From Onthophagus taurus (taxonomy: Eukaryota; Arthropoda; Insecta; Coleoptera; Scarabaeidae): a stretch of DNA of 64,000 bases. The first letter of the stretch is position 1. Every line of letters begins with the position of its first letter. Positions 1-64,000 of the stretch are shown here, piece by piece. The stretch covers positions 11,909,001-11,973,000 of the forward strand of contig NC_091972.1 of the NCBI RefSeq assembly GCF_036711975.1. Direction: 5' to 3'. Under the pieces are notes generated by a model. That model was not told the origin of the DNA. It saw only the letters and a list, made by a program, of their open reading frames with translations, and did no database searches. The translations under genes were made by a program, and so were the position numbers.

Positions 1-780
1 ACACAAATCTTGGAAAAACCGACAAAGTTGTAGAATAATTTTGCCTATATTCGTTAATCACAACCATAAGCAAATTTATTTGGAATTTTTGTGAGATTAC
101 ATGTATCTTCACCCATTGATATTGAAAACAAGTTACGGGGAAGGAACAGAGCATCAAGATTCGATTTCAAAGACGAAAAAGTGATTCATAACCTTAACAA
201 AGATATATTTTTGATGGTTGTTAACTATTATAGCAGAGTTTGGTTGTGGCCAAGGAGCTACAATTGAGAGCTTTAAAGATAAACCCTGATTGAGGTAGCA
301 CCCAGAAACCAGTAATGATAAAGCACAGCAAATTTGATGTACAAGTAATTATTATGTACTAAGACAGTGAAAATACGTTGGGTTGTTGGTGGCCAAGGTA
401 CTACAATAAAACATTTTAAAATTAAACTCAATTTAGGTAATGCCTCGATTGCAAGATCATCACAATTTTGCTGAGGAGTGGAAATTCAATTTTTTCCGAT
501 ACCAAAAATTGTAGGCATCTTCAAAGGTTTCGATTGTATGGTATTATTAACCATTCCATACTAATGCAGCAAAGATATATGTTTGGAAAGATCGTTTTCG
601 CCACTCAGGTTTTTTGACGAAGATAATGTACAAGCTTGGTACATAAGTAATTATTGTGTATTAATGCAGTAAAAATACATTTTTGCTGGTCGTGAAAGAT
701 CGTAGCAAAGGTCCTACAATCACCATCCTTGCAGATACAAGCATCGCTACTATATTACACAAATAATCATTGCATACTGA
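1..780. repeat. degenerate dispersed/tandem repeat, about 150-250 bp spacing
   Basis: Similar phrases recur: a 'ggccaaggNNCTACAAT' core near 247, 391 and 700, and 'acaagtaattattatgtact'-like blocks near 341, 641 and 755. A related block (ggccgaggcactgcaattgag) appears near 11360 in a pointed intron, so the family is dispersed as well as locally repeated. No coding potential is seen. The copies are strongly diverged, so unit length is only approximate. Confidence 0.4.
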
Positions 781-1384
781 GATAGCATAGATATATGTGC
801 TGGTCATAAAAAGTTAGAACAGAATTAACACATCGAATTTGCTAAGCAAAACTTTTCACAAACTTTGGCGTTAAAGAAACTTTCTTTTAGAGTGTTGTTT
901 GCATTAAGAGTATTAGAAAAATTAAAAATTTATTAATTTTTCATTAAAATCATTAACTTTTGTCAAATTGTTTCCAACCTCTCGTTCCTCTTTTCTTTTC
1001 CAACGTTTCATGTTGCGGAACCCTTCACAATCTCTCATCAACTCTAAACCATCCATCGGCTTTAACACTTCATTTTTTTTCTACTAATTTTGACAAGACT
1101 TTCAAGATCACAAAATATCTATAATTTTGATATTACATAAATTCGATCCACTAAGGTGTAATGTGAGCTGAATTGCCAACATTGCCATAAAAATGTTTAT
1201 ATAATCAAAAATGGTGAGCTTTGATTCCAGCACTGAATTATATAAAAATAAAGCTAGTCTAAACATTGAGAATTGAAATTTGTAAAAGAAAAATTCTTTT
1301 TGATTAAAATTTCTTGAATCCTGAAATTTTCAGTGTTTTACCGGTTGATTATAAAAGCTCTCTCTCCCCATAAGCAATAACCAC
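781..1384. other. AT-rich upstream sequence, no gene seen
   Basis: AT-rich DNA directly upstream of the GC-rich pointed start region. I see no open frame, RNA gene or clear repeat here. It may carry regulatory sequence of the downstream gene or belong to a large intron of longer isoforms, which cannot be decided from the window. Confidence 0.3.
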
Positions 1385-1385
1385 C

Positions 1386-1594
1386 ACTATAAAATAGGGA
1401 ATCCAAGTGGTTTGTTGGCGGGTGGAGTGGGGGGGGCAGGCGTTGTTCGTTCAAAGCCAACTGAGCGCACGTTCGGGCGGACGTCGGAACGCGTTCAGCC
1501 AGTCTGAAATCGACCGTTGCGCGAGACTTCTTAACACGCTCTTACGACGGTAGTGACGTAGAGTAGCGCCGCCACGGAATCTGTCAAGAGCACG
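1386..1594 (+). promoter_or_regulatory. putative promoter and 5' leader of the short pointed isoform
   Basis: A TATA-like tataaaata lies at about 1388-1396 and is followed by a sharp switch from AT-rich DNA to a GC- and CpG-rich stretch (about 1415-1590) that ends at the ATG at 1595. This composition stands out from its surroundings and fits an alternative promoter with its 5' leader. The transcription start itself is not determined. Confidence 0.4.
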
Positions 1595-4500
1595 ATGGTG
1601 CTGCAGAGGTTAGATCTAGTCGATTCTAGTGAGAGATTCTACGGGGATTGTCCGATTCCGGCTTCTTCAGCCACTTACACCAACCTGGATATTAACGCCT
1701 CCACACACACCACTTGTACAGTGGTACCCCCAGGTTCGTACAACACAAATATCAATCTGAACAAGCTTAAACAATTATCAATGAATTTAAATGTTATAAA
1801 AAAAGTTTGTTTGAACATTTAAAAAATGATAGATGATCATTTCCGTTTGTAATGGAAACTATTAAAATTCTTTACGCAACAGTTTGCATTACTAGCAAGC
1901 CGGATGTTGTAGTTAATTGGATACAACGTCAAATTTACTGCAATTGTTAGTTTTACTCGATGAATTGTAACTTTAAACAAAACTAATCCTTTTTCTATTT
2001 CTAAACGGTTTCCCTTTCTTAAGTTCTAAATTAAATTAAAATTTAAAATAGAGATGCTTACCTTCGTTATTATCTAATAAAAATTCTTTATTATTTGAGG
2101 GTTAATCTATAAATAAGAACCTTTTAAAAGCATAACAGGGGGAGTTTAAAAAATTTAAGAAGGGGCGCACGTCAAAAGCTCCACACTATTACAAGTACAG
2201 AAGAAAAAAGCTGCGGGGTCACGACGCGTGACGCAACGCGTAAAATATTACGGCAATCCGGTTGTTTAACCACTTATAAATATGAAAGAGAAAGGAAGTG
2301 TAATGGCCCTAATAGCAGATCGTTTGTAGACAAGAACTTCTTTTACATATCAAATATTTACCCACATTTAGATTATTACACAGTGTAAAATTTCTTATTA
2401 CAAAAAAAAGCTGAAATAAAAAAATTTTCAGTTAGATTCAAACCTGCGAGGCAACACACTTGAAAAGGGCTGTTTTAAGAAGGGCCAACTGTCACAACAG
2501 CTGACCTTCGACTGCCGTATGCCATCCCACCTGTTGATTTTTAGTCGCGAGCCTTAATAGTGTGGAAAATCAAAAAAAATTTCAAAAAAAAATAGTTCTA
2601 ATAATTACTTCTTAATTATAGTTGCATTAAAATGTCATCATGTATATTAAGATATTGATGAATGTTTTAGTATGATTTTAGTCGCTATATATTTTAGGAG
2701 TATAGTTTTTGAATTAATTTGATTAAATTTTTATAAAAATAATCTTATTATATCTCAGACAAAAATCCAATAATAATAATAATAATAATTGTGGCGATCA
2801 ACTTTCGAAACTCTATCGCTGCTGGTTCGCCAGGTGTATAAAGTAAAGTTGCCGCCGCGCGCGCTTTTCTTGCGCAATAAGAAAGACCGAGAGCGAGATG
2901 TTTTTTCGAACGTTTAATACGAACGGCAAAAGCCGCGACGTAAATCAAAATCCGCATACGAACCTCGCCGATATTATTATTAAATACAAAACATAATCCG
3001 CGCCCGGTTAGAACACTACAATTGAATAATAAGCGAGAGAGCCCCGCGAAACCTTCGCTTATAAAACGACTCTCAGTTCGGTTCGGTTTTGCAACTTGCT
3101 TAAAAATCACAATGAGCACCGTTCAACTCTTAAGTATTACGAAATCAACTTGTAGAAACAGAAGTCGAAGTATATAGCCCGAGACATTTAAAGTTTAATC
3201 GATGGCACATGGTTTGTTCTAGATACAAGAAGCCGATAGTGATCTTTTTAATTTGACGGTTTTGCTCTTTATTTTATTTCAAACCTAGTCAAGACTTGAT
3301 TGTTTGAAATTGTATCCTTGAAAATTTTAATGTAATGTAGCAGATCTTTTCAACCGTAACTAACTTTTAATTTCATTATATTTCAAAATAACTTATTGAA
3401 CTACCTTATTTTATATTCAGAATCTATGATAAATATGATTCATTTCGATTTATATTTTTTTAAATTTTCCGGTTATTATCAAGATAATATTCGAGATACT
3501 ACTTCATTTGGTATATCCAAAACGGATTTAAAACAGATTTTTAATTTCCGGAGATGATTTTTGATGAATTATTAGGATTAAAATTTTTAACGATTTATAA
3601 GTGCCATAAAATGACAACACATTGATAAGTTATATACAGTAAAACCTCGATATAATTGATTAATACGGAGATGGCAAAGTCCGTTATATCAAAAATTTGC
3701 ACATAAATTCCAACAGCTATACATCATTGCGTTCTTCTTTCTTCAAAATCATATAATGTTGAAAATATAAAAAATTAATCTTCATTTTTTAATAATTATC
3801 CCTGAAGATGGGACGTATTGACCGAAACATGTAAATAATAAGTAATAAAATTAGTTGGCTTAAACAGTTTTTACTTAGGAAACGTTTTATCAGTGTTTTT
3901 TCATGCTGATCCAATTTATATATATAAGTTTTCACTTAATAATTATCCCTGAAGATGGGGTATGTTGAACTAAACCTGAATGTTTCTAGTTCTAGGTCTA
4001 GTGTTAGTTCTACTTTTAGTTCAATCAAGATATATTACAATATAGCACTGAACAACAATTAAAACTAGAACTAATAGTAGTATTAGAACTAACACTAGAC
4101 CTAGAACTAGAAACATTCGGGTTTAGCCGTACGTCTCTAAAGACGGCTAAACCCGAATGTTTCTAGTTCTAGGTCTAGTGTTAGTTCTACTTTTAGTTCA
4201 ATCAAAATATACAACAATCTAGCATAGAATAGCAATTAAAACTAGAACTAACTGCAGACGCACGGCTAAACCCGAACGTTTCTAGTTCTAGTATTAATTC
4301 CCGTTTTAGTTCAATGTAAAATATACAACAATCTAACCATGTATAACAACTAAAACTAGAACTAACACTAGCATTAGAACTAACACTAGACCTAGAACTA
4401 GAAACATTCGAATTTAGCCGTACGTCTTTAAAGACGGTTAAACCCGAATGTTTATAGTTCTAGGTGTAGTGTTAGTTCTACTTTTAATTCAATCAAAATA

Positions 4501-7500
4501 TACAACAATCTAGCATTGAATAACAATTAAAACTATAACTAATAGTAGCATTAGAACTAACACTAGACCTAGAACTACAAACATTCGAGTTTAGCCGTAC
4601 GTCTTTAAAGACTGCTAAACCCGAATGTTTATAGTTCTAGGTCTAGTGTTAGTTCTACTTTTAATTCAATCAAAATATACAACAATCTAGCATTGAATAA
4701 CAATTAAAACTATAACTAATAGTAGCATTAGAACTAACACTAGACCTAGAACTACAAACATTGGAGTTTAGCCATACGTCTTTAAAGACGGCTAAACCCG
4801 AATGTTTATAGTTCTAGGTCTAGTGTTAGCTCTACTTTTAATTCAATCAAAATATACAACAATCTAGCATTGAATAACAATTAAAACTATAACTAATAGT
4901 AGCATTAGAACTAACACTAGACCTAGAACTAGAACCATTCGAGTTTAGCCATACGTCTCTAAAGACTGCTAAACCCGAATGTTTCTAGTTCTAGGTCTAG
5001 TGTTAGTTCTACTTTTAATTCAATCAAAATATACAACAATCTAGCATTGAATAACAATTAAAAATAGAACTAACGCTAGCATTACAACGAACACTAAACC
5101 AAGAACTAGAAACATTCGGGTTTAGCCGTCTTAAGAGACGTACGGCTATCCCGAATGATTCTAGTTCTAGGTCTAGTGTTAGTTCTAGTTTAAATTTAAT
5201 GAAAGATATAGACTGAATAGATAACTCTGGGAATATCTATATATATTGTTTAATAATAGAGTCTTTAATTTAGCATTAATTTTTTTTTAATTCGAAATAT
5301 ATGTTTAAGTAAAAAAAATAATTAAAAATTTTTTTATGGTTTTTCGAAAAAAATAATCTCAGATAATAATATAAATAATGCAGGAGCCGGATAAGAAAAC
5401 GAAACTGGTTCACATAAATATACATGCTAGGCGCTTACCGCCACGTTGTAACTCTTCTTTTTCTTTTACCACCACTTCTCTTTAACTTTGCGATTCCCCA
5501 GTTTTCGTTTTTACTTATTCCTTTTTATTTTATTATTTTTTTTTTGGTTTCAAAAGAACTTCTCGATACCTCAAAGACGAGAAGTGGTATTATAATAATT
5601 AAGTAAAAACTCGCGAGGCGTTTGTGTACGCGCTAGAAAACGATCAAAAAGAAAATTTCGTTTTTTTTTTGCTTTAACTTTAACAGAAAAAAAAATTGAC
5701 CACGTCGGGGCCATCTCTTGCACACACACCAGTACAGGACGTTCACCGTTTAACCATTTTTTTTTCTTATTTTTTATTATTCTTCTTCTTAAGAGGTACT
5801 CCGAACTCCTCTGTGAAACGCGGTTTAAACGAGAAAGAAAGAGAGAGAGAGAAAGAGATTGAGGGCCTCGGAGTGCGCGCGGACTTGCAAGAGCAGTTTA
5901 CGTTAAAAATATAAACTGGTGTTGAACAGGTGCATCAAAAGCACCTGCCCGATGACCGACTCGAACTTTGTGTGTGTGTAACGGCCGCGGCGAAAGCACA
6001 CCGTAAAAGAAGGAGGAACATGAGTTGGTATAGGAAGAAGAATAAGGCTTTATTATACTGAAATATCAGAGGTTTTGGGGTTGCTAAAGATTTTCATCTC
6101 TTATCTAAGCAAAATTTATGGGTGGTGTAAAGGAAGAGATCTGCAAAAAGTGTCAAAACGTTGGCAGAATAAAAAATGTGTTTTGAAAATTTTTTTGATG
6201 GAATATGTAAATATGTTCTTAACATTGCGGTTAATATTTGGATTCTATCACTCAACTCGTCTAATACAGGACGTCCGGCAAACCAACGTCAAGTCAAGCA
6301 TATTAAATACCCGGGCAACAAAAGTATAATAAGTAATTTTAAACATGATCAACAAATAATCTTTATAGAAAATAATCCGCTCGCTCAGGAAATCCGCCAG
6401 AGTTTTGTTATCAATATCTTTTCTTTAATACTTAATTAACATAATAAACTTTAGTCGTCTTGCCAAAGTTATCTTTGACCACTTTGAAACTTCATTACAT
6501 TTTTCATACACATTTATTTGTTTTGCGATTCTGGGGTTGCTGTATGAAGCGGCTGAAGGTAACGGTTTTTGTTCAAAACGTTTATTGTTTCAATACCAAC
6601 CTTAATTATTTACTAACCAATCGGACCCGAGATGTTGCTAAATAAGCAATACGTCGCTAAGTGAAAACTAACAATCCGTGTATGCAAAATGGTCAGAATT
6701 TATTACTAAGATCGACGTAAAATCTTCAAGTAACAAACAATTTCTAAGAACATCATTTTTTTTGAAACATTTGAGCTAAAAATAAGTTATCTTCTTTTTT
6801 CAGAATCATATAATATTGAAAATATAAAAAAATAGATCTTCATTTTTTAATAATTATCCCTGATGATGGGATGTAAGACTGAAACATGTAAATAATAAGT
6901 TATAAAATTAGTTGGTTTAAATACTTTTTATTTAGGAAACTTTTTATCAGCGTCTGTTTATGTTGGACACTGACAAAACTTTTAGTAAATAAAAACTGTT
7001 TTAGCCAACTATGTTATTTCTTATTACTTACGTGTTTCGGTCAATACACCCCATCTTCAGGGATAATTATTCTGTTGTCTTATTGTATAAAGGAAAATTT
7101 TTCAATAATTTTAATTCTCTTCGATACATTAAAGTATTTTGTTGCGTAAAAAAAAATCTTTTCTGTTCGATGTGGTTTTGATCATTATCTCGGTTTGTTT
7201 AAAATTATCAAAACCACAAAAGAAAAATTCATGGTTATGTTTATCAACATATTATAATTTTGTTTTAAAATATTCATATAAAACGAAATAAATTAAATTG
7301 AACTGTGTTATGAAATTTATATTAATTAATTTTAATAACCAAGTATGTATATAATATATATATATACTGTATTAGTTTGGATCGAAGTTAACTCTGTTGG
7401 TAGGCGGAGCTGAATCTCCCCAATTAGAGTCCAGGCTCCGTTCTGGGCGTATCTCTCCGGACCAATACGAAAGGGGGCAAAGCGTTTCGCGGTCATCTCT

Positions 7501-10500
7501 GTGACCCGGACGCTTGGTGTTCAACATTGCCGTTCGTGTTCAGCATTGGCGGCAAGGCTATTGTTTTATTGACGGATAAAGTGGGGGCAGAAACAGAATT
7601 TTGACCGCCTGTATTCTCGGTATTTTATTCGCGCAGACTCCGCTCCACAAACTACATTCTTGGAAAAGATTTAGATGAAACGATCATCTTAAGAGAGATG
7701 ATTAAAACATGATTTTTAATACTGGAATTTTATGGCAGAAATTTTGGCAGAAATAAAATGTCCTCTTTATGTTTCTTTTGAAAAGTATAAACATAAATAT
7801 GAAGTTTAAAGAATTGTTAGTTGCGGAAATATAGAGATAAATAACCTTGCCGAGTTATTTTAAACCAAGGCAGGAATGTTAATGTTTACAAAAATCGTCC
7901 AATACCGATTTCTTTTATTTTAGGTGGTTATGGCCGCAGCCCCGCCTGCCCCCCAACGGAGGAGATCAGAGATGACAGTTCGCCACCGCCAGGACCTCCA
8001 CCCACTATGTTCCATTTACCAAGAAGTCCCACGTATCACCTAAAAGATGGTAAGAACCACAATTTTTTAATTTAATTATCCACCTAATCAAACATTTTCA
8101 TTTTCTTCATCTAGGATATATTAAAGGTTCGTGTCCTCCGAGTGAAACGGGGACTTACAGCGGCTTAGAAGGATTACCCGCAATGAACACCGAAGATCAA
8201 ACCCACTTTTTAGCTCCAAATCAACATTTCGGCGGCGACGAACACGAATATCAATCGTTAGATCATCAAACGCAACCGTACCTGGAAAATTCACCTGAAT
8301 TTTATGCAAATAATCCACTTATGGAAACCAAATATAATCCCCATCCATACATGAAGAATTATCCAAGAGGTAAAAACAAATCTTTAATTTCTAATTAACA
8401 TAAAAAACGTTTTGTTCTTGTTTTGATTAGGAACCGGAAGATATAATGATGGTTATAGTGAGACTTACCTCAATACATTCGATGGAACCCCATTTCAAAC
8501 AGTACCAAGTACCCCCGGAAATGGTCCCGATCAATGGACACATCCGGAAATGGGACACTTAACGCATCCTCACCCACATTCTCATCCCGCTTTTCATCCG
8601 GCTGGAATGACCGGAAGAGATCTTTTGGGACAACTTGGACCTGATACAAAACCAATGATTCAAAATGGTGTTTTGGCAGGGTATCCAAGTAATGCAAATG
8701 CAGGAGGAGCTTGTTTTACCGGTAAGAAAACACCTACTAACTACAACAATCATTGAAATTAAATTTAAAAGTATTCTTGACAGTATTTTAACTTTTTTGT
8801 TTGTTTGATTTTTTTCGAAAAATAGTTATTGTCTTTGGTTATGGAGTTAGTTTTAAAATATTAGTTGATATACTCAATTTTTATCAATTATGGACTTTTT
8901 GATGATTTATCTGTAACTTCTGAATAGCTGCAAAAAAAATTCGCATGAAGTGAAAAAATTTTGACAATGTTTGGATTTGGAGAAATGTTTTGAAGTATAA
9001 CTGCAAGAATGTCAATTCAACAAGACATTTGAAGAAGTGTTAACGAAGACTAAAGCAAAAGAAAACTTTTGGCGGCTAGTTTCGCATAGATCATATTACA
9101 TATAATTGTTTGGTATGAGGTTGATTCGCCAAAGAATCCTTATTACTTGGTTTTATTACTTGTTACGTCGTTATGAGTGTTATGTCCTCAATTAATGTCC
9201 ATCATTGAAATTATCTCAGTTATTATTGTTATTATCTCATTAAATGTGTGTCTATACCTAATGTATAGATTGCACGTTTCTATATGTATTGCTTTTTCAT
9301 GGTTTCTATAGCACTGAGGTTCACTGGGTGAGCAAAGAATGTTACATTCGGAAGGAGCATATGAAAATATTTTGATTTGATACTAAAACTTGATCAAAAC
9401 ATTTTTTTTGGTTTTATGCGCACAAAATCATAAGTATTACACTTTTTAGTGTAAAAAGCTGTAATAAAACTATAAATCATAACAAAAGCTTTGAATCTTT
9501 GAAAGATACAGTCCATGTACGAGTACAAAATGCGCCGAACAAAATTGTCAACTCTATTGGAACGGATTTCTTTCAATGCGCATGCGTCAAGTAACGAGAA
9601 AATATATTTGTTCCAGACTATTGAATGAATTTGAATAATGACGGATGGGTATATGAAGCAGTCCGTCGAGCGTTGGAAGTCTTGATTATAAGACCGATCT
9701 ACTTCATTTAGAACGGAATTTTTTAACTGCGTCTTATCATCAACTGATGGTCAAATTGCCGTTGAGACAAGTAATTTGAACTATATACAAAGTACTCCAA
9801 ATCGTTATACAAACTTGTGCTAGACACGTCTTTACAGATACTTTCTTTTGATTGGGTTACTGTAACATTTGATGTGATCCTTCCATCATTTCATAGCTTT
9901 TTAGCAAAAGAACATTTTTTTCACAAAGTTTCCTCAATATATCCTAATGTATTTATTTGGGAATTTAGCATCCTCCTTAGGTAGATGTCCAATCACCAAT
10001 AATATCATGCATGAACATGTTGTATATCGTTTTATCATGAACATAATCTTACTGATAATTGCGCCATTTTCATGTTCTTGGACCGTATTGCCACAAAATC
10101 TTGTAGTTTTTTGTAATTTTCTTATAATGAGTTCAAGAGTCTTATTCTGTCTACGTGGATATCTTAGGAATTGTAATATATACCATGTATCTATTAAATC
10201 TGAGGGTTTTATTTTGCTTAATTTGAGTGGCATAAAAGTTTTAATACATATTCGCATCAGAATTTGTTCTTTTATGTGGTAGTCAAACTCTAAAATTCTC
10301 TCTTAATGTTCATTGCAATGTTCCATAACTTTTTTTGGAACTTATGTGATCCAGCACATCTCTAGAATTATACAAATTATATGGTATTATTAATTTTACG
10401 AACCTTAGATGCTGCTTTACCACTGACACTCAAGGATATTTGTGTTAGATGTGCTAAATGGTCTAAATCTATTTGTTGTGTTCACTAAATTTCAAAAAAG

Positions 10501-12697
10501 ATTTTGTTTATCGCACTTAATACATATTTTTACTAGTAAGGTTATAACTTATAACACCAGCTTCCTCAAGAATGTGTTATTCACCTAAATCAGCATGAGC
10601 ATACACTTTGCTAAAATTAAAAACAACAGATTAGAGAATTCAACAACTTTGGATAGATTCTTATTGATGGGTTACCCTTCACAAGTTTCATAGAAAGTAA
10701 ATGAAATAACACTCTGAAAACGCCTCATTATACCTATAATAATAAATTCAGCCGCATTTCTAAAAACATTCCATAATTTATGGAATTATATGTTGAAATG
10801 AAATGTTTTTCAAAATCATCTGTTTTTATAACAATCTAAAAAATAATTTACAAAGTAGTGAAGGTAACGGTTCTTTTAAACACATTCATGTATTTCTTAG
10901 AAAAATAATCGGCTGAGCGAGTGAAATGCAGCAATGAGCATAATAATCAATCTTGCTATTGAAGCGATGGAACTTGTTTTGAATAACACGCTTAAGACTA
11001 TCATAATTTTAACTCCCGTTTAACATTGGACATATTAAATGCATATATTACTAACACTTTTTAAAAATATTCAGGTGTACATTCACCATTTAAATCATGG
11101 GTTAAAACGATCTTTATACCGTCTATCTCTGTTAAAAGAGGATGTTCATAAATATTACGCTTGGAACTCAGATCAAATATTAATGCTAAACGTATATATT
11201 AAAAGATAAATGTCTCAATGCTTTGGTTGCGGATCTTACTGCGTTATCAGCCGAATCCAATTACGTCAAAAACTTCAATCTTAATGATTAAACATTGAAC
11301 CAGAAAACTTTACGTTTTTATTCAAACGCAAAAAATACGGCTAATATAGGAAGTGATTACGGCCGAGGCACTGCAATTGAGATCTTCAACATTCACTTAA
11401 AATGTTAAGTACTAGTTATCCAACCAAGTTATGCAATTAGTGTCACCATCAGTTACCCATATTACTTTTTTCACAGAAACCTTTTTGCTATAACGGGAAG
11501 ATTTTCCAATTGCAGGATAAGATTTCCACTGATTTGACAAACATTCTAGAACAATAGCAGATTGTGTGGCAGTTTTAATCAAAAGAGCTAATCATCAATA
11601 AGTAGACTAAACATACCATCATATCATCAATTAAAACCATATTCTGAAAGTGCAGAACCGATAATCCAAGCTGCATTTATTTAAACCATCTGCACCTCAA
11701 ATCCACTAAATGTACATTGGATCGCTATTAAACAATAAAAAAAGGATTCTGATAATTAGTACTGTGAAGCATCATTAAAGATATTTACCTATCACTATGT
11801 AATATCACAAAGTAATCATGTAATAGAGATTCAAGGATGACTTGGAGCTTACACATCAACAACTAACTTAACCAGAGGTAGAACAGACTGCGTGAGTTGT
11901 ATCCATTAATCCATCGCAACTTAGAGCTGAGACTTCACATTTTGTTGTACAAAACACTGACTCACTAACAAGTGATGCGAGCGGATGCGCTCTAGTTTGT
12001 TCGAAATGAACAATTACGTAAGGTGCTAAGCTTGGAGCCGATTACAGACTTTATTTATCGGATAACCAGTTATTTTAGTATCAACTAATATTTAAATTTG
12101 TTGTTGGGTATTTAAATTTTAAATTGTGTTTCCCATATAAATTTACAACACTTGATGTGGAACGGCTTCTTGTTTCATGTCAATCTCGCTTTAATTTCAA
12201 TATTTTTCTGATTGAGATTTTAACAAACAATTAAGTTTCTCTTTTTAATGTTCTAAAGTATAAAACGATGTTTTTTCTTTTGTATTAATAGGAACTGGTC
12301 CCATTCAATTGTGGCAATTTTTATTAGAATTGCTAACAGATAAATCGTGCCAAGCTTTCATTTCGTGGACGGGTGATGGTTGGGAATTTAAACTAACGGA
12401 TCCGGACGAAGTGGCGAGACGCTGGGGATTACGCAAAAACAAACCGAAGATGAATTACGAAAAATTATCGCGGGGTCTTCGGTATTATTACGATAAGAAC
12501 ATCATTCATAAGACTGCGGGAAAGCGCTATGTGTACCGTTTCGTTTGTGATTTACAAAATTTACTTGGGTAAGTTCAAACAACCCAATTTTTTTATTCAA
12601 ATTAATTTATTTTGTGATTTCATTTAATTTCAGACATACTCCCGAAGAGTTACACGCAATGGTCGATCTCAAACCAGAAAAAAAAGATGACGACTGA
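1595..12697 (+). CDS. pnt: ETS-domain transcription factor, pointed-type, short (P1-like) isoform
   Basis: Exons 1595-1733, 7924-8049, 8115-8369, 8431-8721, 12292-12568 and 12634-12697 join in one frame to give 383 residues. Residues about 272-363 are a full ETS winged-helix domain ([12 protein letters not shown], the recognition-helix motif [24 protein letters not shown]), almost identical to Drosophila Pointed and vertebrate ETS1/2. It ends in a lysine/aspartate-rich tail. Upstream of the ETS domain the protein is rich in Pro, His and Gly with no Pointed/SAM domain, so this looks like the P1-type product with its own first exon; exons for a SAM-containing isoform would lie upstream of the window. 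In insects Pointed is the nuclear effector of Ras/MAPK signalling and binds GGAA/T sites. The first-exon call rests on frame, ATG and the donor at 1734, and is less certain than the ETS exons. Confidence 0.9.
1734..3635. other. first part of pointed intron 1, possible conserved regulatory blocks
   Basis: Mostly AT-rich, but with two GC/CpG-rich islands at about 2160-2270 and 2800-3080 that look unlike the surrounding intron and could be enhancers. A (taa)n microsatellite lies near 2769-2790. An open frame on the minus strand over 2748-3119 has low-complexity Ile ends and no recognisable domain, so I do not call it a gene. Confidence 0.35.
3636..3700 (+). repeat. pogo/Tigger-like terminal sequence
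   Basis: The sequence acagtaaaacctcgatat followed by a 'tccgttatat' motif resembles terminal inverted repeats of pogo-type DNA transposons. A close copy starts at 20241 and a reverse-oriented copy ends near 47450. No transposase is attached at any of the three, so these are non-autonomous ends or relics. Confidence 0.45.
3788..3905 (+). repeat. dispersed repeat with 'ccctgaagatggg...gaccgaaacatg' core, copy 1
   Basis: About 115 bp that recurs at 6845-6960 (same strand), at 6985-7075 (opposite strand) and in part at 3942-3970. The shared core is followed by 'aataataagtaataaaattagttgg'. The family is interspersed; I could not assign it to a named class. Confidence 0.55.
3970..5215. repeat. palindromic 177-bp satellite array (TAGAACTAG family), array 1
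   Basis: Unit starts (GGCTAA/TGCTAA/GGTTAA) fall at 4436, 4613, 4790, 4967 and 5144, exactly 177 bp apart, with shorter or diverged units before (4145, 4264). Each unit holds CTAGTTCTAGGTCTAGTG and, about 100 bp on, its reverse complement, so each unit can fold into a long hairpin. Units are joined by GTACGTCTTTAAAGAC-type palindromes. It lies in intron 1 of the pointed-type gene. Related sequence occurs near 17200, 20300-21160, 37020, 39225, 42000, 47180 and 62100. Confidence 0.85.
5216..6844. other. pointed intron 1, CpG-richer block at 5630-6030
   Basis: AT-rich intron interrupted by a GC-richer stretch with a (ga)n run near 5835-5860 and a pair of Snail-type E-boxes in inverted order (CAGGTGC at 5927, GCACCTG at 5941). 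Short open frames here have no recognisable domains. The rest is plain intron sequence. Confidence 0.35.
6845..7075. repeat. inverted pair of the 'ccctga(a/t)gatggg' dispersed repeat
   Basis: Copy 2 runs on the plus strand from about 6845 to 6960, and copy 3 on the minus strand from about 7075 to 6985. They are separated by only about 25 bp, so a transcript of this intron could fold into a long hairpin. The sequence matches the copy at 3788-3905. Confidence 0.55.
7380..7660. promoter_or_regulatory. GC-rich island in pointed intron 1, possible regulatory element
   Basis: About 280 bp of unusually GC-rich, non-repetitive sequence just upstream of the second coding exon (7924). I see no open frame of note or repeat. 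Such islands in developmental-gene introns are often enhancers or alternative promoters, but this is inferred only from base composition. Confidence 0.3.
8722..12291. other. pointed intron 4, no gene seen
   Basis: 3.6 kb of AT-rich intron between the linker exon and the ETS exon. Overlapping open frames on both strands at 9934-10282 have no domain and look like chance frames. A short stretch near 11350-11400 resembles the degenerate repeat at 1-780. Nothing else is recognised. Confidence 0.5.
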
Positions 12698-14060
12698 TTA
12701 TTAAATGATCACAAATAATCAGTATGTAAAGAAGAATTTTGCAGAGTGTCGCCAAAGTCGAACAAACAAAGCCCAAAAGAAAGTCCTCCCCGGTGCCTGA
12801 ACCTTAAAAAATAAACAACAATAAAAATTATCTGAAATGATCCCTCAAACAAATTGCTCATTAGTAAGAAGAAGTATATAAAAAAGGAAACAAACAGGAA
12901 CGGAATAATATTCATGTACGATACTTATAACATTTTCCTTTTTTTTGCAATTTTATCTTTTTTAACCCAATGAAAAAATCGTTACGTGTGATTTATTATT
13001 AATTAAATAAGTTTAAAGTGTATAAATAAATTAGGACACTGTCTCTCTATCTTTTTCTTTTTTTTTTCACTTTCAATGTAAATATGTATGTATTATATTC
13101 ATATTAAAAATTTGCGTTTCATTTTGTTCGTTCATTTTACGTTCGTTTCAAATGTATGGTATAATACATATGTATGAAAATCAATTATTTTTTCTTTTTT
13201 TGAAAATGGGGGTAGTAAGTTATTATTTTTTTAAATATAATTATAATTACCTTCTTCGAACTGTCTGTAAATATTATGATGTGATAAGTAAATTTTTCAG
13301 ATAGTGATAAAACGTCTGACTTTCTAAATAAAAGAGTTTACTTTTTAACGAATGGGCGGTTTTTTTAAATTATTTAAAAAGATGTTAAATATTTAAAGAA
13401 ATAAACACCATCGTTAAATTATTTTTATATTTATATAAAAGAAAGCAAAAATTAAAATCTCAATGTATTTATATGGGACGATTTAAAACTAGTGTATCAA
13501 AACGTGACTCAAAAACACTACTTTTAAGACAGCCTGTATGTTACAACTTACAGAAAACCATCTGTGTTTCCTACCAAATTCTATAAAAAAAAACTATTTA
13601 CTATATTATTAATTAATTGATTTAGATAAATTTGTACTTTGTCAATTACACAAAGAAAAGAATAAACAGAAAACAATAATCGTTCTTCCCCTTACTGTTT
13701 AACTAGTGAAATAGGTAAATGTTGAAACATTTTTGTATTGAAAAACATTTCTAAAAAGCAAAAGGCACTTTGTCAAAAAAAAATTTATAAACAAAATTAT
13801 TTTGTTGATCCCCAGTTAAAACAAAACGTTAAATTTGTATAAATAAAAACAAAAATGATCGTTGACTTTTGAATGTGGTCTCAGTTATAAAATAATGTTT
13901 TTTTTTTTTTTAATTAATTAACGTAAGTTATTTGAAAGCACGTGAGCTGTGCGGTTCGGGAGCCTCGTTCAAGGGGCCTTCGTCTCGACCGTGTTTATAT
14001 CATGTTTTATTCATACGTATAAACTATGTATTAAAGATAAAAAGATGTCTAAATAAAGAT
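12698..14060 (+). other. 3' untranslated region of pointed
   Basis: The TGA ends at 12697. AATAAA signals lie at about 13327 (ctaaataaaagag) and about 14051 (ctaaataaagatg), so short and long 3' ends are possible. The stretch is AT-rich with poly-T runs and holds no open frame of note. Confidence 0.45.
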
Positions 14061-14739
14061 GATACAAAAAATATATAAGCAATATATGTTTTTGCTTTTA
14101 TTTCAAGTTAATTTCCAAAATATTCACTTTTTAGGACTTAGAAATAATGTAAAGATCGCTTTTTGAAATGACCAAATAAAAATTGGACGAAGATAACGTT
14201 TAAAATTTAAACTACAAATGCCATCTATTAAGTAAAACTAAAAACAGAAGTAGTACAATTTAGAATAACTGTGGAAATCTTTGATTTTTGAATTTTTGGG
14301 ATTATAATGCACATATTTCGTTTAATTCTCACGTAATAGATTCTACGCAACAGATGAGCGAAAGATTTATTGTTATTTCAAGAATATGGTTGGCAGTTCA
14401 AAGTGACTAAAATGTGTAGAGAAAGTTGCCTAACAATCAATGTAAACTGTTTTATCAAAATTGGGGAATCCCCAGAATTAAGGAATTTATAAATTTATGT
14501 AGTTCTTAACTGCTATCAACGTCTTTATTGATGGATTTTCCTTTGATTCATTTAATTTTTTTCGAACGGGAGATCTTTACGTTTTGGTGTATTAAATTTC
14601 TTATTCATTGTACTTTGCATATCTTTGATACCACTAAATTAAGAGAGTGTGCAGCATAAAGAATGTATATGGCCTTGTCACATTATTTGGCAAATAAATG
14701 AGTGTATTGAACTAAAAATAAAACTATTCTAGCACGCTG

Positions 14740-15015
14740 GAATAAGATATGTATTACTGACCTCTGATCGCTTGTAGATACTTGTTCGTGTGTGTCTTCT
14801 TCCTATACACTCCTAGTTCTATGTCCCCATCGGTCTCCCTAGTGATCAAAACATCCAGGAAAAGTAACTATTTTGCAGCTTCTGTTTCCATAGAAAATTT
14901 GACCATGGGATGTTGCGAGTTTAGGTAGTCTTAGAATTCCTGGAGAAGCTCTTTTCATGCTGCCAGATCACGAAGGTGACGAAGGTATCATCTACGCAAT
15001 GAAGGCATAGCGTTG
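14740..15015 (-). mobile_element. Penelope-like element reverse transcriptase remnant
   Basis: Read on the minus strand, frames give a C-V-D-D-T-F block (about 14981-15000), the catalytic Asp pair of a reverse transcriptase, then HPMVKFSMETEA, LLFLDVLITRETDG and YRKKTHTNKYLQ. This order is typical of the Penelope-type palm-to-thumb region. The frame is broken several times, so it is a dead fragment. No GIY-YIG endonuclease part is seen. Confidence 0.6.
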
Positions 15016-15229
15016 GTTTCCACGAACTCTTCCTTAAGGAAGAGTTAAGCAAGAGTCAGTGGAAACAAAAGTTATGGCTTCGTTTCGTCACTTCAAACTT
15101 GTTTCTGAGAAAGGTTGCAACAAGGCTTAATTATAGTCTCTAATTGATTTTAACTCACATATGTAAGGTGTGTTGACACCACCAAATACACCTAGCGTGT
15201 TTCACCAATGGATATTGATCTGGTCTTAG

Positions 15230-17110
15230 AAAGATAGAAGATATTAGAATAAAGAAACTAGAAACATTGTCCTAAACAACCTAGAAATTAGACAACATTT
15301 TGAAGATGTCACAAAGTAGAGAAAAGATTGCGGAATGAGGAGATGTAGTAGAATAATAGTTTAAATCAAGGAAGCAGAGGACATTGAAGAAATCATTGAT
15401 ATTACCTTAGAAAGAAAAGAAAAAAGGCCGAGCAAGGTCAGAAGCTCCAATGAGCTAGAAAGATGCTAGAAAAAAGTAACACAAACATAACCCCTTAAAA
15501 GCTAACAATATAATAACACATCAGAATCTCAGAAGATAGTAGATAAAAAGAAGAAAAGCTTATCAAATAAAACCTAAAAACGATTTCGAAACAAGCAAAA
15601 TTTTAGAATACGTCTGAAAGAAGAGAGCAAAGCATCTGCTATAGAAATAGAGTCGAAAATAAGAAATTAGTAAAAGAGTAACGAAGTCATTAATGTTAAA
15701 GCAGCAAAAAAGCACATATAAGAGAAGAGAAAAGTTGAGAAGATAGCAGGTAAAGAGAGAGATGCTGATATAAAGTTTAATGGAGAGAGTTTAGAAAAAG
15801 TCAGGTTTTGAAGATGTTAGTAAAGTCAGAAAAGAGCGAATAAAGCATCTAGAATATAGATAAAGTTAAAACCGGACAGCAGTAGATAAGAGAAATAAGT
15901 CAATATTATTGAAACGGCAAAAAAATACGAAAGAGAAGGTAAAAGTTCGAGTAAAAAGCAGCAAAAAGTAAACATTAGCAAGAATGAAAGAAACTAAAAA
16001 CGTTGCATAATACTCTAAAAAATCTAAAAATAAGATAGAACTTGTCAGAAAGCAGAAAATTAGAATGCAGAATAAAGAGAAAGAACTAAATGGTTGAATT
16101 TAAGGAAGCAACAGGCATTAGAAAAGTCAATAACACTAAAGCACCTAGAAAGAAAAGAGAAAGGTGCAGGGGATGTTAACATTGAAGCAACCAAAAACAG
16201 ACTAGAAAAAACTTACCCAAACATAATTATTAGAAAGCTAAAAATACCAAAAATCCAAAACACTAGGAATTCAAAAGGTAGCAGATAAAGACAAAGAGAG
16301 GTGTCCAAGTAAGGCCAAAAAGAAAGAATTTACAAATAAACCAGAGTGTAGAAGATGCCAGAAAAGTTAGAAAGAAGAATACAAAGCTTCTAGTATCGAG
16401 ATAGAGTCAGAAACAAGATGTCAGTAGAAGAATGAAGAATTCAAACACACGAAAATAACAGAAAAAATAAAAAGAAAAGTAGTAAGAAAAAAAGCCTGTA
16501 AAAGGTAAAGATTAGAAATATGTAAGATATCCAGAAATGTAGATATCCTTGTAGAAATGAGATAGATATTATAAATATAGATGTCAACAAGAAAAAAAAG
16601 AGGATACAGAATAGAGTAAAAGTCAAGGAAGCAAGAGGCATTGAAGATGTCAGTAATATTAAAGGACCTAGAAAGTAAAGATATAAGTCCGAGCAAAGTC
16701 AGAAGAAAACCCGTAAAATGGCTAGAAACGCAGAAACAATAGAAATATTAAGGAAAATATCATATTATAAAGAAAGAGGAAAAGAAAAAGCACTTGAATA
16801 GCTAGAAGTTATATTTCTAGCGAGTTACAGTTTCACGTTACTTGAAAAAATTGAAAATAAATCAGAATCTGACAGAAGAAGCTAAAAACAAAGAAGCTGA
16901 AGACAATAAGGAAGCTAATAATATTGAAGAAGCCCAAAAGAAATCAGAAAGAAAAGTAAAATATGCTTACGAAATCTAAAGTAAGCAAGATACGAAGAAA
17001 TTAACCAACAACTTGAGAGATGCCAAAAAAAATCATAAAATACTGGGTAAAGCTCGAATGCAAGCAGTCAGAAACACGCTAGAAATGCTGTAGTAAAGCA
17101 AAAGCTTACA
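15230..17110 (+). repeat. 1.9 kb purine-rich degenerate repeat block
   Basis: The plus strand is strongly A/G-rich throughout, built from variants of 'tagaaagaaaagagaaa', 'gtcagtaatattaaagcacc' and 'gagcaaagtcagaag'. Similar segments begin near 15388, 15900, 16117, 16637 and 16910, implying an old, diverged tandem repeat of roughly 215-270 bp or multiples of that. The open frame at 16094-16288 is part of it and is low-complexity, so I do not call a gene. Confidence 0.5.
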
Positions 17111-17639
17111 AGATGAGAGATAAAGAAAAGAAACTTTTTTCTGACACATGTTCGAAGTGTTTTTGAAGAAGATTGCAATATGGTTTAACCCGAGTTTCTA
17201 GGTATATTGTTAGTTCTAGTTTTAGATTAATTAACACCGGTCGTGGAAGCTTTCGTACTTGTAGTTGAAAAAGGTGTAAAAGTTGTTGAGAGTATTGATT
17301 GTGATGAATAGTGGGTTAAAACCACAATTTATTTCTTTACTATTTTCACATTATTTCAGTAAAAAAAAATTTTGATTTTAAAAAATTATATTTTTTTTGT
17401 TGCCAGAATAAGAGTTAGTTACCAAAAAAAAACTTTTTTTCTCTTAAAAAAGAATTTAGAACCAAATTCCAATCGAAAACAAAAATCAATTCGAACCTAT
17501 TTTTAACACAAACCAGGTGGAAAACTTCACTGGAACTTTCAATTTTCAAATACGTAACCATAAAACAACGAATGTAACCTTGAAAATACTTTAAACTCAA
17601 AAATACACCCCCAACATTTTTTGTTATTGTTATTTTCGT

Positions 17640-17928
17640 GTTCCTTTTGCGGCATTTCCGGTTTGAGAATCCATTAAAGAAAAGTCATCTCGACTTTGCT
17701 TGCGAGTGAGTTCTTCTCTTCACAATTAGAAGGGGAGACGTTGGGATAAATTTAGACCGGCGTCGGATGGAGAGAACCAAGCGGGACGACGCACTTCAAG
17801 CGCCAGTTTGGATTTTGGCGTCGCGACGCGTAAAGATTTCCTTTCTTTACCGTATTAAATAATTTCAAAATTTATTATAAAAGTGGACGAGATAAGTGTA
17901 GTATACAGAAATATTTAAGCGTGAGAAT
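17640..17928 (+). promoter_or_regulatory. putative promoter and leader of the kinesin gene
   Basis: A GC-richer block precedes the kinesin ATG at 17929. It contains a TTTTGGCG motif near 17812-17820, close to the E2F consensus, next to CpG-rich tcgcgacgcg. No TATA box is obvious. The E2F site is only a motif match and would suit a proliferation-linked kinesin, but that is inference. Confidence 0.35.
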
Positions 17929-20900
17929 ATGACGCATCTCAACGTTGCTGTAAGGGTTAGACCTATGTCTCAAAGGTAAGAAAAAAAAATATCATTGTGT
18001 TGAAAATTAATACATAAACATTGATTTTAAAAATTAATAACTAAAATTGTGTAATGTAATGTTACGTATTTATGTTTTTGAAAATAAATTGGAAACGTCG
18101 ACCTCAATTAACATGTAGTAAAAGAACACCTGCTTTAGAGTACTCTAAATTAATCGAAAGGCAAGTAGCCAATAAGGTTTGAGCCATCAACAGTTTAAGA
18201 TGAGTCACTAATCGGACATCCAGGAAAACATTCTTTCGACGATGTCAATGACAGATCAACGTTCGATAAATTTAACTCCTAACCTTTCTCAACATCAAAA
18301 GAACAACACAACAAAAAGTTCGCAATTAAATCAATTTCTTTTTTATCTTTTCTTAGAGAAATCTCATTAAATGCAGTTCCAGTGGTTGAAGTCAACAGTA
18401 ATATAGTTTCAATAACAAATTTAAAGGTAAGTTGTTTGCATGTATTCGAGCTATTATTTTCAGTTTTTTTTCTAAGAAATAAGTAAAGAGCAGTTAACGA
18501 TGACAATAGTCGCTTATTAAAGTTAATGGAAGGTGCTTTAGAACGAGCTTTCGGCTCTTCTAGGACTCCGAATAAAACGGGCGTAAACTCGACGCGATTT
18601 ATTTTTAGCTTGGCGTCTATATCCGGAGTGGTAATTGAGAAAATATTGCATCTTGCAGAAAATAAAAAAAACAAAGAATTATTCGATAAATTCGCCTTTG
18701 TTCTTTTCCTTCAATAAAACATTACTGCAATACAAATAAAATGAATAATGTACTACTTAAACAGATAATGTAATGTGTCAAATTGTACGAATTATGTGAA
18801 AAAAAGCTTATAGCAGAAAATCTGGGAAAATTGCCAATAACATTACTAATGTTGTGTTACACTTACTTAACAGATTCCCAGAGAGGAGAATCCCAGAAAT
18901 TTTGGTAATCAAAAACTGAAAATATGTGTGTTAATGATAGATGTAACAAATTATAAGGAATCTCTTGCGTTGATTGAATCAAATTAAATGTTGTCATACT
19001 ACACAGTTCCCAGAAAGAATATTAGATTGTCTAAAAATGTTGCATTACACAAAGTCAACAAAGTTTTTTAAAAATTATCATTTTGAGAAGAGGTTCATAC
19101 AGTTCAAAGAAAATCAAATTACAAGAAACGAAAATTACCTACAAACAACGGTTTAGAGACTTTTTAGACCAAGAAATGCATTTTGTTATTGATTGACACA
19201 CAAGAATAGTGTGTATGTACATAGTGTAATACTATCGTATCGACGAGCTGCGTAGGTCTCAACTTTGTTTTGTATTCTTCATCCATTAGGTGTTAGCAGA
19301 TACATCTTTGCCATATTCACAAATACAAAGTACAATAAAATCTATATCACGACCACAACCATTCGTATATTATAAATTAAAAAAAATATATTGCAAACAA
19401 AAACATTACAATGATGGTGTATTGATATAAACATCGATTTTTGTTGTACACCGATAGAAAGAACAAAAAATGCCCAATGTGAGATGATACTGCTTTAGTC
19501 TTTTATCCCTACCAAATAAAAAAGTTGTATTCAGGAAGTTTCTATGTGCAGGGCTGTTTTTTTGGCCGATGCAGATAGATAATGATGCAAAACTAGGATT
19601 TAGACAGGCCTAAGTGTGCTACATATTGGCAGGACATTTAGATGAAGAAAAGATCAGACTTTTTAGTGCTGTATTTAATATCCGTTATCTCCAAGGATAA
19701 CAAAGATATCGGCAAATAAAGCAAGTGGATAAACGAGGATAAAAGTTTGTTTGCAACAAACCTCTCTTATATACTAAAAAATGTTATCATTAGCTTTGGA
19801 ATAAAGCTCGTAGGAAACCCAGCTTTTGAGTACCATTATATTAAGTAATGCCGTCACATTTCGACAGATTTGTTAAATTCTCTTTTTTGCAATTTTTAAT
19901 ATATGTATAGCAATAAACATTAAACATTACAAAAGAAAATTTAAAACGTCAAAATCAACATTAGAAAGTTAAATGAAATGATATTTGGTATTCATTCTTT
20001 GAAATGAACGCAAATGTTAAAATGACAGTTTAAACAAGATAATTTGCCACAACTCACTGAAAAAAGTATCACAAAAATCTCTAAAAGTACTAAAACTATA
20101 TATTATGATCAACTAACTAATATACAGTGAATTTCACTTAAGATGCAATATACAAAAATATATTTCCATAGAAACCAGGGCGTACCTACTTACTTTGTCC
20201 CACATAAAACACAATATGTATGTCAATATAATTTGACATTACAGTAAAACCTCGATATTAAGGATCAATACGGGGAATGCAGTGTCCGTTATAGCTCAAT
20301 AAAAGTATACAACAATCTAGAATAATAATAATTAGCAAATAAAACTAGACTAGCACTAGAACTAACATTAGACCTAGAACTAGAAACATTCAGAGTTAGC
20401 CGTCTTAAGAGACACACGGCTAAACGGAATGTTTCTAGTTCTAGATCTAGCGTTAGTTCTAGTGACAGTGGCAGGTAGCGCTAATTCGTATAAAATATCA
20501 CTATGTTGCATATTTTTATTGCACTAAAACTAGAATTAACACTAGACCTAGAACTAGAAATAACCCGATACTTTCTAGTTCTAATGTTAGTTCTAGTTTT
20601 ACATCAGCACTATCACTAGAACTAACACTAGACCTAGAACTAGAAACAACCCGATACTTTCTAGTTCTAGTGTTAGTTCTAGTTTTACATCAGCACAATC
20701 ACTAGAACTAACACTAGACCTAGAACTAGAAACAACCCAATACTTTCTAGTTCTAGTGTTAGTTCTAGTTTTACATCAGCACTATCACTAGAACTAACAC
20801 TAGACCTAGAACTAGAATCATTTGGATTTAGCCGTCTTGAGAGACGTGCGGCTAAATCCGAATGTTTCTAGTTCTCGGTCTAGTATTAGTTCGAGTTTTA

Positions 20901-23900
20901 CACTAGCACTATGACTAGAACTAACACTAGACCTAGAACTAGAATCATTTTGACTTAGCCGTCTTGAAAGACGTGAGGCTAAATCCGAATGTTTCTAGTT
21001 CTCGGTCTAGTATTAGTTCAAGTTTTACACTAACACTGTCACTAGAACTAACACAAGAGCTAGAACTAGAATCATTCGGGTTTAGCCGTCTTGAGATACG
21101 TGCGACTATAGCCGAATGTTTCTAGTTATAAATCTAGTGTTAGTTCCAGTTTTAATTATTATTCAGCGTTAGATTATGGTATATTTTTATTGAAGACATT
21201 TAATAAAACATTAACATGTTTCTATAAATAAATAAGTTAAATAATCTAATTATTACAAGATTAATTATCCTTTAATTTAAAATTTAATCTTATACTAACA
21301 CTTGTTAAAACTAACGTAACATCACATCTTTTTCTTTTGAACGTTTCTAATTACTTCGTTTCGTGTCGACGTACTCTCCCAGACAGCATTCCTAGACAGT
21401 CACGTTTACCACCGTATTTGACGGATGTCTGCCTCCGTGGTTGTCTTTGATCTAATTCCAGCGGATATTCCGTTTTCAGGTACCAGAACAGTATGCGGGT
21501 GACAGCAGGGAAAGAGTTAGAAGATTCTCCTTTGATTGCTGTTTTGGAACCACGTCAAATCAAGAAAATGTAAAAAATTACCTCATTTCCTCAAAATAAA
21601 ATGTTTATATAATAAAAATTTTTAAATTTAGGTATTCAACGTTGTTAATGACATCATTGGAAACGCTGTTAAGAAAAAATACCATTCCTGCGTGTTAGCT
21701 TACGGACAAAGTTCTTCAGGGAAAACTCACACCATGATGGGGTTTCAAGAACAATTTGGTTTAACACCTCGTTTATGCGAACGAATCTTCGATTATTTAA
21801 AACAAATTGATGGCGATGAAGAAGAAAAAGAACATGTAACAATCAGGTAAATTAAAATTATGTTTCCCTTAATCCTTTATGAGCTTAATTAGATTTTATC
21901 AATCCAAAAATTTATTTAAATGAGACGACCACGATCCCAGTTAAAATCGGATTAACCGTACGCAATTTCCTGTTATCGTAACGCTGATCGTTTCACCTGC
22001 CTCAATACCGTAACGTATAACGCATAAATTCATATCGCGTTCAAGTTTCCGCACGCTACCTACACCTAGCAGTGGTAATAACGAAGAACATGCGCGCCAC
22101 AACGACCCGTAATGATATCTCTGTGCGCGTTTTAGTAGAAAGAGAGTCTTTGTAGCCCTTTCGTGACACGAATCGTTTTTCGAGAACCCTCCGGGGTTTT
22201 GTAACTTTTTCAGGCTCGCTTCAGTTTTCCTATAAGGACGCGAACGAGTACTTTGTTTTTTTCAATTCAAAACGTTTTCGGTGCACGAAACAATTCAATT
22301 AAAAAATATTCTGGATTAATCTTGGTAATTAGAATAATTTCATTTCATTAAGTAGTTTAAGATATGGAATCCAAAAGCTCATCTTTTTGAGTCCCAAATT
22401 CCTCTCAAAATTCCACACTAACCACCTTTTTTCATTTCAAAACAAAACTTCTTGTATACAAGAGCTCCTAGAACTACTTACAACATGTCTTTATAAATAG
22501 ACCGTCAACAAGGTTGACTATTTATATCGCCAAATGTCATGGTTCGGGTACGAATCGACACCCCCATCTACCTCCTTCTCCTCATGTCTATTTCGCACCT
22601 CTTTCCAGTCTTTCTACCATGCGACACGGTAATTAAATTAAAACCTTGTTTTCATACCAACTCTTTGTATCTTGTTTGAACCTCATTTCATGTTGTTTGT
22701 CAGTTATTTGGAAATACACAACGAGAAGGTCAACGATCTTCTAGCTGACAACGATGTGACGAGTGTGCTTAAAATTCGCGAACATCCGGTCCGTGGAACT
22801 TACGTCCAAGGATTAAAAGAATACAAAGCGGAGAATCCGGAAAGATTGTTGGATTGGTTGAAGATTGGGAATAAAAAAAGAAGGGTTTCCGCAACCTCGG
22901 TGAATCCCCAATCGAGTCGAAGTCACTCAGTGGTTACTTTAAAATGTCTTGGTGGAGTTAAATTGACACTCGTTGATTTGGCCGGGAGCGAAAGAAGTAA
23001 TCGAGTACATACGAAATCGACGTTTTGGGAAGGAGCTAATATTAATAAAAGCTTGGTTGCTTTGGGGAATGTTATTTCTTCTTTAGGTAAGAATTAATTG
23101 AGGTTGAATTTTTTTTTAATGTTTTTGCTTTTGCTTTGCCAATTATGGAAAAGGATATTCCTTAATTAACTCTTTAGGTAGGGATTAAAATAATAAATCA
23201 TCAAAAAAAATTATTAAAACAATGCCATTAATTATTATTTTTATTTTTAGCCGATCAATCTGTAAGAACAAAAGGTTACAAAAAACGCTTCATTCCTTAT
23301 AGAGATTCAGTCTTAACATGGCTTTTAAAAGACACCCTTGGTGGAAACTCTCAAACATTAATGATAGCAAGTAAGTTAACAACAAGATAAACCGCTTAAA
23401 AGTAATCCTAATTATGAATGCACGTATGGAAAGGGTTTGCCCTTATTTTGTAAAGTTTCTGAATATTTAACGTTTAAGTTTTGCACGAAATATCTCTGCG
23501 TGTTCTGACTCCCGGTGATTTACAATTATAGCGGTGTCCCCGTCGAGCGTTTGCTACAGTGAGACTGTGAATACGTTGAGGTTCGGGCACAGGGCCAAAC
23601 AAATCGTTGCCCAACCAGTGGCCAACGAAGACCCCAAGCAAAAAGTTATCAGAGATCTTAAATTGGAAATTGTTAAATTAAAACAACTTCTTTCATGTTG
23701 TCAGGTAAGTCAAAAATAAATATTATTTTGATTTATATGTAGGAAAACATATTTCAATTTAAATTTCGCATATAATTTCATAATTTTGACATTTCTTAAT
23801 ATATTTTGACATTTTCAATTTGATTAATTAAAAGAGAACATAAAAATAACATGTTTTAAAACTTGCAAAACACAACAGACATTTGCAAATCAACATTATC

Positions 23901-26900
23901 GTTCTTGCTCAATCTGATCATACCAAACATTAACATGCACACATCCCTTAAGTTCAGTTTTGTATATCAAAGGATGATATTGATGATATATATACTAATG
24001 GTGAAGTTCCAGTTTTTCTTTTCAATGTCTTTACAGATTTTTCGGAAACAGTTTTTGAAATTTTACTGAATACCCACCTATGCAACCATAGATTCCAGTG
24101 TAGTCGTTAGCTACACCACTCCAAATGTAGCTGTCGGTGTTTTTGCTTTAGAACTCTGGCCTTCTGTGGCAAATTGATCTACTACAAGCCAATCAGCCAC
24201 TAAAGTCGAAGATGGCAATCCTATTTGTACGTTTTTGCCCGCTGGTTCTCTTCTGCCACGTCTTTTACTCTCCCTAGTCCATGACTGATAGCAGCACATT
24301 ATGGTGGTTCTGGTTAAGGCAAACCAACAATATGACCTTTATCAAATTTGCTTGTACATTGGCGCACACTCCTACTAGGCATAATCATACTCTGAAATAA
24401 ACGGGAAATGCGAAACCAATAAAGAACAGTATAAAATCTTTCTGCCATGTTTGGTCGAAGAATTCCTGGTGCTTCTTAATACACTCAGATGCAAAAAAAC
24501 GCAACAAGCTAATATTTGGTAAAGTTTGAAATGTGATAACTTTTTATTTTTCGTTCAATTTTCATGATTTTTTCAGCAAACTATAGATAAAAATGTCTAA
24601 TTTCATGTTCAATATCCAGCATTTTATTAAATGCTGGTTATTTAGTCGGTATACAGGGTTAATTGAAACGTCGTTCTAGAATCCTAATTTTAAAATACCT
24701 GTGAAACCAAAATTATAATTTTGAAACCATTTATACACTAAATTATTCCACAGGGTGTTATTGTGGGTTTATTGTAGAGAAGATCAAATTGCATTACTTC
24801 TTATTGAAGTAAGAGCTAGGCATACTTCCTGTTTGGCAAATAAGTTACATTATTTTGCAAAAATGGCGAAACAAGTGTATTTTGTATTTTCAAACCAAAC
24901 ATTTTGAGCCCCTTTTCAGTTCCCGATAGCCATTTGTTTTTAAGTTATGACGTCTTCAATTTTCTTTATTACGGAGTATAAAAGAGTATTTTTTTGTTGA
25001 TGACGTCATAACTTTAAAACAAATCGCTATCGGGAACTGAATATGGACTCAAAATGTGTGTTTTGAAAAACCAAAATAGTCTTCTTTCGCCGTTTTTTAT
25101 GATTCTTAAAGTTATGTCTATCTTTGATATGAAATCCTACTCCTCCATCTCTGCGTCTCTAAACTCTAAAGCTGAGTCTCTAGTGTCAGTACATAACCCT
25201 GAATGGCAAATGCGATATATTAGTGCAAGGATTGAACTTAGAAATTGCAACATATATAAACTGACCGGCAAAAAAAAACGGCCACTATAAATTAGCCAAA
25301 ACTTCAAAGCTGGCTTTCTCGCGAACCGCGCATTCGATTTTGATGATTGTTTTTTTGATCGAAAGGTTGATTCTTCGGTAATAATCCTGCGATAGAAATT
25401 TTCATTTAGATTTTAATTTGAGCATATACGGGTTGCAAGAATGAGAAAAACTTTTGTTTCTCGAAATTTGTAATACCCTGTGGGGTGCAACTGCTACAGC
25501 AGATAGTGTTAACTGGAATCACACGGTAGCCCAATCTTTTCTGAACATCTTGTTTTTTTATTCACTCTATTATCTCTATTACTAACGAAGATGTAGTGTT
25601 TTAAAGCGAACGCCTGTAAAAACAAGACAAACAAGCATAAAAAAAGCTAAGGTGGCGCGCTAGGTAGCGTATGTCATTTGTTTCGAATAGTAAATTGACA
25701 GTTGTTAAAGATTTTTGCAGTCTTTTAACATAATAGCAATCCCGTTGTCAGGCTATTGTTACTTTAATTGAGGATGGCAAAAGTCAGCAATACGTTGCCC
25801 ATACGTTGGGTGTAGCCTGAACAACAGTTCAGGATGTCTGGAACCAATATGTGGAAACAGGAAATTTCACTAGGCGGCAAGGTTTCGGTAGAAGACGAGT
25901 GACAACAGCAGTTGATGACCGATTTATTGTTCTAAACACTCTGAGGAATTTTAGAACTACAGCTGTAGAAACTCGGCATCGTCTTCAGATGGTGCGTGGG
26001 GTTGACGTAAGTGAAAGAACTATTCATCGAAGACTTGATAAAAGTGATCTGACTGCAAGAAGACCTGCCAAAAGACCTCGGCTGCTCCAGAGACATCGGC
26101 GAGCACGTCTTCAATTTGGGCGCGTACGTATGAATTAGGGAATGGAACAATGGGGTAAGGTGCTCTTCACTGACGAGTCCCGATTTTGTCTCCGGTCACC
26201 TGATGGTCGAGAGTGAGTGTGGAGACGTCGTAATGAAAGGTTTGCGACCTGCACCATTTCGGAAAGAGTACCTTTCCATGGAGGTTCTATTCCCATTTTA
26301 TTGGTGACGGATTCATGCTAATGCATGACAATGCGCGACCGCACGTAGCACGTGTGGTTAACGAATATCTTGATGAAGTAGGGTATTGAACGGATAGAGT
26401 GGCTCGCGTGCAGCCCGGACCTTAACCCTATCGAATATCTTTGGGACCAACTTGAGAGACGTATTCGTCGTCGTCCTGTCCTACCGGACAACCTTCAAGA
26501 GTTACAAATTGCTTTTGAAGAAGAGTTTGCCGCAATTGCTCACTGACATCAACGACATGCACCATTTGAAGACGACACCGAGCTTCTACAGCTGTCGTTC
26601 TACGATTGCTTAGAACAATAAAACGGTCATCAGCTACTATTGTCACTCGTCTTGTTTTCACAGGCGATCGCTTTAAAATACTGCATCTTCGTTAGTAACA
26701 GAGATAATAGAGTGAATAAAAAAACAAAATGCTCAGAAAAGATTGGGCTACCATTTGATTCCAAAAATTTCTATCGCAGGATTATTACAGAAGAATCAAC
26801 GTTTCGATCAAAAAAAGAATCATCAAAATCGAATGAGTGGTTCGCGAGTAAGCCAGCTTTGAAATTGTGGCTACATTTTGGCGGCCGGTTTTTTTTGCCG

Positions 26901-29900
26901 GTCAGTGTAGTTTAACGATACTATGTAGTTAAGCATAGGTGTTAATAACGATATCTAAAAAATTGGTTGCATCTATTTATGCAATGTAATAGGCCTTTTT
27001 TTCTTCTGAAAGTACTCTGTTTGTTTTTTCATGCTTTTCTTATCTTCGACTATACTGTTCCAAACCTTATGACTACAACATCTCTGGAATGCAGAAAATA
27101 TGTAAAGCATTATGTCCCATGTATTGATCATTCTGGTTAACTATGGCGCAAATGCTTGCTCTAAAAATGGAGACTTTCTTTTAGACTTGATTTTTAAATC
27201 TATTTGTTACCTTATTACGGAAGCTCTTCCTGTCTGCAAGCTTTGAGGACACTTGGTCAAATACAACATTTATTATTTCAAAATCTTCTGCGATAAAAAA
27301 CTGTTCTCACTGATTTGTTTTAAATACACGGAATATTTGTTAAATGTTTTATGATAAAATATTAAAACGTTGACGAAAATTTTCATTAAAATCATCTATG
27401 ATAACTTTTGGAGCATTTTGTAATCTTCCAATATATGACATAAATCAAATTTTGGAAAAATTCAATGATATTATTGCTTCGTTCAGTGTTTAGAACTAAT
27501 TTGGCTTTATATTTTGTTACGTCAAAAACCCAGTTGGGACAAGAAGTCGTTGAAAACAACATTCAGGCACTAGCTTTCTTCTCTTCTCAACAAGCCCAAT
27601 AAGGTTACCCTATTATAGAGCATTACTGTTGTGTACGGAAGCATTATTTCGATTATATTCGAATTCCATTACTTCATTACTATAAACTCATATTTTCGCA
27701 TTTCAGCAGAAACTTCTTAGTTTAGTTGAATTTTTCTTTCAAACATCACCAATTCAACAGTGCTTCATGCTAAATTGCATTATAATATCGCCAACTTTGT
27801 TCTGCAAACAAATATTTCTTTAAAATAAAATTTGTTATCACTGTGCTCTAGATCCACGTAAATGGGTTATATTGTTATAATTTGTTACAGATAAAATAAT
27901 GTATCATAGACCTTGAAAGACTTGTACAATGAGAATCCTTAATTTACATGGTAGTAAATGCTTTCGGAGTTGAAAAATAGATTAAGTGGTCAATCTCTGG
28001 AAAAAATAAACATTTTTACTTTTTATACCTCGACGTGAAGAACACATGTGTCGAAGCATTTCGCGTGACTTCCCCAAAATAATATCCTCGCTTTAAACAC
28101 GCAAAAGAATCAACAAATATTTGCAGAGCACGCTTCTATTTTTGTTTTTTCACACTATTATTCCCTGGTTTATTTTATGTGGCAACCTCAAAAGATTCGC
28201 CCACCAATTTCGACAACAACAAAAAAAAGTTTTAAACAACCTCAAAAAGTCTAAATAAAAAATCTTTTCTGTTTTAGATCACCCCGGAAGATCAATTCGT
28301 ATTAAAACCACTATCGAATAAATCAGACGCATCAACAAACACCGAAAATATAAACTGTCCGATTTCGTTAAAAAAAATAATCATAGATAAATTTAATGGA
28401 CCAACTCAAAAATCACTTTTCGGTGACGATGTAACGGATTTTAATAATATCAATCAATTTATTAACACCGTTTTAAAGAAAACTCTTCAAAATATTGATG
28501 GAAACAAATCGTTCAATATAAATCCGAAAAATATCTCCAAAGCGGAGCTTGAAAGCTCGCTTTGTTCCACAGATAAACTTATCCCAGTGATGGACGTAAC
28601 AACGATAAGCGATGATAAACCAGTTGTTAAATTAAGAAGAACTTACAGCGTTTTATCGGAGAAAGACGCAAAATCAGCTAAGAGATATGGTTCTTATGAA
28701 ACATTATCAACAAAAGGTGAGAAAATGAAAAAACCCACCCCAACGGCGTTAATTAGAAAACGCTCGATCGATAAACCGAGCACTTCTTTAGCTAAAGTTG
28801 AGGCAAAAGTAGATTCAATTCGAAAAATGACTTTAAAACCACGATCTGAAATTGTTGCAGCCGTTACACAAAGACTCTACAGCAAAGTTAATAAAAAAGA
28901 AGTTGCCACAGAAACCGAAGAAGTTATTAAAGAAAATAAAGGTACGATGGCGAGACCGTTAAGGCTACAAGATATCACACAAAGAGCGATGAGGTATTAT
29001 AAAAGAAAACATATCGAAACACAAACAGAATCAGATCCTGTCGTACGAGTTAAAGACACTTGTACGGATGTTGATGACTTAAAAATCGAAACAAATCAAT
29101 TTAAACACATTTCCGTTTGTACGGAAGAAATTAAACTTGAAAATGTTGGCACAAATTGCAATTTACTCAGATTTGATTCATCAACAAGTGGAGGAAATGG
29201 GTTAAAACTTACAACATCTTGCGGAGTCCAAGTGGACGAAGACAACAAAGAATTGAAACAACCTCAAAATTTACTTTCGTTTACAAAATATTTAAGGGGA
29301 AAAGAAAATAATAAAGAAAACATACCAAACCCTATTTATACATCATCGGTTAATATTCACGTTTCACACAATTACATCAACAATAAAGAAAAAAATGAAA
29401 ACGATTTAAGTATTTCCGAAGATAGTTTAGATGATAATATCCCACAATCTTTTCAAACTCCCGATTTAATAAGTAATCATAATTCTTTAGAACACGATAA
29501 AATTAATTTCGCCAACATCAACGACACCATTCCTTACGATACAATAAATAATCAAAATTACAATCAAAGAGAATCGTGTCAAGCAACGCCGAATATCATT
29601 CCAGAGCTATATCAAGCTGGAATATCAATTTCACCAACTTACGCGTCAGAAATTAACGTAACAAAAACACCGGAAAGAATTTTACCTTTAAAAAGTTTCC
29701 ATCCAATTTCATCAAAACCAAACATTACACAAACTCAAAAATATGAAAAAGTCACGATAAACGAACCAATTATTCTTAAAAGTATAATGAAGCAACATTA
29801 CGATAGTGACTCAAGCGATTTTTCTATGGATACGTTTGAAAATGTACAAGATTCGTTAAATTACCACAAACGAGTACATTTTCCTAAAGAACAACATAAA

Positions 29901-30536
29901 GATTCGCGAGTTTTCGAAGCGATGACAAATTTTTTAAAAGAAGCGAGTGCTTTAATGGCAAATTTATCAATTGTCGCTGATAAATTGGATAAACCAGAAC
30001 AAGCCCATGAAATACAAGTCAGTTTAAGTGATATTAGCGAAATGGTTTCGAAAAAAATTAAAAAGAAATATCGGAAAAAGAAACGAAACGAATCGCCTAA
30101 CTTTGAAAATATTTCTTGTCAAACTTCACCAAAACGAACGACGAATATTTTCACGGAAACTGAAGAATTTCCAAACAATAAATACGAAAGTATCGTAAAG
30201 AATTCCTGCGATCGATTAGAACAACTTTGTAATAATAAAGCGAGTGGAAATAAATCAACGGAAAAAATTGTTGTGGATGAAAGCGTTTTGCATAGATTTC
30301 CCCAGCCGTTTTCCGTGTCAGATTGGAATGATTTTTCTTATCAACAGTACGAAGATTCTAGCATTGAAAGTAACCCAACTTATTCGGATTATGGAAGTCT
30401 TCCGCGAAGAAAAGTTAAACATAAAAGTTTTTTGAGCCCCAGCGAATATTTGAGACAACTAACAAGTATGAGGAAACAAATTATTGATACATCTAGAGAT
30501 GAATTGTTGAATGATCATCGTATGGTTTTTGAATGA
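17929..30536 (+). CDS. kinesin-3 family motor protein, KIF16B/STARD9-like, with long disordered tail
   Basis: Exons 17929-17975, 18357-18426, 21480-21569, 21632-21846, 22704-23086, 23251-23370, 23532-23704 and 28278-30536 join in one frame to 1118 residues. Residues 1 to about 365 are a kinesin motor: VRVRP at the N-terminus, P-loop GQSSSGKT at 94-101 (usual form GQTGSGKT), switch I SSRSH at 211-215, switch II DLAGSE at 232-237, and [20 protein letters not shown]. The wording around the start, REHP..GTYVQGL and the last motif match STARD9/KIF16B best. The neck continues into a short coiled segment ([16 protein letters not shown]). The 752-residue last exon encodes a polar, Asn/Lys/Ser-rich tail with no FHA, PX or START domain that I can see, so the family placement rests on the motor. 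It should move cargo toward microtubule plus ends. Confidence 0.88.
18427..20240. other. kinesin intron 2, first part
   Basis: AT-rich intron. A GC-richer stretch at 18525-18640 gives open frames on both strands (plus 18526-18717, minus 18279-18674, the latter overlapping exon 2), but no domain is recognised and I do not call a gene. The remainder shows nothing. Confidence 0.35.
20241..21160. repeat. TAGAACTAG palindromic satellite array 2, headed by a pogo-like terminus
   Basis: A pogo-like end (acagtaaaacctcgatatt) at 20241 leads into an array of the same family as 3970-5215. Here part of the array has an 86-bp period ('tcactagaactaac' at 20613, 20699 and 20785), followed by longer units joined by GCCGTCTTGAGAGACGTGCGGC-like palindromes. 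Direct and inverted copies of CTAGTTCTAGTGTTAG alternate throughout. It sits in kinesin intron 2. Confidence 0.8.
21847..22703. other. kinesin intron 4
   Basis: Mostly unique sequence; 21930-22260 is richer in GC and CpG than the neighbouring introns. No repeat, RNA gene or coding frame is recognised apart from the following exon, which starts at 22704 after a cag acceptor. Confidence 0.35.
24478..24700 (+). mobile_element. possible Tc1/mariner end remnant
   Basis: A TA dinucleotide is followed by cactcagatgcaaaaaaacgc, which looks like the terminal repeat of a Tc1-type element. No matching right end or transposase was found nearby. It lies in the large last intron of the kinesin gene. The call is weak. 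Confidence 0.3.
24858..25105. repeat. long imperfect inverted repeat, MITE-like
   Basis: The left arm (about 24858-24955) and the right arm (about 25001-25105) are reverse complements over roughly 100 bp with scattered mismatches. They share tcagttcccgatagc/gctatcgggaactga and a central tgacgtca. About 45 bp separate the arms. It encodes nothing and looks like a small fold-back transposable element next to the Tc1-like copy. Confidence 0.6.
25259..26907 (+). mobile_element. Tc1-like element with long inverted arms, inactive
   Basis: The element is flanked by TA and starts actgaccggcaaaaaaaa; the right end is its complement. Inside on the plus strand are a Tc1 transposase N-terminal part (25851-26138: paired HTH-type region with [10 protein letters not shown]), a DES-type block near 26170 ([17 protein letters not shown]), HDNARPHVA near 26325, and a C-terminal [17 protein letters not shown] near 26425-26480. 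The frame is broken by stops and a deletion. The right arm (about 26540-26907) is an inverted copy of the left end that includes the 5' end of the transposase itself ([11 protein letters not shown]...VVDVSE on the minus strand). It lies in the kinesin's last intron. Confidence 0.85.
25851..26530 (+). pseudogene. broken Tc1 transposase
   Basis: The N-terminal DNA-binding part (95 residues from 25851), parts of the catalytic core with one Asp-Glu-Ser block, and the C-terminal NPIE block are present in order but separated by stop codons, frameshifts and a deletion between the first catalytic block and HDNARPH. The DDE triad cannot be assembled in one frame, so it is a dead copy of a cut-and-paste transposase. 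Confidence 0.75.
26908..28277. other. rest of kinesin intron 7
   Basis: AT-rich intron sequence after the Tc1-like element and before the last exon, which starts at 28278 after gttttag. No coding frame, clear repeat or RNA gene is seen. Confidence 0.45.
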
Positions 30537-31000
30537 TGAAATAATATTAAGAAAATTTTAATCGGGACACAAAATATTGTTAAATAAGATTGAATGATGA
30601 AGATTTTAAAAATGGAATTGAAATTTATCTGGAGGAATCGACGAAAACAAGGTTAAGAAGAAAAAAATGTTTACTCAGTATTGATTGTTTTATTAGAACA
30701 AAGTTTACATAAAGGAACAAAAAAAACTGTATTTGTAAACTTGTTGGAATCAAAAAAAATTGTTGCATTGATAAGAATTTTACGAATTTACATTTTAAAT
30801 CTAAATGTAGCTTATTCTATGGTAGATGTAGAATTTTACATAAATTAAGTGTTAATATTTATTTAAAAAATATGTATTAATTTAAAATCGCAAGAAAGAA
30901 TAACTAAAAAGATTTCTTTTGATTACTTTGAATAACTTTACAAAATGAATTGAATTAATAAAGTGATTAGATAAAAAATTAAGGGTTGAAGCATTATTTT
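30537..31000 (+). other. 3' untranslated region of the kinesin gene
   Basis: Follows the stop codon of the kinesin gene. An AATAAA signal sits at about 30957 (gaattaataaagtg). AT-rich, no open frame of note. Confidence 0.45.
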
Positions 31001-31359
31001 TCTACAATAACTCCTTGAAGCTGCGTCCAAGAAAAAGGTTGCATAAAAAAATAAAATAATTAAAACATATTTTAGTTATATATAGTTTTTTCTTCAATAC
31101 TAAAATGTTATTTCAGCAATCAATTTTATCAATCGACATAAATCGTTGATCACCGAGTCTTTTTTATGCCTTGTCATCTTACTTTGTTATTTGATAATAA
31201 ACGAAAAAACAAGAAAATCCAGTAAAATGCGTTATTAAAAAAGTAACAATAAAATAGTAAGGTAAAAAAGATGGCGATAATAAAATGTTCATGGCACTTG
31301 GATGGTTTTTCTCGACACGACGATTATGTTAAATGAGTATAAAATTATCATTTATCTTC

Positions 31360-32500
31360 TTCTTCTTTTAGAAGGCACTTCTTGTGATGTTGATTGCCAA
31401 TATCATGCCAACATGTCTCGCCATTGTTTAGGTGGTCGTCCTATAGGTCCTCTTCCGTGTGATGTGTTTCGCACAATCTTGGCTATTCTGTCAGGACCCA
31501 TCTGATTGTTTCTTCTTCTCCTTATCCATCTTACTACGCCATCTATTTTACACTTTTCTTTCAATTTCTTTGGGTATCGGTTAATGTATTCTCAGAATCC
31601 TCTTTGTTACTGATGTTTCAGTTCTTGCTTGCGCACCATATATCATCATTGATCGTACACATGTTTTGTATATTCTCGACTTACAACCTGTACTTAGGTG
31701 TTTGTTTTTCCAGATTGGGTATCTGTGGTGTTCTGATATTGCGGCAGCTTTGTTGACTTGTTTCCTCACTTCATCTTCCAGAAATATTCGATGATGTTTT
31801 TTTTCTATAACCAATTTACAGCGCAGCGGTTTTGAAATGGTTATGCATTTGCTCTTGTCTATAAAACTTTTTATGTCAAGTTTTCCTGCTGGTTTATTAA
31901 AGACTGTGACATATTTTGAACGTTATCTTCTAATTCCGCAATAAATACTGCGTCGTCTGCATCACATAACATGTTTATTCCTGTGTTTATTACCACCATT
32001 ATCAATTCATCCATCATTGTGTTAAACAACAAAAAGCTGAGACTGTCACCTTGACCTATGGTAGTTCGGAGATACTGTGTTAGCGTGAAATGTCTTGCTA
32101 TTTGCGTTATTGTGTTTATGTTTAGGTCTTTAATAAGTATTCTTTCGACATATTATTGTTTAGCAGAATCATGGTAACATTTTTCAGTTGCACTCTGTCG
32201 AAAGCCTTCGTTAAATCATAAATCCACAAAGCAGAAGTAAGCAGGGGTGCTATACTTTATAGATTTTCTTACCAGTAGTGTAAGTATGAACTGTGACATT
32301 ATTGAGGCTATCTTGTCCGTAATGATTTTAATTAGAAGTTTTAGAGAGGAGTTTAGTAACGTTACCCCTCGATAGTACGTTCTTTTTACATTCTTTTGGA
32401 TTTTTGTTCCTCCGTATTTTATCAGTTCGTTTGGTATGTTGTCTTGATTTGAGGTTTTTCTGTTTTTGAACTTTCTCATTGTCTCTAATATCATTTACCA
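31360..32500 (-). mobile_element. degenerate LINE reverse transcriptase fragment
   Basis: Minus-strand frames give, in order, SNQDNIPNELIKYGG, a YRGVTLLNSSLKLLIKI block, YFCFVDL, DADDAVFIAELED (the catalytic YADD motif with Y changed to D) and a C-terminal part ending MGPDRIAKIVRN...GRPPKQWRD. This is the order of a non-LTR reverse transcriptase of the RTE/R4 kind. Many stops and frameshifts make it a dead copy. Confidence 0.65.
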
Positions 32501-32759
32501 TCTAATAATATTACACCGTAACAGTTAATACAACTCATGGCAACCGAAAAATACAATGTATAGAAGCAGGATTAATACAAGTATAATAAAACCTAAACCC
32601 GCAACCGATAGATCAATTTTTGTGACAATTCACGGCAAGTGAGGTATTATAATACCAACCTCAATGTTAATACATTTTTATGTTCTATTTCTTTGTTTTT
32701 TTTTTCATCAAATTATAGTCCTGCATAGATAATTACTAATTGAAACAGTAAGCTGTACT

Positions 32760-33110
32760 CTTGAAATTATTATTAAAACAAAGAATTCTTTTTCTTTCGG
32801 TGCCATCATCATGTATGTCATGTCTTCCCAACGTTGGCAATTACACGGAAAGTTGTTCACAGCAATCAGCTAATCTCAGCAATCAGCAAAATCACGAATT
32901 TTCCTTAGCCATGACATTTGCTTCCTTTCAATTTCTCTGCGAACCTCGATTTTACCTTTCATTATAAGACTAAGGATTTTGTATCTGTCTCTTCTAAGAA
33001 TATGCCCTAAAACGGCACTTGCTCTGTTAAACACAGCTTCGTTGGTCTGCATCAGGGTATTCGGAGCATTCTTCTATGTGACTACATCTCGAATGCTTCC
33101 AGATGATTAA
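32760..33110 (-). mobile_element. RTE-type LINE C-terminal remnant
   Basis: On the minus strand a frame gives LGHILRRDRYKILSLIMKGKIE and RKQMSWLRKIRDF, the C-terminal signature of RTE-clade LINE proteins. It lies upstream, in its own reading direction, of the fragment at 31360-32500, so these are two separate old insertions on the same strand. Confidence 0.6.
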
Positions 33111-33708
33111 TTGTGACAGCTTTGGAAAATCAGAACATATTTATAGTTTTATCACAAAAACTTCTAAGTATGACATATTCAACAAAGATGGAGTTTCCCA
33201 AGAGTTACTATAGAACTATGAACTGTTTGCAATGAGAGTTGTCAAAAAGCAGAATTGGTCTCTTCATGATTTTCGATAATGTTAACAGTCGGCTACTTCT
33301 AGATAAATTGCCGTACTATTCAATGATATACAATTTATAGAAAAAATAATGAGGACTATTTCCTCAAACGAGAAAAGTCTCCCAGATATAGCAAGAAAAA
33401 ATATGAAGATAAGAATGCAACCCTGTTTCATCATTTTCAGCGTATAGTATAAGTAGAAAAATAAGAAAGCGAAACGTCATAAAACATCTTCTTGGTACTC
33501 AAAAGAAGTAATATTTAACTTAGTATTTGCAAATACTTTTTTCAAACGATTTCCTGGTTATTATGATTCAACACACAAATATTCACCTGCAAGCATTGGA
33601 AGGAAATTAGCTTCCAGGTTTTATACCATACTCTGTAAAATCCAATTGATGTCAAAACTTAACAAAATTTCTCCAATCAATTTATTTTTCGTCTAATAAT
33701 CAGCTAAA
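33111..33708. other. intergenic, no feature seen
   Basis: AT-rich sequence between LINE remnants and the 3' end of the Ig-domain gene. It probably includes the 3' untranslated region of that gene (read leftwards). No motif is strong enough to call. Confidence 0.35.
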
Positions 33709-34612
33709 CTAACATTTTGGAGATTTTTGCTTTGTACCTATAAAATGATTGAATTTGCTATGTTTTTTTGATTTATAAGCAATATTTATACTTATCGTTC
33801 CTGAATCAGTTCAAAAAAATAACTTACATTCCGGATAATAAAGCAAAGTTTGTCGTTTAATGTATCCAGTTCCGGGAATTCTCATCTCACAAAACACCAA
33901 TGACCCAAATTCCAATTTATTAACTTGAATCGTTGAAGTTTGTTGCAAAGAAAACTTTCCGTCCGCATGTTTTTTCGTGCTCCACTCAACGGGTTCCAAA
34001 TTATTCCTAAAAAAATGTATTTACATTTACTGAAAAAAATACACACAAAAAATAAACTTGCATTCCATTATTCGTCATTTTATCCATAAACAATATTAAA
34101 TGCGCTTGAGGATATACTTCTTCGGCCAAACAGGTGAAATTCACTTTTCCGTTTATATTCGGACTTCGATGAAGATGCAAAGATTTTTCGGGAACTTAAA
34201 AATAAATTTCATGAAATTTTTTTATTAGTACAAATACATCTTATTACCAAAAATAATCATAGTTTTCACACTAAAATCTTCATCGGCGAACGTCGATACA
34301 AAACATTTATATACCCCGGCGATTTCGGTGGTTGGATTTGAAATTTTTAAAGCCCGAAATACGGCTTTCGGATCGGCACTAGCTCGATAACTTAAATCGA
34401 CGCGATTTTTTAAAACTCCGAGACTCTGGGGTTTTTGCGGTGGAACCCATTGGTAAACCAATTCATTATTTAAAAACCATTTCACCACCAACTCGGTATC
34501 ATCAGGACGTACTGAATAATTACAATCTAAAATTGCCGATTTACCTGAATTGTTCTTTAAGGCATGAGGTACACGAATGTAATTTATTTGAACCATTTCA
34601 GATAAGTGACCT
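33709..34612 (-). CDS. immunoglobulin-domain protein, secreted type (5' exon not found)
   Basis: Minus-strand exons 34612-34248, 34196-34062, 34006-33828 and a short last exon 33737-33709 join in frame. The first exon carries an Ig V-type domain: LDCNY (first Cys), VVKWF (core Trp) and AGVYKCFV (second Cys, DxGxYxC-like). The second and third encode a less typical second Ig-like region (VNFTCLAEE ... LVFCEMRI). Insect proteins of this type (CD80-like Ig proteins related to the beaten-path group) are secreted or membrane-tethered surface molecules. The first exon with a signal peptide is not identified and would lie above 34612. The last exon is a guess from an acceptor that keeps the frame and adds a nine-residue tail. 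The second intron appears to use a GC donor. Confidence 0.65.
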
Positions 34613-34779
34613 TTAAAAAAATCGAAAAGAAATATATTAATCGAACACTAATCAAATTATGGAATGTAGAATTATATAAGTTATATAAGCGCAATATCAT
34701 AATTTTATTTATCTAATTCTATTATGAAAATTAAATTTTACATGTCTTTCTGACGTTATGTAACGTCACTTTTTTTATA

Positions 34780-34814
34780 ACTAGTGATGTAATGTATTCC
34801 ATTACATCACTAGT
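34780..34814. repeat. perfect 15-bp inverted repeat
   Basis: ACTAGTGATGTAATG and its exact reverse complement are separated by 5 bp (tattc). A second, overlapping inverted GTAATG/CATTAC follows. No flanking gene element explains it. Confidence 0.7.
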
Positions 34815-35394
34815 GATGTAATGAATTCCATTACCTAACTACAAATTGAGATCTGTCACTAATAGAATAAGATAGATAAAATTTTGTACTTAACACGATA
34901 TGAAACGGCTAATTTGGTTTAACTCACTTAATATTATTAGTCTTTTTATAACTGGTTACGTAAATAATTATTACAAGATGTATGTATTTCGAAATTAATG
35001 TACTTTACTTTAATCTCGTATATAGTGTGTGGCAAAAACATAAAACATAAAACGATAAAAAGTTGTTAATTAATTAAGTAATATATGTTGCAAATTTTAA
35101 GACTAGTTTTGCAGCGGTCCTTTCTAAATTTTATATTTCTGAGGCGAACGGTATTGTAATCTTAAAATCATGATAAGTCAGATTCATCAACATGGATAGA
35201 TCAATCAGCCTTTTGAACACACTCTATTAAAAAACAAGCAGTTCCAACATCGAATTTTAATTTGATAATTTTCGCCTATCTTTAGAATAAAGAACAGCAA
35301 TCACTGCAAGTTGAATGCCATAAGCAAAATACTGTTACTGTAGTGGGTGTATTAATTTAGTAACTCCATCTGTTGTGACTGAAACAATGTCAAG
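34815..35394. other. intergenic or intronic AT-rich DNA, nothing recognised
   Basis: Between the palindrome and the piggyBac insertion. It may be part of the 5' intron of the Ig-domain gene. No coding frame or repeat is recognised. Confidence 0.35.
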
Positions 35395-36999
35395 TTAACC
35401 CGTTTTTGCCCGAGTTTTCTTATTTCAAATACAAAGGTTCTTTTACATAATTTTGATAATTTTTATGCATAAGATGTCTAATTATATGCAAAAAAAATGT
35501 TTATACATAATTTTCCTTAATTTTTGATGTTCCAATTTTGGAGCATCAAAAATTGGATGAAAAGTTGGGTTGGGTTGGGTTGTATCCATACCCTAAAGTT
35601 TGAAGATAATTCACCACTTTCAAAGATGAAAAATATCTATCAGAGTAAATTTTAAAGGACACGTGTTTTGGAAGTTTTGACATCAATGAGACAACAGTAG
35701 AACCGCCAACACCCAGTTGTTCAATCTGAGGTCTGCTCTCTTCTTTTCCCTGATATGGTTCAAATTGAATCAGCTATCCTAATGGATCACACAAGCTCCA
35801 TATCCTGTACCCATATCTAATCGGTTTACCTTTGATGAACTGTTTGGCTCCATGTCGACCAAAATAAGGAACCATGTTTTCGTCAATGCTCAGTTTTTCA
35901 TTTAGGACTGCATGTGCTAAGTAACGTTTGTTAAGCATGTCAAAAAGAGGACGCAATTTTGCAAATTTATCAGCATTAGCTAGATTAGTGTTATAGGCAC
36001 AGTGTGCATACTTCTTTATAACGTCAAACCTGTTTCTTCTCATTGCATTTGCGACCATTGGATTTTATGTATCACTATCAGTCTCCCACAGCATACGCCA
36101 TCGAGAAACTTGAAGATGTCCTGACAAGAACAAAATGGCAACGAAGCATTTAATTTCGCCAGTATCAATCTCAATACTATGGGTCACCATGTTGCTAAGC
36201 ATAAAGTACAAACATATCGTTCAAGAAAGTGCATATTTCTTCATCAAAAAAACTTTCAAAACAAGAAACAGCAACGGTAAAGTTGTATGTACGACATTGG
36301 CTTGGTGAAACAAATGGCGGCAAGGTTGGAGTCAAATTATATTTCACAAAATTTCTTTTAGGCGAATGATTATAATTTGTGTTGACTAAACGAGAAAGAG
36401 GTAAATCGTCTTCGTCACTAGAATTTTCTGTGTCTTCGATGTAAGCGATTTTATCGAATTGTCTAAATTTTGCAGTCGCAGGCGCTTGTAACTGTCGTCC
36501 ACTCAAGTGATTTATATCTGAAGGAAGTTCTACTCTTCCTCAGAGTTTCTTCTATCATTAGGTGGACTAATATAAATGTCTGCTTTCCAAAACTCATCAC
36601 TTTCCACCAAATCAATAAGCTCTTTGGTAGAATAGTACCTAGAAAAAGTGTGTACCCCAGTATTCCGAAATTGGAACATGCGAAAATAACGGTAAATTAC
36701 CATAATAAAGGCATGCAAATTTGGCAAGATCTTTTATAGCAAACATTCAACAGACAATATAGTATCAACAATTTGAAATTATTTACAGTAAATTACAAAA
36801 AAAAACTTCTTTGCAGCAATTTTTGCACTATAAACACCAGCACAGTAACTCTGTGAGATTTGCAAACGAGTGAATTCTAACAATGTAGTACACTTTCCAA
36901 TAACATATGAGACTATGACGGACAAGATGAGACCTGCAGAATGAAAAAAAACGCGAAAATACGGAAGTGGTGGGGAAAAAATGGGCAAAAACGGGTTAA
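35395..36999 (-). mobile_element. piggyBac-type element A, ends intact, transposase broken
   Basis: TTAA duplications at 35395-35398 and 36996-36999 bound exact 13-bp inverted repeats CCCGTTTTTGCCC/GGGCAAAAACGGG (35399-35411, 36983-36995). The element is 1597 bp without the TTAAs. On the minus strand an acidic N-terminal part (ADIYISPPNDRRNSEEE, 36727-36530), a part at 36506-36195 and a catalytic-region part (LSIDENMVPYFGRHGAKQFIKGKP, 36058-35774) are in different frames. The C-terminal third is missing. Confidence 0.85.
35774..36727 (-). pseudogene. truncated piggyBac transposase
   Basis: Three open pieces on the minus strand correspond to the acidic N-terminus, the middle, and the region with the second catalytic Asp (SIDENMVPYFGR; the family has a D-E-x-M-x-P-F pattern). 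Stops and frameshifts separate them and the part with the third catalytic Asp is absent, so no active enzyme is encoded. Confidence 0.75.
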
Positions 37000-37014
37000 G
37001 GATTAACTAGCTGT

Positions 37015-37095
37015 CTTAAGAGACACGAATGTTTCTAGTTCTTGGTCTAGTGTTAATTTTAGTACTAGTGTTAGCTCTAGTTTTAGTGGTTAAGC
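37015..37095. repeat. single TAGAACTAG-family copy
   Basis: Contains gaatgtttctagttcttggtctagtgtt and related phrases of the satellite family seen at 3970 and 20241, directly right of piggyBac element A. Only one half-unit is present. Confidence 0.7.
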
Positions 37096-38196
37096 ATTTG
37101 CTAATTCAAAGTGTGAAATAGTGGTTGCCTACCCATGCGTGACGTCACAAACGGGCCGTCAATTCCCGGGGTTCCCGGCATTTAAAGCGTATTTTGAAAT
37201 TACCGCGCTATTTTAAATTTAATATTTTGTCATCTATAAGTAGACGTTTTGAATAAATATGTATTCGTCTATAAATGCTATTTAAAATGCGAGAAAGTTG
37301 ATTAGACCACTCCAACTTATTTTCTTGTTATGAATTATAACGATATTGTGTCCTTTTATACTATTAATAGACTATCTAACCAAGGTATTACGAATAAAGT
37401 TATTGGAAACATCAAAGTAAAATCATTCAAGCTTAAAATAAAGTTTAATGAATTGTGAAATTACTGAAAATATTCTTGTAGATGTAAGTATTTTAACATA
37501 ATAAATTAAGTAATCAATAAAATTACACTATATATATAATTCTAATCAATTGTAATAAATAAATGTTGATTTTATGTTAAAAAAGTTAAAAAAAAACTTA
37601 ACCTAACTCTTTTGTACTACATACAAAAATCTAATTGAAGCAATAATTTACTTACATGTAAAAAGAATTAAATAAACGTATTTCATTTTTAACGTGGATT
37701 TAATTAAAAGTGTGTTCCTTTTTTTAACGAATTTGAAATATTCACGAAGCTTGTTGGAATTGAATACGATTGGAAAACCCTCTTCAAAATTAAACGCATG
37801 CGCAACCTAACCTTACTAACAAAAGACCTACTTGAATATAGTCTATTTCGGTCGATCATTAACATATCTAACCTCACTTCGGTGAGATAGAAAGATTTTG
37901 GCGGGGTTATCTTTAACGGAATGAATAAAACATGCGCCGTGACCTTGATGAATAATACGCATTTTACGTTGCTTTTAAATAGCTGGTTTGTTTGGTTAAG
38001 TTGGGGATTGAGAAGAATTTTGCCGAAGATGTAACATACTTTTATTAAGGAAAAAGTAGGCTATGAAAAGAAATCGACGTGAAGTTATGCGGTAATCTGT
38101 TAAGTGTCAGTAGGTAACCTATAATTGTTAAGGTAACACGTCAAAAAAAATTAAATAAAAATTTATGTATTTATTTTTTTAAAAAATATACTAACG
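37096..38196 (+). promoter_or_regulatory. region upstream of IDI
   Basis: AT-rich sequence before the IDI ATG at 38197. It contains a CRE-like gtgacgtcac near 37139 and an NRF1-like CGCATGCGCA near 37795-37804. Either could be part of the promoter of a housekeeping metabolic gene, but these are motif matches only. No coding frame is seen. Confidence 0.3.
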
Positions 38197-39039
38197 ATGG
38201 TATCTAAATTTTTAGTAATCAACATGCACTCGATTCAATTTCGACATGGATTATCAAGATGTTTGGGACGTTACTTTACAAGTTCATTAGCAAAACCAAT
38301 GACAAGTACAAACCTTGATCCAGTCCAAGAAGAATCTTTGAAAGAAAATTGTTTGCTGGTGGATAGAAATGATAAGGTTGTTGGGGTTGCCTCAAAAAAG
38401 GAATGTCATTTAGTTAAAAAAGATGGATCTTTACCACTACACAGAGCTTTCAGTGTGTTTCTTTTTGATCAAAAAGGAGATTTATTATTACAAAAGCGAG
38501 CTTCGACGAAAGTAAGTAAACAAAAACATATTATAATTTTATTACTTTGGAGGAAATTAATGGTAAATGATTTATAGATAACATATCCGAATTGTTTCAC
38601 AAACACGTGTTGTAGTCACCCAATACACGATGTTTACGGTGAACAAGACGAAGAAAATGCTATAGGTGTAATACGTGCCGCTCAAAGACGATTAAATTAC
38701 GAATTAGGAATCAGTCGAAATCAAATTCCTGTTGATAAATTCAAATATTTGACTAGGATTATTTATAAAGATGTGGGTGATGGGGTTTGGGGCGAACATG
38801 AACTTGATTACATTTTATTTATACAAACGCAAGTCGATTTAAATCCTAATTTAAATGAGGTGTCTGAACTTCATTATGTTTCAAAAGAAAACTTACCCGC
38901 ACTTTTACCAACATTAAGTGGCCCTTTAACACCTTGGTTCGAATTAATTTTAAAGTACAAGTTATTTTTGTGGTGGAATAATTTAAACAATTTGGATGCA
39001 TTTAAAGATCATGTTAATATAACAATATTAGAAAAGTGA
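38197..39039 (+). CDS. IDI: isopentenyl-diphosphate delta-isomerase (isoform with first terminal exon)
   Basis: Exon 1 (38197-38511) and exon 2a (38578-39039) join in phase 0 to 258 residues. The enzyme interconverts IPP and DMAPP in the mevalonate pathway, supplying terpenoid precursors such as juvenile hormone. Visible hallmarks match type I Nudix-fold IDI: NTCCSHP with the catalytic Cys at 117, WGEHE with the metal-binding and catalytic Glu at 178 and 180, and the terminal WWNNL. The first 30 or so residues are basic and Ser/Thr-rich, possibly a mitochondrial or peroxisomal leader; an inner Met at 38224 could also be used. An AATAAA lies at 39145. A second terminal exon that fits the same donor lies 3.2 kb downstream. 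Confidence 0.93.
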
Positions 39040-39048
39040 GAAATAACC

Positions 39049-39140
39049 AAAAATGTACATTTTAAAGTAAATTATTTTATTAATTCTTATTATTTTTGAT
39101 GTTTTCTAATTTTTTTTTTTGTTTAATTCAGGTTATAATC
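39049..39140 (+). repeat. about 85-bp sequence duplicated on both sides of the LINE cluster (left copy)
   Basis: The sequence just after the IDI exon 2a stop (taaccaaaaatgtacattttaaagt ... gttttctaattttt) aligns with the sequence just before the acceptor of exon 2b (42165-42241). The left copy ends in a poly-T tract plus ttcag, like a relic splice acceptor. Confidence 0.6.
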
Positions 39141-40129
39141 GTGCAATAAAAAAATTTGGTATATTTTATTATTTTATTTTTATTACCTAAATTCCTATTT
39201 GTTTTCTCTAACAAAATAAACAGTTTAGTGGTAGTGGTAGCTCTAGTTTTAATTGTTAATCAGCCTTAGATTGTATGTAGCACTGAATAATCAAAAAAAA
39301 ATCATCACCAAGGTCACTACAATGCCAGGGGCCGACATCGTTTTGCGTCTTGCCAAACCAAACCAAAATTGCTGAAAGATGAAGAAACAAGATTAATGTA
39401 TGAAGATCACAATAATAAAGAACTAGATAATACCAGTATAAATGACACCAACAAGCATTGGCTAGATCATAGACAAGGTTTTAAAAGGGATGACAAAAGA
39501 TATTCTGGAACTAATGGAGAAACGAAGGCAATGTACAGACGTCTTCAAAGAAGAATAGGAAATGAGATTAGAGTGGCAAAAGAGAATTGGCTGCATAAAA
39601 GATGTCGGGAGGCTAAAGATCTTAGCAGACTTGGAGACAATTTTCATTTATATAAAAAAGTCAAAGAAATAGCTGTGCTGTATAATAATAGATCGCCAAT
39701 TTTTCATTAAAAATGATCATAACGAAATAGTGTCAGAAACTGAAGAACTGTTGCAAATATGGAGAAAATATACAATTAGCCTCTTCAATGACGACAGATC
39801 AGAGAACCCTCCAACAGAGGGGTCCACTCTGCCAGGACCAAGTATATTAAGAAGTAAAGTCATACACACCATTAAGTCGATGAAGGAGATATTTCACTTA
39901 ATTAACGAACAAAATCTTGAAACATTATTCAAAAACATCTATGACTGGACACTTCCTTGAGGACTGGCTCCACTCTACGTTTGTCGCACTACCAAAATCG
40001 AATAATGCAACTTCGTGTAAGTACCGTCTCTGCGTCTCATTAGTATAATGAGCCACTTTCTAAAACTTTTCCTTGCAATTCTACATACAATGCTTTATCA
40101 AAAATGTGAGGAAGCAAGTGAAGCTAGTC

Positions 40130-40968
40130 AGTTTGGTTTCTCATTCCAAATCCGAATCAAAATCCATCAAGGCTGGAATTTCTCAAGGCAGCATCCTCTC
40201 ACCACTACTATTTAATATATGTTTACATGACATTCCAATTAATAAAAATGACCGAAAAGAAAAAAATGATAATCTAGAAAAATCCATTCAAGATCTATAA
40301 AACTCGATTAATGAGGTTCATAAATCGTTATTGACTTGGTGCTTTCAGTTAAATCCAAGTAAATGTGAGGCTAAAATATTTATCCTTAGACAAGTTAAAA
40401 TAAAATTAATCGAAGATCACCCTTTAAACTGTAATCCGAAAGATAGCGCTATCAAATATCTGGGAATATATTTGGACAAAAGACTTACATGGAAGTATCA
40501 TATTAATAAAAAATTAAACGAAACATATGCAAGAAAACTTTATCCCATCATCAACAGAAAATCGAAACTAAAGATCAAATGTGCAATGCTACTACACAAA
40601 TCATTAATAAGACCTGTAAGATCTATGCATGCCCAGTTTGGAGCTCAACAGCTAAATCTAGTATTAAAAAAATTCAAGTGCTACAAAATAAAATTCTAAG
40701 AATATCTGTAGATGCTCCATGGTTCGTGAGAAACTCGCAAAAGACCTCCAAAAGTGTCTAAGCGCACAAGAACATCTGTTGAGAGATAAAATAGAAGACA
40801 TATTTATAGATAGGGAATAGATTCAAGATGACATTGTTAGTTCTTCTGCTATTATTGTATAATTAATTTCAATTGTTATCAAATGGCTACTTTGATAACA
40901 ATTGAAATTGTATGTAGTAACATTTAATGTTGAACTGGTTGATGCTATTAATAAATAAAAAAAAAGAG
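40130..40968 (+). mobile_element. 5'-truncated jockey-type LINE nested in the RTE element
   Basis: The frame gives KAGISQGSILSPLLFNICLHDIP, then LNPSKCEAKIF, IKYLGIYLDKRLTWKYHI and KCAMLLHKSLIRPV, the order of a jockey-clade reverse transcriptase and thumb. The YADD segment between the first two is deleted. The 3' region has a 19-bp perfect hairpin (40865-40909) and ends in a short A-rich tail (aataaataaaaaaaaa, about 40953-40968), after which RTE sequence resumes. Confidence 0.65.
40865..40909. repeat. perfect 19-bp hairpin in LINE 3' region
   Basis: AATTTCAATTGTTATCAAA and its exact reverse complement flank a 7-bp loop (tggctac). It sits about 45 bp before the A-rich tail of the jockey-type fragment. 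Confidence 0.85.
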
Positions 40969-41989
40969 ATTTAAGACTGGATCCAAAGGATATAAGACTA
41001 ATTGGTAATCTATGTTAGCACCAAAAGGAGAAAGTCCGAGTAAATAACCCTGGAACAACTGAGGATTTTGAAATCAAAAAGGGCATTCGCCAAGGGTGTA
41101 TCCTGTCCCCGATGCTGTTCAACCTATGCGTAGAAAAAGCATTCTCCGAGTCAATCTCGAATAGTCCCTTTGGAATTAAAGCAAATGGAACGTCCATTAA
41201 CAATATCCGGTATGCGGATGACACCGTGATATTAGCGGATGGTACACAAGATTTGCAAAACTCGACACACTCGAATACATGTTGATGGAGAGATCATCGA
41301 ACATGTTAAACAATTTAGATACTTGGGATGCATGATTAATGAGAGATGGAATCCGGATTAAGAGATAATAATAATAAACTTTATTGTGCACCATAAGATT
41401 CTACATATTAAAGAAAAAAATAACTTGAATTAAAAACAAAAGGTAGGTTCCAAACTTTAGTCTGTTCTAACCAATCTATAATCAAATAATATGCATGATT
41501 GAACAAGCTAGAACAACCTTTCTAATTGTAAGACTTCGATAATTTCTTACGGAGAAGAACCTGAATTTCAACCTCAGATATAGGATGGTAAAGTGCTAGG
41601 TCTGGTCCGTTCTCCTATGGACACTGAAAATATCAATCATCAACAAAATCGAAGCCTTTGAAATGTGGATCCTGCGGCAAATGTCTTCTGAGTAACGAAG
41701 ACGTTCTCCGAAGGGCCGAGAACTTTTTGAAAATATCAAGAAAAGAAAGATACGTTATCTCGGACATATACTACGGGGAGTACGGTACCATTTCCAATGC
41801 CTCATTCTCCATGGCAGAATTTAGGGAGGAAAAGGAGGAGGAGGTAAAGAAAAATTATCGTGGCTAAGAAATATCCGTCAGTGGACTTCCAAACATTACA
41901 GAATGCTGCACATAAAGAACCGTTTGAAGAGGAATTTGCATGGCACTTTAAGAAGAAGAAGCACTGAACAACAACTTAAACAAGAATAA

Positions 41990-42120
41990 AGGCTAACAAG
42001 AACACACTAGAACTAGAAACATTCGGGCTTAGCCATCTTAAGAGACGTATGGCTAAACCCGAATAATTCTAGTTCTAGGTTTAGTGTTAGCTCTAGTTAT
42101 AGTTGTTATTCAGCGTTATA
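41990..42120. repeat. TAGAACTAG-family palindromic copy
   Basis: One unit, aacacactagaactagaaac to ctagttctaggtttagtgtt, with a central tcttaagaga palindrome and inverted arms. A half-unit of the same family is also seen at about 39220-39290. Together they flank the LINE cluster between the IDI exons. Confidence 0.75.
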
Positions 42121-42241
42121 TTATAGTACATTTTTATGAATTAAAAATAAAAGTAACACTAGAATTAACCAAAAAAGTGTATTTTAAAGTATTTAACTCT
42201 TATTAGCGTTGAAGTTTTCTAATTTTTGTATATATTTTTAG

Positions 42242-42703
42242 ATAATGTATCCAGATCATTACACAGCTTCATGTACTGGACATCCAATAGCAGAACATCC
42301 TGAGGAAAAGAACGAAAATAACGGAATAGGAGTTAAATTAGCCGCTATAAGACGTTTAAAAGCCGAATTGGGATTTACGACCATCGAACCCTCTGAGATA
42401 ACTTACTTAACGCGTTTATATTATCATTGTTCCGTCGATGGAAAATGGGGTGAACATCACATCACCTACGTTTTGTTACTTAAAAAGGATTTGAATTTAA
42501 AACCAAATCCAGGGGAGATAAGCGAGTTTAGTTTGATTCCAAAAGGCGAATTAAATCAGTTTTTGCCCACTTTAAACGCACCCCTAACACCGTTTTTCAA
42601 TCAAATTGCGAAACATCGATTGCTTTTGTGGTGGAATAATTTGGATGATTTAAAATCGATTACTAATCAGGAGGCAATTTCAACCGTAGAAGGATGCAGT
42701 TAA
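42242..42703 (+). CDS. second IDI terminal exon (exon 2b), catalytic residues replaced
   Basis: Follows a good acceptor (tatatttttag) and opens in phase 0, the same phase as exon 2a, with 153 codons uninterrupted to a TAA and an AATAAA near 42733. It aligns end to end with exon 2a: IMYPDHYTASCTGHP for ITYPNCFTNTCCSHP, WGEHHITYV for WGEHELDYI, and LLLWWNNLDDL at the end. The catalytic Cys (117) is Thr, and the catalytic Glu (180) is His; the first Glu (178) and the His-Pro are kept. No copy of exon 1 is found between 39040 and 42241, so it is either an alternative last exon spliced from the donor at 38512 or a gene that lost its first exon. The intact frame argues that it is expressed and selected. 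Confidence 0.75.
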   Translation: MMYPDHYTASCTGHPIAEHPEEKNENNGIGVKLAAIRRLKAELGFTTIEPSEITYLTRLYYHCSVDGKWGEHHITYVLLLKKDLNLKPNPGEISEFSLIPKGELNQFLPTLNAPLTPFFNQIAKHRLLLWWNNLDDLKSITNQEAISTVEGCS

Positions 42704-43413
42704 ATTAATTTTTTTTTGTAATAAAATTTGAAAATAAAGTTAATATTTCAATCATTGTGTGTTTTATCTTTGTATATAGATATACATACATTGTTATTCA
42801 ACCGAAAATAGTTAGTGGTCGTCATGCCTAGATGAGTGATACATAATATAAAATAACCCAAAACTCTTGCGAATGAATTGTGTTCTTGCTATTATAACTA
42901 GAAGTAACATCTAAAGTGCTAGCAAAACTATTTCCAATTTTGCTAACAACTCTATTGAATGTGATTAAGTCATAAAATGACAGAGACGAAATCAAATACA
43001 CAGAAATATGTTGGGACATATCCAACGTGTTGAATATTTATCAAGCAACTTTACATGTATATACAAGTTTGTCCAATGCTGGACATAAGCCTCCAAAAGC
43101 TAAAAATATCTAATACACAAAAATGAATTATAAAATGTTAAATTACTGTCAAAATGGCGACTTCGAAAAACGTTAATTATCAAAAACTAAAATTGATTTT
43201 TTTACTAAATCTATCTTAATAAAATAATGAAACAACATGTAAAAACCATCTAAGTATATTGTATATCAATAAATAAAAAAGTTTTATTTTAACAAATTTA
43301 ATCGAAAATATCCCGTATTTTAATTCAAACTTGTCAATCGAAACGTTAACCTAACCTATTTTTGTCAAAAACATAACCTAAAAAAAATTATTTTCTGATA
43401 AATCAAAAACAAG
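42704..43413. other. intergenic, 3' end of IDI exon 2b and upstream of mRpL37
   Basis: AT-rich. An AATAAA near 42733 ends the IDI exon 2b transcript. The minus-strand frame at 42828-43025 has no domain. The mRpL37 promoter must lie in the last few hundred bases, but no motif is clear. Confidence 0.4.
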
Positions 43414-44799
43414 ATGAAATTAACTCAAATTTTGTATCGTCAGCACCTTGGGAGGCATATTAAAAGGCATTGGAGAATTCAAGGTGTGAAAAAACCGCAT
43501 GATTTGGGTACAAGGGCTGTTCTAGAAGCGCAAGGTATAAATGTTGTAGAACCGGAAGATATTTTAAAAGAAAAACGGCAATATGAAAAGTAATGTTTTC
43601 ACCCAAGTTTTCTTTCTTTACATATATATTTTTATTATAGGATTGAAGTAATTGGATTTATACCAAAACCATTACCTTTGGATGAGACACATCCGAATTG
43701 GCACGAAAGAATTTGTTACACCTACAACAATAATAATGTTCTTTTGGAGGGTTTAAATCAAGCTAAAATCTTAACAAATACTGTTGAGGTTAAATCGGGT
43801 TTACCAGATAATTTGGTTTTAAAAGATGTTGAAAGAAATTTTAATAGTAAAATGAGAGAGATTATTAGATATTCTCATATTTTTGATGCAGAACAACAAA
43901 AATTGCCTAAAGTTAAAGATCCTTTAAGACCAGCTTTTAATTTTCCAAGAGTTTATGGAATAACTGAACAAAGAGTTAAAAAATTATTAATTTCGAAGAT
44001 TTTAAATTTAATTGAAGTCAATTCTGATTATGAAATAACAAGAACTAGATCGATATTTAATGATTTAACATTTTCATATCCTTTTGTTAAGAAGGATAAA
44101 TTAATTCAATTTGAACTTAAAGCAGATACTTTATTGACTAGTTCAAAACCTTTAAAACCAATTTATGAAGGAGATTTAAATAATTTAAAGTTACCTGATA
44201 TTTATCCTTCAAATGAAGTTATTTCTTTGAATAAAGAGCATATTTATGAGATCAAAAATGTGTATCGTAAGAAATTTTTGGTTTTAAATAGTGGTTTAGT
44301 ATTAATAATAATTTTTAGCACTTGATGTTACAAAAATATCAAATTCTCACCCTCACACTTTATTTATTCATTATGATACAACAGAAGTTTCGAATTTATT
44401 TGAAGAACAAGTTTTGGAGACTCAAATTTTTGGGAGAAATTTATTAAAAGCTTTTACAATTGGAGCTTCTTATGGTAAAAGACTTTATGGGGTGTGTAAA
44501 TATTTTTAATTGATAGAAAAGTTAGAATTGAAATTAATTCATTGATTTAGGAAAAAATTAAGGATTTATCCAAACCTATTGTACTTCAATGTATCCAAAC
44601 GAATGGTAAATGGTTTAATTTTGGGATTTTACAAATAAATACGTTGGATTTGTTAAGTGATAAAGTAAGAAATGTTTGGTTTCAAAGTGAGAATATTGAG
44701 TTATTTAATAATTGTGGATATGTGGATGGAAAACCGACTTTGGAAGGGTATAATAGTGAGGTAATTAAACATATTTTGGGGTTCTACAATAATATGTAA
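43414..44799 (+). CDS. mRpL37: large ribosomal subunit protein mL37, mitochondrial
   Basis: Exons 43414-43589, 43641-44266, 44319-44491 and 44551-44799 join in one frame to 407 residues, the usual length for insect mL37. The N-terminus (MKLTQILYRQHLGRHIKRHW) is basic with Arg/Lys/His, fitting a mitochondrial leader. The body has the family pattern (HPNWHE, LRPAFNFPRVYG, PHTLFIHYD). mL37 is a structural protein of the mitochondrial large subunit, paired with mL65 in mitoribosomes. The identification comes from overall resemblance to arthropod mL37 rather than a single motif. A polyadenylation signal (AATAAA) is near 44827. Confidence 0.82.
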
Positions 44800-45806
44800 T
44801 TTAAACTTATTTGTATTTAATTAGTATAAATAAAAATTTAATAAGAAAATATAACGATTTTGTTAAATATTTTTTGATTTTTGTTAAAATCTCCAGATAT
44901 GTTCCATCAAAACCAAAAAAACTTAAAAAGATATTTCATTGTGACCTCAAAAAAAATTTCTTAACACTGTTAATTTAATCCACACACATATTAACCTACC
45001 AGCTTAACTAATGTTATTATTATTACTATTTATAATTAATTTAATTACACATCTTACGTATTAAAAAAAAAATTAATAGAAATATTTTTCTTATGGCGAT
45101 TAAAATTTTGATTTTGAATTCTAACATTTCTGCTAATAAACGAGAATGCCAAAAAACAAATATTTCTAGTAAAACAACAAATTTAAACATTTATACAAAC
45201 ATCAAAAGCAAAAAACATTTTTTTTTGCTTTCTTTTTTCTTCTAAAAGGCGAGTTATACAATCGCTGTAAAAATGTACAAAACAACTACGGATTGTTTTC
45301 AGGGGTCTATTTCACGAAAGTCACATAATATTCAAGTATAACTTTATGTTCTATATTAATTTGTAATTTCATTTAACACATTTTGAATAAAAACCTAAAT
45401 TAATGCGTTCTTGGACGCGATTTAGATGTAATTGAAATCATTCAACTGTCAAAAAAAACAAGAATTATGATTTAAAATTTACTTAAAATTGTTGCATGCT
45501 ATAAAACGGCTTATGTCTTATATTAGAAGTATAAAGGTTTCGTTTAAAATCGTTACTATAAGATGTGCCTTTCGTGAAAATGTTATTAAAAACCCACGAG
45601 ATTAAAATGGGATTTCAATTTCAATAAATCAATTTTTGTATGTGTGTGTTAATCATGTGTTTAAAATCTGTCGACTAAATATAAATATCACATCAAAATA
45701 GTAATGTAAGAAATCACAGGGAGCTTGGCACACCAAACTAATTGTAAGTTCATTTTATTACGAACATGCTTACCAACCTACAATTTTTTGTTTTTCAAAA
45801 TTTCTG
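44800..45806. other. convergent intergenic region between mRpL37 and the K2P gene
   Basis: About 1 kb of AT-rich DNA receiving the 3' ends of mRpL37 (from the left) and the K2P channel gene (from the right). No open frame or repeat of note. Much of the right part is probably the K2P 3' untranslated region. Confidence 0.45.
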
Positions 45807-50027
<4,221 letters not shown>

Positions 50028-50087
50028 TTATCGATCGTTAAGTTTTCATATTCTAGCTTCAACTTGTACCAAATTTGTGAAGCTACG

Positions 50088-50390
50088 ACTATATTTTTTT
50101 TATTTTGGTGGAAGAGAAATGGGGGGAAAAATTAGATTAGAAACGGATCGATATCAACCAGGTGCCACCCGTTCGGTGCTCTCGTTATTGCCAACTTACT
50201 TTCTCTTTCTGCATCTCATCATTATCGACAAGGCCCTGTATAACAATGCACCCACATAAACTATCATTAGAAACGTAAATAATTGAAAAAATCGAAAATG
50301 TAGGTTACTCGTTGGTGAATTAGGAAGCTGTCTTAAATGGAGATCCCTTTGACGGGAATCCATGGGAGAAACAACTTTGTGACCTTTCAT
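50088..50390 (-). other. possible 5' exon of the K2P gene with an upstream open frame
   Basis: A minus-strand frame from 50390 encodes about 63 residues including a hydrophobic stretch (FQLFTFLMIVYVGALLY) and ends at a strong donor (AAA|GTAAGT at 50200/50199). An acceptor-like tatag lies near 50088, upstream of the K2P ATG at 50009. None of the joins I tried put it in frame with the channel, so it could be a leader exon with an upstream open frame, or chance. Confidence 0.3.
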
Positions 50391-51060
50391 CCAGGGTTGA
50401 TAGATTTTAACTGAGAGAAATGTTATGTAAGTTAACGCTTGCGCAAAAAATACTTAAATTTAAAGAATTAAAACAAATTTTGGGGGGAAATACACTTAGA
50501 AATACATCAATCATGATCATTGATAAAACAGTAAGAAAAGATATGCCCAAGAACATTGTTTTATAATCAAATAAATCTTTGATTTGGCAAATTACAAATC
50601 CTGTAAATTCTGTAATTCTTATGATATTTGTAAACTAATATTCAATTAATGCTAAAGGAAACTACCCCAGCAAGGAAATTTCACAGTAACTATATCAAGT
50701 TAATCTTTCTTGCATAAACCGATCTAGAAGTATTACTCTGAAACAATAATCAGCCATTATACTGATAAAAACATTGTTCTTACATTTTCTCTTCAATCAT
50801 TTAAATGGTTTTTCTAAAAATCTAGGTGATTTATACTTTATATGCAAAGATTTTTCAGTATTTATCATGCAATTGGTGAATTTTAAATCATTTGTTAATT
50901 TTTTGATCTAAGGACCATAAAAAATATTGCTTTTTCTCTTTTCAGTATTCAATTTTGCAAAAAGTTTTGTAATATACTGGAATCATTTCCCATCTTTGTC
51001 TGAGCTTTAACATACTGTTTCCCTAGCGCTGATTTAATGTAGATTGTATACTTAAGATTA
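50391..51060. other. intergenic AT-rich DNA, nothing recognised
   Basis: No coding frame, repeat or RNA gene seen. It probably includes upstream sequence of the K2P gene on the minus strand. Confidence 0.35.
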
Positions 51061-51069
51061 TCACAAATG

Positions 51070-51456
51070 TCAATCTTTCTTAGTCCAGTGTTCTGATTTA
51101 GCTCTGCTGTCGCATAAGCCTTTAAAGTTAAACCTAATTTTGTTTTTCCACGATATATAAGTTTCTGAAGAATGTTTAAAAAACCTTCCAGGATGTTCCT
51201 CATTTGGCTCATGTATCACAAAATGGTTACCCAACCTTTTTGCCAATTCCAGTCTTTCTCTTATTACATCTGTGTTTAGAACAGAATCGTTTTCTTGATT
51301 ATCACTGGGTTCTATGGGGCAAGGAATTTCAAGAGCAACCTCTAGTATTCTATTTTCGTTTAAAACTTTGTCGGCAAACAATTCAGCTCCATCAATTGCG
51401 TGTGCCATTGTAATGGTGTGGGTCCAAACATGTTGGTGAAGATCTGGCCAAGTCAT
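51070..51456 (-). CDS. unidentified open frame, 128 codons
   Basis: An uninterrupted minus-strand frame with non-low-complexity composition (MTWPDLHQHVW..., GAELFADKVLNENRIL, HEPNEEHPGRFF). I do not recognise the family. It has no signal peptide or membrane segment. Its base composition is slightly richer in GC than its surroundings. It could be an exon of a gene or a piece of a transposable element. No neighbouring exon could be placed. Confidence 0.3.
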   Translation of the reverse strand: MTWPDLHQHVWTHTITMAHAIDGAELFADKVLNENRILEVALEIPCPIEPSDNQENDSVLNTDVIRERLELAKRLGNHFVIHEPNEEHPGRFFKHSSETYISWKNKIRFNFKGLCDSRAKSEHWTKKD

Positions 51457-52150
51457 CTAGATCATTGAGCGTTGATTGAGCAATCTAGGTTCATAAAGGC
51501 AATAAAAGTCACTATTCTCTCTGTCTTATAAATGTTCTGCAGACGTTAGATTGGATGTAGTGGGTTAAGACTGGTACTGACTCATCACCAATCAGAACGG
51601 ATCTAATAATAGTATCATTCTGTGAGATAAATTCATTTAGATCGATTTTCACAGTTTATTTCTCAACACAAAACTTCCTGAGTTGGTCTTTTATACTTAA
51701 ACAGATTTTATCAAGTCAAATGTTTTACAAAGTCAAAAACATTAAAGCGACTTATTTATACAGCCCTTTCTTGATGAAAAAGCGTTAAAACAAATTGACA
51801 CTAATTAACTAAATTAAGTATTCTTTTAAAAAAATCAATTGTAACAATTTTAAAATAAAAAAGTTTCTATTTTTGCGAAAGTCCAATATTTTCACCAAAC
51901 TAATAAATTTAATTATTAGTAATTTACCATTGCACATTGTAAAAGATGTCAACAACCGCAAAGGTACAATTTACGCCGAAAACGAAACGAAGCGAAAATG
52001 ACTGCAACCGGCTATGTAACCAATTAGCTAACGAGAAATTTCCACCTCTAAACAACCTAGAGCTAAGCTCAATTTTCAAACTTCTCAAGAGTTGGTTACA
52101 CGTTCAGTACTCTAATTCTATTAGGTACTCGTATTTTAGATAAAACTAAG
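51457..52150. other. upstream region of the first oxygenase-domain gene
   Basis: AT-rich sequence. A short plus-strand frame at 51946-52143 is not in frame with the gene that follows and has no domain. Promoter elements are not clear. Confidence 0.35.
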
Positions 52151-53475
52151 ATGTGTCAAAAAAGTAGTGAAAATCATCAAAAATTTCAGTTAAATAAAGA
52201 AGCAAAAAAATTTCTGGATGTTTTGATTTGTGAAGGTGGAAAAAGCCGGTGCGATGAAACTTCGGAAGTTTTTCGAAGTGGAATGAAGATTCCTGAATTT
52301 TATGATAAAGAAAAATTTAAAAGGTAAAAAGGAAATTGCCGTAATAGTTAGAATAATTAAAAAGAAATTAAAGACAAATGGATTTGGGACAAGGTTTAAA
52401 CGTTCATTTTATTTTAAAAAAACTCACAATTTACTCAATCTACTCTTGCAAAGATAAAGTGAATTTAATTATCCCAATTTCAACATTTAATAAATGTATA
52501 TTGCCAAACATTATTATTATTATTGTTTTTTTAGAGGACAACAATTTTTTCACCGAAACATATTCGCGATGCTTTTCGGAAAATTTCTCGGCTTAATCTC
52601 AGATCTCACTTTAATATCATCTCAAAAAATTTTGGAACACACCAATCAATCTAATGAACCAAAAACAGCTTTTAAACGTTACGTTTCAACCATTTTTAGT
52701 ATGTACACTTGGTATACATACGATTTAATACCTGGTTCAAAGTAAGTTTAAAATTAAACGTAAATTTATTGTTAACTTTATTTTTCAAAGATCTTGGGAA
52801 TCATTAAAACGTATAAGAACAATTCACAATTTCGCTAGTTTAAAATGTCATAAAAATCAAATTGGGGAAATCGCTCAATATCACATGGCTTTAGCACAAT
52901 TTGGTTTCATGGGATTAATCGTATCGAAAAGTGAGAAAATTGGGATTTTTCCAAATCAAGAAGAAATGGATGGTTTTATACATTTTTGGAGGGTTATTGG
53001 TCATATGCTTGGGATCGAAGAAAAATACAACATTTGTCGTGAAACGTTTAAAGAGACGAAAGAAATTTGCGATGAGATAATCGCAGAAATTATTTCACCA
53101 GCTCTAAATGAATGGGACGAAAGCTTTTTGAAGATGACCCGAGCTTTAATTGAAGGAATGTGGTCGATGATGCCGGTTTTACAGTTTAAAGTATTTTTAA
53201 ATTTGCTTTATCTGTTAATTAATAATAACAATCAAGATAAAGATGTTGAGATTTTACAAATGAACTATTTTGAGAAATGTTTATTAAAATTTCTTCAAAC
53301 ATTTATTTTTTTGTTAAAATTTGAATTACTCAGAAAGTTTATGAGGAACTTTATGTATGTAATTTTATTTTTAACACATAAATTTCCATTTTTAGCTTAT
53401 TATAAGTATGGATTAAATTATAAACATAGCAAATTTGTGGAAAGTTCTAATTTTAATTATACAAATTTTAATTAA
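52151..53475 (+). CDS. mpaB/Lcp-type (DUF2236) oxygenase-domain protein, copy A
   Basis: Exons 52151-52323, 52535-52741 and 52791-53475 join in one frame to 354 residues (phases 2 and 2). The pattern matches the ER-bound oxygenase mpaB/rubber oxygenase catalytic domain: an N-terminal FFHRNIFAMLFGKFLGL helix, KRYVSTIFSMYTW, ALAQFGFMGLIVS, and the hallmark FIHFWRVIGHMLGI. The bacterial Lcp members are heme-dependent oxygenases, and fungal MpaB cleaves a terpenoid side chain in the ER. Insect members have no known function that I can state. The C-terminal region has hydrophobic segments (residues about 290-340) that could anchor it in a membrane. The substrate is unknown. A paralogue follows in tandem. 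Confidence 0.78.
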
Positions 53476-54932
53476 GTCAGAAATGAAGTGCTAAATTTAA
53501 ATTTCTATTTATACATTAATCTAATAGATGGGGAAAGAAAATTTAATGTTTCAAAGTGATTTAATTATTAAATAAATCATTACAAAAACAATTTTATGAC
53601 GAAAATAAAGTTTTCTTTTGTATATTACCATCTTCTCCAATACAACATTAATGAGTATTTACATTACAACATTCATTCGGAGGCTACTGATTGATTAATT
53701 GACATCCGGTTGGGTTTTGGAGTTTGAACTCTTCCTTCATATCATGCTCTAGCCATAAAGTTTCCACTGACTCTTGTTGTATTGTATTCTTTCTTCGGCT
53801 CCCTGTTCTTACAACTTTCTGTCCACAAGTACATACACAAGTAGAAATGATTGAGGATGAGAAGGATGAAAAGTCGCTACAGAATAATGTATCCTTCAAC
53901 TTTATAATGCTCTGATCCGGAAGATACGGGACACCTATATATAAAGTACTTAATATTATAGGATCACCCCTATTTCGAGTTTGACAAAGATTAAATTAGG
54001 TTAATACCTCCCTTACACTGTACTTATAAACTTTTTGGAAATTCCGTGACAATTTCCGTCACGAATTCGTTACAAGATCATTAATAACAATGTTTAAATA
54101 TTTCTGTAAATTGAAAAACGCGCCATCTATCATTTTTATCGAGAAACAAAAATTGGCGGTTTTTTCAAATAACTCCAAATTTTAAATAATACAAAGCTTA
54201 TGTTAAACATGCAATATCTACCGTTAAATCCTAATAAAATGTAACAAAAAATCATTATTATTAAAAAATATTCTATAAAATTGATTTTTGCATGTCATAA
54301 ATGAGCGAATATAAATAAATAAGCGAAGAAAGCGAAATAATGTCTCTATTGTAAGCTCATTTTAACCTATCAATTGTATACATTTCGCTTTATTGGAGCA
54401 GGTTGGTTTAGCGATGTAAATAATGAAAGTTTTCACTTTCAGTGGAAGACAGATAACAGATTTGAAAGCAGAGATCGAGAGCTATATCAAAGTTGCGCTT
54501 TCACTTCTTGTTGTAATACTAAATCAATTTTTTAATTTGTAACAACAATCCTTTTATTATTAATCTTTTTTTTGCCAAAATGTATTGTTAATTCTTTTAT
54601 CGTTAAACTCGTTTTATTATTAGAAGTCATCATTGAGATTCAAGGTACAAAATATTAAAAGATGACAGCGATCTACGTGCTTGAAATGGAAGTTACTGGT
54701 ATTCTTTCTTTATATTGCTGCGATTTAAAGGTGGGGAAGTCTCCTCCTCACCACTTTTACTTGTACAAGAGTCAATTTCACCGTTGGTGGGATCGTCAAA
54801 GGCCGAATATATTTGTAGTGTTTTAATAACAGTGGTTTCACATTGAAGAAAAATATTTTAAAATAATGATAAATTCTTCAGGTAATATTTTTTGATATTA
54901 ATGATATAATTTATACGTGTAAGTAATTCTAG
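53476..54932. other. intergenic between the two oxygenase-domain genes
   Basis: 1.4 kb of mostly AT-rich DNA. Overlapping frames on both strands at 53684-53915 have no domain. A short first exon of copy B may lie in 54600-54930, but I could not place it. Confidence 0.35.
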
Positions 54933-57846
54933 ATAAATGCCACGCAAGTGAATTCGTCGATAATCTTTTAAATAAAGGAGGAACAATACGCTGTGATGAA
55001 ACCAATGAGGAATTTAACAGATTTGAAATATTACCGGAATATTTCGACGAAGAAAAATTTAAATGGTAAATACTTTTACTTTTCAACTTTCTCTTTTAGT
55101 ATCCGACCTCATTGGAATAATCTTCAACGAAACATTTTTCAGTGGGCAAAATTTTTTTTATAAACATCTCTATGCAATGTTTTTCGCAAAAATTCTTGGG
55201 TTAACAACAATTCTTTCAGTACCCGATTTAGCGCAAATTTTAAAATTTACTAAAATGTCTAGTGAACCACTTTCCGCTTATAAACGATATTTATCAACCG
55301 TTTTTCATATGGTAGCTTGGTACGATCATGATTTTCAACCAAATTCAAAGTAAATATATAAAATTTTGTATGCAATAAATTTTAACCATCATTTTAACCA
55401 TTAATCTGAAAATTACTTCGATGATATCTTGTGATATCATATTATTAAGTTTAGAAAAGAAATGAGTTAAAAGTGTACTAACTTAGATGAAGCTGGAAAG
55501 TTAGGCAGTTATTTATGGGTCCTAGTTTCGACTAATTTTTAAAAATTTATCATATTTTGTCATTTCCCAACCAAGACGAGTCGAACTTTTGTTATCTCGA
55601 AGCAGAAAATGCCCCAATGTGTGTATTTTGTTAACTAACTTTGGTAATTTTACCCTCAATCTCATAGTCTTCATTCAAAAGTTGGGCTCTAGAAAGGAGT
55701 AAGGATTTTTGACGATCTTCAATTAAAATACTTCATTATAACAAGTGATCTTTAAGGCAGTATAAATCATAGAGGAAAAGGTGGCATGTCTTCAATGATA
55801 TCAGCCAACTGCCTAGTATGTTTCTTGTTGCGGAGAATTTACTGATTCCTTATTTACTGATACCTTATCCGAATTTAGGCATAAACCTGACCCGGGTTTG
55901 GGTATCAATCCATCCAGGATTTAGGCAGTAAACTGAATCGAGCAGTTTACCGCAGCATTAACTTAATCCGGGTTTAGGCATCAATCTGACTAATCTGGAT
56001 GATAACCTTATTTTATTTTTTCTGCATTCTTTTGCACGTAGTTGATCATCTTTAATGTTTTTTGTTTTAATTAATTCTGCTTTGTAATTGTGGAACAATC
56101 ACATCTGTTTATTCTTTCATGGTAATGAGTTCGTTGTTCATCATTACTAAACAGTTTTCTGATTTATCGTGGCTTAAGTCTCAGGACAATCAATAAAACA
56201 AGTTATGAGTGTACAATTAGACCTGATAGGCTGACTAAATAGGCGTTTTCATCAAAATTGGCAACCACTTCCATGGAATATCCAAGAATCTCACAACACA
56301 AGCTAAAACATAATAGCTCTATTTAAATAATCAGATCCGATCAGAACTACAAGATACAGAAGTTAAATCTAGTTTTGATAACTAAAAATTCTTAACCCAG
56401 AAACAGCTTCATCGCGTAAGAAATCCTTAAAATTAAGTCTAACTCATACTTGTCTAAAATCAATGACCTTAACATTTGCATTAATTGTTTCCTTTATGTA
56501 GGCTGCTAATACTGCTTAGTTAGTAATTATTCGGCGTGTTTTGGTCTCTAATAAACGTATCTTTATTAGGAAAAATTGGCCATACCAAGAAATCGAATTT
56601 GGAGAGGCACTTTCGAACTAAATATTAAGTACTTAATTACTGGATGCAACCATCCAATCATGTTAATATTACAAGTCTTGTGATTATTCAAGAGACGACG
56701 TGTACACAAAAATTTATTGTATAAATGCATCCAGAGAGGTATTAAAGATTTGAAAACAATTTACCATTGTCAGTTAGTAAAGCAAAAATAGAACACTTAC
56801 AATTTATTCTTTAAATAACCACACTATCTATACACTATGTTCGGTGAATGTTCATAATCAGAAATACTAAACAAAAGTGAATAAAACCATTGAACGACAC
56901 AATTTCTACAGTGAACCTAACTCTTATTAAGTTATTTGATATCAACAATTGTTTCAAATACGATATTCACTTTTTCCGTTAAATGTGCACATTTCCCTAA
57001 TTGAAATCAAAATTACAATTATGGTTTAATTGACTATGTACGAATTGTCAGTTAGAATTGTCTTATACCCCTTCGTGTTCTTAATTGATGGTTAAAATTT
57101 GTTGTGATACAAAAACTTCTTAATTGAAACAAATCATTAATGAATTTTTATTATTTAGAGTTTGGAAATCAATAGAAAAAGTCCGCTTTAAACACAATTC
57201 AGCAAGTAAAAGATGTTGTTCGGCAGGTTTTTCAAGTATCTCTCAAAAAAACATGGCTTTAACCCAATTCGGTTTTATGGGATTTGTTATTTCTGAAACG
57301 GAAACTGTTGGAATTTACAACGCGTCTAAACAAGAATTGGAAGGTTTTATTCATATTTGGAGAATAGTAGGATATTTAATGGGAATGGAAGATCGTTTTA
57401 ATATCTGTAGGGATTCTTTGGAAGAAACCAAAGGAATTTGCCACGAATTAATTCGAAGGGTTTTTCGCGAAGAAGTCCGCCGACAACACCAGGATTATTT
57501 AAGTTTAACTTCGGCTTTAATAAATGGAATGTGGTGTATGATGCCAGTTATGAATCATCACGTTTTTTTGTATTTTATAAACGAAATTGTTTGTAAAGAT
57601 AGATATTTACCAGAAAATGGTAATAATAACGAAATTAATAATGATTTTAAACCCTACGTTTTAAATGCGTTTCAAAAATTTTATTTATTTTGTTTAACAA
57701 CTTTTTTTTCTTTGATGAGGTTTACTTTATTTAGAATAATTCACGTTTATAACATGTATGTTGTATTTTGGTTAATGCATAACTTCCCATTTTTAGCTTA
57801 TTATAAATATGGAAAGAAAAATTCTCACGTTGAGATATTTGATTAA
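54933..57846 (+). CDS. mpaB/Lcp-type (DUF2236) oxygenase-domain protein, copy B (5' end incomplete)
   Basis: Exons 54933-55065, 55143-55349 and 57159-57846 join in one frame with the same intron phases as copy A, and the middle exon has the same length (207 nt). Matching blocks are RCDETNEEF, FAKILGL, KRYLSTVFHMVAW, MALTQFGFMGFVIS, FIHIWRIVGYLMGM and the C-terminal FPFLAYYKYG. The first exon listed has no ATG in frame and follows a tctag acceptor, so a short upstream exon is missing from this model. The third intron is 1.8 kb in copy B but only 49 bp in copy A. Tandem position, shared structure and moderate divergence show an older local duplication. Reaction and substrate are unknown. Confidence 0.74.
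55350..57158. other. large intron of copy B
   Basis: 1.8 kb of AT-rich sequence with a short run of 'gggtttaggcatcaa'-like repeats near 55870-56000. No coding frame or transposon is recognised. Confidence 0.45.
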
Positions 57847-58326
57847 TTTTTTATAAACAAATTTGGGTGAATAAAATAAGAGTTCAAATATATATTATGC
57901 TATATTTATTATCATAATATACAAATCTTAATTTTTTAGACTTACCACTTTGTACATATCTTTGTAAAATTAAAACTTAAAAAAATGATTAAAGGCAATA
58001 AAGTGCAACTTAAATTATTAAGCGAGAACAATTGCATTTTAAATCTTTACAGAGTAAACGGTTTTTTCTTTCTTGGAAGACACCCACGAATGCAAATCAC
58101 GACACAATCACATTAAACAATTAGTATTTAAAGAAAAAAAAAACGATTTCCATAAGGAAATAAAATCGGTTTGGAGACGAGCTTATCACAACTGAAACCT
58201 TAAGTATATCACACTGAATTAAAAATATATGTAAATTAATAACTTAAACGGCCGGGAAATTGACGTATAATTTATTTAATTAAAAAATTGATTTAGCTAA
58301 ATTTGGCGAGACTCATTTAAGAGTCA
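57847..58326. other. convergent 3' region between copy B and Mgat1
   Basis: Copy B ends at 57846 with an AATAAA near 57871. Mgat1 ends at 58327 on the other strand. The sequence between is AT-rich and holds no other feature. Confidence 0.5.
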
Positions 58327-61300
58327 TCAAGTCCACGACAAATCGTACCCTTTCCAGTTCCAGCCTGGTGCGAGGAATACTGTTCGTTTTTTATAATAAA
58401 ATGTTACCACACCACGATATGCCATGCGAGGTACACCAGCCTATAAAAAAATTATTTAAAAACCTAAACCAAATTTAAAATTTTTTAATTTACCCTAAAA
58501 TCATCCATTAATCCCATTCCCTTAGCATTACTCTTAAAACCATCCTTAGTATGATAAACAATTCTAACAGGGCCATCACGATCGATATCGCCCAATTTTA
58601 AATTTTCAAACGTCTCAACTGGACTTTGATTCACCGTCCGTAAAAAATCTTTATCATAAGTCTCCTTTAATAAGTAACTTAAATCCATTTTGGTAAAAGG
58701 CACAAACTTATCATTTAGTTTTATGAATTTTAAATGTTTATCGAAATACATCCCGTTTGAAACGCCGATTTTCCCGAACGTTTTTGTCCGGGAAATTTCC
58801 GGTCGAATACACGCTCGGTCTTTACGTTGAATAGGTTGACGAATCCAATCATCCCAATACCTAAATTAAATTTATTTCAAAATTTTATTTATGTTTAATA
58901 TTTTATTAATTACGCTTTTGGCCATTTTGTTGATAATTCCATCCAAACGCTTTTTGTGAGCATCCAACCTAAGCCAGGAAAAAAGTCGGTGCGATACAAT
59001 AACTCCGGTTGACCCGAATTAACCAAACCATCTTTTCCATTATCGTTCCACGCGGAAATGCACCATAACGAATCGTCTTGAAGTAGTAACGGATACGTTG
59101 CCATGAAATATTCAAAAAAATCTGGAGATACTTCCAAATCATCTATAAAGATTTATTTATAACTTTCTTTTTAATTCATGGTTATTTTATATACCTTCCA
59201 CGATTATAGCTACATCGAAATTAAAATTAAAGAACGTTTGATTTAAAGCCCACCCGTAATGCCTAGCAATTTTGAAGTAACCCTTAAATTTCTTTTCGGC
59301 CGGTTTTACTGGAATTTCCGACTGATCTGGCTGTTTTATTAATGTTACTTGAGATCCATAACTTTCAATTATATCTGATGTTGGAGCATGATTACAATCC
59401 TAAAAATATGATATTTTAATTTCTGTATTAAGATTTTTTTAACAGAAATTTTTATCATTCACAGCAAGAAAAATCAGTTCAAATAATTCTAACAGAAAAT
59501 GAGATGTAGATTAAGTGATATAACCCACGAAGTATTTTCCCAAAACCTCAAATTTTGTTTTATGACATCCTGAAGTTGGTATGTTTGAAGATAATTTTTC
59601 TATTTTTGCAATGTGTAAGTCGATAAAATCTTCAATCGGATTAATCTATTTAAAGATAGATACCAAAACTAAAATCCCAAGTGGAACAGTCAATTTCAAT
59701 ATTCTTAGCACATTATGCGTTCAGCATGCGGTGTCAAAAATTAAAATCGACGACTGGAAAGACTTTGGTGTGCTCCAAGGAACCAAGAGTGGCCAATCTG
59801 ACCTCAGCTCTCCGACTCTTATGAATACTGTTATTCCTGAAACCATCACCTCTTCATCAACAAAAAACGACATTGATAGAAACTAATTCTAAATAATGGA
59901 AAATCGCATGAAAAGGCACAAAAAATCGACATCGTACCGTTTTTAGCACCCTAAATTGCAACTCTCCTCAACATTATGAGTGAACGTAATGTTTCCTACA
60001 GACCTTTTTCATCCCCATGTCATGTCTACGGGATTCTACACAACATTGTGTTGAAAAAACCAGAAGAAAGGATCAGAGGCAAGACCGCTGAGAAAATCGT
60101 ACGTTGAAACAACACATCAAGGCCTTGAATACAATTGATCTGTATTTCTAGATGTGACCAAAGTGTTCAACAAGGTGTGACAACATGACTTGCTCAAACA
60201 CCATCGTTTCCACCTGCACCAAGTAGTTTAACACCTTCACAATAGATCAACAGAAGAACCATATATTAACTTGGTGATTAATCTATAGATACCATTGACT
60301 TTGCAATCACATTACAAAAAATGTACCGGTTAAACGATGATAGGCGAAGTCATCCCCTGGCGTAACATACCCAAATACCTAGAAGTCATCATGGATGATT
60401 GATTAACTTGCAGATCTCACACATAATGCGTCTATGACTATGTCATTGCGCAACAGATGCTGATAGTCTACAGAACTTATTTTACAAGTCGATTATTAAC
60501 CAATGATATATCGAGATTAATGGACTCTTATACAGAGCAAATGTGTGGTGATTGTTTGTTGACTATTCCAGAAAATACAGTTTTTGTGGTTCCACTTCAT
60601 GTGAAACTTAATATAATGAAATGTTTTGTAAAAACATGTTATGAGACGAGAAGTTTTTGCAGCTGTAGCCCAAATTTTCGCTTGGCTTAACAAGAACAAA
60701 CTTAAGGGCCACCTTTGAGATAAAAAAATAAGGTTTTTTTTTCGTTTAAAGTGTATTTTAGACTGTCTAAAACAAGAATCCATTGACAGAAAAAATTTGT
60801 AGAACGGTTTCCACGTGAAAACGTAATTTTTCTAACGCTCTTGCTGGTGACTTATGGTATTCCTATCAACTTGAAAGGAGTTTAACGCTTAATTATTATT
60901 TTTTCCACAACAAAACGAGATAGCAGTTAAAATGCAATGTTAAGAATTTTTTCTTTCAGAGGCGATTTTGTATTGCAATGGTGGAACATTTCGCAGGAAC
61001 TGGCAGCTATCTTAGTTAATTCCATGTCTCAGAGATTAGTAACAGTTCATGGTGCCACGGAATGCTTTATCAAATATAAATTTTATATCAAATCCAATTT
61101 GATTTAATTTTTAAATATATGCTATGTATAAGAACCTCCCACATGTAATTTTTTTAATAAATGCTTTTTATAATATAAAATATTAAACAATATGATCTCT
61201 ACATATATGTTTGAAAATAAATCAATATTTCGTATTTAACCTCACTTTTTTTCTGTTTACAAATGTCAATAAATTTGAATCTATCAAAGAAAAAATCACC

Positions 61301-63255
61301 AGAAAATATCACTAGATATTTTGGCGGTAAATTTAAATTAATAATTATTATTATTTATTTATTTACTTATTATTGTATTTATTTTCGTTTGTTATCGTCA
61401 ACACTAAACATACAAATTAACATTGAAGTTATGAGTGTATTTATTTCAAAATATAATAAAGAAGGGTTTAAGAACACAAAATTTACAATAATGACACGAA
61501 ACTGTCGAATTGTCAATAACCTAACCTTCAAATTCAAAATCAAAATTGCCTGTGTGTGAACCTTCCTCGCATTTAACCAATCACGTGCAAGGTCAATCTG
61601 GTGACAAATTTAAAATACTCCTCCTGGTTTAAAAACAGAGTATAATTGCCAAAGAAAACTTCAAGGTATAATTAATGTTTGTAAACAAAACTAACCTTAC
61701 CGAACATTCCTTCACGCTATAATTGACATTACAAAAGAAAACTTCACGCTATAATTGCCATTACTAATTGCCAAAGAAAACTTCATGGTATAATTAATGT
61801 TTGTAAACAAAACTAACCTTACCTCACATTCCTTCACGCTATAATTGACATTACAAAAGAAAACTTCACGCTATAATTGCCATTACAAATTGCCAAAGAA
61901 TACTTCATGGTATAATTAATGTTTGTAAACAAAACTAACCTTACCGAACATTCCTTCACGCTATAATTGACATTACAAAAGAAAACTTCACGCTATAATT
62001 GCCATTACTAATTGCCAAAGAATACTTCATGGTATAATTAATGTTTGTAAACAAAACTAACCTTACATAACATTCAGCGTCTGAAGACACAGGGTTAAAC
62101 CCGAAACTTAAAAATATACAACTTAGCGCTGAATAACAATTAAAACTAGAACTAACACTTGCACTAGAACTATACTCTGTTTTTAAACCAGGAGGAGTAA
62201 ACGCGAAAGTCAGATTTACACTGGAAAAAATCACCAGAAAATATCACTAGATATTTTGGCGGTAAATTTAAATTAATAATTATTATTTATTTATTTACTT
62301 ATTATTGTATTTATTTTCGTTTGTTATCGTCAACACTATACATACAAATTAACATTGAAGTTATGAGTGTATTTATTTCAAAATATAATAAAAAAGGGTT
62401 TAAGAACACAAAATATACAATAATGACACGAAACTGTCGAATTATCAATTACCTAACCTTCAAATTCAAAATCAAAATTGCCTGTGTGTGAACCTTCCTC
62501 GCATTCAACCAATCACGTGCAAGGTCAATCTGGTGACAAATTTAAAATACTCCTCCTGGTTTAAAAACAGAGTATAGTGATTTTATACATTTTATGTTGG
62601 GTATCCTGCGTTACCATGGAAATTTTAATGAATATTTTAAAATATTAAATGACAGCTTTATGTCATGTCATTAAAGATATCAAATTGAGGTTATGTTAAG
62701 TGCATCTCAATAATTTCTTTGTATCACAAGTTTAATAATCCTATTTGTTATCTGATAAGACTTTATCTTAAATACATATAATTAGTAAGTGACACATAGT
62801 TTTTTTTAAAATATTTTAAGTAATTATAAACAGTAAAAATTATAATAGAATAAAATATATATAACTAAAAAAATATTGAATAATATTTTTAACCTCACCT
62901 GACTAACGATAATTGGAAATTGATCAGGATTTGGTCTGTACTGTATCAATTTATCCAAACATCTTGACACTGAAACTCGATTACAAGCAAACACCAAAAC
63001 TGGTATAACAACATTTTTTAAACTGTTTTGCCGCTCACTCTCCCCAATTTTCTTTCTACTTAAAATACCCTGCACTTTTCCGATCATCTCCTTATTTTGT
63101 GCCATTTGCTCGTTAATTCCAGCCTCTAATCTACCAATTTCAAGTTCCAAAACAGCCGAGGGCTCCTCTAGCCTGCGTATTAATGCGTAATATGTCAGCG
63201 TGCCCCATATCACCAAGCATATTGCAACAATCAGCGAAGACCTCTTCAATCGCAT
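58327..63255 (-). CDS. Mgat1: alpha-1,3-mannosyl-glycoprotein 2-beta-N-acetylglucosaminyltransferase (GnT-I)
   Basis: Minus-strand exons 63255-62899, 59399-59195, 59142-58914, 58860-58494 and 58440-58327 join in one frame to 423 residues. GnT-I adds GlcNAc from UDP-GlcNAc to Man5GlcNAc2 N-glycans in the medial Golgi, the gateway to complex and hybrid N-glycans. Residues about 7-27 form the type II signal anchor after a basic MRLKR start, followed by a coiled stem. The catalytic domain has VIPVLVFACNR, FPIIVSQDC, ARHYGWAL, the metal-binding EDD (187-189) in VEDDLEVSPDFFEYF, CISAWNDNG, LLYRTDFFPGLGW, YWDDWIRQP, ACIRPEISRT and LAPGWNWKGYDLSW at the end. Length and order match the family. The 3.5 kb first intron is repeat-rich. 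Confidence 0.93.
59575..60430 (+). mobile_element. jockey-type LINE relic in Mgat1 intron 1
   Basis: Plus-strand frames contain VFLDVTKVFNKV near 60150, in the place of the catalytic LDVTKAFDKV of LINE reverse transcriptases, and KYLEVIMDD.LTCRSH near 60370-60420, corresponding to the KYLGVxLDxxLTW block. The open frame at 59581-59886 lies upstream in the same orientation but I could not match it to a known protein part. Frames are broken. Confidence 0.45.
60431..61260. other. Mgat1 intron 1, nothing recognised
   Basis: AT-rich; overlapping frames on both strands near 60457-60783 have no domain. No clear repeat. Confidence 0.35.
61294..61643 (+). repeat. 350-bp direct repeat, left copy
   Basis: About 350 bp, nearly identical to 62228-62575 (single-base differences and a small length change in a taa-rich run). 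It ends in cctcctggtttaaaaacagagtata. The copies bracket a 122-bp tandem array. Confidence 0.88.
61644..62090 (+). repeat. 122-bp tandem array
   Basis: Markers 'ctaacctta' fall at 61691, 61813, 61935 and 62057, exactly 122 bp apart, so there are about three and a half units. Each unit contains 'ttcacgctataattg' twice plus 'tggtataattaatgtttgtaaac'. Units differ at only a few positions. Confidence 0.9.
62091..62217. repeat. TAGAACTAG fragment and inverted end of the 350-bp repeat
   Basis: A partial TAGAACTAG unit (about 62095-62170) is followed by tatactctgtttttaaacca at 62170, the exact reverse complement of the end of both 350-bp copies (61624-61643 and 62556-62575). Confidence 0.75.
62228..62575 (+). 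repeat. 350-bp direct repeat, right copy
   Basis: Second copy of the sequence at 61294-61643, in the same orientation. Confidence 0.88.
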
Positions 63256-63773
63256 GGTACTTTAACAACTGTTTATGAAATCCTACAAATGAAAAAGCGA
63301 ATTTTTTTGATATTGTGTAAGAAAAACTACAAAATGTATTGTTTACTTACAGTAGTAAGCATTCTGTGTTGCTTTTATCACATTTTTAACCACATTTTTC
63401 ATATTTATCAACTTATTGGCATTTGGGATTTTAGAGGCTTGATATGTTAACAATGTAAACCGTCTGGTTTACACGAACGCAAGCCGATTACGTGTATTTC
63501 CGTTTCGTCACGTTACTCATATTTTATAGACGTAAAATGATTGGAAAAAAATTTATTTACTTTTTTTATAACATGTGTGACAATTTGACGTTTGGTCAAA
63601 GCACTTTGTGTAATTTTAAGTGTAGCTATTCATCAATAGATGTCTCTAGTTTCATTATTATAACGATATCTATAACAAATCAGCAAATTTCACCAATTAA
63701 AATAATAAAAAGTAAACATATTTTAGAAAACCTATTTAATTATACCACAATTGATTATTACATACAGTTCAGG
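63256..63773. other. region upstream of Mgat1
   Basis: Presumed promoter and leader of Mgat1 on the minus strand. A ttgtag acceptor-like site near 63285 may end an intron in the leader. The plus-strand frame at 63492-63788 has no domain. Confidence 0.35.
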
Positions 63774-63974
63774 TCAATGAAAAAATAAAGACCCTTGTGG
63801 TGCCCTGACCAAATTATTCTCTTTATAAAACCGCATGGTAGCAAGTTCTTTCATCATCGGTCTGTAATCTCCGTCATCTTGTGAATTTAATGATTGTATA
63901 ATAGCCACCAAAATATGAACGCTAGCACAAATTGCACAAGTCAATAGAATAGACTCCAAGACGTTCAAGGCCAT
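63774..63974 (-). CDS. small membrane-protein candidate, 66 codons
   Basis: The frame starts MALNVLESILLTCAICASVHILVAII, a clear hydrophobic segment, and continues with a charged tail (DDGDYRPMMKELATMRFYKENN). It reads in the same direction as Mgat1, about 520 bp upstream of the Mgat1 ATG. I do not recognise the family. Composition is not low-complexity, so it may be a real small protein or the last exon of a gene that begins beyond the window. Confidence 0.4.
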   Translation of the reverse strand: MALNVLESILLTCAICASVHILVAIIQSLNSQDDGDYRPMMKELATMRFYKENNLVRAPQGSLFFH

Positions 63975-64000
63975 TAATTATATGTATAAGCTTTTCTTGC

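Follow-up and report, generated by a model that had tools for sequence, protein, structure and literature searches.

An IDI gene of the beetle Onthophagus taurus carries two homologous last exons, 2a and 2b, which are probably used as alternatives and would yield a normal isomerase in the case of 2a and, in that of 2b, a pseudo-isomerase binding diphosphates. The gene lies in a stretch of 64,000 nucleotides of contig NC_091972.1, the whole of which was analysed and is here called the window. As we read the sequence, splicing of exon 1 to exon 2a would give an ordinary type I IPP isomerase, and splicing of exon 1 to exon 2b, the two last exons being mutually exclusive, would give a protein of the same fold in which the metal and diphosphate side is kept and most of the alkene-side chemistry is lost. 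Such an isoform b would be a pseudo-isomerase: it would bind diphosphates like IPP or DMAPP but not isomerise them in the normal way, and it would act through the binding of ligands or of partners. That this gene makes, by means of alternative last exons, both the isomerase of the mevalonate pathway and a conserved protein that does not isomerise, the two having a common first exon, has in our judgement about an even chance of being correct.

The features of the locus are collected in Table 1. Exon 1 and both last exons are open, and exons 2a and 2b each join exon 1 in phase 0. The donor of exon 1 (AAA/GTAAGT, at 38512) would be common to the two last exons, and the same acceptor, TAG/ATA, precedes both 38578 and 42242. 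Each last exon has its own stop (39037-39039 for 2a and 42701-42703 for 2b) and is followed by two AATAAA signals (39145 and 39215 for 2a, 42720 and 42733 for 2b). The pyrimidine fraction over 18 bases is 0.67 for the 2b acceptor versus 0.44 for the 2a acceptor; 10% of the AGs in the window match or beat the pyrimidine score of the former and 64% that of the latter. The CTAAT in the acceptor tract of exon 2b we take to be branch-point-like. An intact frame in the phase of 2a, with its own acceptor and polyadenylation signal, had been ascribed to exon 2b in an earlier note on this DNA, and the coordinates and signals are as described there. Homology, acceptor phase, stops, poly(A) signals and a single in-phase upstream exon were all found as in alternative homologous last exons.

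Table 1. Features of the IDI locus (positions in the window)
Feature	Position	Strand	Description
IDI exon 1	38197..38511	+	105 codons, ATG to donor; contains the human IDI1 positions His41, His52, Arg71 and Lys75
Intron, exon 1 to exon 2a	38512..38577	+	66 bases, GTAAGT...TTATAG
Exon 2a, canonical IDI last exon	38578..39039	+	CCSHP, WGEHELDY, TPWF; TGA stop
Copy A	39040..39114	+	75 bases directly after the 2a stop; duplicated upstream of exon 2b
Transposon-rich insertion, about 3 kb	39115..42161	+	limits inferred from the A/A' match
RVT_1 fragment	41019-41282		within the insertion; the positions are those of the frame that holds it
Dispersed repeat	42007-42163		at the end of the insertion
Copy A'	42162..42227	+	57 of 66 aligned bases as in copy A; gaps of 8 bases and 1 base
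Exon 2b acceptor tract	42213..42241	+	T-rich, with CTAAT and TTTTTAG
Exon 2b, putative alternative last exon	42242..42703	+	153 codons and stop

When the 290.8 Mb genome was searched with exon 2b, the matches were exon 2b itself and exon 2a only. The two exons have an amino-acid identity of 43-46%, in an alignment far beyond chance; this level of identity rules out an allelic or assembly duplication. Within the window, a profile of the N-terminal half (exon 1 included) finds exon 1 with E=1.5e-24 and no other match below 0.97. A second exon 1 was not found in the genome either, the sole other match (E=1.16) being 21% identical and interrupted by a stop. Both searches thus agree with the earlier claim that no second exon 1 lies between 2a and 2b, and the single exon 1 would be used by both last exons. 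Among sequences in IMG/VR, 122 stretches fit a pattern for relatives and none was confirmed. Of two telomere patterns, TCAGG x5 had 0 hits and TTAGG x5 had three overlapping hits at a single site, versus 11 for its reversed control, so neither was informative.

By sequence, both last exons are of IDI type, with human IDI1 as the best PDB match of each (E=2.6e-48 for 2a and E=1.3e-32 for 2b). When joined to exon 1, both pass the TIGR02150 cut-off of 105.8 bits, with 134 bits for 2b and 175 bits for 2a, while exon 2b alone scores 58.6 bits and stays under it; with a second model, NF002995, neither reaches the cut-off of 127 (93.8 bits for exon 1 with 2b and 114 bits for exon 1 with 2a). The predicted model of exon 2b, which covers this part only, without the exon 1 half, has a pLDDT of 84.1 and a TM of 0.85 to human IDI1 (2i6k), a likeness that is partly built in because family sequences served as input. 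The protein tree joins 2a and 2b (97/89) apart from human IDI1 and IDI2, with the bootstrap not settled and 2b flagged as a long branch (1.03 versus 0.64 for 2a, i.e., 1.6 times); by this grouping, the beetle and human duplications look independent.

In an alignment of exon 2b with human IDI1 and IDI2, Cys87 is replaced by Thr, Glu149 by His, and Trp197 by Phe. Of the four residues that are reported to be indispensable in human IDI, three are therefore altered; Tyr137 is kept, as are other residues of the pocket. The first two changes had been read correctly in the earlier note; the third was missing from its list. Exon 2b also retains His89, Glu147, Glu116, and Arg111/112, and we take the retained residues to be those of the diphosphate or metal side. 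The metal ligands of type I IDI are presumably His41, His52, His89, and Glu147, with Glu149 as the fifth; exon 1 joined to exon 2b has the first four and a His at the position of Glu149. Prokaryotic IDIs were used for residue statistics, tree and fold alignment only. They comprised 70 loci (30 + 30 + 10), or 68 distinct rows once two identical ones had been removed, and they are biased to canonical residues because they are the best-scoring matches to the family model or query. In these rows, the Cys is present in 67 of 68, Glu149 in 68 of 68, and the Trp in 67 of 68 (one gap), all three being altered in 2b, and His89, Glu116, and Glu147, each present in all 68, are retained by it. Exon 2b has the marks of a pseudoenzyme, with catalytic residues lost and with coding constraint and the predicted fold kept.

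With these replacements, isoform b would have lost isomerase activity. That isomerisation is abolished altogether is plausible but not certain, and the word may be too strong because human IDI2, without the Cys, is credited with isomerisation. The earlier interpretation of the locus is supported in part, namely as to the intact duplicate, the one exon 1 found and the loss of catalytic residues, and the selection on exon 2b agrees with it. Provided that isoform b is made, the chances of a binding or regulatory role are roughly balanced; new chemistry on an isoprenoid diphosphate is possible but doubtful, and a weak residual isomerase like IDI2 is rather unlikely.

A reading that we regard as unlikely is that isoform b is a re-tooled enzyme that carries out another reaction on isoprenoid diphosphates, e.g., phosphate removal, in a terpenoid side pathway. 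The retention of the residues of the diphosphate and metal side, together with the alteration of three of the four indispensable ones, would suit such an enzyme, and plant Nudix proteins hydrolyse prenyl diphosphates, according to an excerpt of PMC7194074. However, the Nudix hydrolase box GX5EX7REUXEEXGU, as defined in the available part of PMC5389931, is absent from 2b, which has RRLKAELGF there, i.e., the IDI-type loop RRLxAExG instead of the hydrolase REUxEExGU. Matches to polyprenyl synthases are clustered, nine of 17 lying within about 51 kb on the contig of the IDI gene, so isoprenoid metabolism may be expanded, but this cluster is about 20 Mb from the IDI gene.

Human IDI2 is a separate gene. 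Like 2b, this paralogue of IDI1 (PDB 2PNY) has the catalytic Cys replaced and the fold kept, the latter as predicted for 2b. On the other hand, IDI2 has His in place of Tyr137, which 2b retains, and keeps Glu149 and Trp197, which are both lost in 2b. With two of the four residues replaced (Cys87 by Ser and Tyr137 by His), IDI2 is nonetheless credited with IPP-to-DMAPP conversion and tied to DMAPP-derived isoprene in the section of PMC10542801 that was at hand. By analogy, isoform b could be a weak or specialised isomerase, which we consider distinctly unlikely, as three of the four are gone from 2b, among them Glu149, which is kept in IDI2 and in every prokaryotic row. As regards the Cys and the Tyr, IDI2 is a counter-example to the loss of isomerase activity.

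Exons 2a and 2b are now 3.2 kb apart. The match between copies A and A' has a local score of 63 versus shuffle maxima of 48 (3000 shuffles) and 41 (500 shuffles); with loose scoring, the score was reached in seven of 1000 shuffles. The outer flanks of the two copies are the 2a stop on one side and, 14 bases past A', exon 2b on the other. Although dispersed repeats occupy the nearby segments 39217-39279 and 42007-42163, A and A' each find only the other in the genome, which rules out a dispersed repeat. That A and A' are left over from the first duplication of the exon was also rejected, since they differ at only 9 of 66 aligned bases and the synonymous sites between 2a and 2b are nearly saturated; nor does intron 1 give a match to A'. 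The A/A' match therefore suggests a compact ancestral layout in which a spacer of about 80 bases separated 2a from 2b until about 3 kb was inserted, and this layout would strengthen the idea of a common first exon with alternative last exons. The same region bears on the proposal that exon 2b forms a gene by itself, driven by a promoter of its own and with a non-coding or non-homologous first exon that the transposon insertion may have brought in. The present distance of 3.2 kb and the transposon pieces in the intervening DNA would agree with it, and so would the in-frame ATG that forms the second codon of exon 2b, which makes translation from a separate transcript conceivable. We judge it quite improbable, however, because a product without exon 1 would have neither the N-terminal portion of the domain nor the positions of His41 and His52, the acceptor phase of exon 2b equals that of 2a, and the repeat implies the short ancestral distance.

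Alternative last exons of one gene remain the preferred reading. In a comparison of 151 of 153 codons, pS was 0.69 and pN 0.37 between 2a and 2b. The values of dN/dS were 0.51/1.85 (NG86), 0.46/1.17 (LWL85), and 0.53/3.45 (ML), so that the ratio, a check proposed in the earlier note, spans 0.15-0.39 by method, with dS near saturation. When simulated at t=0.8-1.0 (pS 0.65-0.69), a neutral 2b reaches a pN of 0.46-0.53 and takes at least 10 stop hits in 60 of 60 runs; at t=0.6, pN is near the observed value (0.39-0.40), but pS is 0.59-0.60, and there are at least eight stop hits. An omega of 0.35-0.5 on 2b at t=1.0 fits pS and pN yet yields 34-36% identity versus the 43% observed, and for this reason the simulation model is rough. 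Under neutrality since the younger A/A' event, 2b would have stayed intact with a P of about 0.001-0.02, a value that varies with the indel rate chosen. The coding comparison thus supports that selection maintains exon 2b as a protein, and it does not look like a decaying copy. Of the 39 columns with at least 90% conservation in archaeal-type rows, 20 are kept in 2b and 29 in 2a, so constraint appears weaker on 2b; in a permutation test, avoidance of conserved columns by the 2b changes was not significant (P=0.09). An unexpressed, decaying relic, to which this weaker constraint and the lost catalytic residues would point, is very improbable in view of the 153 intact codons, the dN/dS ratios, the stop hits of neutral decay over the 2a-2b divergence and the low probability of intactness since the A/A' event alone.

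IDI is commonly regarded as a housekeeping enzyme. If our preferred reading is true, the balance between the isomerase and a diphosphate-binding or re-tooled counterpart would be determined by splicing alone. This would point to regulation through splicing at the IPP/DMAPP branch point, from which the synthesis of juvenile hormone and terpenoids is supplied. Exon 2b, with the diphosphate side kept and the alkene side altered, would be a natural experiment on the binding and chemistry residues of IDI.

Among the open-licence literature matches listed (titles and abstract openings), no IDI gene with duplicated last exons was seen, which is weak evidence of absence. The pea aphid, like the beetle, has two insect IDI copies, IPPI1 and IPPI2, of which one is raised in oviparous females and the other was not detected; unlike here, they are separate gene records, and the excerpt of PMC5946545 describes no common first exon and does not take up active-site residues. 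In Drosophila Serpin 42Da, as here, one body is spliced to alternative exons that alter a functional site, but there the site is the reactive-centre loop of an inhibitor and the isoforms are typical inhibitory serpins (PMC4006314, in part), whereas the swap in the IDI gene would cover more than half of the enzyme domain, including catalytic residues. Nine events in which mutually exclusive exons alter catalytic residues, e.g., fly CG42249, are given in PMC7954323; no IDI is named in the portion available, but there, too, homologous exons exchange catalytic residues, while in the beetle gene it is the last exons that would be swapped.

Exon 2b is the second copy of the last exon of the type I IPP isomerase (IDI) gene. 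Used as a query against the genome from which the window comes (290.8 Mb, 33 contigs), it matched two places, itself and the canonical last exon, 2a, at 44% identity. With exon 1 as the query, the single match besides itself had an E-value of 1.16 and an internal stop, and in the window a profile of the N-terminal half matched exon 1 alone (next E = 0.97). Together, these searches found a single exon 1 alongside two last exons. The earlier note had described exon 2b as open, in the phase of 2a, with its own acceptor and polyadenylation signal and no second exon 1 in between. This description held, as frame, acceptor and codon number agree, poly(A) signals lie downstream of both 2a and 2b, and neither exon 1 search found another copy. 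Judged from the sequence, alternative last-exon splicing from the single first exon would most likely yield isomerase a (exon 1 + 2a) or pseudo-isomerase b (exon 1 + 2b).

Features in and around the IDI gene (window positions)
Feature	Position	Strand	Remarks
Transposase-like fragment	35774-36064	-	
Exon 1	38197-38511	+	donor AAA|GTAAGT at its end
Exon 2a	38578-39039	+	after TAG, phase 0, 153 codons then stop
Spacer copy A	39040-39114		75 bases
Dispersed stretch	39217-39279		
Partly palindromic repeat	42007-42163		
Spacer copy A'	42162-42227		
Exon 2b	42242-42703	+	after TAG, phase 0, 153 codons then stop
Next coding frames	43402-44325	+	
Transposase-like fragment	48255-49003	+	
First similar ORF	52729-53475	+	
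Second similar ORF	57124-57846	+	

The sequence directly after the 2a stop (A) matches a second copy (A') that ends 14 bases before exon 2b, or four bases under a looser alignment. The copies are identical at 57 of 66 aligned bases, and their score of 63 exceeds the highest value from 3000 shuffles (48); under looser scoring, 7 of 1000 shuffles reached the observed score. In the own genome they match each other only, and the ~3 kb between them hold a reverse-transcriptase fragment and dispersed repeats. The simplest history is that the spacer was duplicated by insertion between 2a and 2b, which previously lay ~80 bases apart (2a stop to exon 2b), leaving little room for a separate 2b promoter and first exon. 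With the A/A' divergence (0.075 per lineage) taken as a clock, the chance that a neutrally evolving 2b had gained no stop is P = 0.08; the chance that it had gained neither stop nor frameshift is P = 0.001-0.02, varying with the indel rate chosen. A short, partly palindromic repeat beside A' is dispersed in the genome and clustered in places, and a stretch after A matches other dispersed copies.

Between 2a and 2b (151 of 153 codons aligned), pS was 0.69 and pN 0.37, and the dN/dS comparison that had been proposed gave dN below dS by NG86 (0.51/1.85), LWL85 (0.46/1.17) and ML (0.53/3.45). Neutral evolution of 2b was simulated with an AT-rich model in sets of 60 runs, for which base composition, kappa and equal times on the two branches were assumed. 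At t = 0.8-1.0 (pS 0.65-0.69), pN reached 0.46-0.53, with at least 10 stop hits in each run. At t = 0.6, pN (0.39-0.40) was near the observed value, but pS was just 0.59-0.60, with at least 8 stop hits. At t = 1.0, an omega of ~0.35-0.5 for the branch leading to 2b fitted both pS and pN, but put protein identity at 34-36% versus 43% observed. The protein branch lengths were 1.03 for 2b and 0.64 for 2a; the two cluster at 97/89 in a tree of 40 of the 72 rows, in which 2b was flagged as a long branch and the bootstrap was unsettled. In 32 archaeal-type rows, 39 columns reach a conservation of 90% or more; of these, 2b keeps 20, compared with 29 for 2a, 30 for human IDI1 and 24 for human IDI2. 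The test for avoidance of such columns by the 2b changes gave P = 0.09. Constraint on 2b looks real, yet weaker than on 2a.

Residue numbering was set on Cys87 of human IDI1 and was then consistent at Tyr137, Glu149 and Trp197, the four being cited as indispensable in human IDI (PMC11415240). At these positions, exon 2b carries Thr, Tyr, His and Phe, respectively, which bears out the earlier claim that the catalytic Cys became Thr and the catalytic Glu His. In 68 distinct prokaryotic IDI sequences, Cys is found in 67, Glu in 68 and Trp in 67 (one gap), counts tilted to canonical residues since these are the best-scoring family matches. Thirty-four of the columns with a conservation of 90% or more in the archaeal-type rows also agree between 2a and human IDI1. 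Exon 2b departs from 11 of these 34, and six of the 11 are Cys, Glu, Trp or residues close by (around Cys, Asn to Ala and Ser to Gly; close to Glu, Asp to Thr). His89, Glu147, Glu116 and Arg111/112 are retained, and exon 1 contributes Lys37/38, His41, His52, Arg71 and Lys75 to both isoforms. The assignment of metal or diphosphate contacts among the retained residues follows IDI structures in general. On that assignment, as Cys, Glu and Trp are changed and the other pocket residues retained, the loss would lie mainly on the double-bond-handling side, and predicted protein b should still bind divalent metal and diphosphate.

AlphaFold2 models of the exon 2-encoded part (40-row alignments) had pLDDT values of 84.1 for 2b and 81.0 for 2a. 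The 2b model resembled human IDI1 (2i6k; TM 0.85, E = 4.3e-11) and IDI2 (2pny; TM 0.83), a likeness partly built in because the alignment comprised 38 of the 68 locus rows and both exons. A binding or regulatory role of predicted b ranks first. In second place, b may be a re-tooled enzyme for another reaction; however, the 2b loop is of IDI type and lacks the hydrolase Nudix box (as defined in PMC5389931). A weak, IDI2-like isomerase ranks third. Human IDI2 has Ser at Cys87 and His at Tyr137 but intact Glu149 and Trp197.

Insect mevalonate-pathway enzymes have been described as seemingly single-copy (PMC4897325), two IPPI genes are listed for the pea aphid (PMC5946545), and human IDI2 has been tied to breath isoprene (PMC10542801). 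Cases in which homologous exons exchange a functional or catalytic site have been described (PMC4006314, PMC7954323), and among the open-licence papers listed by literature searches, titles and abstract openings showed no IDI with duplicated last exons, so this IDI case would be a new instance of a known phenomenon.

The next coding frames, ~0.7 kb past exon 2b, presumably resemble mitochondrial ribosomal protein L37, with no Pfam match for the 43594-44322 frame. Two fragments in the window resemble, we believe, piggyBac-type transposase, and two similar ORFs weakly match the mpaB/rubber-oxygenase catalytic domain, below the Pfam cut-off. Elsewhere on the contig of the IDI gene, ~20 Mb off, nine of the 17 polyprenyl-synthase (PF00348) matches lie within ~51 kb (C7:32343141-32394665), some of the matched stretches containing stops. 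This run looks like a tandem-expanded prenyl synthase family and could be terpene-synthase-like.
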